Assembly: GCF_000373145.1 (NCBI RefSeq)
Contig: NZ_KB890603.1
Coordinates: 1 to 64,000 of the forward strand
From: Thermus oshimai DSM 12092
GTDB taxonomy: Bacteria; Deinococcota; Deinococci; Deinococcales; Thermaceae
Direction of reading: 5' to 3'
DNA length: 64,000 nucleotides
Both the position numbers and the translations under genes were made by a program. Of this stretch, positions 1 through 64,000 are shown in pieces. A model generated the notes under the pieces. That model ran no database searches. It was not told the origin of the DNA and saw only the letters and a program-made list of their open reading frames with translations. The first letter of the stretch is position 1. Each line of letters starts with the position of its first letter.

Positions 1-93
<93 letters not shown>

Positions 94-127
94 AGCATGA
101 AGCCCGAATCCTGCGCTTTGGATCCCC

Positions 128-157
128 ACCCCCGGGACCCCCGGGGGTCTTTTTTTT
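128..157 (+). terminator. Intrinsic terminator of the 16S transcript
   Basis: A 9-bp stem (ACCCCCGGG pairing with CCCGGGGGT) with a 3-base loop is followed by T, C and a run of eight T. The T run overlaps the stop codon of the convergent membrane-protein gene. It ends 16S transcription without any downstream 23S. Confidence 0.9.
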
Positions 158-959
158 ACCCCTTTAGCGCCCGGGCCACCACCGCCCCCAGGAGGAAGAC
201 CCAAAGGACCAGGTAAAGCCCCAGAAGGGCCAGGACAAACCCCGCCAGGGGACCGTAGAGGAGCTCGTACTGGGAGCGGGGAAGGAGCCTGGGAAGCCCA
301 AGCCGCACCGCCTCAAAGAGGGAGGCCCCCACCCCCGCGCCGCTGGCCAGGGGGAGGAGGTCTTTTAGCCTTCCCGGCCGGGCGAAGAGGCCGTAGACCA
401 GGAGGAAGAGGAGAAAGGCCAGGAAAAGGGGGAGAAGGTCTTCCAAAGGCCCCAAAACCCCCCTCCACTCTGGGGGAAGGAAGCGCACCACAAAGCCCAG
501 GGCCAGGCCCAAAAGGGCCAGGAGGATGAGGCCAAGCCCCAGGAGGAAGGGCATGGCCAGGGCCAGGAGGCGGTTTTTGACCCCGGCGGGCACGCCGAAG
601 ACCAGGCCCAGGGCGTAGCTCAAGGCGGCGAAGAAGTTGCTGGCGGACCAGAGGAGGAGGAGGCTCGAGGCCAGGGTGAGGGGAAACGCCCCCCGGGTGA
701 GGAAGCGGAGGAGGTCGGCCCCCAGCTCGGGCCGGGTGGGGAAAAGGGCCAGGGTCACCCCCTCCAGGGCCTCCAGGACCCCTTCTTTCAAGGCCGGGTT
801 CCCCTGGAGCAGGAGGCCGAAAACCCCAAGGAGGAGAAGGAGCAAAGGCGCTAGGGAAAGGAGGGCGTAGTAGGCCAGGGCGGCGGCGAAGAAGGGCACG
901 TGGGCCTCCTGGTAGAGGCGGAAGGCCTCTTTAAGGGTTTCCCATCTCCTCGGCCCCAC
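156..959 (-). CDS. YihY/BrkB-family (UPF0761) inner-membrane protein
   Basis: A 267-aa integral membrane protein with about six hydrophobic segments. The N-terminal hallmark of the YihY family, AAALAYYALLSLAPLLLLLL, is at residues 25-44. Family members are inner-membrane proteins of unsettled function; the old ribonuclease BN label is not reliable. The start is GTG, and the N-terminus overlaps the end of the upstream TPR gene by 29 bases, so the two are probably co-transcribed. The length is usual for the family. Confidence 0.85.
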   Translation of the reverse strand: MGPRRWETLKEAFRLYQEAHVPFFAAALAYYALLSLAPLLLLLLGVFGLLLQGNPALKEGVLEALEGVTLALFPTRPELGADLLRFLTRGAFPLTLASSLLLLWSASNFFAALSYALGLVFGVPAGVKNRLLALAMPFLLGLGLILLALLGLALGFVVRFLPPEWRGVLGPLEDLLPLFLAFLLFLLVYGLFARPGRLKDLLPLASGAGVGASLFEAVRLGLPRLLPRSQYELLYGPLAGFVLALLGLYLVLWVFLLGAVVARALKG

Positions 960-1488
960 GGGGATCTCCGGCCTCTAGGAAAAGGCGCCGGGCGGCCTCC
1001 CAGTGCGCCTCGGCCGCTTCTGGGCTCCCAAAGCGCCGATGCCATTCCCATAGGCCCCGGTGGAGGGGGGCCATACAGGCCGGGTCCCCTGCCGCCTGGG
1101 CCAAGCGGAGCCCTTCCTCTAGAAGGCTTCGGGCTTCCCCTTTGCGACCCATGAGAAACGCGGCATACCCCTGTTCGTAGAGGTTGACCGCCCGCTCCAG
1201 TGGGCCCAAGGGCAGCCTTGCCTCCTCCTTGAAGACGGCCAGGGCCTCCTCCAAGCGGCCCAAGAGGCGCAAGACGAAGCCCGCCTGGTGGAGGGCCTTG
1301 TGGCTGCCCGTCTCCCGATAGAGCACCTGGTAGAGGGCTAGAGCCTCCTCGAGGCGGCCCCCAAAGGCCAGGGCGTAGCCCAGGACAAAACGGGCCTCCG
1401 GGGTGGGGTCTTGGCGCAAGCAGGCCTCCGCCTCCTCATAGCGGCCCGCCTCTATCAGCCCCCAGGCTTCCTGCAGATCCTCCCTCAC
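931..1488 (-). CDS. Tetratricopeptide-repeat protein
   Basis: A 185-aa helical protein made of TPR-like units: GRYEEAEACL, GRLEEALALYQVLY, GRLEEALAVFKEEA, GRKGEARSLLEEGL. Each has the alternating small/large pattern typical of TPR helices. There is no signal peptide, so it is probably a cytoplasmic scaffold; the partner is unknown. It starts with GTG right after proA on the same strand (4-base gap), suggesting a proB-proA-TPR-yihY transcript. The role cannot be deduced from sequence. Confidence 0.75.
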   Translation of the reverse strand: MREDLQEAWGLIEAGRYEEAEACLRQDPTPEARFVLGYALAFGGRLEEALALYQVLYRETGSHKALHQAGFVLRLLGRLEEALAVFKEEARLPLGPLERAVNLYEQGYAAFLMGRKGEARSLLEEGLRLAQAAGDPACMAPLHRGLWEWHRRFGSPEAAEAHWEAARRLFLEAGDPRGAEEMGNP

Positions 1489-1492
1489 GGGC

Positions 1493-2722
1493 CTACCCCC
1501 TCTCCTGCCCCTCCCCCAGGGCGATCCACTTGGTGGTGGTGAGCTCCAAAGGCCCCATGGGGCCGTAGGCGTGGAGCTTGGAGGTGCTGATGCCGATCTC
1601 CGCCCCCAGGCCCAGCTGGAAGCCGTCGTTGAAGCGGGTGGAGGCGTTCCAGAGCACCAGGCTGGCGTCCACCTCCTCCAGAAAGCGCCAGGCCGCCTTG
1701 GGGTCCTCCGTGCAGATGGCCTCGGTGTGGCGGGAGCCGTAGCGGGCGATGTGGGCCAGGGCCTCCTCCAGGCCCGCCACCACCTTGACCCGGAGGATGA
1801 GATCCAGGTACTCCTGGTCCCACTCCTCCGCGGAAGCGGGCACCGCCCGGGGGAGGAGGGAGAGAGCCCTGGGGCAGGCCCGGAGCTCCACCCCGTGGGC
1901 GGCCATGGCCTCCTCCAGGCGGGGCAGGAAAAGGGGGGCCACCCCCTCGTGGACCAGGACAGCCTCGAGGGCGTTGCAGACCGCGGGGCGCTGCACCTTG
2001 CCGTTTAGGGCCAGGCGCAGGGCCATGTCCAGGTCCGCCTTCTCGTCCACGTAGAGGTGGTTCACCCCCTTGGCGTGGGCCAGGACGGGGACCCGGGCCT
2101 CCTTTTGCACCAGCCGGATGAGCTCTTCCCCACCCCTGGGGATGAGGAGGTCCAGAAGCTCCAGCCGGCACATCTCCAAGATGGCCTCCCGGTCCGTGGT
2201 GGGCACCAGGGTCACCGCCTCTTCGGGAAGGCCCGCCTCTCCCAAGGCCTCCCGCCAGAGGGCCACCAGCGCCTGGTTGGAGCGGAAGGCCTCCTTCCCT
2301 CCCCTTAGGAGCATGGCGTTCCCCGCCTTCAGGGCCACGGCCACCGCCTCCACCGTGGCCCCGGGCCGGGCCTCGTAGATGAAGCCGATGAGGCCCAGGG
2401 GCACCCGCATCCGCCCCACCCGGAGGCCGTTGGGCCTCTTGGAGAGCCCTTCAATCCGGCCCAGGGGATCAGGGAGGGCAGCAATCTGGTGGAGGCCCTC
2501 CACCAGGGTCTTTAGGTCCTTATCCCGGAGGGCCAGCCGGTCCAGCTTGGCCCGGGAAAGGCCTGCCCTCTCCGCCTCCTCCAGGTCCTCCCGATTGGCC
2601 CTTAGGACCTCCTCCCACCTGGCCTCCAGAAGCTGGGCCATGGCGAGGAGGGCCCCGTCCCGGTTGCCCTTCGCGATCTCCGCAAGCCGCGCCCGCGCGC
2701 GCTCGGCCAGTTCCCGGATCAT
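1493..2722 (-). CDS. proA: Gamma-glutamyl phosphate reductase
   Basis: A 409-aa cytoplasmic NADPH-dependent enzyme that reduces gamma-glutamyl phosphate to glutamate semialdehyde, the second step of proline synthesis. The aldehyde-dehydrogenase-fold signatures are visible: IYEARPGATVEA near residue 115, a nucleotide-binding LLRGGKEAFRSN, and the conserved catalytic-cysteine stretch RPAVCNALEAVLVH. The start ATG overlaps the proB stop as ATGA, so the pair is translationally coupled. The length is typical for ProA. Confidence 0.97.
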   Translation of the reverse strand: MIRELAERARARLAEIAKGNRDGALLAMAQLLEARWEEVLRANREDLEEAERAGLSRAKLDRLALRDKDLKTLVEGLHQIAALPDPLGRIEGLSKRPNGLRVGRMRVPLGLIGFIYEARPGATVEAVAVALKAGNAMLLRGGKEAFRSNQALVALWREALGEAGLPEEAVTLVPTTDREAILEMCRLELLDLLIPRGGEELIRLVQKEARVPVLAHAKGVNHLYVDEKADLDMALRLALNGKVQRPAVCNALEAVLVHEGVAPLFLPRLEEAMAAHGVELRACPRALSLLPRAVPASAEEWDQEYLDLILRVKVVAGLEEALAHIARYGSRHTEAICTEDPKAAWRFLEEVDASLVLWNASTRFNDGFQLGLGAEIGISTSKLHAYGPMGPLELTTTKWIALGEGQERG

Positions 2723-3828
2723 GCCTCCTCCTTCAAGACCAGGTGGTCCCGGTGGACCACCTCCTCCGTGTAGCGGTAGCCCAGAATGGCCTCAATCTCC
2801 CGGCTGTGGCGCCCCTTGATGCGGGCGATCTCCTCCGAGGCGTAGGCGGCAAGCCCCAGGCCCACCTCCTCTCCCCTCTCGGAAAGGAGGCGCACCACCT
2901 CCCCCCGCCCGAACCGCCCCTGCACCTCCTTGACCCCGGAGGGGAGGAGGCTCGCCCCCCGCTCCCTTAGGGCCCGCACCGCCCCCTCGTCCAGGACCAG
3001 CGCCCCCTTGGGGCTCAGGTTCTGGTAAAGCCAGGCCCGCGCCCCCCGGTAGCGGCGCTGGGCGTGGAAGTAGGTGCCCAAGGGCTCCCCCCTAAGGGCC
3101 GCCAGGAGGACCCCCGGGCGCCGGCCCGGGAGGAGGAGGGTGGGGATCCCCACCCGGGCGGCCATCCCCGCGGCCAGGAGCTTGGAGCGCATGCCCCCGC
3201 TCCCCAAGGGGTTCCCCTCCCCCGCCAAAGTCAGGACCTCCTTCACCGAGGCCACCTCGGGGATGGGCCTCGCCCCAGGGTTCTTCTTGGGGTCCGCCTC
3301 ATAGAGGGCCTCCACGTCGGAAAGGAGGACGAGGAGCCCCGCTTCCACCAGGGGGGCCACCCGGGCGGAGAGCTGGTCGTTGTCCCCAAAGCGGATCTCG
3401 TGGAAGGCCACGGTGTCGTTCTCGTTCACGATGGGCACCACCCCAAGCCCAAGAAGGGCCAGAAGGGTGGCCTTGGCGTTCAGGTAGCGCTCCCGGTGGG
3501 CCAGGTCCTCGGCGGTGAGGAGGACCTGGGCCACCTCGAGGCCCTCCGCCCGGAAGGCCTCCCGCCAGGCCTGCATAAGGAGGGGCTGGCCGATGGCCGC
3601 CAGGGCCTGCTTCAGGGGCATGTCCTTGGGGCGGGGCAGGCCCATCGCCGCCCGGCCCGCGGCCACCGCCCCCGAGGAGACCAGGATCACCTCCCGCCCC
3701 CCCCGCCTGAGGAGGGCCACCTGGCGGGCCAGCTCGGCCATGACCGGCCTTTCCAAGCCCCCCTCCCCGGCCAGGACCGCGCTCCCCACCTTGACCACAA
3801 GTCGCTTGGCCTCGAGGCCCGCCCGCAT
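2719..3828 (-). CDS. proB: Glutamate 5-kinase
   Basis: A 369-aa kinase that phosphorylates the gamma-carboxylate of glutamate, the first and usually proline-inhibited step of proline synthesis. An amino-acid-kinase domain (about residues 1-260) starts with VVKVGSAVL and includes IVNENDTVAF and the GSGGMRSKL loop; a C-terminal PUA-like domain follows (about 280-365). A TATCCT -10 box on the minus strand (3837-3842) lies 8 bases before the ATG, so the message is probably leaderless. Confidence 0.97.
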   Translation of the reverse strand: MRAGLEAKRLVVKVGSAVLAGEGGLERPVMAELARQVALLRRGGREVILVSSGAVAAGRAAMGLPRPKDMPLKQALAAIGQPLLMQAWREAFRAEGLEVAQVLLTAEDLAHRERYLNAKATLLALLGLGVVPIVNENDTVAFHEIRFGDNDQLSARVAPLVEAGLLVLLSDVEALYEADPKKNPGARPIPEVASVKEVLTLAGEGNPLGSGGMRSKLLAAGMAARVGIPTLLLPGRRPGVLLAALRGEPLGTYFHAQRRYRGARAWLYQNLSPKGALVLDEGAVRALRERGASLLPSGVKEVQGRFGRGEVVRLLSERGEEVGLGLAAYASEEIARIKGRHSREIEAILGYRYTEEVVHRDHLVLKEEA

Positions 3829-3889
3829 TAAGGCCTAGGATAGCACCTCTCATCCATAGGCCCCTTCCCCCTGCTAGGGTTGTCGAGGC
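3829..3889. promoter_or_regulatory. Divergent leaderless promoters: proBA and metalloprotease gene
   Basis: This short spacer holds back-to-back -10 boxes. On the minus strand TATCCT (3837-3842) serves proB. On the plus strand TAGGGT (3875-3880) is 9 bases before the protease ATG. No convincing Shine-Dalgarno sequence precedes either start. The calls rest on box spacing only. Confidence 0.55.
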
Positions 3890-6338
3890 ATGAGACCCTT
3901 GTGGGTAGCCCTCCTCCTTACGGCCTTGCTCCTTGGCGGGTGCTGGCAAGCCCCCGCACCGGACGTTGACCTCCGCCTAACGCCCTCGAGTCTGGAAGTC
4001 CAGCAGGGGGGCACCGGCACCCCCACCCTCACCCTCACCCCCCAAAACGGCTTCACCGGCACGGTAACCCTGTCCCTCCAAGGAGCCCCCAGCGGGGTAA
4101 CCCTCTCCCCCACCAGCGTGAACGTGACAGGGCCTGGCCCCGTGACCAGAGTCCTGACCCTGAACGTGGCCTCCTCCGTGGCCCCGGGCCCCTACCCCCT
4201 CACCCTCCGGGCCACCTCAGGCAGCCTCACCAAAACGGTCAACCTCAGCCTGACGGTCACGGGAGCACCCAACTTCACCCTCAGCCTCAACCCCACCAGC
4301 CTCAGCGTGCCGCAAGGGGGTAGCGGCACCCCCACCCTCACCCTCACCCCCCAAAACGGCTTCACCGGCACGGTAACCTTATCCCTCCAAGGAGCCCCGG
4401 CGGGGGTGACCCTCAACCCCACTCAGGTGGCCGTGAACGGCCCCACCACCCAGACCCTCACCCTAAACGTGGGCACGGGGGTGAACCCAGGCACCTACCC
4501 CCTAAAGGTCCGGGGCACCGCAGGAAGCCTGGTGCGGGAGGCCGACCTCACCCTTACGGTTCAGAGCACCCCCTCTTCGGACTTTTCCATGGTCCTGGAG
4601 TCGGACACCCTTTCCCTAGCCCCCGGGGGGACGGCCTACGTGCGCCTCTCCGTCACCGGAAACGGGGGCACCCTCACCCTCCAGCTGGTGGACGGCCAGG
4701 GGAACCCCTTCACCCCTGTGGCCCTTTCCCCCACTTCCACACCCATCCCCTCCGCGCCCAACCTGGAGCTTCAGGCAAGCCCAAGCCTGGCCCCCGGCAC
4801 CTACCCCTTAAAGGTCCACCCTGACCAAGGAAGTGGGCCTCACCCTGCAGGTCAACGGGCAGACGGGCCAAAACCTTTCCATCGGCAAGGTGGAGTGGGG
4901 CCAAGGCGTCTTAAAGGAACGCCTCCGCCTGGTTTCGGGGAAGGAAGCCCTCCTCCGGGTGCACCTAGTGGCAAGCCCTGACCCGATAAACCTCTCCACC
5001 CCCCTCTCGGGGGCGGTGTACGCGGGGGGCACCTTCCGGGGCAACCTCACCTTCACCTGCCCCAACCCCCTCCCCACCGCCACCCTCCAGGGGGACCTCA
5101 CCACCACCTGCCGCGCCACCCTGCCCGCCTCCTGGATGGCCCCGGGCCTCCGGGTGGAGCTTTTGGCCGACCCAAACAACCAGGTGGCGGAAACGAACGA
5201 GGCCGACAACGCCCGCACCCTCACCCCGGAGGTGGGGGCGGGCACGGTCCTCCACCTCACCCTGGTCCCAGTGGTCCACCAGGGGGTTACGGCCACGGTG
5301 CCCAGCTTTTCCGAAACCCTTCTTGCGGTCTGGCCCCTAAAGGACGTGAACTACACCACCCGGGCCCCCTACACCTACGCCGGCACCCTAAGCGCCACAG
5401 ACGGCTCCAGCTGGTCCGACCTCCTGGATGGACTAAGGCTCCTCCGCCAGGCGGACGGCAGCGGGCGCTACTACTACGGCTTCGTGCGGGTGGGCTACAC
5501 CTCGGGGATCGCGGGGATCGGGTACCTCGGCTTCCCCGTGGCCGCGGGCTGGGACTACGCGAGTAGCGCCCCCGCGGTCATGGCCCACGAGCTCGGCCAC
5601 AACTTCGGGCGGGAGCACGCCCCTTGCGGGGTTTCCGGGGATCCCAACTACCCCTACGCGAACGGGTCCATCGGCACCTGGGGCTACGACCGCAGGAACG
5701 GAAGCCTCAAAGACCCCAGCACCTACCGCGACCTCATGAGCTACTGCAGCCCCTTGTGGATCTCCGACTACACCTACGAGGGGGCCCAGGGCTTCCTCGA
5801 GGCCAACCCCCCAAGACCCCAAAGCCTAACGCCCTTGGGAAGCGAAGAAAACCTCCTCTTCACCGCCTTGGTGGCGGACGGGCAGGTGCGCCTCAGGCCC
5901 CCCCTCCTTGGCCCCTTCCGCCCCGAGGGCCGCCCCTCTTCCTACCGCCTGGAAGCGGATGGGGTCTCCTACCCCGTCTACGCCCTGGAGGACAGCGAAG
6001 GCCACCTCCACCTGGAGGCCCTCATCCCCGTGGGGACCTACCGCCGGCTGGCCCTCTACGAGGGAAGCCGCCTCCTCCTGGAACGGACCGCCCCCCTCAC
6101 CCCCCAGGCCGCGCCCCAGGTGGACCTCCGGGAGGAGGGGGAGGAGGTGGCGGTCCGGGTCCAGGGGGGGACCCACTTCCACCTGGCCCACCTGGCCCCC
6201 GACGGGACCCGGACCACCCTGGCCCTCTTCCACCCCACCGGGGAGGCCCGGTTTTCCATCCGGGGCCTTCCCCCGGGAGGGCGGTACGAGGTCCAGGTGA
6301 CGGAAGGCCTACGGGTGGTGCGCTTCCTCCGCCCGTAG
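3890..6338 (+). pseudogene. Secreted lipoprotein zinc metalloprotease, interrupted by a frameshift
   Basis: Two overlapping reading frames together encode one protein. Frame 1 (3890-4981) begins with a lipoprotein signal, LLLTALLLGGC, then has Ig-like repeats ending in GTYPLKV. Frame 2 is in register from about 4818 to 6338 and continues the third repeat (TLTKEVGLTLQVNG). It then has a CARDB-like stretch (NQVAETNEADNA) and a metzincin-type zinc site, HELGHNFGREH, followed by a beta-rich C-terminus. The two earlier repeats show RGTAGSL or RATSGSL where frame 1 jumps from PLKV to TLTKEV, so about 14 bases are probably missing near 4817. The gene may be truly broken or carry an assembly error. 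Intact, it would be an anchored extracytoplasmic protease of about 815 residues. Confidence 0.8.
4016..4398 (+). repeat. Near-identical 74-bp direct repeat inside the protease gene
   Basis: Bases 4016-4089 and 4325-4398 match over 74 positions with only two mismatches. They encode the conserved core GTPTLTLTPQNGFTGTVTLSLQ of two Ig-like repeats, about 103 codons apart. Such identity at DNA level suggests recent duplication or gene conversion and could promote slippage or deletion. Confidence 0.85.
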
Positions 6339-6524
6339 AAAACGCCCTTCCCGGTAGACCACAAGCCCCCGGCGGCGCATCCGCACCAAAAGGCCAAAGA
6401 GCCGGGCGCGGCTTAGGCGGGGAAAGCGGGGCTTGAGGGCCAGGAGGAGGGCCTCGAGGTCCTTCCCCTCCCCAAGAAGGGCAAGAATCGCCGCCTCCAA
6501 CGAGGATTCCCGCATGGCCCCCAT
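6309..6524 (-). CDS. Small winged-helix-like protein
   Basis: A 71-aa basic protein. Two helices (LEAAILALLGEGKDLEALLLAL and RLSRARLFGLLVRMRRRGLV) followed by a short hairpin (VYREGRFLRA) fit a minimal winged helix, so it may bind DNA. The ATG at 6524 was chosen because upstream codons run into the tRNA-Arg gene; ATG at 6515 is also possible. It overlaps the end of the convergent protease gene by 30 bases. Function unknown. Confidence 0.6.
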   Translation of the reverse strand: MGAMRESSLEAAILALLGEGKDLEALLLALKPRFPRLSRARLFGLLVRMRRRGLVVYREGRFLRAEEAHHP

Positions 6525-6526
6525 TA

Positions 6527-6556
6527 TTGACAGTAGAGGCCTTCCCGTGGTAGGGT
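6527..6556 (+). promoter_or_regulatory. Promoter of tRNA-Arg
   Basis: A consensus -35 TTGACA (6527-6532), an 18-base spacer and a -10 TAGGGT (6551-6556) sit 13 bases before the tRNA 5' end. Confidence 0.75.
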
Positions 6557-6568
6557 GATGCTTGGCTT

Positions 6569-6645
6569 GGGCCCGTAGCTCAGTTGGATAGAGCGGCTGA
6601 CTACGGATCAGCAGGTCAGGGGTTCGAATCCTCTCGGGCCCGCCA
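6569..6645 (+). tRNA. tRNA-Arg(ACG)
   Basis: A 77-nt cloverleaf with acceptor GGGCCCG pairing with CGGGCCC, discriminator G and encoded CCA. The anticodon loop CTACGGA gives anticodon ACG (read as ICG), decoding CGU/CGC/CGA. The T-loop is TTCGAAT. Confidence 0.97.
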
Positions 6646-6696
6646 AGGTGACCCCGGAGGTCCACACTCCGGGGGCTTTCCCTTTACAATGGCCCC

Positions 6697-7260
6697 ATGA
6701 AGATCTACACCAAGACCGGGGACGCGGGGGAAACCGGCCTCTATGGGGCCGAGCGGGTGGTGAAGGCCCACCCCCGGGTGGAGGCTTACGGCACCGTGGA
6801 CGAGGCCAACTCCGCCATCGGCCTGGCCCGAAGCCTCCTCCCCCCCGAACAGCTGGACCTCCAGGACCTCCTGGAACGCATCCAAAACGCCCTCTTTGAC
6901 CTGGGGGCGGACCTGGCCACGCGCATGGGCAGCCCCTACGAGAAGAACATCGCCCGCATGGACGCGGAGGACGTGGAGGGGCTGGAAAAGGCCATAGACC
7001 GCTACCAGGAGGAAAGCCCCCCCTTCCAGGGCTTCATCCTCCCCGGGGGGCACCCCGCGGCCGCCGCGCTCCACCTGGCCCGCACGGTGGTGCGCCGGGC
7101 CGAGCGCAAGGTGGTGGCCCTAAGCCGGGAGGAGCCCGTAAACCCCGAGGTCATCCGCTACCTGAACCGGCTTTCCGACCTCCTCTTCGTCCTGGCCCGG
7201 GTGGTGAACGCCAGGCTCGGGGTGCGGGAAGAGGGGTGGCTGGTCAAAAAGCGGCGCTAG
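6697..7260 (+). CDS. pduO: Cob(I)alamin adenosyltransferase, PduO type
   Basis: A 187-aa enzyme that transfers the adenosyl group of ATP to cob(I)alamin to make coenzyme B12. It has the PduO-type N-terminal motif MKIYTKTGDAGETGLYG, the VDEANSAIGLAR segment, and the two C-terminal ATP-site motifs RTVVRRAER and YLNRLSDLLFVLAR. It forms a trimeric helical bundle in the known family. The ATG lies just after tRNA-Arg, and the stop overlaps the stop of a convergent small gene by a few bases. Confidence 0.95.
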   Translation: MKIYTKTGDAGETGLYGAERVVKAHPRVEAYGTVDEANSAIGLARSLLPPEQLDLQDLLERIQNALFDLGADLATRMGSPYEKNIARMDAEDVEGLEKAIDRYQEESPPFQGFILPGGHPAAAALHLARTVVRRAERKVVALSREEPVNPEVIRYLNRLSDLLFVLARVVNARLGVREEGWLVKKRR

Positions 7261-7541
7261 GCCCAAGGCTTCCCGTACACCCGCACCTCCGCCTGGGGGA
7301 AGGCGGTCTCCAAAAGCTCCTTGAGAAAGGCGGCCGCGCTGGGGAGGAGGCCCCCACAGGGGCCTTCCATGTAGAGGAAGAGGTAGCGGGGCCTTCTCGG
7401 GGACTGGGAGAAGCCCAGACAGCCCTCGTACTCGGGAAAGTACTCCAGAAAGATCCCGAGGAGGTCCTCTACCAGGTCCCTGGCCTCGGGTAGGGCCTCC
7501 ACGGAGCTTTTGGGCTTCACCCAGAAGGTCATGGCCTTCAT
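7257..7541 (-). CDS. Hypothetical small protein
   Basis: A 94-aa protein beginning MKAMTFWVKPKSS, with alternating hydrophobic strands and helices but no motif that I recognise. Two cysteines (EGCLGF and EGPCGG) are present. It is divergent from the ABC transporter operon and convergent with the adenosyltransferase gene. ATG at 7541 is taken as start; 7580 and 7550 are alternatives. Function unknown. Confidence 0.6.
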   Translation of the reverse strand: MKAMTFWVKPKSSVEALPEARDLVEDLLGIFLEYFPEYEGCLGFSQSPRRPRYLFLYMEGPCGGLLPSAAAFLKELLETAFPQAEVRVYGKPWA

Positions 7542-7574
7542 GCCTACCCCCATTATGGGGCGCCGTCTACCCTC

Positions 7575-7603
7575 TTGCAAAATGATATCACCATGTTAAC
7601 ATG
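7575..7603 (+). promoter_or_regulatory. Leaderless promoter with a palindromic operator candidate, ABC transporter operon
   Basis: A -35 TTGCAA (7575-7580) and a -10 TAACAT (7597-7602) are 16 bases apart, and the ATG follows 6 bases later, so no leader is expected. The -10 lies inside a perfect 12-bp palindrome CATGTTAACATG (7592-7603), a likely repressor site. Confidence 0.65.
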
Positions 7604-7608
7604 CAGGC

Positions 7609-8334
7609 ATGGTGGAGGCCAAAGGCTTGGAGAAGCGCTACCCCAAAGCCCTAGCCGTAGAGGGGCTGAGCTTTAGGGTGCAGCCGGGGGAGGTCTACGC
7701 CCTCCTGGGCCCCAACGGGGCGGGCAAGACCACCACCTTGCGCATGCTGGCCACCCTGGTGCGGCCCAGCGGGGGGGAGGCCTGGGTGGCGGGGTTCCAC
7801 ATCCTCAAAGAGCCCCTCGAGGTCCGCCGGAGGCTGGGGCTGGTGAACGGGGGCATGCGGGTCTACGAAAGGCTTACGGGCCGGGAAGTGCTGGAGTTTT
7901 TCGCCGGCTTCTACGGGCTTAAGGGCCGGGCCTTCCGGGAGGCCCTGGACTGGGCGGTGGAGCTTCTTGGCCTGGAGGAAACCCTGGACAAAAAGGTGCT
8001 GGAGATGTCCACGGGGATGCGGCAGAAGGTGGTCATCGCCCGGGCCATCCTCCACCGCCCACCGGTCCTCATCCTGGACGAGGCCACCGCAGGGCTGGAC
8101 ATCTTCGCCCGCCGGGCCCTTCTGGACTTCGTGAAGGCCTACCGGGACCTGGGGCACACGGTGGTTTACTCCACCCACGTGATGGCGGAGGCCGAGGAGG
8201 TGGCGGATCGGGTGGGGTTCCTCCACCAAGGGCGCCTCCTTTGGGAAGGGGAGAAGGCCGAGGCCCTGGCCCTGGGCGAAGGAAACCTAGAACGGGCTTT
8301 TGTAAAGGTGGTGAGGGAAGGATGGAAACGGTAA
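7609..8334 (+). CDS. ABC transporter ATP-binding protein (NatA-like)
   Basis: A 241-aa nucleotide-binding subunit of an ABC-2 type exporter. It has Walker A GPNGAGKTT near residue 36, a signature-like MSTGMRQKV in place of LSGGQ, Walker B VLILDEATAGLD, and a switch histidine in STHVMAEAE. The STGM signature is typical of the NatA / sodium-efflux and drug-export ATPases. It overlaps the permease gene that follows by 13 bases. The exported substrate is not known. Confidence 0.9.
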   Translation: MVEAKGLEKRYPKALAVEGLSFRVQPGEVYALLGPNGAGKTTTLRMLATLVRPSGGEAWVAGFHILKEPLEVRRRLGLVNGGMRVYERLTGREVLEFFAGFYGLKGRAFREALDWAVELLGLEETLDKKVLEMSTGMRQKVVIARAILHRPPVLILDEATAGLDIFARRALLDFVKAYRDLGHTVVYSTHVMAEAEEVADRVGFLHQGRLLWEGEKAEALALGEGNLERAFVKVVREGWKR

Positions 8335-9476
8335 CCCGCATCTTCCGCAAAGAGCTTTTGCAGGTGTTCCGGGACCGGAAGCTCGTCTTCTCCACCCTGG
8401 TGCTTCCCGTGCTCCTGATGCCGGTCTTTGCCTTTGGCCCCACCCTCTTCTTCTCCCGCATCCTGGAGCGAAGCGCAAAGGAGGTGCAGGAGGTGGCGGC
8501 GCGGGGGCTTCCCCAAGAGGCCCTCCAGGCCCTTGAGGCCCAGGGGCTCAAGCCCGTGCCCGTGGAGGACCCAAGGGGGGCGGTGGAGAAGGGGGCCTAC
8601 CCCGCGGGGGTGGAGTACGGAGGGGGGGCCTACCGGGTCTACGGCCGCCTGGCCGGGGGGCCCGGGGAGGGCCAGGTGGCGGTGGGGAAGGTGGAAAAGG
8701 CCCTGGCCCTTTTGAAGGAGGAGGCGGTGGCCGAAGCCCTAAAGGCCAAGGGGGTGCCCCTGGAGGTCCTCACCCCCTTCCGGGTGGAGGTGGTGGACGC
8801 TTCCCCGGAGAGGGAGCGGGCCGCGGGGCTTCTCGGCTTCCTCCTCCCCTTCTTCCTGGTGATCTTCATCCTCTCGGGGGGGCAGGTGGTGGCGGTGGAC
8901 GCCACCGCCGGGGAGAAGGAGAAGGGCACCCTCGAGGCCCTCCTCTCTGCCCCCGTGCCCCTCCCCCACCTGGCCCTAGGCAAGGCCCTGGCCACGGTGG
9001 CCATGGCCCTCCTCTCGGGCTCCGCCGGGCTTTTGGGCCTGGCCTTGGGGGGGCTCTTAAGCGGAAGGCTGGAAGGGGCGATGGAGCTAGGGGGGCGGGT
9101 GGCCCTGACGGGCGGGGAGTTTCTGGCCCTCTTCGTCACCGGCTTCCTCCTGGCCCTCTTCATGGGGGCGGTGATGGTGGCCCTGGGGCTTTACGCCCGG
9201 AGCTTCAAGGAGGCCCAAAGCTACATGGCCCCCCTGCAGCTCCTCGTCCTCTTCCCCCTGCTCTTCCTCCAGTTCAGGGGCTTTTTCACCCTCGAGGCCT
9301 GGCACCACCTCGTCCCCGTGCTCAACGTGGCCCTCCTCATGGACGGGCTCTTCCGGGGGCAGGCGGAGCCCTTGAGCCTGGCCCTCACCTGGGGCTCCAC
9401 CCTGGTGTACGCGGCCCTGGCCTTCCTCCTGGCGGTGGGGGTCTTCCGCCGGGAGGAGGTGGTGTTCCGAAACTGA
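8322..9476 (+). CDS. ABC-2 type transporter permease (NatB-like)
   Basis: A 384-aa permease partner of the preceding ATPase. One N-terminal membrane helix ([17 protein letters not shown]) is followed by a large extracytoplasmic loop (about residues 65-180) and a C-terminal group of about five helices starting [18 protein letters not shown]. The conserved ABC-2 segment [17 protein letters not shown] lies after the second helix. This topology matches NatB-like permeases. The ATG at 8322 was chosen because it is preceded by GGAAGG and gives the family N-terminus [16 protein letters not shown]. Confidence 0.88.
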
Positions 9477-9486
9477 AGGAGGCGGT

Positions 9487-10347
9487 ATGGAGATCAAAGA
9501 GGTTCGGGCGTGGCGGACCAGCGGCTTTTTGGGGTTAGGGGCTCTCCTCCTCGGGCTTTTCTGGGCGGGGTGGGCCCTGAAGGAGGGGTCGGCGGAGCGC
9601 GAGGCGCTTTATCTTTTTCACCTCATCGGGGGCCTCCTCCTCGCGGGCCTCGCCGGGGCGGGGCTCATCACCGTCCAGCCCAACGAGGCCCGGGTCCTGA
9701 CCTTCCTGGGGCGGTACGTGGGGAGCGTGCGGGAGGCGGGGTTCCACTACGTGAACCCCTTCACGGTGAAAAAGCGGGTCTCCTTGAGGGTGCACAACTT
9801 CAACTCCGACCGGCTCAAGGTGAACGACGCCCACGGCAACCCCATTGAGATCGCCGCGGTGGTGGCCTGGCGGGTGGTGGACTCGGCCAAGGCCCTCTTC
9901 CAGGTGGAGGACTACGCCAGCTTCGTGGCCATCCAGTCCGAAACCGCCCTAAGGGCCCTGGCGAGCCGTTACCCCTACGACGGGGAGGAGAAGTCCTTAA
10001 GGGGCAACCCCGAGGAGCTGGCGGAGGAGCTAAAGGGAGAGGTGGAAGCGCGGCTCAAGGTGGCGGGGGTGGAGGTCTTGGAGGCCCGGCTCACCCACCT
10101 GGCCTACGCCCCCGAGGTGGCCCAGGCCATGCTCCGCCGCCAGCAGGCCCAGGCGGTGGTGGCCGCCCGGAAGCTCATCGTGGAGGCCGCGGTGGGGATG
10201 GTGAAGGAGGCCCTTATGGGCCTCGAGGCCGAGGGCATCGCCCTGGACGAGGAACGAAAAGCGGCCATGGTGAACAACCTCATGGTGGCCCTGGTCTCCG
10301 AGGCCCAGGCCCAGCCGGTGATCAACGCCGGCACCCTTTACACCTGA
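9487..10347 (+). CDS. SPFH/band-7 domain membrane protein
   Basis: A 286-aa protein with two N-terminal hydrophobic segments (residues 12-60), then an SPFH/band-7 domain from about residue 68 ([17 protein letters not shown]) containing [19 protein letters not shown], and a C-terminal helical stretch rich in A, E and K. Members form oligomeric membrane scaffolds like stomatin or HflK/C. The start follows GGAGGCGGT. Its stop codon shares one base with the start of a small ribbon-helix-helix gene, so the two are coupled. No associated protease gene is visible. Confidence 0.9.
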
Positions 10348-10532
10348 TGGGCGAAAGGGGGCGGGAAAAGAAAGCCTTCTTGCTCCGGCTGGACCCCAGG
10401 CTCTACCGGGTTCTGGAGAAGTGGGCCCAGGACGAGCTGAGGAGCGTGAACGCCCAGATCGAATACCTCCTGAAGGAGGCCGCGAAGCGGGCGGGGCGTT
10501 GGAAGGATGCGGATGAACCCCAGGAACCCTAG
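10347..10532 (+). CDS. Ribbon-helix-helix (Arc/MetJ-type) small protein
   Basis: A 61-aa protein. [38 protein letters not shown] fits the Arc-type fold: a beta strand with basic residues followed by two helices, with the [10 protein letters not shown] second helix conserved in Arc-type proteins. It starts within the stop of the SPFH gene (TGATG), which suggests a functional link. It could autoregulate the pair or bind elsewhere; nothing shows which. Confidence 0.75.
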
Positions 10533-10559
10533 GCCCCTCCTCGCCTGGAAGGAGACACG

Positions 10560-11375
10560 ATGAAAGCGCTCTACTGGACCTTCGGCCTCTCCTGGTCTTT
10601 GGCCCTTCTCTTCTGGCTTTGGGGTGGGGGGGTGGGCACCCCCGCCTACATCGCCTTCAGCGCAGCCTACATGTGGGTTCCGGGCCTGGTGGCCCTCTAC
10701 TTCAGCAGGAAGGAGGGGCTCCGCCTGCCCCTCGCCCTCAAGCCCAACCGCCACTGGCTCTTCGCCTGGCTCTTCCCCGTGGGGCTCACCCTCTTTTCCA
10801 TCCCCTTAACCCTTCCCCTCGCCCCCTGGCGGGGGGCAGAGGCCCTGAAGGCCACCCTCCCCAAAGAAGCCCTGGCCATCCCCGAAGGCGCCCTCCTCTG
10901 GATGGCGTTCTTGGGGGGCATCCTGGGGGGGCTCCTGGCAGGGGCCACGGTGAACCTCCTCTTCGCCCTGGGGGAGGAGCTCATGTGGCGGGGGTACCTG
11001 TGGGCGCGTTTAAAGCCCAAAGGGTTCTGGCCCGCCTCTTTGGAAATCGGCCTCGTCTGGGGGCTCTGGCACGCCCCCCTCGTTCTCATGGGGCACAACT
11101 ACCCGAACACCCCCATCCTGGGCGTGGGGGCCATGACCCTCTTCACCCTCCTCCTCACCCCCGCCCTCCTCTACGTCCGGGAAAAGGGGGGAAGCCTTCT
11201 CGCCCCGGCCCTCCTCCACGGAACCTTAAACGGGGTGGCGGGGCTTTCCCTCCTCCCCTTTGAAAGGACCCACGACCTCCTGGTGGGGGTCCTGGGCCTG
11301 CCCGGGTTCTTCCTCCTGGCCCTTTTCAACCTTTGGTTGAGGCGGAGCGTTGACAGGGAGGGCGCAGGCCCCTAG
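10560..11375 (+). CDS. CPBP-family intramembrane glutamic protease
   Basis: A 271-aa polytopic protein with about seven hydrophobic segments. The CPBP/Abi signature is clear: motif 1 ALGEELMWRGYLW (EExxxR), motif 2 GLVWGLWHAP (the FxxxH-like histidine) and motif 3 LLHGTLNG (HxxxN/B). Relatives are CAAX-type proteases or bacteriocin-immunity proteins; the substrate is unknown. The ATG is preceded by GGAAGGAG. The downstream lysJ promoter -35 lies inside the last codons of this gene. Confidence 0.88.
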   Translation: MKALYWTFGLSWSLALLFWLWGGGVGTPAYIAFSAAYMWVPGLVALYFSRKEGLRLPLALKPNRHWLFAWLFPVGLTLFSIPLTLPLAPWRGAEALKATLPKEALAIPEGALLWMAFLGGILGGLLAGATVNLLFALGEELMWRGYLWARLKPKGFWPASLEIGLVWGLWHAPLVLMGHNYPNTPILGVGAMTLFTLLLTPALLYVREKGGSLLAPALLHGTLNGVAGLSLLPFERTHDLLVGVLGLPGFFLLALFNLWLRRSVDREGAGP

Positions 11376-11378
11376 GCT
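11350..11378 (+). promoter_or_regulatory. Promoter of the lysJ operon
   Basis: A near-consensus -35 TTGACA (11350-11355) and -10 TAGGCT (11373-11378) are separated by exactly 17 bases. The predicted start of transcription near 11385 leaves a leader of about 90 bases before lysJ. Confidence 0.75.
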
Positions 11379-11386
11379 TAGAGGAG

Positions 11387-11460
11387 ATGAGCGCCCGGGG
11401 CAAAACCTAGAGCCCGCCTGGGAAGCCGAAGCTTCCCGGGCAGGCCCCGGGGCTTTTCTT
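11387..11460 (+). promoter_or_regulatory. Possible attenuator: 7-residue leader ORF plus alternative hairpins before lysJ
   Basis: A mini-ORF (11387-11410) encodes MSARGKT, with an Arg and a Lys codon, starting at or just after the predicted transcript start. It is followed by a strong stem GGGAAGC/GCTTCCC closed by CGAA (11416-11441), and an overlapping CCCGGG-CAGGC-CCCGGG stem (11435-11451) ending in TTTTCTTT. The two stems share bases and are mutually exclusive, as in a transcription attenuator. Confidence 0.45.
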
Positions 11461-11474
11461 TATAGGGAGGGGCC

Positions 11475-12659
11475 ATGAACGTCACCCTGGAGAACTGGCG
11501 GGCGCTTCTTGAGGCGGAAAAGGAGCTGGACACCGGGGTCTACACCAAGCACGACCTTCTCCTGGTGCGGGGGGAAGGGGCTAAGGTGTGGGATGCGGAG
11601 GGGAACGAGTACATAGACTGCGTGGGGGGGTACGGGGTGGCCAACCTGGGCCACAGCAACCCCGAGGTGGTGGAGGCGGTGAAGCGCCAGGCCGAGCTCC
11701 TCCTCTCCATGCCCCAAACCCTGCCCACCCCCACCCGGGGGGAGTTCTACCGCACCCTGGTCTCCATCCTGCCCCCCGAGCTCAACCGGGTCTTCCCGGT
11801 GAACTCGGGCACGGAGGCCAACGAGGCCGCCCTCAAGTTCGCCCGGGCCTACACGGGAAGGAAGAAGTTCGTGGCCGCCATGCGGGGCTTCTCGGGCAGG
11901 ACCATGGGGAGCCTCTCCGTCACCTGGGAGCCCAAGTACCGGGAGCCTTTTATGCCCCTGGTGGAGCCCGTGGAGTTCATCCCCTACAACGATGTGGAGG
12001 CCCTGGAAAGGGCGGTGGACGGGGAGACGGCCGCGGTGATCCTGGAGCCCGTCCAGGGGGAAGGGGGGGTGCGCCCCGCCACCTTGGAGTTCCTAAAGGC
12101 GGCCCGGGAGATCACCCAAGAGCGGGGGGCCCTCCTCATCCTGGACGAGATCCAGACCGGCATGGGGCGCACCGGGCGGCGCTTCGCCTTTGAGCACTAC
12201 GGCATCGTGCCCGACATCCTCACCCTGGCCAAGGCCCTAGGGGGCGGGGTGCCCCTGGGGGCTGCGGTGATGCGGGCGGAGGTGGCCCAGGCCATGCCCA
12301 AGGGCGGGCACGGCACCACCTTCGGGGGGAACCCCCTGGCCATGGCCGCGGGGGTGGCCGCCATTCGCTACCTGGAGCGCACCCGGCTTTGGGAACGGGC
12401 GGCGGAGCTTGGGCCCTGGTTTATGGACGAGCTCCGCAAGATCCCCTCCCCCAAGATCCGGGAGGTGCGGGGCCTGGGGCTCATGGTGGGCCTCGAGCTC
12501 AAGGAGAAGGCCGCCCCCTACATTGAGCGCCTGGAGAAGGAGCACCGGGTCCTCACCCTGCAGGCGGGGCCCACGGTCATCCGCTTCCTCCCCCCGCTGG
12601 TGATAGAGAGGGAAGACCTGGCGCGGGTGGTGGAGGCGGTGCGGGCGGTGCTAAGCTAA
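11475..12659 (+). CDS. lysJ: LysW-gamma-L-lysine/ornithine aminotransferase (LysJ)
   Basis: A 394-aa PLP-dependent class III aminotransferase of the LysW carrier-protein (alpha-aminoadipate) lysine pathway. It converts LysW-bound aminoadipate semialdehyde to LysW-lysine, and may also act in the ornithine branch. Visible features are the PLP phosphate contact [15 protein letters not shown], the aspartate motif [14 protein letters not shown] and the Schiff-base lysine in [13 protein letters not shown]. The protein is very similar from end to end to recalled T. thermophilus LysJ. The ATG follows GGGAGGGG. Confidence 0.95.
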
Positions 12660-12663
12660 GAAG

Positions 12664-12863
12664 ATGAGGCGCCGCTACCGGGTCCTTTTGGAAAGGGACG
12701 AAGAAGGCTATCTGGTGGCCCACGTGCCCGAACTCCAGGCCCACACCCAGGCAAAGAGCTGGGAAGAGCTCCTAAAGCGGTTGGAGGAGGCGGTGGCCGT
12801 CTCCTTGGACGAGGAAAACATTCAGCTTTTGGGCCTGGAAGGGGAGCTGGTGATCGAAGCGGC

Positions 12864-12867
<4 letters not shown>
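12664..12867 (+). CDS. hicB: HicB-family antitoxin
   Basis: A 67-aa protein with the HicB N-terminal partial RNase-H-like fold: YRVLLERDEEGYLVAHVPELQAHTQAKSWEELLKRLEEAV, with the usual strand-strand-helix order. There is no obvious C-terminal DNA-binding extension, so it is a short HicB. It lies 4 bases after lysJ, and its TGA overlaps the GTG of hicA. In this family HicB neutralises the HicA ribonuclease. Confidence 0.85.
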
Positions 12868-14139
<1,272 letters not shown>

Positions 14140-14179
14140 ATGCCCCTCCTTCCGCCCCGACCTCGGCTAAACTGAGGCC

Positions 14180-15772
14180 GTGGGGTTTATTTTGGCTTTC
14201 TTGGTTGTTCTGGGATTCCTGGGCTTATTCCCGCCCACCGCCCCCTTCAGCGAGCTCTGGGTGGAGCCCCTGGTGGCCCTCCTGGCGGGGGGGTACCTCC
14301 TGCGCCACAGGGCTCCGGTCTGGGGCGGGGCCGTGCTCGGGTTCGGCCTGGGGGACCTCCTATGGAGCCTGGAAGAACTCCGAGGAGAGGAGGGGAACCC
14401 CCTCTTGGAGCTCCCCTACTTTCTGGGGTACGCCCTCCTCACCCTGGCCCTTTTAAGCCTGCCGGGAAAGCCTGTCCGGTGCACCCGGGCCCTCCTGCCC
14501 CTGGCCTTGGGGGGCCTTTACGGGGCCATGGTCCCTGGGGGGGTGGACCGGGTGTACGCCCTCTGGGACGCCCTCCTCCTCCTCCTCTTCCTGCCCCGGG
14601 CGGAACGGCTCCTCCAGGAGATGAACCTCAAGGAGGCCCTGGTCCTGGTGGGGCTCCTCCTCTTCCTGGTGGCCGATCTGGCCTACGTGGTCCTGGAGGC
14701 CCAAGGGGGGTACCCCACGGGCCACCCCGTGCACCTCCTATGGGGTCTGGCCTACCTCTTCTTCGCCCTGGGGCTTGGGCCTGTGGCCCTCCCGTCCTTC
14801 CTGGGACCGGGGCTGGCCTTCTTCGGGGTTTGGGCCATGCCGGCCACCCTCCTGGGAGACCCTAGCCCCTTAGGCCTCCGCCTCCTGGCCCTGTACGGGG
14901 CCTTGGTGGGGGGGCTTGGCCTCCTCTACGCGGGCTACCTAGAGAGGAAGCGGATTACCGCGCGGCAGGCGCGCTGGGGGCATTTCCTGGAACGCCTGAA
15001 CCGCCTAAGCCCCCGGGTCACCCAGACCCTGAGCCCGGAGGCCCTCCTCCTGGAGGCCCTGGAGGCGGCCCGGGAGCTCTGGCCGGAGGCGGTGGGCCTC
15101 GAGGTGCGGGCCCGCCGGGGGCTGGTGGGGGAAAGGACCCCCCACGCGGTGCCCATCCCCATGAACGGGGACGCGGCCTTCCTCTACTTCCAAACCCCCT
15201 CCGCCGAGGACTTCCCCGGGGCCTTGGCCCTTCTCGGGGAACGGATCCGCCAGGTGCTCCGGCAGATGGAATGGGGGGCCATGGCCCTCCAAGACCCCCT
15301 CACCGGCCTCTGGAACCGGCGGGGCCTGGAGCTGGAGCTCCCCAAGCTTCTGGCCCTGGCCTCGCGCTACGCCGCCCCGGTGAGCGTGGCCTTTTTGGAC
15401 ATCGACCGCTTCAAAAGCGTGAACGACGCCTACGGCCACCCCGTGGGGGACGAGGTCCTGAGGCGGCTTGGAGCCATCGTCCAGGCCAGCGTCCGCCGGG
15501 AGGACCTGGCCGTGCGCTATGGGGGGGAGGAGTTCCTCCTGGTCCTCTACGGGGCAGACCTGGAGGCCGCCCGGGAGGTGGTGGAGCGGATCCGCGCCCG
15601 CTTTAGGGGGGAGGCCATCCCCCCCATCCCCCACCCCCTCACCCTCTCCGCGGGGGTGGCCGGGGGAAAGGTGCCGAAGAGCCTGGAGGAGCTGGAGGAC
15701 TGGATCCTGAAGGCCGACTTCGCCCTTCTCAGGGCCAAGGAAGCGGGGCGGAACCGGGTGACCTTCGCCTAA
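14180..15772 (+). CDS. Membrane-bound diguanylate cyclase (GGDEF)
   Basis: A 530-aa protein. About eight hydrophobic segments occupy residues 1-255 (an uncharacterised membrane sensor), a linker of about 100 residues follows, and a GGDEF domain covers about 365-530. The active site is GGEEF, with the substrate motif DIDRFKSVNDAYGHPVGDEVL upstream. An RxxD inhibitory site (RRED) sits five residues before GGEEF, so the enzyme should be feedback-inhibited by c-di-GMP. GTG start. It acts alone; no EAL or PilZ neighbour. Confidence 0.93.
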   Translation: MGFILAFLVVLGFLGLFPPTAPFSELWVEPLVALLAGGYLLRHRAPVWGGAVLGFGLGDLLWSLEELRGEEGNPLLELPYFLGYALLTLALLSLPGKPVRCTRALLPLALGGLYGAMVPGGVDRVYALWDALLLLLFLPRAERLLQEMNLKEALVLVGLLLFLVADLAYVVLEAQGGYPTGHPVHLLWGLAYLFFALGLGPVALPSFLGPGLAFFGVWAMPATLLGDPSPLGLRLLALYGALVGGLGLLYAGYLERKRITARQARWGHFLERLNRLSPRVTQTLSPEALLLEALEAARELWPEAVGLEVRARRGLVGERTPHAVPIPMNGDAAFLYFQTPSAEDFPGALALLGERIRQVLRQMEWGAMALQDPLTGLWNRRGLELELPKLLALASRYAAPVSVAFLDIDRFKSVNDAYGHPVGDEVLRRLGAIVQASVRREDLAVRYGGEEFLLVLYGADLEAAREVVERIRARFRGEAIPPIPHPLTLSAGVAGGKVPKSLEELEDWILKADFALLRAKEAGRNRVTFA

Positions 15773-15773
15773 A

Positions 15774-15801
15774 CCCCATCCCGGCGCGCGCCGGGATGGG
15801 G
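15774..15801. terminator. Bidirectional terminator hairpin
   Basis: A perfect inverted repeat CCCCATCCCGGCG/CGCCGGGATGGGG with a 2-base loop lies between the convergent diguanylate cyclase and DUF1641 genes. It lacks a long T run but is placed to end both transcripts. Confidence 0.75.
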
Positions 15802-15804
15802 GCT

Positions 15805-16404
15805 TTAGCGCTTGGGCATCATCTTGGCCATGAGGGCCTCGAGGGCCTTCATCTCCTCGTTCATGTGCCCGAAGGCCCGGCCCAGGGCCTTGAGGAGGAG
15901 GAAGAGGACCCCCAAGGCCTTCTGCACCTCGGGGTCGGAAAGCTGGCGCAAAAGCCCCGCCAGGCCCACCTTGGGTGGGTCCCGCAGGACCTCGGGGGTG
16001 AAGGTCTCGGAAAGCCCCTTCTGCAAAGCCCCCGCCATCATCCCCACCGCCGCGGGCTCAATGCGGGAGAGGATGTCCAAGACGTTGGCCCCGTGGGAGA
16101 GGAGGCGAAGGACCTGGGGCTCCATGAGCATCCCCAGGCCCTCCCCAAAGTTCTCCGAAAGGTGCCCGAGGAAAGCCAAAGCCCCCGAGCGCTCCAGCTT
16201 CTCCAGGGTCTCCGCCAGCTTCTCCAAGGCCTCCGCCTGGTCCAGGAAGCGGGCCAAGAGGGAAACCAGCTGGAGGTTCTTGGGGTCCAAGAGGAGGCCC
16301 AGGTTCTCCGAAAGGGTCTCCCCCACCCCCACCTGGGCCATCAGCCCCAGGCCGCTTTTCTCCAGGACCTCTTCAATCCGGCTCAGCCGTTCCTCTACCG
16401 TCAT
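15805..16404 (-). CDS. DUF1641 protein
   Basis: A 199-aa mostly helical protein without signal peptide or membrane helix. It fits DUF1641 proteins, including the central repeated LEKLAETLEKLERSGALAFLGHL and a conserved GLAGLLRQLSDPEVQKALGVLF stretch. In many bacteria DUF1641 genes neighbour sulfide:quinone-oxidoreductase-like or formate-dehydrogenase genes, as here (9 bases after the flavoprotein gene). Its biochemical role is not established; a membrane-docking or assembly role is a guess from context. Confidence 0.8.
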   Translation of the reverse strand: MTVEERLSRIEEVLEKSGLGLMAQVGVGETLSENLGLLLDPKNLQLVSLLARFLDQAEALEKLAETLEKLERSGALAFLGHLSENFGEGLGMLMEPQVLRLLSHGANVLDILSRIEPAAVGMMAGALQKGLSETFTPEVLRDPPKVGLAGLLRQLSDPEVQKALGVLFLLLKALGRAFGHMNEEMKALEALMAKMMPKR

Positions 16405-16413
16405 GGCCGCCTC

Positions 16414-17550
16414 CTACTCGATGAGGGTGGAGAACCAGAAGCCCTCAAAGAGCATCTTGGTCACCCGCACCCACTTGCCCACGGCCATCACGCCGCAGGA
16501 GGGCATGCCCGTGCCCGAAAGCACCCGGTCAAAGGAGCACTGGGGCAGGAGGGCGTTGTCGCCGAAGTCCATGATGCACATGGCCACGGGGTTGAAAGGC
16601 TCCCCGATGTAGGCCCCCTTGAGGTCCGAGGCGATGACCCCCGCCACGTACTCCCCCTGGAAGTGGGCCACCACTCCCGCCGGGGGCAGCATGAGGGCCG
16701 GGTTCACCGTGTCCCCGATGACGAAAACGTTGGGGTACTTGGCCGAGCGGAAGGTGGCCCGGTCCACCTCGGGGAACCCGTTCGGGCCCGCCAGGGGGCT
16801 TTCCCGCACCACCCGGTTGGGGGCGAAGGGCGGGGTGAGGATGAGGAGGTCGTAGGCAAGCTCCCGGCCGTCCTTGGCCCGCACCTTCCCGCCCTCAAAG
16901 GCCACGGGCTCAAACTCCCCGTGGAAGACGATCCCCTTGGAGCGGAGGATCTCCATCACCTTGCCGGAGATCACCGGCCCCATCCCCGCAAGGGGCATGG
17001 GGTTCAGGTGGAAGACCTCCACCGTGCTCCTGTCCCGGACCCCCTTGACCTTCAGGGCGAACTCCACCTGGCCCGCCACCTCGTAGGGCGCGGGCGGGCA
17101 GGGGTAGTAGGGGGAGGAAACCCCCACCACCACCTTCCCTCCCTTAAAGCCCTTCAGGACCTCCCGCAGGCGAAGAGCCCCCCCCAGGCTCCAGGGGGCA
17201 TGGCCGTCGGGGGCGGGGGAAGGGAGGGGCTCCGCCCCCAGGGAAACCACCAGGTAATCGTAGGAAAGCTCCCCGGCGCTGGTCTTCACCCGGTTTTGGG
17301 CCGGGTCCAGGGCCTCCACCGTGGCCTGGAGGTAGCGGATCCCCCGCTTTTCCAGGTTGGCCAGGGGGCGGCGGACCTGCTCCGGCTCCCGCATGCCGAA
17401 GGCCACCCAGGGGTAGGCGGGCATGAACTCGTGGTGGGTGTTCCGGTCCACCAGGGTGACCTCCACCGCCTCACCCAGGAGCTTCTTCACCTTGTTGGCC
17501 GCCACCAGGCCACCCGAGCCGCCGCCTAGGACCAAAACCTTGGTCGCCAT
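16414..17550 (-). CDS. sqr: Sulfide:quinone oxidoreductase-like FAD flavoprotein
   Basis: A 378-aa pyridine-nucleotide-disulfide-fold flavoprotein. The FAD-binding glycine motif GGGSGGLVAANK is at the N-terminus, with VTLVDRNTHHEFMPAYPW typical of SQR, then YDYLVVSLGAEP and a second FAD contact NVFVIGDTVNP. Cysteines lie at PYYPCPPAPYE and near the C-terminus (QCSFDR and PSCGVMAVGKW), a pattern compatible with sulfide chemistry. The product would be quinol plus sulfane sulfur. An upstream palindrome suggests regulation. Confidence 0.82.
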   Translation of the reverse strand: MATKVLVLGGGSGGLVAANKVKKLLGEAVEVTLVDRNTHHEFMPAYPWVAFGMREPEQVRRPLANLEKRGIRYLQATVEALDPAQNRVKTSAGELSYDYLVVSLGAEPLPSPAPDGHAPWSLGGALRLREVLKGFKGGKVVVGVSSPYYPCPPAPYEVAGQVEFALKVKGVRDRSTVEVFHLNPMPLAGMGPVISGKVMEILRSKGIVFHGEFEPVAFEGGKVRAKDGRELAYDLLILTPPFAPNRVVRESPLAGPNGFPEVDRATFRSAKYPNVFVIGDTVNPALMLPPAGVVAHFQGEYVAGVIASDLKGAYIGEPFNPVAMCIMDFGDNALLPQCSFDRVLSGTGMPSCGVMAVGKWVRVTKMLFEGFWFSTLIE

Positions 17551-17562
17551 CTTCCACCTCCC

Positions 17563-17583
17563 GGGTACACCTACCGTGTACCC
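17563..17583. promoter_or_regulatory. Palindromic operator candidate upstream of sqr
   Basis: GGGTACAC and GTGTACCC form perfect 8-bp arms around CTACC, 13 bases before the flavoprotein ATG and between it and actF. The position suits a repressor or sulfide-responsive regulator of the sqr-DUF1641 pair. Confidence 0.5.
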
Positions 17584-17635
17584 CTATCCCCAGGCTAGGA
17601 GGGCAGCGCTTGTGACGGTAGGTGCAAATGACCCG

Positions 17636-18628
17636 CTAGGCGCGCAAGCGCTCCCGGAAGAGGAGGAAAAGGCCCAAGGCGGGCGGGAGGAGCCAAGCCC
17701 CTACCCCGCCCAGGGGGGGAAGCACGTACCAGGCCAGGTGGGGCAGGCGGAAAAGGGCCATCCAAAGGGCCACGGGGAAGAGGTAGCGGGCCCTTCGCTT
17801 CGGGAGGTTGGTGAGGAGGTAGAGGAAGGGGAGGAAGAACCCCCCCACCGCCCAGACGGCGGCCACCTCGTCCCAGGGGCCCTGGAGGCGTTTCAGGTAG
17901 AACTCCACCTCGTGGGGCAGGTCCCCGCCCCAGACGATGATGAGGGTGGTGGCCTCCACGTAGATCCAGATGATGGAGAGGGCCAGGAGGAGGTTGGTGT
18001 GGTTCTGGGCCTGGCCCATGAGGGCGGCATCCCCCCGCCTTGCGGCCAGGGCCACGGCCACCGCCAGGGCAAAGAGGGCCGCGGAAAGGAGGAGGATGGC
18101 CCCGAAGGAGGCGGAGTAGAAGTGGGCCTCGAGGGCCATGAAGAGGTCGTAGGAGAGGAAAGTCCCCGCGGCGAAGACCAGAGGGAGCCCCCAGGCCCCC
18201 ACCTCCGCCCGGTGCTCCCCCGGCCTAAGGCGGCTTAGGACGAAGGCGAAGAGGAGGAGGAAGGCCAGGTAGCGGAGGAGCATGAAGGGGGCGTTGAGGT
18301 AGGGCGCCCGGTGGGCCAGGATGGGGTCCAGCCCTGCCCCTGGCCGCGCCCAGGGGAAAAGCTCCGGGAGGAAAAGGAAAAAGGGGAGCCCCAAAACCCC
18401 CATGAAGGGAAGGAGCCGGGCCAGGGGGTAAAGGTGGGGCTCCAGGGGCACCCCCCAGCGGCTTCTTAGGGCGTTATGGAGGAGGAGGACCAAGAGGGCC
18501 CCCAGGGAGAGGAGGAGGAAGACCGCGAAGGGAAAGTAGGCCGCCTTGGGGGCAAAAAAGCCCAGGGTGTACAGGCCGAGGCCCAAAAGCCCCGTAAGGC
18601 CCAGCCGCGCCTCAATAGACCTCTGCAT
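17636..18628 (-). CDS. actF: Alternative complex III subunit ActF
   Basis: A 330-aa polytopic protein with about ten hydrophobic segments (for example FFAPKAAYFPFAVFLLLSLGALLVLLLHNA near the start). No cofactor motif is seen. Position at the end of the act cluster and the internal VLALAVAVALAARRGDAAL / NLLLALSIIWIYVEATT segments agree with ActF, a shortened NrfD-like quinone-module subunit of alternative complex III. It overlaps the end of actE by 17 bases. Confidence 0.85.
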   Translation of the reverse strand: MQRSIEARLGLTGLLGLGLYTLGFFAPKAAYFPFAVFLLLSLGALLVLLLHNALRSRWGVPLEPHLYPLARLLPFMGVLGLPFFLFLPELFPWARPGAGLDPILAHRAPYLNAPFMLLRYLAFLLLFAFVLSRLRPGEHRAEVGAWGLPLVFAAGTFLSYDLFMALEAHFYSASFGAILLLSAALFALAVAVALAARRGDAALMGQAQNHTNLLLALSIIWIYVEATTLIIVWGGDLPHEVEFYLKRLQGPWDEVAAVWAVGGFFLPFLYLLTNLPKRRARYLFPVALWMALFRLPHLAWYVLPPLGGVGAWLLPPALGLFLLFRERLRA

Positions 18629-19124
18629 TGGTCACCTCCAAAGGACAGGCCTCCTCCACGAGGCACCGCTTGATGTAGCGGGCGATGAGCCAGCGCTCCC
18701 GTTCGGGGATCCGGCCCTTATAGGAGAGCATCCGGCCAAAGCCGTTGGTGGCGGCGAAGTAGAAGTAGCCCTCGGGCTGGGCCCGCACCGCCGGGTCCAG
18801 GAAGGAGCGGGGCCTGGGCATCCCCAAGGGGATCACCCGCCCGTCCCCCTCCCCGGTAAGCCCGTGGCAGATGGCGCAGAAGCTCCGGTAGAGGGTCTTG
18901 CCCCGCAGGAGCTCCCCTTCCGCGAAGAGGTAGGGGCTTTCCGCAAACCCCCCCTCGGGCTTGAGCCCGGTGCGGGCGGTGAGGTCCAGGTTGTCGCCGA
19001 AGCGGATGCGCTCCTCGGGGAGGGCCACCTCCACCGGCGCTTCCCGGAAGGCCTTCACCTTGGGCTGGTCCCACATCCAGCCGCAGGCGGAAAGGAGGAA
19101 GAGCAAAGGGAGGAACCTAATCAC
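18612..19124 (-). CDS. actE: Alternative complex III subunit ActE (monoheme cytochrome c lipoprotein)
   Basis: A 170-aa protein starting at GTG (MIRFLPLLFLLSAC) with a lipobox LSAC, so it is probably anchored outside the membrane. One heme c motif, CAICH, is followed by a distal axial-ligand candidate, IPLGMPRPRSF. In the known complex the ActE monoheme cytochrome passes electrons from quinol oxidation towards the periplasmic acceptor or oxidase. The start overlaps the actD stop by 8 bases. Confidence 0.9.
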   Translation of the reverse strand: MIRFLPLLFLLSACGWMWDQPKVKAFREAPVEVALPEERIRFGDNLDLTARTGLKPEGGFAESPYLFAEGELLRGKTLYRSFCAICHGLTGEGDGRVIPLGMPRPRSFLDPAVRAQPEGYFYFAATNGFGRMLSYKGRIPERERWLIARYIKRCLVEEACPLEVTNAEVY

Positions 19125-19635
19125 GCCGCACCTCCTCCACCTCCGCCCCCAGGGCCAAAAGCTCCGCCCGGGTGCGCTCGGGGTCAAACCGGGGGTCGGA
19201 GGCGAAGACGAAGACCCCATACTCGTCCAAAAGGACCCGCACGTATTCCTTAGCCCGCACCGCGGGGTGGTCGGCCAGGGGGAGGCCGTTGAGGTAGAGG
19301 AGGACCAGGAAGATCCCCACGGTGATGGTGAGGATGGTGAGCTCAAAGGTCACGGGGATGAAGGCGGGCCAGCCCAGAAGGGGCTTACCCCCGGCGTTGT
19401 GGGGGTAGTCCAGGGTGGTGTAGACCTGGAGGAAAAGCCCCAGCCCCGCCCCCAAGACCCCCAGGAGGAAGGCGATCCAGGGGATGCGCCCGTCCCCCCC
19501 CAGGACCTCCTCTATCCCGTCCACGGGGTTCGGGGTGAGAGCCTCGAGGCGCCGGTACCCCGCCCCCTTGAGGGCCCTTAGGGCCTTTAGGAGCTTCTCC
19601 GGCGAGTCAAAGTAGGCCATGAGTCCGTAGAGCAT
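19117..19635 (-). CDS. actD: Alternative complex III subunit ActD (DUF3341)
   Basis: A 172-aa protein. An N-terminal soluble domain (LYGLMAYFDSPEKLLKALRALKGAGYRRLEALTP) is followed by two membrane helices (IAFLLGVLGAGLGLFLQVY and FELTILTITVGIFLVLLYL) and a soluble C-terminus. This is the DUF3341 architecture of ActD. No cofactor motif is present, as expected. The gene lies 9 bases after actC. Confidence 0.92.
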   Translation of the reverse strand: MLYGLMAYFDSPEKLLKALRALKGAGYRRLEALTPNPVDGIEEVLGGDGRIPWIAFLLGVLGAGLGLFLQVYTTLDYPHNAGGKPLLGWPAFIPVTFELTILTITVGIFLVLLYLNGLPLADHPAVRAKEYVRVLLDEYGVFVFASDPRFDPERTRAELLALGAEVEEVRRD

Positions 19636-19644
19636 ACGCCCCTC

Positions 19645-20991
19645 CTAGTGCCTGAGCTTGTGGAAGAGGTGCACCATCTCCGCCACGGCGATGGGGGGGA
19701 AGATGCGGATGAAGAGGGCCAGGCCAAAGAGGAAGAACCCAAGGGTGCCCAGGAAAAGGGTCCAGTCCACCCAGGTGGGGAAGTAGAGCTGGGCGTTTCC
19801 GGGAAGGAAATCCCGGGAGAGGCTGATGACCACGATGACGAAGCGCTCCAGCCACATGCCCACGTTGGCCAGGATGGAGAAGACGAAAAGCCAGGTAAGG
19901 TTGTGGCGGAAGCGGGGGAACCACAGGGTCTGGAGCAGGACCACGTTGATGAGCATCATGGCCCAGTAGTAGGGGGCGTAGGGCCCGGTCATGCGCCAAA
20001 GCTGCTGGGCCCACTCCGCAGGCTCCGCGGAGTACCAGGCGATGAAGATCTCCAAGAGGTAGATGTAGGCCACCCCCAGCCCCGAGGCCAGGGTCACCTT
20101 GGCCATCCAGTCCAGGTGGCGCTCGGTGATCACCCCCTCCAGCCGGTACCACCTCCTTAAGGGGATGATGAGGGTGAGGGCCATGGCGAAACCCGAGTAG
20201 ATGGCCCCCGCGGCGAAGAAGGGGGGGAAGACCGTGAGGTGCCAGCCGGGGACGATGCCGTAGGCGAAGTCCATGCTCACCACGGAGTGCACGCTGATGA
20301 CCACCGGGGTGGCGAGGCCCGCCAGGAGGACGTAGACCGCCCGGTAGCGCTGCCAGTGCACCGCGTTCCCCGTCCAGCCCAAGGAGAGCCAGCCGTAGAG
20401 CTTCCGGCGCCAGCCCTGGCTCCTCTCCCTTAGGAGGGCCAGGTCGGGGATGAGGCCCAGGTAGAGGAAGAGGGTGGAGATGGTGAGGTAGGTCATGATG
20501 GCCAGCACGTCCCAGGAGAGGGGGCTCTTGTACTGGGGCCAGAGGGCCATGTGGGTGGGGTAGGGCATGACCCAGTAGAAGAGCTGCGGGCGCCCCATGT
20601 GGATGAGGGGGTAGGTGGCCGCGGCGAGAACGGCGAAGAGGGTCATGGCCTCCGTGACCCGGTTTAGGGAGTCCCGCCAGTTCTGGCGCATGAGGACCAG
20701 GATGGCGCTGATGAGGGTGCCCGCGTGGCCGATGCCGATCCACCAGACGAAGTGGACGATGTCAAACCCCCAGGCCACGGGCTGGTTGATGCCCCAGGTG
20801 CCGAGGCCCCGGGTTAGGGTGACGAAGAGGGCGTAGAGCCAGGCCAGGGTGAGGGCCGCCCCCACCGCCAGGACCACCCTCCAGGGCCTGGGGGTGGGCT
20901 TCTCCACCGGCTCCAGGAGCTTTTCCACCAAGCTCTTTTCCGTCCACTCCCCTTGGATGAGGTCCCGGTCGGGGTGGGGTTCCTTAGCCAT
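19645..20991 (-). CDS. actC: Alternative complex III subunit ActC (NrfD-like quinol-oxidising membrane subunit)
   Basis: A 448-aa NrfD/PsrC-family membrane protein with about ten hydrophobic helices and a cytoplasmic N-terminus ([25 protein letters not shown]). It includes the family stretch [24 protein letters not shown], where the histidine and charged residues form the proposed quinol site and proton path. The start overlaps actB by 8 bases. In alternative complex III it pairs with ActB to oxidise menaquinol. Confidence 0.93.
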
Positions 20992-23614
20992 GGTTCGCCT
21001 CCAGCTTGGGGTTCTTGTTCTTCAGGTGGGCCAGGTAGCCGGTGCGGGGCCAGGTGTTGGCCTCCTCCAGCAGGAAGTAGTGGCGGCCCTCCTTGCGGTG
21101 GGCCTGGATGGGGTCTTCCGGGTCCTTGAGGTCGCCGAAGTGGATGGCCTTCCCCGGGCAGACCTCCTGGCAGGCGGTGCGGATCTCCCCGGTGCGCAGG
21201 GCCCGGCCCTCCACCGCCGCCTGGGCCCGGGCCTGCTCAATGCGCTGGACGCAGTAGGTGCACTTCTCCATAACCCCGCGGCTCCGCACCGTGACCTCGG
21301 GGTTCATGAGGAGGGCTAAGGGGCTTTCCTTGGCCTTGCGGGGGTCCCCCTTCCCCACGAAGGCCTCCCCGTAGGAGAAGAAGTTAAAGCGCCGGGCCTT
21401 GTAGGGGCAGTTGGCGGAGCAGTACTTGGTGCCCACGCAGCGGTTGTAGACCATGAGGTTCAGGCCCTCGGGGGAGTGCTCCGTGGCCGCCACGGGGCAG
21501 ACCGCCTCGCAGGGGGCCTTCTCGCAGTGCTGGCACATCACGGGCTGGTGGAGGACCCCCTCTTCCGAGTAGTAGCGGTCTATGCGGATCCAGTGCATCT
21601 CCCGCCCCTTGGCCACCTCCTCCTTGCCCACCACGGGGATGTTGTTCTCCACCTGGCAGGCCAGGGTGCAAAGCCCACACCCCAGGCAGCGGCTTAAGTC
21701 CACGCTCATGGCCCAGGCGTGCTCCCCCTCCGGCCAGGGGGGGTAGAAGGAGATGTGCTTTTCCCCGTGGGCCTCGGCCTTAAGGGCCTCCTCCTCCCCC
21801 ATGACCCGGACCGCCTCCACCTCCCCCAGGTGCCCGTGGTACTGGGTGGAGACCAGGGGGTAGTCCCGGCCGGTGGCCTCCAGCTCCACCCCGTAAGGCC
21901 CCGCGCCCGGAAGGAAGAGGTGGGCCAACGAGGCCACCGCGCTCCCCGCAGGGAGGGCGGGCTCCACCCAAAGGGGGAGAAGCCCCTCCTTGCCCTCCGC
22001 CTTCACCCTAAGGAGGGGGCGGCGCCCATCCCCCTTGCGCTCCCGGGCCCGCACCCCTTCCAGGAGGCCCAGGCCCTCCGCGTCCTTTTCCGAAAGGAGC
22101 AGGGCCCCGTCCCAGACCAGGCGGGTGAGGGGACGGGGGAGCTCCTGCAGGTAGGGGTTTTCCCGGTAGCGGCCGTCGTAGAGGCCCGCGTCCGGGCGGA
22201 GGGTGAGCTCCAGGGGGGCCTCCTCCGGGGGCGGGGGTAGGCGGCCCTCCAGGCCCGGCCTTGGGGTTAGGGCCAAGGGCCGGGCCTCCTCCAGGGGCCT
22301 TCCCTCCGCCAGGGCCCGCTTCTCCTCCGGGGTGTAGGCGGGAAGCTCCTCCCCAAGAAGCCCGGCCAGGACCTCCTCCAGGCCCTTCCCTCCCCAAAGG
22401 GGCAGGAGGAGGCCCTGGGAAAGCCAAAGCCGCCCAAAGGCGTCCCGGGCCTGCTGGGTGGTCTCCAGGGGGTGGGCCAGGGGGAGGCTGTAGGGGGCCG
22501 AGCGGGGGTAGAGGCTGAGGCGGGCGGCGAAGGCCTTGCCCTTTAGGTCCGGCTCCGGCCCCTCCGCGGCCCAGACCACCCGGGGGGCCTCCTGGGCCTC
22601 CGCCCAGGCCCGGGGGGTGGCGGCCACCCGCTCCGGGGGCTCCACGTAGGCCACGGGGGCCTGGAGCCGGGCGTTCACCGCCATGGCCAGGGCCTGGGCC
22701 CCGGGGGAGAGGTGGACCCCAGGGAGGAGGAGCCCTCCCCGCTCCAGGTCCTCCGCCAGGGCGGGGAGGAAGCCCCCGTAGTCCGAAGGGGGCGAGCCGG
22801 GGAGGATCCCCAGGGCCTGGGCCAGGGCCCGGAGGAAGGCCTCCACCCCGGAGGGCTTCAGGGCCAGGCGGTGGTCGGCCATGGTTCCAAGGAGGCTTGC
22901 CCCGCTTTCCACCGCGTAGATGCGGTTCATGGGGGGGACGCGCCGCTTGGCCAGGGCCCCCCAGAGGGCGTAGCCCGCGGGGTGCTCGTGGAGGTCCAGG
23001 TCCAGGAGGAGCACGGTCTCCGCCGCCTCGGGGCGGTAGACCGGCCAGGCCCGCCGCCCAAAGAGGAGCTCCGCCCCCAGGTAGACGTTCTCCAGGCTCC
23101 AGGCCTCAAAGTAGAGGGGCCTAAGGTTGGGAAAGCGCCTTTGAGCCCGCTCCAGGAGGGCCTCGAGGCGGGGGGAGGTCACCCGGGGGAGGACGAGGAG
23201 GGTCTCCCCCTCGGCCAAAGCCCTCCGCCAGGCGGCGAAAAACCCCTCCCAGTCCGGGGCCTTCCCCTTGCGGGCGGGGTCGTACAGGGCGTAGAGCCCG
23301 GCCAGGGGGTAGGGGCTCATGGCCTCGGCAAGGGGAGCCATGAAGAGGGGCCTTTCCTGGTAGGTGCGCACCAGCACGGGTTCGGCAAAGCCCGCGTGGG
23401 GCGGGGCGGCCACGTACTCCGCCCGCCCGCCCTCCACCACCCACTCCGGCTGCCGCACGAAGGGCACCCCCTTGCGCCGTACGTTGGGGGTGCAGGCCGC
23501 CAAGGAGGCGAGGCCCAGGGCCAAGAAGCCCCGCCGGGTCACGGCCCCAAAGGGAAACTCCTCGCGAAAAAGGGTGTTTTCCAGCGCCTCTTCAAACCCG
23601 CGTCGTGCCTTCAT
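20984..23614 (-). CDS. actB: Alternative complex III subunit ActB (Mo-enzyme-like/iron-sulfur fusion)
   Basis: An 876-aa protein. The N-terminus carries a twin-arginine motif TRRGFLALGLASLAAC with a lipobox-like end. Residues 50-590 resemble a molybdopterin oxidoreductase lacking cofactor-binding motifs, as in known ActB. The C-terminal third is a ferredoxin-like domain with 15 cluster cysteines: CLGCGLCTLAC, CQHCEKAPCEAVCP, CVGTKYCSANCP, CTYC and CQEVCP. This fits three [4Fe-4S] and one [3Fe-4S] cluster. The ATG at 23614 follows AGGAGG, 8 bases after actA. Confidence 0.95.
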   Translation of the reverse strand: MKARRGFEEALENTLFREEFPFGAVTRRGFLALGLASLAACTPNVRRKGVPFVRQPEWVVEGGRAEYVAAPPHAGFAEPVLVRTYQERPLFMAPLAEAMSPYPLAGLYALYDPARKGKAPDWEGFFAAWRRALAEGETLLVLPRVTSPRLEALLERAQRRFPNLRPLYFEAWSLENVYLGAELLFGRRAWPVYRPEAAETVLLLDLDLHEHPAGYALWGALAKRRVPPMNRIYAVESGASLLGTMADHRLALKPSGVEAFLRALAQALGILPGSPPSDYGGFLPALAEDLERGGLLLPGVHLSPGAQALAMAVNARLQAPVAYVEPPERVAATPRAWAEAQEAPRVVWAAEGPEPDLKGKAFAARLSLYPRSAPYSLPLAHPLETTQQARDAFGRLWLSQGLLLPLWGGKGLEEVLAGLLGEELPAYTPEEKRALAEGRPLEEARPLALTPRPGLEGRLPPPPEEAPLELTLRPDAGLYDGRYRENPYLQELPRPLTRLVWDGALLLSEKDAEGLGLLEGVRARERKGDGRRPLLRVKAEGKEGLLPLWVEPALPAGSAVASLAHLFLPGAGPYGVELEATGRDYPLVSTQYHGHLGEVEAVRVMGEEEALKAEAHGEKHISFYPPWPEGEHAWAMSVDLSRCLGCGLCTLACQVENNIPVVGKEEVAKGREMHWIRIDRYYSEEGVLHQPVMCQHCEKAPCEAVCPVAATEHSPEGLNLMVYNRCVGTKYCSANCPYKARRFNFFSYGEAFVGKGDPRKAKESPLALLMNPEVTVRSRGVMEKCTYCVQRIEQARAQAAVEGRALRTGEIRTACQEVCPGKAIHFGDLKDPEDPIQAHRKEGRHYFLLEEANTWPRTGYLAHLKNKNPKLEANHG

Positions 23615-23622
23615 GCCTCCTC

Positions 23623-24258
23623 CTAGCGGTGGCAGGTGTTGCAGCTTTCCAGCTCCATGGGGGGCCGGATGTGGTAGATCTCCTTCAGCTTCTCGCCCAG
23701 GGCGGGGTCCGGCCGGTAGGCCAGGTTGAAGACCTGCTCCTTGGGCCGTAAGCGCGCCTCGGGGTTGCGGTGGCAGTCCAGGCAGAACTTCATGGTGAAG
23801 GCCTGGGGTTGGTAGACCACCTGCATCTGGTCCACCCGGCCGTGGCACTCCGCGCACCCCACCCCCTTGGCCACGTGGGCCCCGTGGTGGAAGTAGACGA
23901 AGTCCGGGAGGTTGATGACCCGGTTCCACCGGATGGGCTCCCCCGTCTCCCAGCTCCTGCGCACGGGGGCCAGGTTGGGGCTGTCGGGCTTGATGAAGGT
24001 GTGGCAGGTCATGCAGGTCTCCGTGGGGGGAAGGCCCGCGTAGGCGGCCCGCTCCACCGAGGGGTGGCAGTAGCGGCAGGAAAGCCCAAGCCCACCCGCG
24101 TGGAAGGCGTGGCTGAAGGGCACGGGCTGCTCCACGGGAAGGGTGCGCTGCTCAAAGGCCCCCACCGCCACCCCGGAGAAGACCACCAGGAGAAGGGCGA
24201 ACACCCCCAGCACCGAGCCCCAAAAGAGCGTCTTGACCCAGCGGTTTCTTCGCCTCAT
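23623..24258 (-). CDS. actA: Alternative complex III subunit ActA (pentaheme cytochrome c)
   Basis: A 211-aa protein with one N-terminal membrane anchor (FWGSVLGVFALLLVVFSGVAVGAF) and five heme c motifs: CRYCH, CMTCH, CAECH, CLDCH and CNTCH, the last at the C-terminus. This is the ActA pattern. It leads the operon actABCDEF and transfers electrons across the extracytoplasmic face of the complex. Confidence 0.95.
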   Translation of the reverse strand: MRRRNRWVKTLFWGSVLGVFALLLVVFSGVAVGAFEQRTLPVEQPVPFSHAFHAGGLGLSCRYCHPSVERAAYAGLPPTETCMTCHTFIKPDSPNLAPVRRSWETGEPIRWNRVINLPDFVYFHHGAHVAKGVGCAECHGRVDQMQVVYQPQAFTMKFCLDCHRNPEARLRPKEQVFNLAYRPDPALGEKLKEIYHIRPPMELESCNTCHR

Positions 24259-24408
24259 GCCACCTCCGGCCTTAGGGGCTAAGCCTAGGGGGGCGGCCTC
24301 TGGGGTTCAATCAAGGAGGGGGCGAAGTCTCATAAGAAAACCTTGGGAACCCGGCGCCACACACCCCTGTTGGCTTATCGCTCAGGGGTACACTACACCA
24401 AAAGGTTA

Positions 24409-24422
24409 GGGACAAATGTCCC
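24409..24422. promoter_or_regulatory. Inverted repeat upstream of the act operon
   Basis: GGGACA and TGTCCC arms flank AA, about 150 bases before actA and 13 bases before a much larger hairpin. It may be an operator for act or the tRNA-Leu promoter region; no regulator can be named. Confidence 0.35.
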
Positions 24423-24454
24423 AAACCCCCCGCCTTGACAAAGGCGGGGGGTTT
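24423..24454. repeat. 14-bp inverted repeat overlapping the tRNA-Leu -35 box
   Basis: AAACCCCCCGCCTT and AAGGCGGGGGGTTT pair perfectly around GACA. It looks like a bidirectional terminator, yet no gene runs into it from either side. The -35 hexamer TTGACA of tRNA-Leu (24435-24440) is formed by the stem end plus the loop. Confidence 0.85.
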
Positions 24455-24462
24455 GCTAAACT
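24435..24462 (+). promoter_or_regulatory. Promoter of tRNA-Leu
   Basis: TTGACA (24435-24440) and TAAACT (24457-24462) are separated by 16 bases and lie 24 bases before the mature tRNA 5' end. Confidence 0.8.
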
Positions 24463-24486
24463 GAGCTACGCGCTGAGGCGCGCCCT

Positions 24487-24574
24487 GCCGGGATGGTGGA
24501 ACTTGGTAGACACGCCATCTTGAGGGGGTGGTGCCCGCAAGGGCGTGCGGGTTCAAGTCCCGCTCCCGGCACCA
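24487..24574 (+). tRNA. tRNA-Leu(GAG)
   Basis: An 88-nt class II tRNA with acceptor GCCGGGA pairing with TCCCGGC, discriminator A and encoded CCA. The loop TTGAGGG gives anticodon GAG, reading CUC/CUU. A long variable arm (TGCCCGCAAGGGCG) is present, as needed for leucine tRNAs. Confidence 0.97.
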
Positions 24575-24576
24575 GA

Positions 24577-24597
24577 AGGCCCTTCGGGGCCTTTTTT
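24577..24597 (+). terminator. Terminator of tRNA-Leu
   Basis: AGGCCC and GGGCCT form a stem closed by TTCG and are followed by six T. It separates the tRNA from tsaE, whose ATG is 5 bases further on. Confidence 0.85.
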
Positions 24598-24601
24598 CCT
24601 T

Positions 24602-25036
24602 ATGCGGAAGCTTCTGGAGCGAACCCTGGTGGGCCTCGAGGACACCCAGGCCCTGGCCCAAGCCCTCCTCCCCCTCCTCCCCCCGGGGGCGGTGGTGGCC
24701 CTACAGGGCCCCTTGGGGGCGGGGAAGACCACCCTGGTGCGCTTCCTGGCGGAGGCCTTGGGCTTTAGGGGCCGGGTCACCAGCCCCACCTACACCCTCA
24801 TCCACCACTACCCCACCCCGGAAGGGGAGGTGGTCCACGCGGACCTCTACCGCCTAAAGGACCCCCGGGCCCTCGTCCCCCTCCTGGAGGCCGCCCGGGA
24901 GGGGGCCAGGCTGGTCCTCTTGGAGTGGGGGGCGCCGGAGATGGGGGCGGACTTCCTCCTCACCCTCACCCCCCTGGGGGAGGCCCGGCGGGCGGAGCTA
25001 TGGGAGGTCCACCCCGGCGAGGAGCAGGGCGTCTAG
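24602..25036 (+). CDS. tsaE: tRNA threonylcarbamoyladenosine biosynthesis ATPase TsaE
   Basis: A 144-aa P-loop ATPase needed with TsaB, TsaC and TsaD for t6A37 modification of ANN-decoding tRNAs. It has Walker A GPLGAGKTTL, the switch segment SPTYTLIHHYP, the HADLYRL motif and LLEWGAPE (Walker B-like). The ATG follows the tRNA-Leu terminator without a Shine-Dalgarno. The tRNA transcript may supply some read-through. Its 3' end overlaps the convergent thioredoxin gene by 39 bases. Confidence 0.93.
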   Translation: MRKLLERTLVGLEDTQALAQALLPLLPPGAVVALQGPLGAGKTTLVRFLAEALGFRGRVTSPTYTLIHHYPTPEGEVVHADLYRLKDPRALVPLLEAAREGARLVLLEWGAPEMGADFLLTLTPLGEARRAELWEVHPGEEQGV

Positions 25037-25483
25037 CAGGGCCTCCCGTCCGGCCCGGCCGGCGAAGACCGCCGCCACCCGCCCCTCCCCATCCACCACG
25101 AAGGTCCAGGGCTGGCCCGTGACCCGGAAGCGGTTCGCCACCTCGTGGGGCTTGTCCTTTCCGGCGAGGAGGGGGATGAACCGGGGGTAAGCCTTCATGT
25201 ACTCCAGGACCACCTCCCGGGTGTCCTTGGGCTCGCGGCTGATGACGTAGAAGGGCACGCCCGTTTCCTCGGCCACCTTGTGCAGGGTGGGGAACTCCGC
25301 CCGGCAGACCGGGCACCAGCTGGCCCAGAAGACGATGACCGCGGGCTTTTTCAGGGTGGCCGGGGTCACCTCCTGCCCCTTGGGGTCCACCAGGGCAAAG
25401 GGGGGCAAGGGGTCCCCCAGCTTCACCGCCAGGGCGGGAAGGAGGAGGGCCAGCCCCAAAAGGCCGAACTTTAAGAGCCGCAT
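24998..25483 (-). CDS. TlpA/ResA-like thioredoxin-fold protein, exported
   Basis: A 161-aa protein with an N-terminal signal/anchor (MRLLKFGLLGLALLLPALA) and a redoxin domain: FALVDPKGQEVTPATLKKPAVIVFWASWCPVCRAEFP with the CPVC active site, and the cis-proline segment VTGQPWTFVVD. It probably reduces or oxidises extracytoplasmic cysteines, for example apocytochrome c. ATG 25483 was chosen to leave a clean signal peptide; 25498 is an alternative. Confidence 0.88.
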   Translation of the reverse strand: MRLLKFGLLGLALLLPALAVKLGDPLPPFALVDPKGQEVTPATLKKPAVIVFWASWCPVCRAEFPTLHKVAEETGVPFYVISREPKDTREVVLEYMKAYPRFIPLLAGKDKPHEVANRFRVTGQPWTFVVDGEGRVAAVFAGRAGREALLDALLLAGVDLP

Positions 25484-25527
25484 ACCCCATGCTGGCATAG
25501 CGATCCTGCCGGAGTGTGTAAACCGCC

Positions 25528-26034
25528 TCACCTTGGCCGCCTCAAGCGCTTCAGGTCGTGGTCGGGAAAGATGCCGTCGGCGATGAGGTGGAGCCACTGG
25601 GAAAGGTAGTAGCCGAAAAGGGCCGCCCAGAGGGCCTCCTCCGGCCAGGGGGGAAGGGCCAGGGTCCAGGAGGCCCCAAGGAGGAGGGAAACCCCCTGGA
25701 GGAGGCCATACAGGAGGGCGAGGAGGAAGGCCAGGTACCCCAACCGGGTGAGGGGGCCCAGGACCCAGGTGTGGGAAAGCCCCCGGTGGCGGAAAAGCCA
25801 GCCGTAAGGGCGCCAGAGAAGCCCCAAAACCCCCCAGCGGCGGCTGGCCCTTACCCCCTTTTCCGCCAGGTCCAGGTCCGGGCTTAGGAGGAAGGTGCCC
25901 CCCAGGTAGCCCAGGGCGAAGGGGAGGAGGCGGGGGTCTTCCCAGAAGACCGGGCCCTGCGTTTCCACACCCAGGAGGGCCAGGGCCCCCAGGACCGTGA
26001 GGTTGATGGCCTCGTGAACGCGGCCGGAAGGCAT
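25528..26034 (-). CDS. DUF2227-type metal-binding membrane protein
   Basis: A 168-aa protein with about four hydrophobic segments. Histidines and aspartates arranged as SGRVHEAIN, LSPDLDLAEKGVR, FRHRGLSHTW and LHLIADGIFPDHDLK match DUF2227 metal-binding proteins, which resemble membrane hydrolases of the YdjM/LrgB-like group. The substrate is unknown. It lies 5 bases before the end of the S51-like gene on the same strand. Confidence 0.8.
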   Translation of the reverse strand: MPSGRVHEAINLTVLGALALLGVETQGPVFWEDPRLLPFALGYLGGTFLLSPDLDLAEKGVRASRRWGVLGLLWRPYGWLFRHRGLSHTWVLGPLTRLGYLAFLLALLYGLLQGVSLLLGASWTLALPPWPEEALWAALFGYYLSQWLHLIADGIFPDHDLKRLRRPR

Positions 26035-26038
26035 GCCC

Positions 26039-26761
26039 CTAGTCTAGCCCGGGCAGGAGGAAGCGTTCGCCCTCCGAAAGAACGTCCACCCGGAGGCCCT
26101 TCACCCCCCGGTGGGTGAACTCCGCCCCCCCGGCGTCCACCAGGGTCACCTCCCCGGCCCAGACCTCCCCTAGGCCCCTAAGGAGGCGGAGGGCGGTGTT
26201 TTCCAAGAGGCCCAGGCCCACCAGGTCGGGGTTGTCCGCCACCAGGCGGGAGAGGGCGAGAAAGCGGCCCCGCTCCTCCACCTTGGGCAGGAGGGCGAGG
26301 CCTTTAAGGAGGGCGAGACCCAGCCGGGCCCGAACCTCCCCTTCCAGGGCGTAAAAGGCGGCCTCCCCTAAAAGCCCCGCGGCCTCCCCCAGGGCCACCA
26401 CCCCGCCCCCCTTTCGGTGGACCTCCAGGAGGGCCTGGAGGAGGAGGCTCTCCCGGATGAGATCCAAAAACTCCGGCAGGCCCTCTGCGGCCAGGAGGAC
26501 CAGGGGGCTTTGGGCCACCTGGCCCGCCACCTCCGGGTCAAAGGCCTCCTCCCGCCGCCTCAGGTAGAGGACCCGGCCCCGCTTAAGGCCCAGGTCCCGG
26601 TAGACCAGGCGCCAGGCCTCGGCCAGGTCCCTCAAGGGGTAGGGGACGAGGAAGAGGGCTTCCCCCCGGGCCTCCTCCAAAAGGCGGGCCTCCACCCGGC
26701 GAAGGGCGCCCCGGAGGGGATCGGCGGTGAGCAAGGCGAAGAAGCCCTGGCGCATGTTCAC
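26039..26761 (-). CDS. Degenerate peptidase S51/cyanophycinase-like protein
   Basis: A 240-aa alpha/beta protein. The layout (LYLRRREEAF, then VVALGEAAGLLG, then NPDLVGLGLLENTALRL) follows cyanophycinase/peptidase S51 proteins. In that family the nucleophile lies in a GxSAG motif; here the corresponding loop reads ALGEAAG without the serine, so catalysis by the usual mechanism seems lost. It may act as a binding protein. The match is from pattern, not from a search. Confidence 0.5.
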   Translation of the reverse strand: MNMRQGFFALLTADPLRGALRRVEARLLEEARGEALFLVPYPLRDLAEAWRLVYRDLGLKRGRVLYLRRREEAFDPEVAGQVAQSPLVLLAAEGLPEFLDLIRESLLLQALLEVHRKGGGVVALGEAAGLLGEAAFYALEGEVRARLGLALLKGLALLPKVEERGRFLALSRLVADNPDLVGLGLLENTALRLLRGLGEVWAGEVTLVDAGGAEFTHRGVKGLRVDVLSEGERFLLPGLD

Positions 26762-26828
26762 CTCCTATACCCTTTAGGGTAGCGCCTTCCTCATGAAAGG
26801 GAAAGGGGCCTGTGGTAAACTGGGGGTC

Positions 26829-27398
26829 GTGGCCGCGACGGTATCCCCCTCGGGGGCGCTTGCCAAGGAAAAGAAGAGGGCCATCCTCGAGGCCACCTTG
26901 GCCGTCCTCCGGGAGCGGGGGCTTTCCGGGCTCAAGATGGAGGAGGTGGCCCGGAGAGCGGAGGTGGGCAAGGGCACCATCTACCTCTATTTCCGCGACA
27001 AAAAGGACCTCCTAAAGGCCCTGGTGGAGGAGCGAACCTGGGCTTTTTACCGCGAGGTGGAAGAGGAGGTGCGCCGGAAGGCGCCCTTTTTTCTTCGCCT
27101 CGAGGCCCTCTTGCAGAAGCGCCTGGCCTGGATAGACGAGTGGCGGGGGCTCTGGGCCGCGGTGGCCCGGGAGGCCATGGAGGACCCCACCCCCTGGCTC
27201 AAGGGCCTCCACGAGCACTACCTCCACCTCCTGGAGGAGCTCATCCGGAGCGGCCAGGAGGAGGGGGCGGTGCGGCCCGAGCTCTCCCCCCGCCCCACCG
27301 CCGCCGTGATCGCGGCCCTGGGGTGCAGCCCCCAGCTGGAAACCGAAGCCTACATGGAGCACCTCCTTCTGGTGCTCCGGAAAGGAGTGGCGCCGTGA
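26829..27398 (+). CDS. TetR-family transcriptional regulator
   Basis: A 189-aa repressor-type protein. The N-terminal HTH is AILEATLAVLRERGLSGLKMEEVARRAEVGKGTIYLYFRDKKDLLKALVEE, a textbook TetR domain; the C-terminal helical ligand domain is specific to this protein. The GTG at 26829 is preferred because a TAAACT -10 box (26816-26821) ends 7 bases before it, giving a leaderless message; an in-frame ATG at 26793 lies upstream of that box. It is translationally coupled to carD (GTGA). The effector is unknown. Confidence 0.88.
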   Translation: MAATVSPSGALAKEKKRAILEATLAVLRERGLSGLKMEEVARRAEVGKGTIYLYFRDKKDLLKALVEERTWAFYREVEEEVRRKAPFFLRLEALLQKRLAWIDEWRGLWAAVAREAMEDPTPWLKGLHEHYLHLLEELIRSGQEEGAVRPELSPRPTAAVIAALGCSPQLETEAYMEHLLLVLRKGVAP

Positions 27399-27889
27399 AA
27401 GAGTTCCGTCCCGGGGACAAGGTGGTCCTACCCCCTTACGGGGTAGGCGTGGTGGCCGGCATCGCCCAAAGGAGCGTCAGCGGCGTGAGCCGATCCTACT
27501 ACCAGGTGGACTTCCCCGGCTCCCGCTCCAAGGCCTACGTACCCGTGGAAGCCCCCCAAAGCGTGGGCATGCGCAAGGCCTTGAGCCCCGAGGAGGTCCC
27601 GGTCATCCTGGACCTCCTTAAAAACGGCCGCATGCCCCTCCCCAAGCAGTGGGCCGCCCGCCACCGCAAGACCAGCGAGATCCTGGCGGACGGCAACCCC
27701 TACCGCATCGCCCAGATGGCGGGGCAGCTCAGGGCCTGGGAGCTGGAACGGGGCCTGCCCGACCTGGACCGCCAAGCCCTGCGGCGGGCCATTTACCTCC
27801 TGGCCGAGGAGGTGGCCCAGACCCTGGAGATCACCCTCCAGGAGGCCAAGCGCCTGTTTGAGGACGCCTGGGGCGAGGAGCTCAACTAG
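27395..27889 (+). CDS. carD: CarD-family RNA polymerase-binding regulator
   Basis: A 164-aa transcription factor. The N-terminal Tudor-like RNA polymerase interaction domain (FRPGDKVVLPPYGVGVVAGI to about residue 65) binds the beta subunit. The C-terminal helical domain, with the conserved tryptophan in PKQWAARHRKTSEIL, wedges the upstream edge of the promoter bubble to stabilise open complexes. The length equals that of T. thermophilus CarD. GTG start inside the TetR stop codon. Confidence 0.96.
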   Translation: MKEFRPGDKVVLPPYGVGVVAGIAQRSVSGVSRSYYQVDFPGSRSKAYVPVEAPQSVGMRKALSPEEVPVILDLLKNGRMPLPKQWAARHRKTSEILADGNPYRIAQMAGQLRAWELERGLPDLDRQALRRAIYLLAEEVAQTLEITLQEAKRLFEDAWGEELN

Positions 27890-27920
27890 GGCTTCCGCTT
27901 CGGCGGGGGCCCCATACGTT

Positions 27921-28490
27921 TCACAAAAGGAGGCTCCAGGTGGCCTTCTCCATCTCCAGGATGCGGAGGAGGTAGCCCTGGAGAAGGGTGGGGTCCAGCT
28001 GGGAAAGCAGGCCCTGGGCCAGGACCTCCAGGTCAAAGAGCACCGCCTGGAACTCGGGGGCCGACCAGTGCTCGGAAAGCTCCTGCCAGGGGCCTTCCCC
28101 CTGGACGTGGGCGTTCCAGGCCTCGAGGAAAAGCCGGTTTAGGAAGTAAAAGAGGACCAGGCGGTAGGGATAAGGGAGCCCCCCCATCTCCTCCAGGAGG
28201 TCGATGTAGGCCCGGCGCACGGGGTGGACGGGATCCCCTGGGCTTGCCCCTTGGGAAAGAAGCCAGTCCAGCTCCTCCACCGTGGCCAAAAGAGCATGGA
28301 CCAAGGGGGGGCGGTGGGCCTGGGGCGCCTCGGAGAGAAGGCCCACCAGGTAACGGTAGAGGGCCTCCACGAAGGGGTAGTCCTGCTTCAGCCAGAAGAG
28401 GAACCGCTCCCGGTCCCAGCGGATGGGCAGGGCCTGTATCTCATGAAGAAGCTCCTGTCTTGGCCCCAGCAAGGCCTCCAAGCGATCCAT
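27921..28490 (-). CDS. TenA/PqqC-fold protein
   Basis: A 189-aa all-helical protein. FLFWLKQDYPFVEALYRYLVGLL and LEEMGGLPYPYRLVLFYFLNRLFLEAW resemble the TenA/heme-oxygenase-like fold (F..W..QDY..). The cysteine nucleophile of true TenA thiaminases is not seen, so a thiaminase role is doubtful. ATG 28490 overlaps ispE by 50 bases, implying co-transcription with ispD-ispE. Confidence 0.6.
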   Translation of the reverse strand: MDRLEALLGPRQELLHEIQALPIRWDRERFLFWLKQDYPFVEALYRYLVGLLSEAPQAHRPPLVHALLATVEELDWLLSQGASPGDPVHPVRRAYIDLLEEMGGLPYPYRLVLFYFLNRLFLEAWNAHVQGEGPWQELSEHWSAPEFQAVLFDLEVLAQGLLSQLDPTLLQGYLLRILEMEKATWSLLL

Positions 28491-29295
28491 ACCCACCCCC
28501 AAGCCAGCCCGCCCGGGCAAACCCATGATACCGGAGGGCCCGGGCCGCCCGCTCCGCGTGGGCCTCGTCCTCCGCCAGGCCGAAGAAGGCGCTCCCCGAA
28601 CCGGAAAGGAGCACCCCCCTTAGCCCCAGGGCCTTGAGCCTGGCCTTCACCTCCTTAAGCTCCGGGTGGAGGCGGAAGGCGGGGCCTTCCAGGCTATTCC
28701 AGTAGGGGGGCTCCTCTCCCCCTTCCAGGGCCCTCACGATCTCCTCCACCGGGAGCTCAGGGGCGAAGTCGTGGGGCTTCACCTCCCCGTACACCCTGGG
28801 GGTGGGGAGGCGGACCCCCGGGGCGAAGACCACCACGGGCAAGGGGGGAAGGGCGAGGGGCCTAAGCCGCTCCCCCACCCCCCGGCCCTCGGCCACCCCG
28901 CCCCGGAGGAAGAAGGGGACATCGGCCCCCAGGGAGAGGGCCAGGGCCTCGAGGTCCACCTCCTTGGGGTAAAGCTCCTTTAGGGCCAGGAGGACCTGGG
29001 CCGCGTCCGAACTCCCTCCCCCAAGCCCCGCCCCCTCGGGAAGGGCCTTCTCCAGAACGATGCGCACCCCCCCAGGCCAGCCCGCGGCCTCCAGGTAGGC
29101 CTCCGCCGCCCGGTAGGCCAGGTTCCTGCGGCCGTAGCGCCCCCGGAACTGGATGCCCTCGGGGATGGGCTCCAAAAGGAGCCGGTCCCCGAAGGAAAGG
29201 GCGGCGAAGAGGGTGTGGAGCTCGTGGTAGCCGTCGGGCCGCCTTCCCAATAGGGAAAGCCCCAGGTTGACCTTGCCCACCGCTACGCGCTCCAT
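28441..29295 (-). CDS. ispE: 4-diphosphocytidyl-2-C-methyl-D-erythritol kinase
   Basis: A 284-aa GHMP kinase of the MEP isoprenoid pathway that phosphorylates CDP-methylerythritol. It begins [23 protein letters not shown], has the ATP-loop LPEGAGLGGGSSDAAQVL and the C-terminal GVLLSGSGSAFFG. The start overlaps the ispD stop by 13 bases. Confidence 0.95.
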   Translation of the reverse strand: MERVAVGKVNLGLSLLGRRPDGYHELHTLFAALSFGDRLLLEPIPEGIQFRGRYGRRNLAYRAAEAYLEAAGWPGGVRIVLEKALPEGAGLGGGSSDAAQVLLALKELYPKEVDLEALALSLGADVPFFLRGGVAEGRGVGERLRPLALPPLPVVVFAPGVRLPTPRVYGEVKPHDFAPELPVEEIVRALEGGEEPPYWNSLEGPAFRLHPELKEVKARLKALGLRGVLLSGSGSAFFGLAEDEAHAERAARALRYHGFARAGWLGGGYGSLGGLAGAKTGASS

Positions 29296-29924
29296 ACCCG
29301 GGCCAAGGCCTCCGCCAGGAGGAGGTCTTCGGGGTAGGTGATCTTGAAGGCCGCCCGCTCCCCCTCCACCAGGGCCACGGGGTAGCCCAGGGCGCGCACC
29401 AGCTGGGCGTCGTCCGTGGCGGAAAGGGCCTTCTTCTCCGCGTAGGCGTGGGCCTCCCGTAGGAGGGCGGTGAAGAAGCCCTGGGGGGTCTGGACCTGGC
29501 GCAGGGCCTCCCGGGGCACCACCTCCCCGTAGGCCTCCCCCTCGGGGCGGATGAGGGTGTCGGGGAGGGGAAGGACGGGCACCGCGGCCCCCTGGGCCCG
29601 GGTGGCGGAGAGGACCCGCTCCACCAAAGCGCGGCTCACGAAGGGCCGGGCCACGTCGTGCACCAGGACCAGGGGGAGGCTTGCCGCCTGTAGGAGGCGG
29701 GCCACGGAGGCCTGGCGGGTGGGCCCCCCTTCCAGGAAGACCGCCCTCAGGCCTCTAGGGGGCTCGACCCCGGGGGGCAGGGCCACCAGGACCTCCGCCG
29801 CCTCCTGGAAGGCGGAAAGGGTCCACTCCAAAAGGGTCTTCCCCCCCACCTTTAGGAACGCCTTGGGGCCTAGGCCCAAGCGCTGGCCCTCCCCGGCGGC
29901 GGGGATGAGGACGGAGACCTCCAC
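29283..29924 (-). CDS. ispD: 2-C-methyl-D-erythritol 4-phosphate cytidylyltransferase
   Basis: A 213-aa enzyme that makes CDP-methylerythritol in the MEP pathway. The CTP-binding motif is [31 protein letters not shown] and [10 protein letters not shown] are also conserved. GTG 29924 (reading [11 protein letters not shown]) is preferred to ATG 29933, since a TACCAT -10 box on the minus strand lies 7 bases before it and recalled T. thermophilus IspD begins at the same residue. Confidence 0.93.
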
Positions 29925-29926
29925 AA

Positions 29927-29946
29927 GGCCCATGGTAGCATGGGCC
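29927..29946. promoter_or_regulatory. Overlapping divergent promoters within a perfect palindrome (ispD / uppP)
   Basis: GGCCCATG and CATGGGCC arms flank GTAG. Within it lie the -10 box of uppP (TAGCAT, 29936-29941) and that of ispD (TACCAT on the minus strand, 29932-29937). The two start codons are only 25 bases apart and both messages would be leaderless. Confidence 0.6.
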
Positions 29947-29948
29947 CC

Positions 29949-30731
29949 ATGAGCGCTTGGGAAGCCCTCCTCCTCGGGGTGGTGGAGGGCCTAACGGAGT
30001 TTTTGCCCGTCTCCTCCACCGGCCACCTCACCCTCCTCTTCCACCTCCTGGGCCTGCCCGTGGAGGAGGACGCCTTCTTAAAGACCTTCCTCATCGCCAT
30101 CCAGCTGGGGGCCATCCTGGCCATCCTCCTCCTCTACGGCCGCCGCTTCCTAAAGGACCAGGCCCTTTGGCTCAGGGTGGGGGTGGCCTTCCTGCCCACC
30201 GGGGCCATGGGCTTTCTCCTCTACCCCCTCATCAAGGGGGAGATCCTGGGGGACGACCGGGTGGTGGTCCTGGCCCTGTTCGGGGTGGGGCTCGTGCTCC
30301 TCCTGGCAGACCGCTTGGCCCAAAGGGCCCGCTACCAGGATGCCCTGGAGGTGCCTTTGGGGGGGCTCCTCCTCATCGGCTTCTTCCAGGGCCTGGCCGC
30401 CCTCATCCCCGGCACCAGCCGGAGCGGGGCCACCATCCTGGGGGGGCTCCTCGTGGGCTTAAGCCGGAAGGGGGCGGCGGAGTTCAGCTTCCTCCTGGCC
30501 CTCCCCACCATGCTCATCGCCGTGGGGTACGACCTGCTAAAAAGCGCCCCCCAGGTTCCGGAAGGAGGGTGGGGGCTCTTAGGCCTGGGCTTCTTTTCCG
30601 CCCTGATCACCGCCCTCTTCACCGTGCGGGCCCTTTTGGCCCTGGTGGAGCGCGTGGGGTTTACCCCCTTCGCCCTCTACCGCATGGCCCTGGCCCTGGT
30701 CTACGGCCACTTCTTCCTACGCCAGGGCTAG
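29949..30731 (+). CDS. uppP: Undecaprenyl-diphosphatase UppP (BacA)
   Basis: A 260-aa integral membrane phosphatase that recycles undecaprenyl diphosphate for cell-wall synthesis and gives bacitracin resistance. The (E/Q)-rich catalytic motif [16 protein letters not shown] and the second motif [14 protein letters not shown] are intact, with about eight membrane helices. ATG 29949 is preferred over 29940 because the -10 box ends 7 bases before it and the family N-terminus is MS.WEALLLG. Confidence 0.95.
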
Positions 30732-31778
30732 GACGCGGTCCAGGGCCTTCAAGAAGGCCTCGTAAGGGGCCCGGCGCGCCCCCTCCCCCATGAGGCCGAG
30801 CCTCAGCACCTGCCCCCGGGTGGGGCCGATGCCCCCGGCCACCGCCACCCCCTCCCCGTAGAGGGCCTTCACCAGCCGGTCCGCCTCCACCCCCTCGGGG
30901 GGGCGCACCACCAGGACCGTGGGCAGGGGGCTCCCCTTGGGGTAGGGGCGGAAGCCCCTTGCGGAAAGCTCGCCCAAAAGCCAGGCGTAGGTCTCCTGGG
31001 CCCGCTTGGCCCGCGCGGGGATCCCCTCCTCCAGGGCCAGGTCCAGGGCCTCGAGGAGGGCGAAGTGCAGGAGGACCGGGGTGGTGTGGTGGTACCCCCC
31101 CCGCTCCCAGTGCTCCGCCACCCGCTCCAGGTCCAGGTACCAGCCCCGCTTGGCCTGAAAGGCCTTCCGGGCCTCGGGCGAGGCGGCGATGGGGGCCAGC
31201 CCCGGAGGGGCGGAGAGGCACTTTTGGCTGCCCGTGAAGGCGTAGTCCACCCCCATGGCCTCCATGGAGAAGGGGAGCATGCCCAGGGTGGTCACCGCAT
31301 CCAGGTAAAAAAGCGCCCCGGCCTCCTTGGCCAGGGCGCCCACCGCCTCCGCGGGGTTCAGGACCCCGGTGCTGGTCTCCCCGTGCACCATGGCCACCAT
31401 GCGGTAGGGCTTGGCCTTCAAGGCCCGGGCCACCCGCTCGGGGTCCACGGGCTCTCCGGGGGGGAACTCCAAGACGGTGGGGTCCAGGCCGTGGAGCCTG
31501 GCCATCTCCGCCATACGGGCGGAAAAGGCCCCGTTCACCAGGACGAGCACGGGACCAGCGTCCAGGTTGGCGAGCCCCGCCTCCATGCCCAGGCTCCCTG
31601 AACCCGCAAGAGCGGCCAAAAGCGCCCCCTCCGGCGCGCCGAAGAGGGTTCTGAGGCGCTTCTGGATGGCGCGGTTGACGGCGAGGACCTCGGGGTCCAG
31701 ATGGCCCCGCATGGGGCGCAGAAGGGCTTTCTGCACGCGTTCCGGGATGGGGGTGGGTCCGGGGGTGAGGAGCAGCAT
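30717..31778 (-). CDS. Class V aminotransferase (alanine/serine-glyoxylate type)
   Basis: A 353-aa PLP enzyme of the alanine-glyoxylate/serine-pyruvate aminotransferase group. It starts [15 protein letters not shown], with [20 protein letters not shown] (PLP aspartate) and the Schiff-base lysine in [16 protein letters not shown]. Length and sequence closely match a T. thermophilus protein of known structure but unassigned substrate. It converges on uppP with a 15-base overlap. The upstream in-frame ATG at 31883 is discounted. Confidence 0.9.
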
Positions 31779-31924
31779 CTTGGCCTCCAAAAAGCGAGGC
31801 CCCCGCGGCCAAGACCGGGGGGGCCCTTCCCGAAGGAAGGGGCCCCCTACCGGATAGCTCGCAGGAGCCTCATTGGGGCCCACTCTAGCAGAAGGGGGGG
31901 AAGCTTGTAAAGTGCTAGGTGGGG

Positions 31925-32974
31925 ATGAAGGACTACTACGCCATCCTGGGGGTGAGCCGGGAGGCCACCCAGGAGGAGATCAAGCGGGCCTACCGCCAGC
32001 TGGCCCTCAAGTACCACCCCGACCGCAACCCGGGGGATAAGGCGGCGGAGGAGCGCTTTAAGGAGATCAACGAGGCCTACGCGGTCCTCTCCGACCCCGA
32101 AAGGCGGGCCCAGTACGACCGGGGGCTTCTGGGGGAGCCGGAGCTTAGGATGGAGGACCTCTTTGACCTCTTCGGCCAGGTCTTCGGCTTCCGCCCCGCC
32201 CGCCAGGCCCCCAGGGGGGAGGACCTGGAGGTCCAGGCGGAGGTGGAGCTCCAAGACCTCCTCCACGGAAAGGAGGTGGAGGTGGCCTACGCCCGTCTGG
32301 TGCCCTGCGAGGCCTGCGGGGGCCAGGGGGGGCAACGGACCCCCTGCCCCACCTGCGGGGGGCAGGGGGTGGTGGAGACCTACCGCCGGGGGTTCTTCGG
32401 CACCCTCCTCCAGCGCTCGGCCTGCCCCCACTGCCGGGGCCAGGGGTTCCTCTTGAAGGAGGCCTGCCCCACCTGCCACGGCCGGGGGCGGGTGGCCCGG
32501 GAGGAAAGGCTTACGGTGCGGATCCCTCCGGGGATGGACGAGGGGCACCTTTTGAGGGTCCCGGGGTACGGCAACCTGGCCCCTGGGGGCCCCGGGGACC
32601 TCTACGTCCGCCTCAAGGTGCGGCCCCACCCCACGCTGGAGCGGGAGGGGGCCGACCTGGTGTACCGCCTCAAGATCGGCCTGGCCCAGGCCGCCCTAGG
32701 CGTCCGGGTGGAGGTGCCGGGCCTCGAGGGCCCCATTCCCCTGGACCTCCCCCCGGGCACCGGCCACGGGGAGGTCTTCGTCCTGGAGGGCCAGGGCCTC
32801 CCCTACCCCCACGGGCGGGGGCGGGGGGCCTTGAGGGTGGTGGTGGAGCTTTCCGTGCCGAGAAAGCTCTCCCCGAAGGCGCAAAAGCTCCTAAGGGCCT
32901 ACGCGGAGGAGGTGGGGGAGGAGGTGGCCCCCGAGGGGTTTTGGGAGAGGCTCAAGGGGTTCTTCCGGAAATAG
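31925..32974 (+). CDS. dnaJ: Chaperone DnaJ
   Basis: A 349-aa type I J-protein: J domain (residues 1-70) with the HPD motif in KYHPDRNPG, a short G/F linker, four zinc-binding repeats [32 protein letters not shown], and C-terminal substrate-binding domains. It stimulates DnaK ATPase. The G/F region is short. A TAAAGT box (31906-31911) precedes the start; GTG 31919 is an alternative two codons upstream. No grpE or dnaK is nearby. Confidence 0.95.
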
Positions 32975-32985
32975 CCCCCTCGTGG

Positions 32986-33091
32986 TATAGTGAGATATTC
33001 CGGGCCCCCTCGAGGAGGCCCCTTGGGTCAAAGCAAGCCCTCGAGGCCCGGATACGCGCCCTCTTGGGGTCGCGGAAGAAGAAGGAGCGGT
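32986..33091 (+). promoter_or_regulatory. Cold-shock gene promoter and structured 5' leader
   Basis: An extended -10 GTGGTATAGT (TATAGT 32986-32991) is followed by a leader of about 94 bases. TCCGGGCC (32999-33006) can pair with GGCCCGGA (33045-33052), enclosing further GC stems. Shine-Dalgarno GAAGGAG precedes the ATG. Long structured leaders are typical of csp genes and sense temperature. Confidence 0.6.
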
Positions 33092-33313
33092 ATGCAGAAG
33101 GGTCGGGTCAAGTGGTTCAACGCGGAGAAGGGCTACGGCTTCATTGAGCGCGAAGGCGACACGGACGTGTTCGTCCACTTCAGCGCCATCAACGCCAAGG
33201 GGTTCCGCACCCTGAACGAGGGCGACATCGTCACCTTTGAGGTGGAGCCGGGCAAGAACGGCAAGGGCCCCCAGGCGGTGAACGTCACCGTGGTGGAGCC
33301 GGCCCGCAAGTAA
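33092..33313 (+). CDS. csp: Cold-shock protein (CspA family)
   Basis: A 73-aa single cold-shock domain that binds single-stranded RNA/DNA. The RNP1 motif KGYGFIE and RNP2 VFVHFSAI are intact. It acts as RNA chaperone in the cytoplasm. Start chosen from the Shine-Dalgarno GAAGGAG six bases upstream. A strong terminator follows 13 bases after the stop, making this a monocistronic unit. Confidence 0.97.
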
Positions 33314-33326
33314 CGGCTTGAGGAAG

Positions 33327-33358
33327 CCCTCCCCGGAAGACCCCGGGGAGGGTTTTTT
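33327..33358 (+). terminator. Terminator of the cold-shock gene
   Basis: CCCTCCCCGG and CCGGGGAGGG pair over 10 bp around AAGACC and are followed by six T. Confidence 0.95.
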
Positions 33359-33389
33359 CTCACCCCATCCTAAGGACAGGAAGGGTAGC

Positions 33390-33896
33390 ATGGGCGGGAT
33401 GCGGACCTTAAGCCTGGAACTCCGCCCCCTGGGGCTCAACCTGGAGGAGGAGGCCCCCCTGGTCCACCAGGTCTACCGGGGAAGCCCCGGCTACTTCACC
33501 CTGATCGGCATGGAGCTCCCCACCCTGGAGGACGTCCTCCAGGACCTGAACACCCTGGCCCAGGACCCCAGGCGGCGGGCCTTTTTGCTCTTCCAGGGAC
33601 CGGAACCCTTGGGCTACCTGGACTACAAGCTCCATTACCCCGAGGAGGGGGACGCCACCCTAAGCCTCCTCCTCATCCGGGAGGACCACCAGGGTCAGGG
33701 GCTTGGGCAACGGGCCCTGGCCCACCTGGTGGAGGGCCTTGCGGGGATGGAGCGGCTTTACGCGGTGGTCTACGGCAACAACCCCCGGGCCAAGGCCTTC
33801 TTCCTGGCCCAGGGGTTCCGCTACGTGAAGGACGGGGGGCCGGCCATCCAGTGGTACGTGCGGCCCCTCAGCCCTCACCGCTTCCAGCCGCGCTGA
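33390..33896 (+). CDS. GNAT-family N-acetyltransferase
   Basis: A 168-aa acetyltransferase with the acetyl-CoA loop REDHQGQGLGQRALAHLV (Q/RxxGxG/A) and the typical C-terminal VVYGNNPRAKAFFLAQGFRYV. Substrate unknown. ATG 33390 follows AGGAAGGG; ATG 33399 with GGGCGGG is equally plausible. Confidence 0.85.
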   Translation: MGGMRTLSLELRPLGLNLEEEAPLVHQVYRGSPGYFTLIGMELPTLEDVLQDLNTLAQDPRRRAFLLFQGPEPLGYLDYKLHYPEEGDATLSLLLIREDHQGQGLGQRALAHLVEGLAGMERLYAVVYGNNPRAKAFFLAQGFRYVKDGGPAIQWYVRPLSPHRFQPR

Positions 33897-33899
33897 GGG

Positions 33900-34139
33900 C
33901 TACCCCAGACCCGCCAGCTTGCGGTTCTTCTCAATGTAGGACTTCCACTGCTCGGGAACGTCCTCCTCGGGGAAGATGGCGTTCACCGGGCAGGCGGGCA
34001 CGCAGGCCCCGCAGTCGATGCACTCCTCGGGGTGGATGTAGAACTGGTCCCCCCCGTCGTAGATGCACTCCACCGGGCAGACCTCCACGCAGGACTGGTC
34101 CTTTACGCCGATGCAGGGCTCGCAGATCACGTGCGGCAT
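33900..34139 (-). CDS. Seven-iron ferredoxin
   Basis: A 79-aa soluble electron carrier. Its cysteines CEPCIGVKDQSCVEVCPVECI and CIDCGACVPACP arrange one [3Fe-4S] and one [4Fe-4S] cluster, as in the well-known Thermus ferredoxin that it closely resembles. Shine-Dalgarno GGGAGGTG precedes the ATG. It probably accepts electrons from 2-oxoacid:ferredoxin oxidoreductases. Confidence 0.95.
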   Translation of the reverse strand: MPHVICEPCIGVKDQSCVEVCPVECIYDGGDQFYIHPEECIDCGACVPACPVNAIFPEEDVPEQWKSYIEKNRKLAGLG

Positions 34140-34167
34140 CCTTCACCTCCCGAGCATCCGCTCCCCC

Positions 34168-34713
34168 CTATTTTAGGCCAAGGCCCGGCCTGTCAAGGGC
34201 TTCCCGGGGGATGGCCCCCACCACCTCCTCCCCCCGGTAGACCAGGACCAAGGGCCTGCGGAAGAAGAGGGGGAGGAGCTCGGACACCGCCACCTCCGCC
34301 TCCACCCCCGGCACCTCCTCCAGGGGCAAGACCCCGTCGGAAAGCCCAAGAAGGGCCACCGGCCGCCCCTCCTGGACCAGAAGGGCCACCCCCCGGCCCT
34401 CGTAGGCCTCGAGGGCCTCCACCTTGGGCAGGGGCTTGGCCAGGCGGTAGGCGGGCCTAGGGGCGATGAGCCCCGCGGTGAGGAGGGTGGCGCAGGGCAC
34501 CCGCACCGCCTGCTGGGCCAGGTAGAGGGTGAAGGTGAAGGCGAAGAGGAAGAAAAGCCCTTCCAGAAGCCCATAGAAGTTGAACCCCTCCCACCCAAGC
34601 CGCCCCCCACCCCCCAAGAGGGCGTGGAGGAGGAGGGATAGAAGAAGCCCCACCACCAAGGCGGCCAGGTAGGCGAAAAGCCCCGCCAGGCGGAGTTCTT
34701 TCACCGTGCGCAT
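34168..34713 (-). CDS. Hypothetical membrane protein
   Basis: A 181-aa protein with two N-terminal membrane helices (residues 9-31 and about 44-66) and a soluble C-terminal half that resembles a CBS- or site-2-protease-associated beta domain only loosely (GVALLVQEGRPVALLGLSDG, PLVLVYRGEEVVGAIPREAL). No catalytic motif is visible. It sits 4 bases after the nucleotidyltransferase gene, suggesting an operon. Function unknown. Confidence 0.6.
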   Translation of the reverse strand: MRTVKELRLAGLFAYLAALVVGLLLSLLLHALLGGGGRLGWEGFNFYGLLEGLFFLFAFTFTLYLAQQAVRVPCATLLTAGLIAPRPAYRLAKPLPKVEALEAYEGRGVALLVQEGRPVALLGLSDGVLPLEEVPGVEAEVAVSELLPLFFRRPLVLVYRGEEVVGAIPREALDRPGLGLK

Positions 34714-34717
34714 GGGC

Positions 34718-35410
34718 TTAGCTTACCAGGTCCTCCTCCCGGTCCACGTCCACCCCCACCTCGGGGTAGGGCACGGGAAGGGCCCGGGCCTCCACCCCCA
34801 GGATCCGCCCCGCCCGGGCCTCCACCTCGGAAAGGCTTAAGCGTCCGAGAAGGAGCTTAAGGAGGATGTCCCACCCCACCAGCCGGGCCAGGGCCAGGGG
34901 GCGTTTCCTCAGGGCCACCACCCGCCGGGCCAGGGGCAGGGCCTGGAAGAAGAGGGCCTTGTCCAGAAGGAGGAGGTTTCCCCCGGTGTAGACCCCTTCC
35001 CGCAGGCGGGCGTAGGTGCGGCGGTTTCCGGGAAAGCGGGCCTCCACCCGCTCCCTGGGGACGATGGGGTAGACGAGGGCGGCCTCGGGGGCCTTTTCCA
35101 GCACGAAGCGCACGGCCTCGGGGGTGAGGTGGGGGATGTCCCCCGTGGCCACCAGGACCTTCCCCTCCGCGTGGGCCAGGGCGGCTTCCAGGTTGTCCAG
35201 GAGGCTCCCCCGGTCCTTTAGGGTGCGCTTGGGGGCAGGGGTTAGGCCGGGGTTCTCCCCCACGTAGATGGGCTCCAGCCCCGCCCCCACCAGGGCCTCG
35301 AGGACCCACTCCACCATGGGCCTCCCTTTAAAGGGCACCAGGGCCTTGCTCCGCACCCCGTACTTCTCCGCCCAGGGCTCATGCCCTCCTGCCAGGACGA
35401 TGGCTTCCAC
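34718..35410 (-). CDS. MobA-like NTP transferase
   Basis: A 230-aa nucleotidyltransferase-fold protein. The NTP loop AIVLAGGHEPWAEKYGVRSKALVPFKGRPMVEWVLEAL is clear (LAGG and a catalytic lysine), and ATGDIPHLT carries the metal-binding aspartate. The C-terminus ends VGVDVDREEDL, as in MobA/MurNAc-1-P-type enzymes. The sugar or cofactor substrate cannot be told from sequence. Confidence 0.82.
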   Translation of the reverse strand: MEAIVLAGGHEPWAEKYGVRSKALVPFKGRPMVEWVLEALVGAGLEPIYVGENPGLTPAPKRTLKDRGSLLDNLEAALAHAEGKVLVATGDIPHLTPEAVRFVLEKAPEAALVYPIVPRERVEARFPGNRRTYARLREGVYTGGNLLLLDKALFFQALPLARRVVALRKRPLALARLVGWDILLKLLLGRLSLSEVEARAGRILGVEARALPVPYPEVGVDVDREEDLVS

Positions 35411-35433
35411 GCCCCCATCCTACGCAAAAACCA

Positions 35434-35461
35434 CCCCCTGGCCCTTCGCCAGGCCAGGGGG
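35434..35461 (-). terminator. Former terminator of tRNA-Thr, now separated from it
   Basis: CCCCCTGGCC and GGCCAGGGGG pair over 10 bp; on the minus strand the stem is followed by TGGTTTTT. It lies 7 bases beyond the left tRNA-Thr fragment, where the terminator of an uninterrupted tRNA-Thr would be. Confidence 0.75.
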
Positions 35462-35468
35462 CTTGGTC

Positions 35469-35513
35469 TGGAGCCGGTGGCCGGATTTGAACCGGCGGCC
35501 TACCGCTTACGAG
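35469..35513 (-). repeat. attL: Left attachment repeat: tRNA-Thr 3' fragment
   Basis: This 45-bp copy of the tRNA-Thr 3' portion (from CCA through T-arm, variable loop and half the anticodon stem-loop) matches 44887-44931 with a single mismatch, in the T-loop (TTCAAAT here, TTCGAAT in the intact gene). Beyond it, cloverleaf pairing is lost. Confidence 0.93.
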
Positions 35514-35619
35514 CTCCCCTAAAACCGGGCTTTTGGGGAAGGCGGTTGTGGTGAAAAGCGTTCAAAAGGGTCCTTTAGGGGGGTTTTGGTCGCCGTTGGT
35601 TCCTGCTGTTGCCCGTTGC

Positions 35620-35632
35620 TTATTGGTCAAAA
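35620..35632 (+). other. Putative integrase arm-type site, left
   Basis: TTATTGGTCAAAA, identical to 44829-44841 near the right end. The 132-base stretch between attL and the AAA+ gene holds nothing else that I can identify. Confidence 0.55.
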
Positions 35633-35645
35633 TCTTGGTCTATCC

Positions 35646-37523
35646 TCAGGCCAAACCCCTGACTTTTTCCCTCAGGGACTGCGCTTTGGAGGAGTTTTGC
35701 CGCGCCCACCCTTCCAGGCGGTTTGCCATCTCCCAAAGGAAGCGGGCCAAGTCCTTCACCTCCTGCCCCTGGAAGGTCCAAACGGGGGCTAGGGAAGGCG
35801 GGGCCTTGGGGAGGGCGGCTTCCAGGGCTAGGCTCCACCCCTCCCGCCTTCCCGAAAGCCCTAGGAGGAGGCCCAAAGCCACGCTAAAACCCTGCATGAC
35901 CCGCTCCTCTGGGGGCTTCTCCTTGGGGGCGGGGAGGGCGGCCACGGCTACCCTTTGGACCATGCCGCGCTCCTCCAAAAGGCGCATGCCCTCCTCCGGG
36001 TTCCTATAGGCCAGGGCCTTGAGCTTTTGGGCCAGGTTGTAGGCCTCTAAGGCCTGGGCCTTGAGGCTCTTCGCCTCTTCCAGCAAGCGCTTCCTCTCTA
36101 CCTCAAGGCGGTGGCGTATGCGCTCCAAAAGCTCCTCCATGGCTCGGAGCAAGGCCTTCCCGTCCTCCTCCAAGGCCTCCAAGGGGGCGGGGGAGGCCTC
36201 CTTGCCCAGTTCCTCCCTCAAGGCCTCCACCTTGCCCAAAAGCTCCGCGCGGGCCACCTCTTCCTCCCGGGTCAGGCTCCGGTAGCGGTGAAGCTCCCGG
36301 GTAAGGCGGGCCAAGGCGGCCTCCAAGCGCTTCCGCCTCCCCCACTCTTCCATACGGGCCCGGTAGTCCTTGCTTCCCTCTTGGGGGGTAGGCTCCTCAA
36401 GGGGAAGGCCTCCCCGCAAACCTTGAAGGGCCTTGGCCCATCCGGGGAGGAGGAGGCCCGGCCTGGAGGCCAGGAGAAGGGCCATGTCGTAGGCCACCTC
36501 CACCAAGGAGGCCTCTTTTTCTGGAAAGTAAAGGGTATTGTAGGCCACGGCAAGAGGCCTGAGGGCCCCTAGGGGTACTTCCCCCTTGCCCTTTGGGGTG
36601 AGCAGGCGGTAAAGGGCCTCCCTGAGGGGCCCAGGGTCCACGCCCTCGAGGTTGGGGGAAGGAAGGGCCTCTAGGTCTACCCAAGGGGAGGGGTAGGTGT
36701 CCAAAAGCTCCCTCAGCCTCTCGCCTACCCCTTCCCGAAGAAAGGCCTTGTGGAGGGTGCGGACATAGGGGGCGGTGTTGAGGAGGAGGCCCCGCCTCTT
36801 GGCCCCCTCGGGGAGGGGCACTTCCCGGGCCTCGGGGTTCCATGTGGCGTAGATGGCGGCCCGGTGGGGAAGCTCCTGCCCCTCTATGAGCACCGTGGGG
36901 CGGTCGTTGACCAGGGCGAAAAGGGCCCTTTGAAGCTCGGCTTGGGCCTCCCCAAGCTCATCCAGGACGGTTATAGGCCCCTCCAAGGTGGCGGGGGGCT
37001 CCACTTCCCAGCCTCCCCCCTGGGTTTGCCGCCTCCTGCCCAAGGCTTCCCCTGGGGTCATGGCCCGCACATCAAAGAAGCGCCCTCCCACCAGGGCCAA
37101 AGCCGCCTCCCCCACGGTGCTTTTCCCGGTTCCTGGGGGCCCATAGGCTCCAAGCCAGGGCATGGGCCCCAAGTGGGGGGCTTTCCGCCTCAGGTAGGCC
37201 ACCGCCACGGTAAGGCGCAAGAGGGCCCGGTACTCGGGGACGGGAAGGAGGGCAAGGAGGGAAGCAAAGCCGGGATGAGCCGCCAGGGAGGAGGGGCGGG
37301 AAGGCACCCCCTTTAGGGCCAAAAGCCCTTGGCCCGTGGGCCTCCAGGTGCGCCTTGCGGTGCTCTCCACCAGGCCCCGGGCCTTCAGGCGGGTCAAAAG
37401 GTCCTTAAGCCCCGCCTCCCCCGCCCCCAGGGCCCGGGCCACCTCGGAAAGGCGGGCCTCTCCGGCCTGGGCCAGATAGCCAAGCACCCGCTTTTGCCAC
37501 TCGGTGAGCTCCAAATGCCCCAT
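35646..37523 (-). CDS. Winged-helix/AAA+ ATPase with C-terminal coiled coil (element-encoded)
   Basis: A 625-aa protein. Residues 1-70 form a MarR-like winged helix (LTEWQKRVLGYLAQAGEARLSEVARAL). An AAA+ core follows with Walker A GPPGTGKST at 128-136, Walker B ITVLDELGEA near 184-192 and sensor-1 ATWNPE near 226-231, resembling MoxR/MCM-like ATPases. A long helical, charged segment (about 395-560) looks like coiled coil. ATG 37523 follows GGAGGGAGG; a leaderless ATG at 37616 behind a TATCCT box is an alternative. I cannot name its function; DNA remodelling, replication or element control are possible. Confidence 0.75.
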   Translation of the reverse strand: MGHLELTEWQKRVLGYLAQAGEARLSEVARALGAGEAGLKDLLTRLKARGLVESTARRTWRPTGQGLLALKGVPSRPSSLAAHPGFASLLALLPVPEYRALLRLTVAVAYLRRKAPHLGPMPWLGAYGPPGTGKSTVGEAALALVGGRFFDVRAMTPGEALGRRRQTQGGGWEVEPPATLEGPITVLDELGEAQAELQRALFALVNDRPTVLIEGQELPHRAAIYATWNPEAREVPLPEGAKRRGLLLNTAPYVRTLHKAFLREGVGERLRELLDTYPSPWVDLEALPSPNLEGVDPGPLREALYRLLTPKGKGEVPLGALRPLAVAYNTLYFPEKEASLVEVAYDMALLLASRPGLLLPGWAKALQGLRGGLPLEEPTPQEGSKDYRARMEEWGRRKRLEAALARLTRELHRYRSLTREEEVARAELLGKVEALREELGKEASPAPLEALEEDGKALLRAMEELLERIRHRLEVERKRLLEEAKSLKAQALEAYNLAQKLKALAYRNPEEGMRLLEERGMVQRVAVAALPAPKEKPPEERVMQGFSVALGLLLGLSGRREGWSLALEAALPKAPPSLAPVWTFQGQEVKDLARFLWEMANRLEGWARQNSSKAQSLREKVRGLA

Positions 37524-37822
37524 CCTCCCTCCTCTAGGGCCTTCCCCCCGGTAGGGGGTAGGAGGCTCCTCCCGGAAGCCCTCCTCCCCCTCCCGGTGCC
37601 CCTGCAGGACCGCCATGCCCCAAGGATAGGAGGAGGCTCCCCGAGGGATAAAGGGCGTTTCGCCCCTTCCTCGGGACTCCCCCCGGTGAGGGCCCTCCCC
37701 CAAGAGGAAAGGAAGAAGGGGGTGGAAGCCCCAAGGCCCCGAAAGCCCCTTCGCCCCCAGGGGACACCCTTCACCCTGACCCGGCGCTTTGCCCGGGCCT
37801 CCTGGCCGGGTAGACTGAGGGC
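37524..37822. other. Intergenic region between AAA+ gene and toxin module
   Basis: These 299 bases hold divergent control signals. On the minus strand there is a TATCCT box (37623-37628) for the AAA+ gene. On the plus strand there is TTTGCC (37788-37793), 17 bases, TAGACT (37811-37816) for the toxin module. No repeat or RNA was recognised. Confidence 0.5.
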
Positions 37823-37972
37823 ATGCCCAGGAGCACGCGGCCCAAACCCAAGGAAGAGGCCCCTTTCCTCATCACCCCTCCCCGCAAGAAGGGAAAGCCT
37901 CCCCTACCTGAGCCCGTGGTGCCCAAGCCTGGGAAGCCCAGCCTCGCCTACCTCCAGGAGCAAAGGCGTTGA
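37823..37972 (+). CDS. 49-residue Pro/Lys-rich ORF, candidate antitoxin
   Basis: It encodes MPRSTRPKPKEEAPFLITPP then a basic, proline-rich tail ending LAYLQEQRR. A TAGACT -10 box ends 6 bases before the ATG, with TTTGCC 17 bases further up, so it would be leaderless. Its stop overlaps the TTG start of the PIN gene (TTGA), as toxin-antitoxin pairs often do. It lacks a recognisable DNA-binding fold, unlike usual VapB antitoxins. Antitoxin function is inferred from position only. Confidence 0.55.
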   Translation: MPRSTRPKPKEEAPFLITPPRKKGKPPLPEPVVPKPGKPSLAYLQEQRR

Positions 37973-38415
37973 GGCTCTTCCTGGAAACCAGCGGCCTCCT
38001 CAAGGTCCTCCTCCGGGAGGACCTTTCTGACCTGGCCCGAGAAGCCTTCTCCCAGGCCCAAGCCCACGCGGCAAGCGCCTTCGCCCTCCCGGAAGCGGTG
38101 GGGGTCCTCCACGCCATGCAGAGGGACGGCAGGCTCACCCGTCCCCTCTACCGCAAGGCCCTCCGGGAGCTCTACGAGCTTTGGGAGTACCTGGAAGTCC
38201 TCACCCCCACCCTGGAAGGCCACATGAGGGCGGCCCGCCTATGCGAAAGGCACCCCCTCAAGGGGGCGGATGCGGTCCATCTGGAAGGGGCCCTCTTCCT
38301 CAGGGGCCTCTACCCGGACACCGCCCTCCTCACCTTTGACCGAACCCTCTACCGGGCGGCCAAGAAGGAGGGCCTGACCGTGGTAAGGGTGCCCCCCCTG
38401 GAAGGGAGGGGCTGA
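37969..38415 (+). CDS. PIN-domain (VapC-like) protein
   Basis: A 148-aa PIN-domain protein. Acidic positions of the family are seen at FLETSGLLK (Glu6, where most VapC proteins have Asp), LPEAVGVL, LKGADAVHLEGALFL and LLTFDRTLYRAA. It would be an RNA endonuclease if active. TTG start, coupled to the 49-residue ORF. The first metal ligand being Glu rather than Asp is unusual and may change activity. Confidence 0.8.
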   Translation: MRLFLETSGLLKVLLREDLSDLAREAFSQAQAHAASAFALPEAVGVLHAMQRDGRLTRPLYRKALRELYELWEYLEVLTPTLEGHMRAARLCERHPLKGADAVHLEGALFLRGLYPDTALLTFDRTLYRAAKKEGLTVVRVPPLEGRG

Positions 38416-38425
38416 CCCCAGGCCC

Positions 38426-38782
38426 TCACTCCCCCAGGCGGATAGGGGGGCACGCGTCCACCCTCACCTCCACGGGCCTCACCCCTGGGGGAATGGGCAC
38501 CCGGCACTCCCCCGCCGAGCACACCCGGGGGGTCTCCACTTCAAGGCTCCCCTGGGGCCATGCCAGGCGGATGAGGGAGGCTTGCCCTTCAAGCTGTAAG
38601 CGCACCTCCTGGTAGCCCAGGGTGGCGGCCCACATCCGGGCTTGGCAGGTAGGGGAGGCCTCTCCTTGAGGAGAGGAGGAAGGAGGGGGAGGAGGAGCCG
38701 GGGGCTCCTTACGCCCCTGAAGGGTGAAGTAGAGGGCTATGAGGCCTAAAAGCATCACCCCAAAGGCCTTTTGACCATTCAC
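38426..38782 (-). CDS. Membrane-anchored small protein of unknown function
   Basis: A 118-aa protein starting at GTG (VNGQKAFGVM) with one N-terminal membrane helix (AFGVMLLGLIALYFTL), a proline/serine linker ([11 protein letters not shown]) and a small C-terminal beta-rich domain containing four cysteines (TCQARMW, VCSAGECRV, DACPP). The frame stays open further upstream, but that part merely translates the iteron repeats (KGGKGGLKGGK), so it was excluded. Convergent with the PIN gene. Confidence 0.55.
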   Translation of the reverse strand: MNGQKAFGVMLLGLIALYFTLQGRKEPPAPPPPPSSSPQGEASPTCQARMWAATLGYQEVRLQLEGQASLIRLAWPQGSLEVETPRVCSAGECRVPIPPGVRPVEVRVDACPPIRLGE

Positions 38783-38828
38783 CTCAGCCACCCCCCTCAG
38801 GATATAAAAGGGCGACCCCCCCACTTTA

Positions 38829-39107
38829 CCCCCCTTTAGGAAGTGGTTTTCGCCGTCCCAGACAGGGAAAATGCCCTCTTCTCGCTTACCCCCCTTTAAC
38901 CCCCCTTTACCCCCCTTTAGGAGGACTTTTCCCGTCCAGGACGCAAGTTCTAAAGGGGGGTAAAATCTGCGGCTCAACCCCCCTTTAGGATTTTTGGCAC
39001 GGCTTCAGTTTTTCTAAAGGGGGGTTGAGGGGGGTTGAACCCCCCTTTAGAAAGCAGGCTCCAGAACGCCTAAAGGGGGGTTAAAGGGGGGTGCTTACCC
39101 CCCTTTA
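38829..39107. repeat. Iteron array, eleven copies of CCCCCCTTTA
   Basis: Exact copies start on the plus strand at 38829, 38889, 38900, 38910, 38978, 39040 and 39098, and the reverse complement TAAAGGGGGG at 38951, 39015, 39071 and 39082. A degenerate copy is near 39028. The copies are irregularly spaced (10-60 bases) and often followed by G or A. They lie in a noncoding stretch next to replication genes. Confidence 0.92.
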
Positions 39108-39251
39108 GAAAAGGGCGATTTTTAAGGGAAAAAGGAAAGGCAAGGGTCAAGAAAACCCGTTCTTTTAAGCTCACCCCCCATCGCCCCTTGAGGAGCACCA
39201 AGGATAGAAAGGCCCCCGCCCTGGTATGGGGCGGGGGAGAAGAGGCCTACC
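39108..39251. other. A-rich stretch beside the iterons; possible origin unwinding region
   Basis: Immediately right of the iterons, bases 39108-39172 are unusually A/T-rich for this genome (GATTTTTAAGGGAAAAAGG, AAGAAAACCCGTTCTTTTAA). The iterons plus this stretch fill the long noncoding gap 38783-39251 and together look like a plasmid-type origin. Confidence 0.5.
39213..39237 (-). terminator. Terminator of the replication-gene operon
   Basis: CCCCCGCCC and GGGCGGGGG form a 9-bp stem 15 bases after the DUF3987 stop codon, followed on the minus strand by CCTTTCT. Confidence 0.65.
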
Positions 39252-40733
39252 CTATGCCCCTTGAAGCTCCTCGGGCTTTAAGCCCTCAAGGACTTTGGGG
39301 TTAAGAACGAAGGCCTTGCCTCCCCTATTGCGGTTGCGGGGCTGGACCTCAAGAAGCCAGCCCTTTTCCGCCAGGCGCTGAAGGACCTTGGCGGCCTGAG
39401 CCACGCTTTCTATCCCCGCAAAGCCAAGGTCCCAAACCCACTTGGGCGTGATTTGCTCGGGTAGCTTGCCTTCCCTCGCGCGCTCCAAAATCCTCACGGC
39501 TACCCGGTTTGCAGGGGAGTAGTCCCCCCGGGTTGCCCCCCGCCAAATCCGCTTGGCGTGAGCGTCTGCCCATTGCACCAGCTCAATCGCGCGAAGAAGG
39601 CTTTCCGCGCTGACCCATTCCCCCTCCTTCCACACCAAGCTCAAAACCCCGGCAAAGCGGGCGGTGAGGAGCAAGCGCTTGCCAAGATAGGCCTTCCAGG
39701 AAGGAGGAAGGTCCGGATCCCGGGCCTCCTGCTCCACCTCGTCCTCCCACTCGTACCAAAGCTCCTGGGCATCCGGGGCGAAGCGCAAAATCCTGGGTGC
39801 TCCCTCGGGAGATTGCCAAAGGCCTTTCATGAAGGCCTTGTAGGCCTCTTGGGCTTCCCTAGGAACGCTGGGCCGCTCCTTCTTCCAAGGGAGAAGCCGC
39901 CCTTCCACCATCACGAAGCGCTGGACCAGGCCGTCCGCCTCTTCCCCCCCTTTGGCGGCTTCCTTCAGGAGCCGCCGAAAGGGCCCGGGCTGGATGAAGC
40001 CCACGATGGCAAGCCACATGTCCCGCACGAAGTGGCCTTTTCGGCCCATGCGGTCCTCCCGGTGGCTTCCCCCGGAATGGGCCTTCAGGTAAAAGGCCCG
40101 GTCAGCTTGGCGGTCCACCCTCTGCCAGGTGCTAAAGAGGCCCTTGAGCTCGTCATACACCGCCACAACGCCCCGGTTTTCCTTGAGGACTTGGGCCAAG
40201 GCCTCTTTGGTCGCGTCCTCCACCAGGACCCGGAAGGCCCTGGGCTCCTGGGGCTCTGGCCCCCGCTCCTGGGGCTTGCTGGCCTGCCAGGCTTGGCGCT
40301 CCAGTTCATAGGTCCTCCGCCGTTCCTCATACTCTTCCTGGAAGTGGGCCTCTAGCTCGTAAAGGGGCTCCGCCAAGGTCTTGAGGATGGGGGTCTTCTT
40401 GGTGCCGGGGTCGGAGATAACCGCAACCCAAAGGTTGACCCCCTCGCGCCAAGTGGGATTTTGGGGGTCGGGTTGCACCACATAGCGCCCCGCCAGGAGG
40501 CCTGAGGCCAAGCCCAAAGCCGTGATGGCTACGGCACCGTACTCCACCGCCAAACGCTCAGCGAAGGGCCTTAAAAAGGCCTCTAGCTCCCCGGGAAGGA
40601 TTTCCCCGGGGAAGGGGGGAAGCTCTTCCTCCCCTAGTTCCTCCAAAGGAGCAGGTTCGGGAAGCCCCTCGGGAGAAAAGGGGATGGGCTTCTTCAAGCG
40701 CTCCAAGTCCGCCAGGAAGTTAGCCTTGACCAT
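39252..40733 (-). CDS. DUF3987 helicase-like ATPase
   Basis: A 493-aa protein matching DUF3987, found in plasmids and satellites beside primases. It has a P-loop variant SDPGTKKTP at 107-115, as usual in DUF3987, and a Walker B-like VVAVYDELKG at 189-198. Residues 400-493 look like a winged helix (VRILERAREGKLPEQITPKWVWDLGFAG). Likely a replicative helicase or initiator of the element. ATG follows GGAGGG and overlaps the primase gene by 14 bases. Confidence 0.82.
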   Translation of the reverse strand: MVKANFLADLERLKKPIPFSPEGLPEPAPLEELGEEELPPFPGEILPGELEAFLRPFAERLAVEYGAVAITALGLASGLLAGRYVVQPDPQNPTWREGVNLWVAVISDPGTKKTPILKTLAEPLYELEAHFQEEYEERRRTYELERQAWQASKPQERGPEPQEPRAFRVLVEDATKEALAQVLKENRGVVAVYDELKGLFSTWQRVDRQADRAFYLKAHSGGSHREDRMGRKGHFVRDMWLAIVGFIQPGPFRRLLKEAAKGGEEADGLVQRFVMVEGRLLPWKKERPSVPREAQEAYKAFMKGLWQSPEGAPRILRFAPDAQELWYEWEDEVEQEARDPDLPPSWKAYLGKRLLLTARFAGVLSLVWKEGEWVSAESLLRAIELVQWADAHAKRIWRGATRGDYSPANRVAVRILERAREGKLPEQITPKWVWDLGFAGIESVAQAAKVLQRLAEKGWLLEVQPRNRNRGGKAFVLNPKVLEGLKPEELQGA

Positions 40734-41676
40734 GGACCCTCCCCCCTTCCGCCTTGGCCCCTTTGAGCACATCTAGCCAGTCCTTCCCTTCCCAGGAAGG
40801 GGCCAGCACGGAAACCCTCACCCCCCCAAGGAACAGGCGGCCAGCCAGGTTGTGGGCGGCCTCCAAGCCCCTGGGGTCGTGGTCTGCCGCTATCAGGACG
40901 CTTCGCACCTCTTGGGGTAGCTCTACCCACTCCAACCCGTTGGCGCTCACCGTGGCCCAAACGGGCAAAAGCCCGGCCTCCCGCACCGCCAAGGCGGTTT
41001 CTATCCCCTCGGCCAAGGCCAAAGCCTCCCCTTCCAGGGGATAAAGCCTTATGGCCGCGCCCTTTGTGGCCCCCTCAAAGACGGCCTTAGTGAGCTTTTT
41101 GGGGGAGGGGACTTGAGCTTTGCCCCTCCCGTCCGGGCTCAAATAGGTGCGGTGGAGGGCCACTAAGCCGTGTTGAGGGTGCTCCACCCGGGCCAGGAGG
41201 GCAGGGAGGACCCCCAGGACCTTCCCCCCCTCCCGGTACTCCAAGGAGGGGTGAAAGCGCAGGTTTTGGAGGCCGGGGAGGACGGCCTCGAGGTTCAGGC
41301 CTCGGGCCTCGAGGTAGCGCCGCCCCAGTTCCGCCCCCTTCCCCTCAAGGGGAATGGCCTCTCCCCAAAGCCTTTGTAAGGCCTTCCGGCGCTTCTCGTC
41401 CGGCTTGGCCTCTCCCCGATAGGGGGGAGGGGGCCAGGCCTCAAAGGCCCCCCTCCTCACCCCATCAAAAAGGTCGCGAAACTCCAGGCCCAAAGCCGCC
41501 AAAACCGCCTCAATAGGGCACCCTGCAAAGCAATGGAGAAGGACCCTCCCGTCAAAGGTAAGCCGGATGGAAAGGCTAGGTTCCCGGTCCTCGTGGGCCG
41601 GGCAATGCCCTATCCAGCGGTTTTTCCCCGAGGGACGGGCCCGGGTTTGGAAAAGGATGTGCTCCAAAACGCTCAT
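40720..41676 (-). CDS. Primase with CHC2 zinc finger and Toprim domain
   Basis: A 318-aa DnaG-type primase of the mobile-element class. The zinc finger has Cys25, His28, Cys49 and Cys53 (CPAH...CFAGC). The Toprim motifs are AEGIETALA (Glu223) and IAADHDPRG (Asp265, Asp267). It would make RNA primers for element replication. ATG 41676 follows GGAGGAGG and overlaps the preceding stop (ATGA). Confidence 0.9.
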   Translation of the reverse strand: MSVLEHILFQTRARPSGKNRWIGHCPAHEDREPSLSIRLTFDGRVLLHCFAGCPIEAVLAALGLEFRDLFDGVRRGAFEAWPPPPYRGEAKPDEKRRKALQRLWGEAIPLEGKGAELGRRYLEARGLNLEAVLPGLQNLRFHPSLEYREGGKVLGVLPALLARVEHPQHGLVALHRTYLSPDGRGKAQVPSPKKLTKAVFEGATKGAAIRLYPLEGEALALAEGIETALAVREAGLLPVWATVSANGLEWVELPQEVRSVLIAADHDPRGLEAAHNLAGRLFLGGVRVSVLAPSWEGKDWLDVLKGAKAEGGRVHGQG

Positions 41677-42275
41677 GCCCAAGCCTCCTCCTCGTGAGCA
41701 ACAGCCCTCCCCCTCGCCTTTCGGGAACGCCAAACCTCCCAAAGGCTGGTCAAGCCGTAAAGGAGGGTTCCGAGGAGGAGGAAGAAGTCATCCGGCTTCC
41801 CCTCCCCCAAGGCCCCCACGCTCACTTGCGGGGGCTTCCTCCCACCCCCTCCACCAGCAAGGGGGGGAAGGGTATTCAGGGAAAGCCCGGCAACCTCTCC
41901 CCGCGGATTGCCCTTCCAAACGGGATTTTGCCCCTCCAAAGGGGGCATGGAAGCCTCCCGTGATCCGCCATATACCCCCTCCCCCACGGAGGCCACCTTC
42001 CGAAGGAGGCCTTCAAGGTCCACTTCCCTGAAGCCTTCCTCAGGGTCCCGGTACTGCACCACGGGGCAAACCCTGACCCCCAGAGCCTCTAAAGCCTCAA
42101 GCAGTTCCCTAAGGCCCTCCCACCACGCGGGGGAAAGGTGAGGGCCTACCTCCACTCCCTCCACCAAAAGGAGAAGGTGGGGGGCAAGCCCTTCCTCGTT
42201 CAGGCGCAAAAGGGCTTGCCTAACCGCCTCCCAGTCCTTTACGCTGAAGAAAGCACCACCCTTTGGCCTCACCAT
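41673..42275 (-). CDS. Element protein of unknown function with C-terminal membrane helix
   Basis: A 200-aa protein. Residues 1-95 look like a compact alpha/beta domain (VKDWEAVRQALLRLNEEGLAPHLLLLVEGVEV, LEALGVRVCPVVQYRD). The middle is low-complexity, and a C-terminal helix (FFLLLGTLLYGLTSLWEVW) may anchor it. Its stop overlaps the primase start, so both are translated together. No family recognised. Confidence 0.6.
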   Translation of the reverse strand: MVRPKGGAFFSVKDWEAVRQALLRLNEEGLAPHLLLLVEGVEVGPHLSPAWWEGLRELLEALEALGVRVCPVVQYRDPEEGFREVDLEGLLRKVASVGEGVYGGSREASMPPLEGQNPVWKGNPRGEVAGLSLNTLPPLAGGGGGRKPPQVSVGALGEGKPDDFFLLLGTLLYGLTSLWEVWRSRKARGRAVAHEEEAWA

Positions 42276-42278
42276 CAG

Positions 42279-42560
42279 CTACCCCCTCCGAACGCTGACC
42301 CCCAGGCTCCTCCCCAGGGGGTCAGCAAGTTCTTTGGCCCAAGCCTTGAGCTCCTGCACAAGGTCAGGGCTGGTGCCCTCCACCACGGCCTGCATTTCAA
42401 AGGAGGCCTCCAGGACAGAGGCCCCAAGCTCCTTGACCTTGGCCTTGAGCTCCTCCACGAAGGCCAAAAGCTCAGGCAGGCGGGCCCATCCGAGCTCCAC
42501 CACCACTTGCTCCAAAACCCGGCCTTCCTCCTGCACCACCGCTTCCTTGACCTTGACCAT
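42279..42560 (-). CDS. Small helical element protein
   Basis: A 93-aa, almost wholly helical acidic protein (EEGRVLEQVVVELGWARLPELLAFVEELKAKVKELGASVLEASFEMQAV). It may form a coiled-coil dimer. Shine-Dalgarno GGAGGGGA precedes the ATG. Unrecognised; the operon context suggests a partner of the replication proteins. Confidence 0.55.
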   Translation of the reverse strand: MVKVKEAVVQEEGRVLEQVVVELGWARLPELLAFVEELKAKVKELGASVLEASFEMQAVVEGTSPDLVQELKAWAKELADPLGRSLGVSVRRG

Positions 42561-42569
42561 AGTCCCCTC

Positions 42570-42851
42570 CTATTCCTCCAACGCCTCTCCTTCCTGCCGC
42601 CAAAAGGCTTCCTCCCCAGAAACCTCCGACAAGCCAACCGTGTTCTTCTGCACCCAGAGTTCCAAAGCCTCCGGTGGAATATAGACGCGCTTACCGAGCC
42701 TGATATGGGGCATGAAAAGGGGATGCTCCGGCTTGGCCCGGCAAAACTGGTAGACAAGATTGACCGGGAGGCCTAGCCGCTCCGCCGCCTCAGGCACGCT
42801 CAGGAGCCGCTTGAAGGCGCGGCCCCTCCCAGGCTCCTCAACGCCGGGCAT
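42570..42851 (-). CDS. Excisionase-like MerR-fold HTH protein (1)
   Basis: A 93-aa DNA-binding protein. LLSVPEAAERLGLPVNLVYQFCRAKPEHPLFMPHIRLGKRVYIPPEALELWVQKN is the helix-turn-helix/excisionase pattern: HTH, then a wing ending in RxGKR and a C-terminal helix. It overlaps the next HTH gene by 14 bases. It could be an excisionase or replication regulator. Confidence 0.75.
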   Translation of the reverse strand: MPGVEEPGRGRAFKRLLSVPEAAERLGLPVNLVYQFCRAKPEHPLFMPHIRLGKRVYIPPEALELWVQKNTVGLSEVSGEEAFWRQEGEALEE

Positions 42852-43092
42852 GGGCCACCTCCTCCTCTTCCCTCTCCCCGTTCAAAAACTCCTCCACGGC
42901 GCTGAGGGGGATGAGAATGCGCTTACCAAGCCGAGCAGAGGGAATACGCTTGGTACGAATGAGCCTGTAAACGGTGGAAAGGCTCACTCCTATCGCCCCG
43001 GCAAACTCCTCGGGGCTAAGGGCTATGGCCTTTACCCCCTTCTGAAGCGCCTTCTCCCGAAGCCTCTCCCGGGAAAGCTCTCCCTTTTTCAT
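42838..43092 (-). CDS. Excisionase-like MerR-fold HTH protein (2)
   Basis: An 84-aa DNA-binding protein with the same architecture as its neighbour: IALSPEEFAGAIGVSLSTVYRLIRTKRIPSARLGKRILIPLSAVEEFLNG. First gene of the minus-strand operon. ATG 43092 follows GGGAG; an in-frame GTG lies three codons upstream. A TTGACA (minus strand, 43133-43138) may drive it. Confidence 0.78.
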   Translation of the reverse strand: MKKGELSRERLREKALQKGVKAIALSPEEFAGAIGVSLSTVYRLIRTKRIPSARLGKRILIPLSAVEEFLNGEREEEEVAHARR

Positions 43093-43231
43093 GGCTCCCA
43101 CCCACCACTATTGGAGCATGAAAACTCAGTAGTGTCAAGATACAGCTTGACCACTTCGGCCAGGGCTCTACTGCCACCCCTTAGCTCCGTCTGACTTTCT
43201 GGGGTACCATGTCTGGGGTACCATGTAGAGC
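43093..43231. promoter_or_regulatory. Divergent control region with a tandem 14-bp repeat
   Basis: CTGGGGTACCATGT occurs twice in direct tandem (43199-43212, 43213-43226), immediately before the ribbon-helix-helix gene; each contains the palindrome GGTACC. A second inverted pair, CACTA...TAGTG, surrounds the TTGACA-containing segment near the leftward operon start. This looks like the genetic switch of the element. Confidence 0.6.
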
Positions 43232-43612
43232 ATGCCCAGGACAAAGTCCGGAAAACCCAAGACCCCTTTTCTGAATGTTTACATGGACCCAGAGATGCAG
43301 GCTCTTGTCAAAGCAGAGGCTAAAAGGCGCGGCATAGCCATATCCGAGCTCATTAGGCAAGCGGTCAGTTTGTATCTGACGGGCCAAGTATCTTGGCAGG
43401 ATTGGGCAAGTAACCCAGAAGAGCTCATTAAAAAAAGTCAAGGAGGAGAAAATCCCCCGGAAACATGGGAGGATTTCTATAAGCAGTCCACCTTTCTCTT
43501 CTTGGCGGCAAGCAAGCTTGTGGAAACATGGCGGCAAAGGCTAATAGACAAGGCTAAGGCAGAAGCTGAAGGCAAGACCCTTGAAGAGTATTACCGAGAA
43601 CGGATTTGGTAG
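43232..43612 (+). CDS. Ribbon-helix-helix (CopG-like) regulator
   Basis: A 126-aa protein. TPFLNVYMDPEMQALVKAEAKRRGIAISELIRQAVSLYL is a CopG/Arc-type ribbon-helix-helix; the rest is helical with unknown role. Its codon use and base composition are clearly less GC-rich than the surrounding chromosome, suggesting acquisition from elsewhere. Tandem operators lie directly upstream, so autoregulation is likely. Confidence 0.75.
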   Translation: MPRTKSGKPKTPFLNVYMDPEMQALVKAEAKRRGIAISELIRQAVSLYLTGQVSWQDWASNPEELIKKSQGGENPPETWEDFYKQSTFLFLAASKLVETWRQRLIDKAKAEAEGKTLEEYYRERIW

Positions 43613-43624
43613 GGCAATCCAGAG

Positions 43625-44812
43625 ATGAAGCGGAAACGGGCAAAGGGAGAAGGCCACATCCGCAAGCGCAAGGATGGGCGTTGGGAAGGCATCTTGACCG
43701 TGGGCACATGGCCTGACGGCAGGCAGAAGACCCGTTCCGTCTACGGCAAGACCAAGCAGGAAGTGGCCGAAAAGCTCGCGGAGCTCCGGGTAAGTCTGCA
43801 AAGGGGCACCTATGTTGACCCTTCCCTCCTCACCCTCGCCGAATGGGCCAAAACCTGGCTTGAACGGAAGGCCCAAGAAGTCAAGCCCAAGACCGTTCAG
43901 GTTTACCTGGAAGACCTTAGCCTGGTCATGCCCGAGCTCCGGGGCAAAGGTAGGGGCTTGGGAAGCCTCAAGCTCCAAGCCGTCAAACCCTCCCATATCC
44001 AGGGGGCTATGGACTTCTTGGTCAAGGAAGGGTTTAGCCCCAGGACAACCCTCAAGGTGTACCAACTCCTCCGGGCCCTCTTTGACGAGGCTGTCCGGCT
44101 TGAGCTCATAGCCAGAAACCCTGTGAGCCTGGTAAGGCCACCCCGTAAAGCTCAGGGAAGGGAAGCGCCTCCCGAGAAGCCGGGAAGGGCCCTTGAGCCC
44201 CACGAGGTTGAAGCCCTCCTCCAGGCCGCTGAGGGCCACCCCCTTGAGCTTTTCTTCCGCCTCCTCCTGGGCCTGGGGTTGAGGAAGGGAGAAGCCCTTG
44301 GCCTCAAGTGGGGGGACATTGACTTTGAGAAGGGGGAACTCAGGGTGCAAAGGACTTGGGGCAAGGTGGGCTCAGGGGGTGAAATCAGCACCCCCAAAAC
44401 GCCCAAGTCCCGAAGGGTCCTTCCTCTCCCCCTTGACCTCTTCCAAGCCCTCAAGTCCCGGTATGAGGAGCTTGCCCAGAAGCTTCCCCCGGAAGCACTC
44501 AAGGAAGCCTGGGTTTTCCCTGGGGAGGGTGGGAAGACTCCGGTCCATCCTGACTATCCCAATCACGCCCTAAGGCGTATTTGCCAGCAAGCTGGCATCC
44601 GCCCTTGTAGGGTCCATGACCTCCGGCATACCTGGGGCTCCCTCATGCTGGCCCGGGGGGTGCCCCTGGAAGTGGTAAGCGAACGCCTCGGGCACGCTTC
44701 CTTTGACATCACCCTCAGGGTGTACCGCCATGTTCTTGAGGAGGAACGCCGGGGCTATGTTCTGGACCTTCAAACCCTCCTCAAGGGTCATGGAGGCTAC
44801 CCCCAGGCTTAA
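43625..44812 (+). CDS. int: Tyrosine-type integrase
   Basis: A 395-aa site-specific recombinase. The N-terminal arm-binding AP2-like domain (KGEGHIRKRKDGRWEGILTVGTWPDGRQKTRS) is followed by a SAM-like core-binding domain (about 80-180) and the catalytic domain with Arg in GLRKGEALGL, a Lys in the beta hairpin, HDLRHTW, LGHASFDITLRVY (last Tyr the nucleophile). It lies 74 bases before the tRNA-Thr repeat, the usual position for integration and excision. Confidence 0.95.
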   Translation: MKRKRAKGEGHIRKRKDGRWEGILTVGTWPDGRQKTRSVYGKTKQEVAEKLAELRVSLQRGTYVDPSLLTLAEWAKTWLERKAQEVKPKTVQVYLEDLSLVMPELRGKGRGLGSLKLQAVKPSHIQGAMDFLVKEGFSPRTTLKVYQLLRALFDEAVRLELIARNPVSLVRPPRKAQGREAPPEKPGRALEPHEVEALLQAAEGHPLELFFRLLLGLGLRKGEALGLKWGDIDFEKGELRVQRTWGKVGSGGEISTPKTPKSRRVLPLPLDLFQALKSRYEELAQKLPPEALKEAWVFPGEGGKTPVHPDYPNHALRRICQQAGIRPCRVHDLRHTWGSLMLARGVPLEVVSERLGHASFDITLRVYRHVLEEERRGYVLDLQTLLKGHGGYPQA

Positions 44813-44817
44813 GCTCC

Positions 44818-44841
44818 TTATTGGTCAGTTATTGGTCAAAA
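44818..44841 (+). other. Putative integrase arm-type sites, right
   Basis: Two tandem copies, TTATTGGTCA (44818-44827) and TTATTGGTCAAAA (44829-44841), one base apart. The longer copy is identical to the left-end motif at 35620-35632. Confidence 0.6.
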
Positions 44842-44846
44842 GCAAC

Positions 44847-44875
44847 CCCCGCCCTGAGAGTAAGGCGGGGTTTTT
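44847..44875. terminator. Terminator shared by integrase and tRNA-Thr
   Basis: CCCCGCC and GGCGGGG pair over 7 bp around a 10-base loop and are followed by TTTTT on the plus strand; on the minus strand TTGCTTTT follows. It ends integrase and probably replaces the tRNA-Thr terminator left behind at the other end. Confidence 0.75.
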
Positions 44876-44886
44876 GCGTTCTGGTG

Positions 44887-44931
44887 TGGAGCCGGTGGCC
44901 GGATTCGAACCGGCGGCCTACCGCTTACGAG
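44887..44931 (-). repeat. attR: Right attachment repeat (within tRNA-Thr)
   Basis: The 45-bp tRNA 3' segment duplicated at 35469-35513. The crossover probably lies within the anticodon-to-CCA half; the one mismatch (T-loop) could mark which side of it. Confidence 0.9.
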
Positions 44932-44961
44932 GCGGTTGCTCTACCGCTGAGCTACACCGGC
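44887..44961 (-). tRNA. tRNA-Thr(CGU)
   Basis: A 75-nt tRNA: acceptor GCCGGTG pairing with CACCGGC, discriminator T and encoded CCA. The loop CTCGTAA gives anticodon CGU, reading ACG. The 3' 45 bases form the right attachment repeat of the element, which rebuilds an intact tRNA. Confidence 0.97.
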
Positions 44962-44972
44962 CCGCCCTTAGG

Positions 44973-46653
<1,681 letters not shown>

Positions 46654-46657
<4 letters not shown>

Positions 46658-47001
46658 GGCTCTTCCTCCTGGACCTCCTCGCCCTCCTCCTCTTCGCCGG
46701 GGTGGGGCTCCTTGCCCACGGGAGGCCCATAGACCTCCCCGGCCTTGCCCGGAACCTCCTCCCCGTCCTCTTCGTCTGGCTCCTCCTCGCCCCCTTCCTC
46801 CGCACCTACCGGAGGCCCACCTGGGGCAACCTCCTCCTCACCTGGCTCCTGGCCTTCCCCGCGGGGCTATGGCTCAGGGAGATGGTCCTAGGGGGGGGCT
46901 TTGGCCCGGGGTTTTTCGTCTTCCTGGGGGTGGCCATGGGCTTCAGTCTCCTCTTCCTCCTTCTCCTTAGGGGCCTGGCCAAGGCCCTGCGGCTGTGGTA
47001 A
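46654..47001 (+). CDS. DUF3054 membrane protein
   Basis: A 115-aa protein with four predicted membrane helices, starting [21 protein letters not shown] and containing the DUF3054-like [19 protein letters not shown]. The GTG start overlaps the lipA stop (GTGA). The role is unknown. Confidence 0.75.
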
Positions 47002-47010
47002 AACCCCCTT

Positions 47011-47880
47011 ATGGACAAGGTGGCCTTCCTCGGTCTTGGGGCCATGGGCTACCCCATGGCGGGGCACCTGGCCCGGCGCTTCCCCACCCTGGTCTGGAAC
47101 CGCACCTTTGAGAAGGCCCTGAGGCACCAGGCGGAGTTCGGCTCAAAGGCGGTGCCCCTGGAGGAGGTGGCCGAGGCGCGGGTGGTCTTCACCTGCCTCC
47201 CCACCACCAAGGAGGTGGCGGAGGTGGCGGAGCGTCTTTTCCCCCACCTCCGCCCCGGCACCTACTGGGTGGACGCCACGAGCGGCGAGCCCGAGGCGAG
47301 CCGGAGACTGGCGGAGCGCCTATTGGAGCGGGGCGTGGTCTATCTGGATGCCCCGGTGTCCGGAGGGACGGCGGGGGCGGAGCGGGGCACCCTCACGGTG
47401 ATGATGGGGGGGCCGGAGGAAGGGGTGGAGGCGGTGCGGCCCTACCTGGCCTACGCCAAGAAGGTGGTCCACGTGGGCCCCGTGGGGGCGGGGCACGCGG
47501 TGAAGGCCATCAACAACGCCCTTTTGGCGGTGAACCTCTGGGCGGCGGGGGAGGGCTTGGTGGCCCTGGTCAAGCAGGGGGTTTCCGCGGAAAAGGCCCT
47601 CGAGGTCATCAACGCCTCCTCGGGCCGCTCCAACGCCACGGAGAACCTCATCCCGGAAAGGGTCCTGACCCGGGCCTTCCCCAAGACCTTCGCCCTGGGC
47701 CTTTTGGTGAAGGACCTGGGCATCGCCATGGGGGTCCTGGACAGGGAGAAGGCCCCAAGCCCCCTCCTTCGCCTCACCCGGGAGCTTTACGAGGTGGCCA
47801 AGCGGGAACTCGGGGGCGAGGCCGACCACGTGGAGGCCCTGAAGGTCCTCGAGGCCTGGGGGGGCACGGAGATTCGATGA
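47011..47880 (+). CDS. 3-hydroxyisobutyrate dehydrogenase-family oxidoreductase
   Basis: A 289-aa beta-hydroxyacid dehydrogenase. The Rossmann motif [16 protein letters not shown], the substrate-site [22 protein letters not shown] and the catalytic lysine in [15 protein letters not shown] are intact. It may oxidise 3-hydroxyisobutyrate in valine degradation, which would fit the branched-chain dehydrogenase operon next door, but related reductions of succinic semialdehyde or tartronate are possible. Confidence 0.88.
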
Positions 47881-47883
47881 ACA

Positions 47884-47911
47884 CCCCGCCAAAGCTTGCG
47901 CTTTGGCGGGG
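47884..47911. terminator. Bidirectional terminator hairpin
   Basis: A perfect 12-bp stem CCCCGCCAAAGC / GCTTTGGCGGGG with loop TTGC lies between the convergent dehydrogenase and lpd genes. A very similar hairpin recurs at 57665-57692. Confidence 0.8.
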
Positions 47912-47926
47912 GCCCCAAACGGGGGG

Positions 47927-49312
47927 CTAGCGGTTCAGGATGTGGATGGCCTGCTTGTGGAAGGCCTCCGCCGCCTCCATGAGCCCTTCGGACAGGGTAG
48001 GGTGGGGGTGGACGGTGAGGGCCAGGTCGGTGACCATGGCCCCCATCTCCAGGGCAAGGGCAGCCTCGGCGATGAGGTCGCTGGCCGCGGGGCCCAGGAT
48101 GTGCACCCCGAGGAGGAGGTCCGTCTCCTCGTCCCCCACCACCTTGATCAGCCCTTCCGTCTTCCCCAGGGTGAGGGCCCGGCCGGAGGCAGAGAGGGGG
48201 AACCTGCCCACCTTCACCCGGTAGCCGGCCCGTTTCGCCTCCTCCTCCGTGAGGCCCACGGAGGCCCACTCGGGGTCGGTGTAGACCACGCTGGGGATCT
48301 GGTAATCAAAGGCCGCGTCCCGCCCCGCGGCGTTCTCCGCGGCGATGAGGCCCTCCTTCATGGCCTTGTGGGCGAGGAGGGGAGGACGGGCGGCATCCCC
48401 GATGGCGTAAACCCCCTTTACGGCCGTTTCCAAGCGGCCATTCACCTGGATGAAGCCCTTGGGGTCCCGGAGGATGCCGAAGGCCTCGAGGCCCAGCCCC
48501 TCCGTGCGGGGTTTCCGGCCCACGGCCACCAGGATCTTGTCCACCACGATCTCCTCGCCCTTCCCCCCTTCCGCGGGCTCGAGGCGCACGTGGAGGCCGT
48601 CCGCCTTCTTCTCGTAGCCCACCGCCTTGGTGCCGGTCTTGATGACAAGCCCCTCCTTCATGAGGGCCCGGCGGAGGAGGCCCGCGGTCTCCTTATCCCC
48701 TTGGGGGAGGATCTCCGGCATGTACTCGATCAGGGTCACCTGGCTTCCCAGGCGGTGGTAGATCTGGCCGAACTCCAGGCCCACCGCCCCGCCCCCGATG
48801 ACGAGAAGCCGCCCGGGCACCCCCTCCTCCACCTTGAGGGCCCGGGTGGAGTCCCACACGTCCTCCCCGAAGGGAAAGCCGGGAAGGGCGGCGGGCTCGC
48901 TCCCCGTGGCCAGGATGAGGCTCCTCGCCTCGTAGCGCTTCCCCCCCACCTCTATGGCCTTGGGGCCTACCAACCGGGCAAACCCCTGGACCAGCTCCAC
49001 CTTGTTCCCCTTAAGGAGGGTCCCCACCCCCCCGGTGAGCTTGCGCACCACGCTGTCCCGCCAGGCCCCGAGGCCCTTTAGGTCCAGCTCGGCCTTGGCC
49101 TTGAGCCCGAAGGCCTCCCCCGCCTTTAGGGTGTGGAGGGCCTCCGCGGCGTGGAGAAGGGCCTTGGTGGGGATGCAGCCCACGTTCAGGCACACCCCCC
49201 CCACGGCCCCCGCCTCCACCGCCAGAACCCTAAGCCCAAGCTGCGCCCCGCGGATGGCCGCGTGGTACCCCCCGGGGCCGGTGCCGATCACGATCAGGTC
49301 GTAGGTTTCCAT
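47927..49312 (-). CDS. lpd: Dihydrolipoyl dehydrogenase (E3)
   Basis: A 461-aa FAD flavoprotein that reoxidises dihydrolipoyl E2 with NAD+. It has [17 protein letters not shown] (FAD), the redox disulfide [14 protein letters not shown], the NAD motif [12 protein letters not shown], and the C-terminal catalytic HPHPTLSE. Last gene of the branched-chain 2-oxoacid dehydrogenase operon, 12 bases after E2. Confidence 0.96.
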
Positions 49313-49324
49313 AGCGTTCTCCTT

Positions 49325-50680
49325 CTAGGCCTCCAGGAGGAGGAGGTCGGGGTTTTCCAGAAGCCGGATCACCTCCCGGGTGAACATGGCCGCCTCGGCC
49401 CCGTCCACCAACCGGTGGTCAAAGGAGAGGGAGAGGAGCATGATGTCCCGCACCCCGAGGGAGCCGTCCTTTAGGACCCAGGGGCGCTTCCTGATGGAGT
49501 GGACCCCCAGGATGGCCGCGTCCGGGGTGTGGATGATGGGGAAGCTCATGAGGCCCCCCACGGAGCCGATGTTGGTCACGGTGAAGGTGGAGCCCGTGAC
49601 CTCCTCCGGGCTCAGGCGGCCTTCCCGGGCCTTTTCCGAAAGAAGGGCGATCTCCTGCGCAAGCTCCAGGAGGCTCTTCCGGTCCACATCCCGGATCACG
49701 GGCACGAGAAGCCCCCTTTCCGTGGCCACCGCCATCCCTAAGTTGTAGTACTTCTTGTAGACGATCTCCCCCCGCTCCTCGTCCAGGCTGGTGTTCAGCA
49801 TGGGGTACTTCTTCAGGGCCCGGACCACGGCCTTGAAGATGAAGGGGAGGTAGGTGAGCTTCACCCCCTGCCGCTCGGCCTCGGGCTTTAGCCGCTCGCG
49901 TAGGGCCACCAGCTCCGTAAGGTCGGCCTCGTCCACGTTGAGGGTGCGCACGGTGTAGAGGTGGCTCTGCCAGAGGCCCTGGGCGATGCTCCGCCTCACC
50001 CCCTTAAGGGGCACCCGCTCCTCCAGCCCCTCGTACCCCTTGGGGGGGACGTAGCGGGGCGGGGGCGGGAAGGAGGGGGCAGGCACCTCCTCCCGCGCCT
50101 TGGGGGCTTCCTCGAGGGCCTTCCCAGCCTTCTTCTCCGCGTAGGCCCGCACGTCCTCCACCCGCACCCGGCCCAAGGGCCCCGAGCCCGGCACCTCCTC
50201 GATGGGGATGCCCAGCTCCCGGGCCAGCTTCCTGGCCGCAGGCACCGCCAGGACCCTTCCCGGCGGGGCCTCCTCCTTTTCCCTTCCCCGTTCCTTCTCC
50301 AGGAAGGGGTTCTTCACCGCCACCTCCCGGGTGTCGGGCTTGAAGAGGGAAAGGGCCTCCCCCTCGTCCTTGGGGGGGAGGCCGGGCTCCACGATGGAGC
50401 GTTCCTCCTGGGCCTGGACGGGGACACCGGCCTGGGCCTCGTGGGGCTCTGCCAGGAGGGCGATGGGGGCGTGGACCTTCACCACCTCCCCCTCCTGGGC
50501 CAGTTTCTTCAGCAAAACCCCCTCGTAGGGGGAGGGTAGCTCCACCGTGACCTTGTCCGTCATGACCTCCACGAAGGGCTGGTCCTTTTTGAGGTAGGCT
50601 CCCTCCTCCACCAGCCACTTCACGATCTCGCCTTCCACCACGCTCTCGGCGAGTTCGGGCATCAGGATTTCCTTGGGCAT
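49325..50680 (-). CDS. Branched-chain 2-oxoacid dehydrogenase E2 (lipoamide acyltransferase)
   Basis: A 451-aa protein with one N-terminal lipoyl domain (lipoyl lysine in VMTDKVTVELPSP), a hinge, a peripheral subunit-binding domain (VLAVPAARKLARELGIPIEEVPGSGPLGRV), and a catalytic domain with SFDHRLVDGA (HxxxDG). It transfers acyl groups to CoA and forms the core of the complex. Shine-Dalgarno GGGGAGA precedes ATG 50680, directly after the broken hicA. Confidence 0.95.
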   Translation of the reverse strand: MPKEILMPELAESVVEGEIVKWLVEEGAYLKKDQPFVEVMTDKVTVELPSPYEGVLLKKLAQEGEVVKVHAPIALLAEPHEAQAGVPVQAQEERSIVEPGLPPKDEGEALSLFKPDTREVAVKNPFLEKERGREKEEAPPGRVLAVPAARKLARELGIPIEEVPGSGPLGRVRVEDVRAYAEKKAGKALEEAPKAREEVPAPSFPPPPRYVPPKGYEGLEERVPLKGVRRSIAQGLWQSHLYTVRTLNVDEADLTELVALRERLKPEAERQGVKLTYLPFIFKAVVRALKKYPMLNTSLDEERGEIVYKKYYNLGMAVATERGLLVPVIRDVDRKSLLELAQEIALLSEKAREGRLSPEEVTGSTFTVTNIGSVGGLMSFPIIHTPDAAILGVHSIRKRPWVLKDGSLGVRDIMLLSLSFDHRLVDGAEAAMFTREVIRLLENPDLLLLEA

Positions 50681-50691
50681 CGTTTTCTCCC

Positions 50692-50887
50692 CTATAATAA
50701 GTCCAAGAACTCCTCAAGGTTCAGGCGGGCATCCTTAAGGATTCTGGCCAAGGTAGAGCGCTTGATGGGGATGTGGGCGGGGACGATCACCACAATCCGC
50801 TCTCCACCCAAGCGCTTCTCCATGCTGGAACCCCGCCCTTTCCAGGGCCGCAATCACCCTCTTGTAGGAAAGGGAAGGGACCTTCAA
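50692..50887 (-). pseudogene. hicA toxin pseudogene (internal deletion and frameshift)
   Basis: Starting at TTG 50887, overlapping the hicB stop (TTGA), the frame reads LKVPSLSYKRVIAALERAGFQ, the first helix of HicA, then shifts. The other frame then reads MEKRLGGERIVVIVPAHIPIKRSTLARILKDARL up to TAG at 50692, the second half of HicA. The stretch between them, which should hold the catalytic GSH motif, is missing, so no toxin can be made. Confidence 0.8.
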
Positions 50888-51081
50888 ACCTCCACCTCAG
50901 CCAACTCCACACCCTCGGGAATCTCCTCGTCTAGGGGCTCGAGGTAAAGGGCAATCGCCTCCCGGATGTTGGCCAAGGCTTCCTCCAAGGTGTCCCCCTC
51001 GCTGATACACCCTGGAAGGGCGGGCACGTACACCGTGTACCCCCCGTCCTCGCTCTTTTCCAGCACCACCTTAAAGCGCAT
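50884..51081 (-). CDS. hicB: HicB-family antitoxin (orphan)
   Basis: A 65-aa HicB domain: FKVVLEKSEDGGYTVYVPALPGCISEGDTLEEALANIREAIALYLE, a stronger match to the HicB consensus ([13 protein letters not shown]) than the copy near lysJ. Its toxin partner is broken. It may persist as an antidote, as an autoregulator or only as an operon spacer. Confidence 0.88.
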   Translation of the reverse strand: MRFKVVLEKSEDGGYTVYVPALPGCISEGDTLEEALANIREAIALYLEPLDEEIPEGVELAEVEV

Positions 51082-51091
51082 GGAACCTCCC

Positions 51092-52065
51092 CTAGTATTC
51101 TAACGCCCGCTTGGCCGCGTTCAGGATGCGGGTCACCGTGGGCAGGTAGAGCTTGTCCTGGGCGTAGGGGTAGGGGGTGTCAAACCCCGTAACCCGGATG
51201 GGGGGGGCCAGGAGCATGTCCAGGATGTCCTCGGCGATGGTGGCCGCCACCTCGCTGATAAAGCTCGCATGCCTGGGCGCATCGGAGACCAGGACCACCC
51301 GCCCGGTCTTGGCCACGGAGCTCATCACCGCCTCGTAGTCCCAGGGCATGAGGCTCCTCAGGTCCAGGACCTCCGCGGAAACCCCCACCCCCTGAAGCTC
51401 CTCCGCGGCCTTCAAGACCTCGGGCATCACCGTGCCGTAACCGATCAGGGTGAGGTCCTTCCCCTCGCGCCTAAGGGCGGCCTTGCCCAGGGGCAAGGTG
51501 TAGTCCTCCTCCGGCACCTCCTCCTTCACCGCCCGGTAGAGGCGCTTGGGCTCCAGGAAGACCACCGGGTCCTCGTCGCGGATGGCGGCCTTCAGGAGGC
51601 CCTTGGCGTCGTAAGGGGTGGAGACGGCCACCACTTTAAGCCCCGCGGTGTGGACGAAGTGGGCCTCGGGGCTTTGGGAGTGGTGGTGCCCCCCCTTGAC
51701 CCCGCCCCCGGAGGGCATGCGCACCACCAGGGGTGCGGCAAACTGCCCCCCAGAGCGGTAGCGGAGCTTGGCCACCTGGCTCACCAGCTGGTCAAACCCC
51801 GGGAAGATGTAGTCCGCGAACTGGATCTCCGCCACGGGCCTGAGGCCGTGGGCGGCCATGCCCAGGGCGGCCCCCACGATGGCCGCCTCGGAGAGGGGAG
51901 TGTCCATGACCCGGTCGGGGCCGTACTTTTGGAGAAGCCCCTCCGTGACCAGGAAGACCCCGCCCCTTTTCCCCACGTCCTCCCCCAGGACCACCACCCG
52001 GGGGTCCTGGGCCATCTCCTCGTCCAGGGCCCGGTTCAGGGCCTGCACCATGGTCATGAGGGCCA

Positions 52066-52066
<1 letters not shown>
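51092..52066 (-). CDS. Branched-chain 2-oxoacid dehydrogenase E1 beta
   Basis: A 324-aa transketolase-like subunit that completes the thiamine diphosphate site with E1 alpha. Typical segments are [55 protein letters not shown] and the conserved [20 protein letters not shown] potassium/ThDP loop. The start overlaps the E1 alpha stop by one base; 10 bases to hicB. Confidence 0.96.
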
Positions 52067-53300
<1,234 letters not shown>

Positions 53301-53306
53301 GGGGGC

Positions 53307-53717
53307 GTGCGCCTGCGGGTGGTGGCGGTGGGCAGGCCCCGGCTGGCCTACGCCAGGCTCGGGGTGGAGGAGTACGCGGGGCGCATCGGAAGGTACGCCC
53401 CCCTCGAGCTCCTCTTCGTGCGGGAAGGGGAAGCCCTCCTCCCCAAGGCGGAGGGCCACCTCAAGGTGGTCCTAGACGAAAGGGGGAAGCTCTTCACCAC
53501 GGAGGGGCTTTACCGGCTCTTCCAGGGATGGGAGGGGCAAAGGGTGGCCTTCCTGGTGGGGGGCGCGGAAGGGCACCCCGAGGAGGTCCGGAAAAGGGCG
53601 GACCTCCTCCTCGCCCTCTCCCCCCTCACCCTCCAGCACGAGCTGGCTCTCTTGGTGCTCCTGGAGCAGCTTTACCGCCTTTTCACCCTCAAGGCGGGCC
53701 ACCCCTACCACCGATGA
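53307..53717 (+). CDS. rlmH: 23S rRNA (pseudouridine1915-N3)-methyltransferase RlmH
   Basis: A 136-aa SPOUT-class methyltransferase. The trefoil-knot SAM site is seen in RVAFLVGGAEGHPEEV and LTLQHELALLVLLEQLYRLF; the C-terminal GHPYHR is diagnostic. It acts on assembled 70S ribosomes. GTG start, leaderless. Its stop overlaps the next ATG (ATGA). Confidence 0.93.
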   Translation: MRLRVVAVGRPRLAYARLGVEEYAGRIGRYAPLELLFVREGEALLPKAEGHLKVVLDERGKLFTTEGLYRLFQGWEGQRVAFLVGGAEGHPEEVRKRADLLLALSPLTLQHELALLVLLEQLYRLFTLKAGHPYHR

Positions 53718-54112
53718 CCTACCGGGCGTTTCAAAAACTGGTGGAGCGGCTTTGGGCGGAAATTCCCGAGGCCTTCAAAGAGGGGCTCCAAGGGGTCCAC
53801 GTCCTCCCCGAGGCCAAGCCCGAGCCTGGCCTGCCCGGGGTGTGGCGGCTCGGGGAGTACCTGGACCCGGGGCCCCCCAGCGCCCTGGGGGGTTTTGAGG
53901 GCCTGGGTCGGCACATCGCCCTCTACTACGGCTCTTTTTTAGAGGTGGCGGACGAGGGGTTTGACTGGGAGGGGGAGGTGTGGGAAACCCTCCTCCATGA
54001 GCTAAGGCACCACCTGGAATCCCTGGCGGGCCGGAGCGACCTGGTGGAGGAGGACCTTAGGCGCCTGGCCGCCTTTCGCCGGGGCGGGGCTCCGGGAGAA
54101 GGGGCGGGTTAG
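53714..54112 (+). CDS. Minimal zincin-type metallopeptidase
   Basis: A 132-aa protein with the zinc motif LLHELRHHLE (HExxH plus downstream residues), and the preceding IALYYGSFLE strand typical of the small MMP-like metallopeptidase family. The family is widespread and its substrate unknown. Coupled to rlmH by ATGA. Its 3' end overlaps the convergent DUF2203 gene by 56 bases. Confidence 0.8.
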   Translation: MTYRAFQKLVERLWAEIPEAFKEGLQGVHVLPEAKPEPGLPGVWRLGEYLDPGPPSALGGFEGLGRHIALYYGSFLEVADEGFDWEGEVWETLLHELRHHLESLAGRSDLVEEDLRRLAAFRRGGAPGEGAG

Positions 54113-54479
54113 GCCCCAAAGGGCGCCGGTCCTTGAACCCCCCGGAAAGGGGGTGGTAGTGGGCCACCTCGGGCTCCCCCTCCTGCCAGCAGAGGAAGAC
54201 CACCTCCCCCCCCACCCGGGCGGGGAAGTCCACCAGCCCCCGGTCCAGGTCCTTTAGGAAGACCCCCAAGGAGGCCAAATAGCGGGCGTCGGCCTCCAGG
54301 GCCCCCAGGAGGAAGCGGGCCTCCTCTTCCAGCCTCCGGCGCTCGAGGCCCCGGGCTTCGGGGAGGCGGGCCTGGAGGTCCTTAAGCTCCCCCTTGGCCT
54401 GGCGCATCTGGGCCAGGACCCGCCGGAGCTCGGGGAGGAGGGCGTCGGCTTCTTCCTTGGTGAAGATGCGAGCGAACAT
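54057..54479 (-). CDS. DUF2203 protein
   Basis: A 140-aa protein. An N-terminal helical pair (FTKEEADALLPELRRVLAQMRQAKGELKDL) is followed by a domain with FPARVGGEVVFLCWQEGEPEVAHYHPL, the DUF2203 signature. Function unknown. Its C-terminus (PGERRPGA) overlaps the zincin gene. Confidence 0.85.
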   Translation of the reverse strand: MFARIFTKEEADALLPELRRVLAQMRQAKGELKDLQARLPEARGLERRRLEEEARFLLGALEADARYLASLGVFLKDLDRGLVDFPARVGGEVVFLCWQEGEPEVAHYHPLSGGFKDRRPLGPNPPLLPEPRPGERRPGA

Positions 54480-54524
54480 CCTGCCCTCAGTATAGCATGG
54501 GTGTTGGGAAAATATGAGCGCAGC

Positions 54525-55412
54525 TTACTCAATAATGGGCAGAAGGGCCACCTCCCCCGCGGCCACCCGCACCCCCCCCACCACCAGGCTCCCGTCGGGG
54601 AGGACCGCCTCCGCCACCCCCTCCACGGGGCCCTTTGGGGTTTCCACCCGCACCCTCCGGCCCAGGGTGTAGGAGGCCTCCCGGTAGCGGGCGAGGAAAG
54701 AGGGGGGGTCTTCCAGGAGGGGGAGGAGGGCCTCCAAGCGGAGGAGGAAGGCCTCCAAGATCCCCCGCCGGGAAAAGGCCCCAAACTCCAGGAGGGGTGC
54801 CGCCCCTTCGGGGGCCCAGGCCACGTTCACCCCCACCCCAAGGAGGGCGTAGGCCACCTCCTCCCCCTCCACCTTGGCCTCCAGGAGGACCCCAGCCAGC
54901 TTGCGGCCGTCCGGGGCCAGGAGGTCGTTGGGCCACTTGAGCCCCCCCACCCCCACCGCCTCCCACAGGGCCAGGCCGGAAAGGAGGGGGAGAAGGCCCA
55001 AGGCGGCCAAGGGAAGGCTCGGCCTCAGGAGGAGGGAGAAGGTGAGGCTATCCCCAGGGCGGCTTTGCCAGGGCCTCCCCCTCCGGCCCCGGCCCCTTTC
55101 CTGCACCTCGGAAAGGACCAAGGCCCCTTCCGGGGCCCCCTCCTCCGCCCAGGCCTTGAGGGCGTCCTGGGTGCTCCCCACCCGGCCCAGGTAGCGGTAG
55201 GGGCGCCCAAACCGCCCCGGGGGGTGGAAGAGATGGGGAAGGGGGGTGCCGGGGCGGACGCGGTACCCCTTCCGCCCCACCTCCAGGGGGTAGCCCTCTT
55301 CCAGGAGGCGGTGGGCCTCCTTGTGCACCGCGGCCCGGCTCACCCCGAGGAGGCGGGCCAGGGCCTCGCCGCTTTGGAACTCCTCGGTAAGGAGGTCCAG
55401 CAGGGCCGGCAT
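54525..55412 (-). CDS. birA: Biotin-[acetyl-CoA-carboxylase] ligase with HTH domain
   Basis: A 295-aa bifunctional BirA. An N-terminal winged helix (LLDLLTEEFQSGEALARLLGVSRAAVHKEAHRLLEEGY) is followed by the catalytic domain with the biotin-AMP loop RGRGRRGRPWQS and KWPNDLLA. It biotinylates carboxylase and, as the HTH implies, may repress biotin genes. It overlaps the following nucleotidyltransferase gene by one base. Confidence 0.93.
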   Translation of the reverse strand: MPALLDLLTEEFQSGEALARLLGVSRAAVHKEAHRLLEEGYPLEVGRKGYRVRPGTPLPHLFHPPGRFGRPYRYLGRVGSTQDALKAWAEEGAPEGALVLSEVQERGRGRRGRPWQSRPGDSLTFSLLLRPSLPLAALGLLPLLSGLALWEAVGVGGLKWPNDLLAPDGRKLAGVLLEAKVEGEEVAYALLGVGVNVAWAPEGAAPLLEFGAFSRRGILEAFLLRLEALLPLLEDPPSFLARYREASYTLGRRVRVETPKGPVEGVAEAVLPDGSLVVGGVRVAAGEVALLPIIE

Positions 55413-56458
55413 CAGGCCAGCTCCACCTGGGAGAGATCCCCCAGGACCAGGCGGTGGGCCCGGGGGAGGCCGTTACGCCCCTTCACCTGGGCCCCCACGC
55501 CCAGGATGCTCTCCTGGAGGCGGAGGGGGGAGTCCTCCACCACCGCCTGGTCCTCCAGGATGGCGTACTCCACCTCCGCCCGCACCACCCTCGCCCCCGG
55601 CCCCAAGGAGGTGAAGGGGCCGATGTAGGCCCCCTCCACCACCGCGCCCTCGCCGATGTAGGCCGGGCCGATGACCCGGCTTCCCACCACCCTCGCCCCC
55701 CGCTCCACCACCACCCGGCCCGTGAGGTGGCTTTCCTCCACCTCCCCGTCCAGCCGGGGGGCAAGCTCCTCCAGGAGGAGGCGGTTGGCGTCCAGGAGGT
55801 CCTCGGGGCGGCCGGTGTCCTTCCACCAGCCCTGGACCTCCACCCCCACCACCTTCCGGCCCCGCTCAATCAGGCCCTGGATGGCGTCCGTGATCTCGTA
55901 CTCCCCCCGGGCCGAGGGCTTGAGGTCCCGGATGACCTCCAGGATCTCCGGGGTGAAGACGTAGACCCCGGCCACCGCCAGGTCCGAAGGGGGGTCTTTG
56001 GGCTTCTCCACCAGGCGGACGATGCGCTCCCCCTCCAAGACGGCCACCCCGAACTGGCGGGGGTTTTCCACCCGCACCAGGGCGATGACCGCGCTCACCC
56101 CCTCGGAAAAGGCTTCCAGGAAAGGGCGGATGCCCTTCTGGAAGAGGTTATCCCCCAGGTAGAGGACGAAGGGGCTTTGCCCCAGGAAGCCCCGGGCCAC
56201 CCCCACCGCGTGGGCCAGGCCCTGGGGCTCCTCCTGGAGGATGTAGCGCACGGGGTAGGCCTCGAGGGCCAGCCTCAGGTCCTTCTCGGTTTCCGGGGAG
56301 ACCACCACCCCGATCTCCTCCACCCCTGCCTGGAGGAGGTTCTCCACCGCGTAGTGGATGATGGGCCGCCCCGCCACCCGGATCACGGGCTTGGGCCGGG
56401 TGTGGGTGAGGGGCCTGAGGCGCGTGCCCCGGCCCGCGGCCAGGATGAGACCCTTCAT
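55412..56458 (-). CDS. Glucose-1-phosphate thymidylyltransferase-like (RmlA long form)
   Basis: A 348-aa sugar nucleotidyltransferase: GLILAAGRGTRLRPLTHTRPKPVI (nucleotide loop and catalytic lysine), YLGDNLFQKG (metal Asp), EKPKDPPSDLAVAGVYVF, and WWKDTGRPEDLLDANRLLL. A C-terminal left-handed beta-helix (about 250-340) makes this the long StrD/RfbA-like type. ATG 56458 is chosen over upstream codons because it starts directly at the fold. Confidence 0.9.
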   Translation of the reverse strand: MKGLILAAGRGTRLRPLTHTRPKPVIRVAGRPIIHYAVENLLQAGVEEIGVVVSPETEKDLRLALEAYPVRYILQEEPQGLAHAVGVARGFLGQSPFVLYLGDNLFQKGIRPFLEAFSEGVSAVIALVRVENPRQFGVAVLEGERIVRLVEKPKDPPSDLAVAGVYVFTPEILEVIRDLKPSARGEYEITDAIQGLIERGRKVVGVEVQGWWKDTGRPEDLLDANRLLLEELAPRLDGEVEESHLTGRVVVERGARVVGSRVIGPAYIGEGAVVEGAYIGPFTSLGPGARVVRAEVEYAILEDQAVVEDSPLRLQESILGVGAQVKGRNGLPRAHRLVLGDLSQVELA

Positions 56459-56492
56459 GGGGGAAAGCATACCCGGTAGAATGAGAAGGGGC

Positions 56493-57284
56493 ATGGGGTA
56501 CACCTTGACCCGGGTGGCCTACGCGTACGACCGCCTGAGGGCCCACCCCCCGGAGGTGGCAGGGCAGATCGCCACGGCCATGGCGGGCGCCCTCCAGACC
56601 AGGGGGGAGGAAGCGGTGTTCCTGGAGCTTGGGGTGGGCACGGGGCGCATCGCCCTCCCCCTCATCGCCCGGGGGTACCGGTACATCGCCCTGGACCATG
56701 ACCCCGCCATGCTGGAGGTCTTCCGGCAGAAGGCCGCGGGGGTTATGCGCAAGGTCCAGGTCCTGGAGGCGGACGCCAGGAAGGTGCCCCTGCCGGACGA
56801 AAGCGTCCACGCGGTGATCGCGGTGCACCTTTGGCACCTCCTTCCCGACTGGCCCAAAGCCCTGGCGGAGGCCTTAAGGGTCTTGAAGCCCGGGGGGGTC
56901 CTCCTGGAGGGCTGGGACCGGGTGGTCTCGGAGGAGGAGTGGGCCCTGCAGGAGAAGTGGCGGGCCCTGGTGGAGGAAGAGGGCTTTCCCGTGGAGCGGG
57001 GGCTCCACCAGAGGAGACTAAAGGAGGTGGAGGAGGCCCTTAGGCGGCTCGGCCTTAGGCCCAAAGCCCGCCAGGTGGCCCTTTGGCGGGAGGAGAGGAC
57101 CCCCAGGGAGAGCCTCGAGGCCCTCCAGGAAAGGCTTTACTCCTTCACCCAAAGGGTGCCCCAGGAGGCCCACGAGCGGGCCATGGCCCGGCTTTGGACC
57201 TGGGCCGAGGGCACCTTCGGCGACCTGGACCGGCCCTTCACCGTGGAGAAGAGCTTCCACCTGCGCGTGACCCGGCTGGGATGA
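56493..57284 (+). CDS. SAM-dependent methyltransferase
   Basis: A 263-aa class I methyltransferase with motif I VFLELGVGTGRIALPL, acidic motif YIALDHDPAMLE and motif IV AVIAVHLWHLLPDW. It appears equivalent to a T. thermophilus protein of the same length and unknown substrate. A TAGAAT box (56477-56482) precedes it; the stop overlaps yjbQ (ATGA). Confidence 0.9.
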   Translation: MGYTLTRVAYAYDRLRAHPPEVAGQIATAMAGALQTRGEEAVFLELGVGTGRIALPLIARGYRYIALDHDPAMLEVFRQKAAGVMRKVQVLEADARKVPLPDESVHAVIAVHLWHLLPDWPKALAEALRVLKPGGVLLEGWDRVVSEEEWALQEKWRALVEEEGFPVERGLHQRRLKEVEEALRRLGLRPKARQVALWREERTPRESLEALQERLYSFTQRVPQEAHERAMARLWTWAEGTFGDLDRPFTVEKSFHLRVTRLG

Positions 57285-57661
57285 AGACCATCCAAGTAGA
57301 AACCCCAAGGGAAGGCTTCGTGAACATCACCCGGAAGGTGGAGGAGGCCCTCTCGGGCCACACGGGCCTGGTCTACCTCTTCACCCCCCACACCACCTGC
57401 GGCCTCCTCCTCCAGGAAGGGGCGGACCCCGACGTGGCCCACGACCTCCTCCGGCGCCTGGAGGAGCTTGCCCCTAAGCTCCACCCCAAGGACCGGCACG
57501 CCGAGGGCAACACCCACGCCCACCTGAAAAGCCTCCTCACCGGGGTGAGCCTCCTCCTCTTCGCCGAGGGGGGAAGGCTTAAGCTTGGGCGCTGGCAGCA
57601 GGTCTTCCTGGCGGAGTTTGACGGGCCGAGGAGGCGGGAGGTCTGGGTAAGGCCCCTCTAA
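57281..57661 (+). CDS. YjbQ-family (UPF0047) protein
   Basis: A 126-aa beta-rich protein with the signatures GLVYLFTPHTTCGLLLQEGADPDV, EGNTHAHLKSLLTG and GRWQQVFLAEFDGPR. Family members bind metal through conserved histidines; some have weak thiamine phosphate synthase activity. Coupled to the methyltransferase gene. Confidence 0.9.
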   Translation: MKTIQVETPREGFVNITRKVEEALSGHTGLVYLFTPHTTCGLLLQEGADPDVAHDLLRRLEELAPKLHPKDRHAEGNTHAHLKSLLTGVSLLLFAEGGRLKLGRWQQVFLAEFDGPRRREVWVRPL

Positions 57662-57664
57662 TCA

Positions 57665-57692
57665 CCCCACCGAAGCTTCCGCTTTGGTGGGG
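57665..57692. terminator. Terminator hairpin between yjbQ and purA
   Basis: CCCCACCGAAGC / GCTTTGGTGGGG, 12 bp with one G-T pair and loop TTCC. A second stem, GTCGCGGC-GCAA-GCCGCGAC (57710-57729), follows before the purA stop. Both lie between convergent genes. Confidence 0.8.
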
Positions 57693-57736
57693 CGCTCTGT
57701 GGGGTTCCCGTCGCGGCGCAAGCCGCGACAGGGCCC

Positions 57737-58963
57737 TTAGACCCAGCTCACCGCCCCGAAGGTGTCCTCCCGCCGGGGGCTGGTGGAGAAGAGGACCACG
57801 GGGACTCCGGTGTGCTCCTCAATGAGCTCGAGGTAGGCCTGGAGGCTCTTGGGGAGGTCCTCCCGCCGCCTAACCCCGGAAAGGTCCCCCCAGCCCGGGA
57901 GTTCCAGGTAGCGCACCGCTTCCGGCGGGGCCTCCCCAGGGCGGCTTCCGTCCAGGTATTCCACGGCCACCCGCACCGTCTCCAGCCCCGAAAGCACGTC
58001 CAGCTTGGTGAGGGCCAGCCCGTCAAACCCGTTCACCTCGCAGGCGTACTTCAGGGCCACCAGGTCCAGCCAGCCCACCCGGCGGGGACGGCCGGTGGTG
58101 GTGCCGTACTCCCCGCCCTTCTCCCGGAGGTGGTGGGCCAAGGCCCCCCCGATCTCCGTGGGGAAGGGCCCCTCCCCCACCCGGGTGGCGTAGGCCTTGG
58201 CCACCCCGTAGACCTTGGTGATGGCCTTGTGGTTAACCCCCGCCCCCACCAGGATGCCCCCCACCGTGGGGTGGGAGCTGGTCACATAGGGGTAGGTGCC
58301 GTAGTTGAGGTCCAAAAGGGTGGCCTGGGCCCCCTCAAAGAGGATCCTTTTCCCTTTGCGCACCGCCTCCCTTAGGAGGGCCCCGGTGTCCGCGAGGTAG
58401 GGGGCGAGGATCTCCCGCATGCGGTGGAGGTCCTCCAGGGCCTTTTCCTCCGAGGTCCAGCCCGCCTCCCGGGTGGAGTTGGGCTTCTCAAAGAGGAGGC
58501 GGCGCACCCGTTCCTTCAGGACCTCCTCGTCCAGGAGGTCCCCCGCGCGGATCCCCACCCGGCGGGCCCGGTCGGAGTAGGCGGGGCCAATCCCCCGTCC
58601 GGTGGTGCCCACGAAGTTGTGGCGGCTCTCCACGTGCTTGTGGTGGGGAAGGACCAGGTGGGCCCGCTCGGAGACCAGGACCTGGGGCCGGAAGCCCTCC
58701 TTCTCCAGGGCGGAAAGCTCCTCCTGGAAGCGGAAGGGGTCTATGACCATCCCGTCCCCCAGGACGTTCACCGCGTGGGGGTGGATGACCCCCGAGGGGA
58801 GGAGGTTGAGCTTGAACACCCGCCCCTCGGCCACCACGGTGTGGCCGGCGTTGGCCCCGCCCTGGTAGCGCACCACGTAGTCCGCCTCCGGGGCCAGGGC
58901 GTCCACCACCTTGCCCTTGCCCTCGTCCCCCCACTGCGCCCCGATGATGGCGATCCCCGGCAT
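57737..58963 (-). CDS. purA: Adenylosuccinate synthetase
   Basis: A 408-aa GTP-dependent enzyme joining IMP and aspartate, first step to AMP. GAQWGDEGKGKVVD is the GTP loop; GTTGRGIGPAYSDRARRVG, LFEGAQATLLDLNYGTYP and TTGRPRRVGW are conserved. Slightly shorter than the usual 425-430 residues, as in other Thermus. Leads a minus-strand run of housekeeping genes at its far end. Confidence 0.97.
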   Translation of the reverse strand: MPGIAIIGAQWGDEGKGKVVDALAPEADYVVRYQGGANAGHTVVAEGRVFKLNLLPSGVIHPHAVNVLGDGMVIDPFRFQEELSALEKEGFRPQVLVSERAHLVLPHHKHVESRHNFVGTTGRGIGPAYSDRARRVGIRAGDLLDEEVLKERVRRLLFEKPNSTREAGWTSEEKALEDLHRMREILAPYLADTGALLREAVRKGKRILFEGAQATLLDLNYGTYPYVTSSHPTVGGILVGAGVNHKAITKVYGVAKAYATRVGEGPFPTEIGGALAHHLREKGGEYGTTTGRPRRVGWLDLVALKYACEVNGFDGLALTKLDVLSGLETVRVAVEYLDGSRPGEAPPEAVRYLELPGWGDLSGVRRREDLPKSLQAYLELIEEHTGVPVVLFSTSPRREDTFGAVSWV

Positions 58964-58974
58964 CCCCCTAAAGC

Positions 58975-59862
58975 TTACGACGCCGCCTGCAAAAGGGCCA
59001 CCTCCTCGGGGGTGAGGCGGAAGCGCAGGGCCTCGGCGTTGAGCCGGGCCTGGGCCGCGTTCTTGGCCCCCGGGATGGGGAGGGCCCCCTTCTCCATGAG
59101 GTAGCGGAGGGCGACGGCGGCGGGGCTTACCCCCTTGGCCTCCGCCAGGGCCCTAAGCGGGGGAAGGAGGCGCTCCACCTGGGCGAGCAGGGGGCGGTAC
59201 TTGGCCCCCCGGTAGCCCTTGGGGGGGCGCTTGGGGTCCAGCTTGCCGGTGAGCCAGCCCATGGCCAGGGGGCTATAGGCCATGAGGGCGATCCCCTCCC
59301 GGCGGAGGGCCGGAAGGTGAGGCTCCCAGTCCCGCTTGAGGAGGCTATACTCCACCTGCAGGGCCAAAAGGAGCACCCGGTGGCGGTCCAAAACCTCCTT
59401 TACCTCCCCAAGCTGGCCCAGGGCCAGGTTGCAGGCCCCCACGCCCCGGGCGAGGCCCCGTTCATAGGCCTCCGCCAGGGCCGAGGCCCAGACCCTTAAG
59501 GGCACCGGGGGCCAGGGCCAGTGGAGGAGGTAGAGGTCCACCGCCTCCACCCCAAGCCGCCCAAGGCTTCCCTTTAGGGCCAGGAGGAGGCTCTTCCGGG
59601 AGAGGCGCCAGGGGTAGGGGAAGAACTTGGTGACCAGGTAGGGCCGTTCGCCGCTTCGGGCCATGAAGCGGCCGAGGAGGCGCTCGGCGAGGCCAAAGCC
59701 GTAGAACTCCGCGGTGTCGAAGAGGCGCACCCCGGCCTCGAGGCCGGCCCGAAAAGCCCCTTCCAGCTCCCCTTCCCCATACCCCCGGCCGTAGCCCCAG
59801 AAGAGCCGGTCCCCCCAGGCCCAGGTGCCCACGCCCATGGGGTGGGAAAAAAGGGGGTTCAT
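58975..59862 (-). CDS. Aldo/keto reductase
   Basis: A 295-aa TIM-barrel NADPH-dependent oxidoreductase. The catalytic tetrad is seen as LFDTAEFYG (Asp, Tyr), LVTKFFPYP (Lys) and YLLHWPWPP (His). Substrate unknown. It overlaps the transporter gene by 4 bases. Confidence 0.9.
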   Translation of the reverse strand: MNPLFSHPMGVGTWAWGDRLFWGYGRGYGEGELEGAFRAGLEAGVRLFDTAEFYGFGLAERLLGRFMARSGERPYLVTKFFPYPWRLSRKSLLLALKGSLGRLGVEAVDLYLLHWPWPPVPLRVWASALAEAYERGLARGVGACNLALGQLGEVKEVLDRHRVLLLALQVEYSLLKRDWEPHLPALRREGIALMAYSPLAMGWLTGKLDPKRPPKGYRGAKYRPLLAQVERLLPPLRALAEAKGVSPAAVALRYLMEKGALPIPGAKNAAQARLNAEALRFRLTPEEVALLQAAS

Positions 59863-60527
59863 GCCAGGCGGAAGGGGTTGAAGTCCGTGTCCCGGTCGTA
59901 GACGTCCAGGCCCTCGGCCCGCTTCAGGAAGCCCACCACCCCGTAGGTGAGGGGGAGCATGGCCGCCTCCACCCCCACCTTGAAGGCGTAGTTGGAGAGG
60001 AAGACCGCGAGGAGGACCTCCGGGGGGAAGACCCCCAGGAAGGCCACCAGGAGGAAGACCCCCGTGTCCAGCCCCTGGCCCACCAGGGTAGAGAGGAGGG
60101 CCCTGAGCCAGAAGTGCCGCCCTTCCGTGCGCACCTTGAGCCGGGCCAGCACGTAGGCGTTGGCGAACTCCCCCACGAAGTAGGCGAGAAGGCTCCCCAG
60201 GACGATCCTCGGGGTGAGGCCGAGGAGGAGGCCAAAGGCCTCGGCGAAGCGCCGGCTCTCCTCATCCCCCGGCGCGGGCAGGGCCGAAACCAGCTGGAAG
60301 GTGAAGGCGGCGAGGAGGAGGGAGAAAAACCCCAGCCAGATCACCCTCCGGCTTTTCCGGTAGCCGTAGACCTCGGTGAGCACGTCCCCGAAGATGTAGG
60401 CCAAGGGGAAAAGCAGGGTGCCCCCGTCAAAGGTGAAGGGGCCCAGGACCACCAGCTTGGTGGAGGCCACGTTGGAGACGAGGAGCACCGCGGCGAAGAG
60501 CACGGCGATGAGGTCCAGGTACCTCAT
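59859..60527 (-). CDS. Queuosine-precursor transporter (YhhQ/VUT family)
   Basis: A 222-aa membrane protein with about six helices. The VUT-family segments are LLVSNVASTKLVVLGPFTFDGGTLLFPLAYIFGDVLTEVYGYRKSRRVIW, and VGEFANAYVLARLK. It imports queuosine precursors such as preQ0 in studied cases. Overlaps hpt by 4 bases. Confidence 0.88.
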   Translation of the reverse strand: MRYLDLIAVLFAAVLLVSNVASTKLVVLGPFTFDGGTLLFPLAYIFGDVLTEVYGYRKSRRVIWLGFFSLLLAAFTFQLVSALPAPGDEESRRFAEAFGLLLGLTPRIVLGSLLAYFVGEFANAYVLARLKVRTEGRHFWLRALLSTLVGQGLDTGVFLLVAFLGVFPPEVLLAVFLSNYAFKVGVEAAMLPLTYGVVGFLKRAEGLDVYDRDTDFNPFRLA

Positions 60528-61060
60528 TCTTCCTCCGGGGAGATGGAGGTGATGAAGGGCAGGTTGCGGTCAAACTGGGCCCGGTCCAGGCCGTAGCCGT
60601 AGACGTAGGCGTCCTCCACCTCAAAGCCCAGGTAGTGCACGGGCACCTCCACCTGGCGCCGGGCGGGCTTGGAGAGCAGGGCGGCCACCCGGATGGAGGC
60701 GGGCTTCCGGGCCTCGAGGTAGGCCAGGAGGTAGGAGAGGGTGAGGCCGGTGTCCACGATGTCCTCCACCACGATCACGTCCCGCCCGTGGATGGGGAGG
60801 CGGAGGTCCTTGACGAGCTCCACCTCCCCGCTGGTCTTGTAGGCGTTGCCGTAGGAGCTGATGGAGATGAAGTCCAGGGTGAGGGGCAGGGGGATGGCCC
60901 GCACCAGGTCGGCCATGAAGATGAAGGCCCCGTTCAGAACGCAGATGAGATGGGGGGTCTTGCCCTGGTAGTCCCGGGCGATCTCCGCCCCCAGCTCCGC
61001 CACCCGCTTGGCGATGGCCTCCTGGCTGATCTGTACCGGTCCGTTTCCGGGCGCGAACAT
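60524..61060 (-). CDS. hpt: Hypoxanthine phosphoribosyltransferase
   Basis: A 178-aa purine-salvage enzyme. The PRPP loop is VIVVEDIVDTGLTLSYLL; the N-terminal LICVLNGAFIFMADLVR and C-terminal KPARRQVEVPVHYLGFEVEDAYVYGYGLD complete the family pattern. Co-localised with purA and a base transporter. Confidence 0.94.
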   Translation of the reverse strand: MFAPGNGPVQISQEAIAKRVAELGAEIARDYQGKTPHLICVLNGAFIFMADLVRAIPLPLTLDFISISSYGNAYKTSGEVELVKDLRLPIHGRDVIVVEDIVDTGLTLSYLLAYLEARKPASIRVAALLSKPARRQVEVPVHYLGFEVEDAYVYGYGLDRAQFDRNLPFITSISPEEE

Positions 61061-61070
61061 CCCGTCTATA

Positions 61071-61769
61071 CTACCCCAGCAGGCCCACCCGCTTCTCCAA
61101 GGCCTTAAGCTCGGACCCCTTCAGGAAGCGCCAGCGCCCAGGGGGAAGGTCCCCCAGGCGCACGGGGCCCACCTGGGTGCGGAGGAGGCGCCGCACGGGG
61201 TAGCCCACCGCCTTCAGCATCCGCCGCACCTCCCGCTTGCGGCCCTCGGCCAGGACCAGAACCGCCCCCCCGGGGGCCGGGCGGCAGGCGAGGGCCCGGG
61301 CCAGCCCGTCCTCCAGCTCCACCCCCTCCAAAAGCCGCCGGCAGACCGCCTCGGGCAGGGTGCCCCCCTCGGTCCAGACCCGGTAGACCTTTTCCACCCC
61401 GTACCGGGGGTGGGTGAGGCGGAAGGTGAGCTCCCCGTCGTTGGTGAAGAGGAGGAGGCCCTCCGAGTCCCGGTCCAGCCGCCCCACGGGGTGGAGGCCG
61501 GGGATGTGGGGGAGGAGCTCGTAGACCGTGCGCTCCGCGTGGGGGTCAAAGCGGGTGGTGGTGTAGCCCCGGGGCTTGTGCAGGGCGAGGACCACCCGCT
61601 CGGGGAGGGCCACCGGTTTCCCGTCCACCTCCACCCGGTCATGGGGGCCCACCTTCTGGCCCAGGTGGGCCACGGCCCCGTTCACCCGCACCCGGCCCTG
61701 GCGGATGAGGTCTTCCGCCTTCCTCCGGCTCCCTACCCCTGCGCGGGCCAGGTAGGCCTGAAGCCTCAT
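61071..61769 (-). CDS. RsuA/RluB-family rRNA pseudouridine synthase
   Basis: A 232-aa enzyme with an N-terminal S4 RNA-binding domain (LQAYLARAGVGSRRKAEDLIRQGRVRVNG) and the catalytic motif VGRLDRDSEGLLLFTNDG, where Asp in RLDRD is the nucleophile. Target site, 16S or 23S, cannot be decided. Its start overlaps the enoyl-CoA hydratase stop (ATGA). Confidence 0.92.
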   Translation of the reverse strand: MRLQAYLARAGVGSRRKAEDLIRQGRVRVNGAVAHLGQKVGPHDRVEVDGKPVALPERVVLALHKPRGYTTTRFDPHAERTVYELLPHIPGLHPVGRLDRDSEGLLLFTNDGELTFRLTHPRYGVEKVYRVWTEGGTLPEAVCRRLLEGVELEDGLARALACRPAPGGAVLVLAEGRKREVRRMLKAVGYPVRRLLRTQVGPVRLGDLPPGRWRFLKGSELKALEKRVGLLG

Positions 61770-62563
61770 GGGAAGCGGGGCGGGCGCTTTTCCCTAAGGG
61801 CCCTCAGGCCCTCCTCCAGCTCCTCCCCGGAAAAGCCCAGAAACTCCAGGGCCAAGGAAACCTCAAACTGGGGCAGGAAGGCCCTGAGCCAGCCGTTTAG
61901 GGCGTGCTTGGTGTGGCGAAGGGCTTCCTTAGGGCCCTTTGCGAGCCTCTCCGCCACCTCCAGGGCCTTCGCGTAGACCCCTTCGTCCTCCACCGCCAGG
62001 GCCACCAGGCCAAGCCTTTCCGCCTCCTCCCCCGTGAGGGGCTCGTTCAGGAAGAGGTGGTACTTGGCCTTGGCGAGGCCCACCAGGAGGGGCCAGAGGA
62101 GGACGGCGTGGTCCCCCGCGGCCACCCCCAGGCGCAGGTGGCCGTCCAGAAGCCTTGCCCCCTTCCCCACCACGGCGATGTCCGCGGCCAGGGCCAGGGC
62201 GAGCCCCGCCCCCACCGCCACGCCCTCCACCGCGGCCACCACCGGGTAGGGGCAGTCTAGGGGCCCTAAGACCAGGTCCCTGGCCTCCCAGAAGACCCTA
62301 AGGAGGGCCTCCCTCGAGGCCCGCATCTCCTCGATGAGGGCGAAGGAGCCCCCGGCGGAGAAGACCCCGCCTTCCCCCCTTAGGAGGACCGCCCGGAGGC
62401 CCTCCACCCCCTCCAGGTCCTTCCAGACCCGGGCCAGGGCCCGGTGGGCCTCCGGGGAGAGGGCGTTGAGCTTGTCCCCCCGGAAGGTGATCTCCAAAAC
62501 CCCCGGCCTGGGCCAGGCGAAACCTAGGCTCGGGTAGCGGGCGGCTAGGTCCATAAAGGGCAT
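61766..62563 (-). CDS. Enoyl-CoA hydratase/isomerase-family protein
   Basis: A 265-aa crotonase-fold protein with the oxyanion-hole segments GEGGVFSAGGSFALIEE and VEGVAVGAGLALALAADIAVV. Catalytic acidic residues are not obvious at the usual hydratase positions (LDGHLRLGVAAGDHAVLLWP has Asp instead), closer to PaaG-type isomerases or MenB-like members. Substrate unknown; possibly phenylacetate or fatty-acid breakdown. Confidence 0.85.
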   Translation of the reverse strand: MPFMDLAARYPSLGFAWPRPGVLEITFRGDKLNALSPEAHRALARVWKDLEGVEGLRAVLLRGEGGVFSAGGSFALIEEMRASREALLRVFWEARDLVLGPLDCPYPVVAAVEGVAVGAGLALALAADIAVVGKGARLLDGHLRLGVAAGDHAVLLWPLLVGLAKAKYHLFLNEPLTGEEAERLGLVALAVEDEGVYAKALEVAERLAKGPKEALRHTKHALNGWLRAFLPQFEVSLALEFLGFSGEELEEGLRALREKRPPRFP

Positions 62564-62601
62564 TTTACCCCCCTTTCCTGGGGTGATAGAATCCCTAAGG
62601 C

Positions 62602-63540
62602 ATGGCCCTTTACGCGGTGGATAAGCCCCTCCACCTCACCTCCCACCACGCCGTGGAGGAGGCGAGGCGGCGCCTGGGAACGAGGCGGGTGGGGCACACG
62701 GGCACCCTGGACCCCCTGGCCACGGGGCTCCTCCTCCTGGTCTCCGACGAGAGCACCAAGCTGGTCCCCTTCCTCTCGGGGGAGGACAAGGAGTACCTGG
62801 CCTGGGTCTCCTTCGGGGCCACCACCCCCACCCTGGATGCGGAAGGGCCGGTGAGCGAGGAGGCCCCGGTGCGCTTTGACCGCAAGGATCTGGAAGCGGC
62901 CCTCCCCCGCTTCCTGGAGATGAGAGAGCAGGTTCCTCCCCTCTATTCCGCCATCAAGGTGGGGGGCAAACGGGCCTACGAGGCCGCCCGGGAGGGCAAG
63001 CCCTTGGAGCTTGGGCCGAGGCCCGTGCGCTACCTGGAGGTGGAGCTTTTGGCCTTTGACCCCTTCCCCACCCCCCACCCCATCGCCCCTTCCGCCCGGG
63101 GGTGGCGGCTTGCGGAAAAGGGGGGGCGGAAGGTGGCCCTGCCCAGGCCCTTAGGCCCCTACCCCACCGCGGTGATCCGGCTTCTGGTGGGCCCCGGGAC
63201 CTACGTGCGGGCCTTCGCCCGGGACCTGGGGGAGATGCTGAAGACCAAGGCCTTCCTCTCGGGGCTGGTGCGCACCCGCATCGGCAAGATCGGCCTGGAG
63301 CGGGCCGTGCCCCTTTCCGAGCTGGCCCCCGACAAGGCCATCCCCGAGCTGGACGCCCTTCCCTTCCCGGTGGTGGAGCTTTCCCACACCGAGGCGCGGA
63401 GGGTCTTGGAGGGCATCCCCCTCCCCATCCCCGCCTTGGGCTACGTAACCCTGGTAGACTCCCGCAGGCGGCTTCTGGCCATCGCGGAGGGCGATGGCTT
63501 CAAGCTCAAGATCAAACGGGTGTTCGTAAAGGAGGCCTAG
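62602..63540 (+). CDS. truB: tRNA pseudouridine(55) synthase TruB
   Basis: A 312-aa enzyme making the T-loop pseudouridine of all tRNAs. The catalytic motif is [15 protein letters not shown] (Asp nucleophile), with [20 protein letters not shown] and [15 protein letters not shown]. The C-terminal PUA-like domain completes it. ATG with TAAGGC upstream; 1 base before ald. Confidence 0.96.
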
Positions 63541-63541
63541 C

Positions 63542-64000
63542 ATGGTGATCGGCGTACCGAAGGAGATCAAAACCCTGGAGAACCGGGTGGCCCTGACCCC
63601 GGGGGGCGTGGAGAGCCTGGTGCGGCGCGGCCACACCGTCTTGGTGGAGCGGGGCGCGGGAGTGGGCTCGGGCCTATCCGACGCGGAGTACGAGCGGGCC
63701 GGGGCCATCCTGGTGGGCCGGGACGAGGCCTGGGGGGCGGAGCTGGTGGTGAAGGTGAAGGAGCCCCTGCCCGAGGAGTACCGCTTCCTCAGGAGGGGCC
63801 TCATCCTCTTCACCTACCTCCACCTGGCCGCGGACGAGGCCCTCACCCGGGCCATGCTGGAAAGCGGGGTCACGGGCATCGCCTACGAGACCGTGCAGCT
63901 TCCCGACGGCTCCCTTCCCCTCCTCATCCCCATGAGCGAGGTGGCGGGCCGCATGGCCCCCCAGGTGGGGGCGGAGTTTCTGGAAAAGCCCAAGGGGGGC
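63542..64000 (+). CDS. ald: Alanine dehydrogenase (partial, runs off the window)
   Basis: The first 153 codons are present. [36 protein letters not shown] is the alanine dehydrogenase/PNT signature, with [12 protein letters not shown] and [16 protein letters not shown] (substrate loop), and the catalytic HL pair. It interconverts alanine and pyruvate with NAD. It continues past the end of the window. Confidence 0.96.

Follow-up and report, generated by a model that had tools for sequence, protein, structure and literature searches.

A probable lysine-sensing transcription attenuator ahead of lysJ in Thermus

Results

The lysJ locus and its leader

The window analyzed here is a 64,000-nucleotide stretch of the Thermus oshimai DSM 12092 genome. 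It contains lysJ and lysK, which NCBIfam assigns to the LysW-dependent lysine pathway, separated by a hicBA pair whose hicA gene overlaps the start of lysK (Table 1). Just upstream of lysJ and on the same strand is the gene for a CPBP-type membrane protease (10560-11375), a neighbor that differs from those in other Thermus genomes and whose end overlaps the promoter described below. The leader open reading frame (ORF) and the hairpins lie between the end of this gene and the start of lysJ at 11475, and only 75 nt lie from the ATG of the ORF to the end of the T run.

Table 1. Features of the lysJ leader and the genes behind it (positions in the window; n = 26 Thermus leaders).
Feature	Position	Strand	Evidence or remarks
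-35 element TTGACA	11350-11355	+	exact TTGACA; same in 26/26 leaders
-10 element TAGGCT, TANNNT type	11373-11378	+	TACCCT 19, TAGGCT 3, TAGCCT 3, TACTCT 1
Predicted leader ORF MSARGKT, then stop	11387-11410	+	7 sense codons in 26/26, AAA in 26/26
Variable linker, stop codon to hairpin 1	11411-11415	+	3-5 nt in Thermus, identity 0.47
Segment 2, 5' arm of antiterminator hairpin (hairpin 1)	11416-11426	+	sequence
Segment 3 GCTTCCCGGGC, common to antiterminator and terminator	11431-11441	+	invariant in 26/26
Terminator hairpin (hairpin 2)	11434-11452	+	terminator-like, 7 pairs, 6 G-C
T run TTTTCTTT	11454-11461	+	sequence, just before lysJ
lysJ, [LysW]-aminoadipate semialdehyde transaminase	11475-12659	+	NF042418 780 bits, cut-off 700
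Short HicB-like antitoxin candidate, 67 aa	12664-12867	+	PF15919 13.5 bits, below cut-off 27; adjoins hicA
HicA toxin	12864-13103	+	PF07927 76.5 bits, cut-off 27
lysK, [LysW]-lysine hydrolase	13075-14139	+	NF003367 477.9 bits, cut-off 363

The putative promoter consists of a perfect TTGACA and the hexamer TAGGCT, separated by a spacer of 17 nt. The first-pass annotation had called it a consensus promoter. This description is correct for the -35 element but not for the -10 element, which agrees with TATAAT at only three of six bases, and a sigma-70 scan of positions 9000-15000 reported no promoter. TAGGCT does fit TANNNT, a -10 motif that PMC12340547 reports to serve leaderless genes of Deinococcus-Thermus as a promoter adjoining the start codon. 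All 26 Thermus leaders described below have TA..CT at this position. The ATG at 11387 begins 8 nt past the -10 element, and the gap is 7-9 nt in every one of the 26, placing TANNNT directly before the start codon and suggesting a leaderless start. Judged by this arrangement, the leader ORF is probably leaderless. Its codons are ATG AGC GCC CGG GGC AAA ACC TAG, with the Lys codon at 11402-11404 and the stop codon at 11408-11410.

Downstream of the ORF, segments 2 and 3 can pair to form hairpin 1 (11 bp, spanning 11416-11441), and the terminator hairpin pairs 11434-11440 with 11446-11452. Because both hairpins need 11434-11440, they are mutually exclusive. Thus, two further elements of the first-pass annotation, an ORF MSARGKT with Arg and Lys codons right behind the promoter and two exclusive GC stems of which the second ends in TTTTCTTT, were confirmed in the sequence. 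Terminator-like sites were not more common here than in shuffled sequences (4 observed vs 6.3 expected), so that, taken alone, the pattern would be weak evidence. The window leader had a fold z-score of -3.04, and 1 of 200 shuffles was equally stable.

Conservation of the leader in Thermus

A DNA search of 27 Thermus genomes gave a match just ahead of lysJ or at its start in every one. The complete leader layout was present ahead of lysJ in 26 of them (22 distinct sequences, related to one another, so that the counts given here are not independent events). Conservation of the leader and stems in other Thermus, which the first-pass annotation had named as a check, was therefore borne out. In the remaining genome (G010; locus L027, also L065/L127), the leader is absent and the promoter lies directly ahead of lysJ.

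The ORF has no insertions or deletions in these leaders, and 1-2 nt indels occur right behind it. Every leader retains a stop codon, which is TGA in 16, TAA in eight and TAG in two. All 26 have AAA as codon 6, and this is the single Lys codon of each leader; AAA is uncommon among Lys codons (87 of 628 in 50 long ORFs of the window). Codon 4 is CGG in 18 leaders, CGC in one and TGG in seven, i.e., Arg in 19 and Trp in seven. A stop that is kept in three spellings, a fixed ORF length next to an indel-bearing linker, and an invariant AAA codon together point to translation of the ORF and to a role for lysine.

Mean pairwise identity was 0.86 within the ORF, 0.99 and 1.00 for the arms of hairpin 1, and 0.79 for the 3' part of the terminator. 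It was lower outside these parts (0.40 upstream of the -35 element, 0.49 between the two promoter elements, 0.47 across the linker and 0.49 downstream of the terminator) and was 0.71 in the loop. For comparison, a 60-base stretch of lysJ starting at the ENW motif had identities of 0.87, 0.90, and 0.74 at codon positions 1-3. Nine of the 11 pairs of hairpin 1 are invariant, and because this hairpin hardly varies, it offers no proof by covariation.

A covariance model built from the 26 leaders (R1) found no further strong copy in 50 genomes of the family: all 26 leaders scored at least 79 bits, and the next match scored 27.4 bits. A strict pattern scan of a named contig collection returned 10 stretches, all from Thermus; T. 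thermophilus was not among them, the scan may omit records near the window, and absence elsewhere rests on the strict pattern only.

Predicted effect of ribosome position on the fold

We modeled the effect of a ribosome on the fold by keeping all bases unpaired through the end of a 12-nt footprint that begins with the A-site codon, and counted a hairpin as formed above 0.5. At 70°C, with the AAA codon in the A site, hairpin 1 formed in 23 of 26 leaders and the terminator in one. When the stop codon occupied the A site, hairpin 1 formed in none and the terminator in 25; the exception was L002, in which the terminator stayed below 0.5. In free RNA, hairpin 1 formed in all 26 and the terminator in none. 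The corresponding numbers of leaders with hairpin 1 and with terminator at 37°C were 26 and 1 (AAA), 1 and 25 (stop), and 26 and 0 (free RNA).

The outcome depended on the size of the footprint. At 70°C, footprints of 10-13 nt worked best: AAA kept hairpin 1 in 20-26 leaders and the stop codon gave the terminator in 22-25. With 15-16 nt blocked, AAA also gave the terminator in 16-22 of 26, and with 8 nt blocked, the stop codon gave the terminator in only 5. In the model, the 6-nt step from the Lys codon to the stop codon would thus be about the length that decides the fold. We also scored the difference between the AAA and stop positions against shuffled sequences. At 70°C, 18 of the 22 distinct leaders passed vs 134 of 2200 shuffles, and at 37°C, 15 of 22 passed vs 166 of 2200. 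The score of the window leader went from 0.22 to 0.90 at 70°C, which passes, and from 0.33 to 0.41 at 37°C, which is barely a switch and does not pass.

In this simple model, a stall at codon 4 also freed hairpin 1. Since any stall at or before AAA would do so, the modeled folds by themselves do not single out an amino acid.

Leaders of hcs and of lysJ in other genera

hcs encodes homocitrate synthase, an enzyme of the same pathway. In T. thermophilus, the hcs leader of the main lysine cluster was reportedly shown in 2005 to be a lysine attenuator. We could read a leader ORF ahead of hcs in 26 of 27 Thermus loci. It has 14 codons, MLA(R/L/F)xKKLGRRG(V/L/A)G followed by a stop, with AAA AAA at codons 6-7 in all 26; 25 begin with MLA and one with MPA, and one has LRRGGAG. 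The lysJ and hcs leaders share the pathway of the downstream gene, the promoter type (TTGACA, TA..CT), a short ORF with invariant AAA Lys codons, and an antiterminator that is exclusive with a terminator directly ahead of the gene. They differ in that the hcs ORF has 14 codons and a tandem AAA AAA and the 5' arm of its antiterminator lies within the end of the ORF, whereas the lysJ ORF has seven codons and one AAA and the arm begins 3-5 nt past the stop.

Longer leader ORFs with Lys and Arg codons lie ahead of lysJ in three other genera of Thermales. In two sister genera (2/2 genomes each), the same promoter type is followed by a 14-codon ORF, encoding MFASSRKPMQREVG and MFASSRKPVQREVG in one and MLPRSRKPRHRGLG and MLPRSRKPRHRGSG in the other, each followed by a stop. 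A genus of another family of Thermales has MK(A/V/T)(L/W)KPRKPEVRGKP-stop and a hairpin ahead of lysJ in all five genomes fetched (L110-L114; G059-G062, G064). The Thermus variants MAVRGKT-stop and MAARRKP-stop resemble the RGKP-stop and RKP parts of these longer leaders. Judging from such short strings (tail RGKT-stop vs EVRGKP-stop), the ORF of Thermus may have arisen by shortening of an ancestral leader. We folded four of the longer leaders, those of hcs in G000 and of lysJ at L061, L070 and L110. The switch was clear for hcs and L061, incomplete for L070 and almost absent for L110 at 60°C; the L070 and L110 leaders retained most of the terminator even with a stall at Lys.

One genome of a further genus (G049; L087/L126) has kept TACCCTGAAGGGGA but has no ORF or hairpins, and lysJ lies directly behind the -10 element. 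Because the promoter occurs without the attenuator there and in G010, the attenuator appears to be a separable module. In these two genomes, the attenuator may have been lost naturally or may simply be absent, and lysJ may be constitutive. Among deeper relatives with a LysJ match, no comparable leader was found, by eye or with the promoter-ORF pattern, at the two loci of G050 or in G051, G052, G053, G055, G057, G058, G065, G067, G069, G070 and G071, nor ahead of lysJ of G032 and G038. G063, G068, G082, G083, G095 and G096 lay outside this check.

Discussion

A lysine attenuator ahead of lysJ

We consider it probable that the region ahead of lysJ is a ribosome-mediated transcription attenuator that senses lysine through charged tRNA-Lys. 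The features expected of an attenuator are present: a predicted short ORF, conserved in 26 of 27 genomes, with an invariant codon for the end-product amino acid; exclusive antiterminator and terminator hairpins, the latter followed by a T run; a fold that, in the computation, flips with the position of the ribosome; and downstream genes whose products make the amino acid that would be sensed. Several points weigh against the proposal: the single Lys codon, the near-invariance of hairpin 1, the preference of free RNA for hairpin 1, the dependence of the modeled flip on footprint, the weak switch of the window leader at 37°C, the behavior of L002, L070 and L110, and the lack of the leader in G010. 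The analysis shows the anatomy, the conservation, the retention of the ORF as an ORF, and a computed flip between two ribosome positions. From these we infer where the transcript starts, that ribosomes load there and stall, and that termination responds to lysine.

Transcription would start at the ATG at 11387 or 1-2 nt ahead of it, and a ribosome would load on the leaderless 5' end and translate MSARGKT. When lysine is plentiful, the ribosome would reach the stop codon and cover segment 2, leaving segment 3 to pair downstream, and the terminator would halt RNA polymerase ahead of lysJ. When lysine is scarce, the ribosome would wait at AAA, 6 nt upstream of the stop codon, and hairpin 1 would form and sequester segment 3. 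With hairpin 1 formed, lysJ, hicBA where present, and lysK would be transcribed.

In a trp-type attenuator, a protecting 1:2 hairpin causes untranslated RNA to terminate. We saw no such effect in the model: hairpin 1 wins in all free RNA, and untranslated RNA would therefore read through, unlike that of trp. One tentative possibility, which we regard as doubtful, is that the lysJ leader is a minimal three-segment attenuator with a leaderless ORF of seven codons and a single Lys codon as its sensor, and that its default state in the absence of translation is on. If so, it would report both lysine and the capacity of the cell to start leaderless translation.

Alternative explanations

The first-pass annotation had proposed that starvation for Lys or Arg shifts the fold. 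The lysine part is supported by the invariant AAA; the arginine part is poorly supported, with Trp at codon 4 in seven of 26 leaders. Enzymes for Lys and Arg overlap in Thermus, and an attenuator that responds chiefly to arginine, or to both amino acids together, would be consistent with the Arg codon in 19 of 26 leaders, with the Arg codons next to Lys in the lysJ leaders of sister genera and in the hcs leaders, and with the release of hairpin 1 by a stall at codon 4, which leaves room for an arginine effect. However, 11 of 26 hcs leaders carry Leu or Phe at codon 4, and the AAA codons are invariant in the lysJ and hcs leaders alike. We prefer lysine because AAA never varies and codon 4 does, and we rejected arginine as the main signal on the same ground, retaining it as an unlikely rival.

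A protein or a metabolite, such as ArgR or a lysine ligand, could switch the hairpins, with the ORF only aiding expression or being incidental. In T. thermophilus, ArgR binds the promoter that serves the main lysine cluster, and free RNA of the lysJ leaders strongly prefers a single fold, both of which would suit such a mechanism. We nevertheless think it very unlikely: an incidental ORF would not be expected to keep its stop while TGA, TAA and TAG interchange, the loop (0.71) and linker (0.47) vary, and the leader matched no Rfam family at gathering score. It is similarly improbable that a constitutive partial terminator or an mRNA-stabilizing hairpin lies here, with the leader ORF boosting lysJ and no sensing of lysine. 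A role in re-initiation has been proposed for short leader genes that lie near a gene (PMC4833913), with a peak at a distance of 10-11 bp for these and at least 40 bp for attenuators. The stop of the lysJ leader ORF is 64 nt from lysJ, and an arrangement of this kind has no need for a pair of exclusive hairpins or for a rare Lys codon that never varies.

In the window alone, where a gene on the same strand ends at 11375 just ahead of the leader, the hairpin might be taken for the terminator of that gene and the small ORF for a chance occurrence. This explanation is contradicted by synteny, and we give it almost no weight. Elsewhere, the long ORF closest to the leader usually lies on the other strand, yet the hairpins are still there, as are the conserved ORF and AAA. 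Upstream of lysJ at most of them is a divergent gene, whose start, read by eye, is FolK-like (AYV(G/A)LG) in 17 of 27 loci; its identity as HPPK was confirmed by Pfam at one locus.

Relation to known systems

The classical amino-acid attenuators are the trp, his, thr, phe, and ilv leaders of Enterobacteria. As proposed for lysJ, the position of the ribosome within the leader ORF decides whether the antiterminator or the terminator forms. The lysJ leader differs in having no clear protecting 1:2 hairpin, a single sensing codon, and a probably leaderless ORF. A leaderless leader peptide is exemplified by trpL of Sinorhizobium meliloti, whose ORF likewise probably begins at the 5' end of the transcript, but which concerns another amino acid, another phylum, and another layout of hairpins. 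Like the lysine riboswitch (L box) and the T boxes, the lysJ leader is an RNA ahead of a gene that would control amino-acid synthesis; unlike them, it is very short and scores below the Rfam gathering scores. An Rfam scan of the leader returned no family at gathering score, the lysine riboswitch included, and only two sub-threshold matches to lncRNAs.

The kind of switch is thus known, and the hcs example has reportedly been published; in the searchable literature, we found no paper on a lysJ leader, its 7-codon and probably leaderless ORF, or its genus-wide conservation. The lysJ leader would be a second, genus-wide lysine attenuator besides that of hcs, so that both halves of the LysW-dependent lysine pathway, which lie apart, would respond to one signal. 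It is small, lies in a tractable thermophile and has natural deletions (G010, G049), making the coupling of leaderless translation to transcription at 70°C easily testable.

The hicBA pair

The first-pass annotation had assigned the attenuator to lysJ-hicBA-lysK. A leader-peptide attenuator for lysJ is well supported by the 26/27 conservation, the kept ORF and AAA, and the computed switch, and the assignment extends to lysK; the corollary for HicBA is weak. hicBA lies directly behind lysJ in only eight of 27 Thermus genomes (G000, G003, G006, G014, G016, G017, G020, G026), with lysK behind it in the five whose locus extends that far, and in the other 19, lysK directly follows lysJ. The leader occurs in all eight genomes with hicBA and in 18 of the 19 without it. 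The device therefore belongs to lysJ-lysK, with hicBA as a passenger, and we rejected HicBA as the reason for it. Co-regulation of hicBA in the eight genomes would follow from the operon layout.

Some loci have irregular gene matches. Two overlapping hicA matches at 2857-3079 of L067 (G014) suggest a frameshift in the genome or the assembly. The lysJ match is split in two at L003, L009, L018, L022, and L008 (G016, G003, G024, G007 and G020, respectively), suggesting frameshifts that are either real or due to sequencing. The HicB candidate of the window has only 67 aa, and it may lack the DNA-binding part and depend on the lys promoter.
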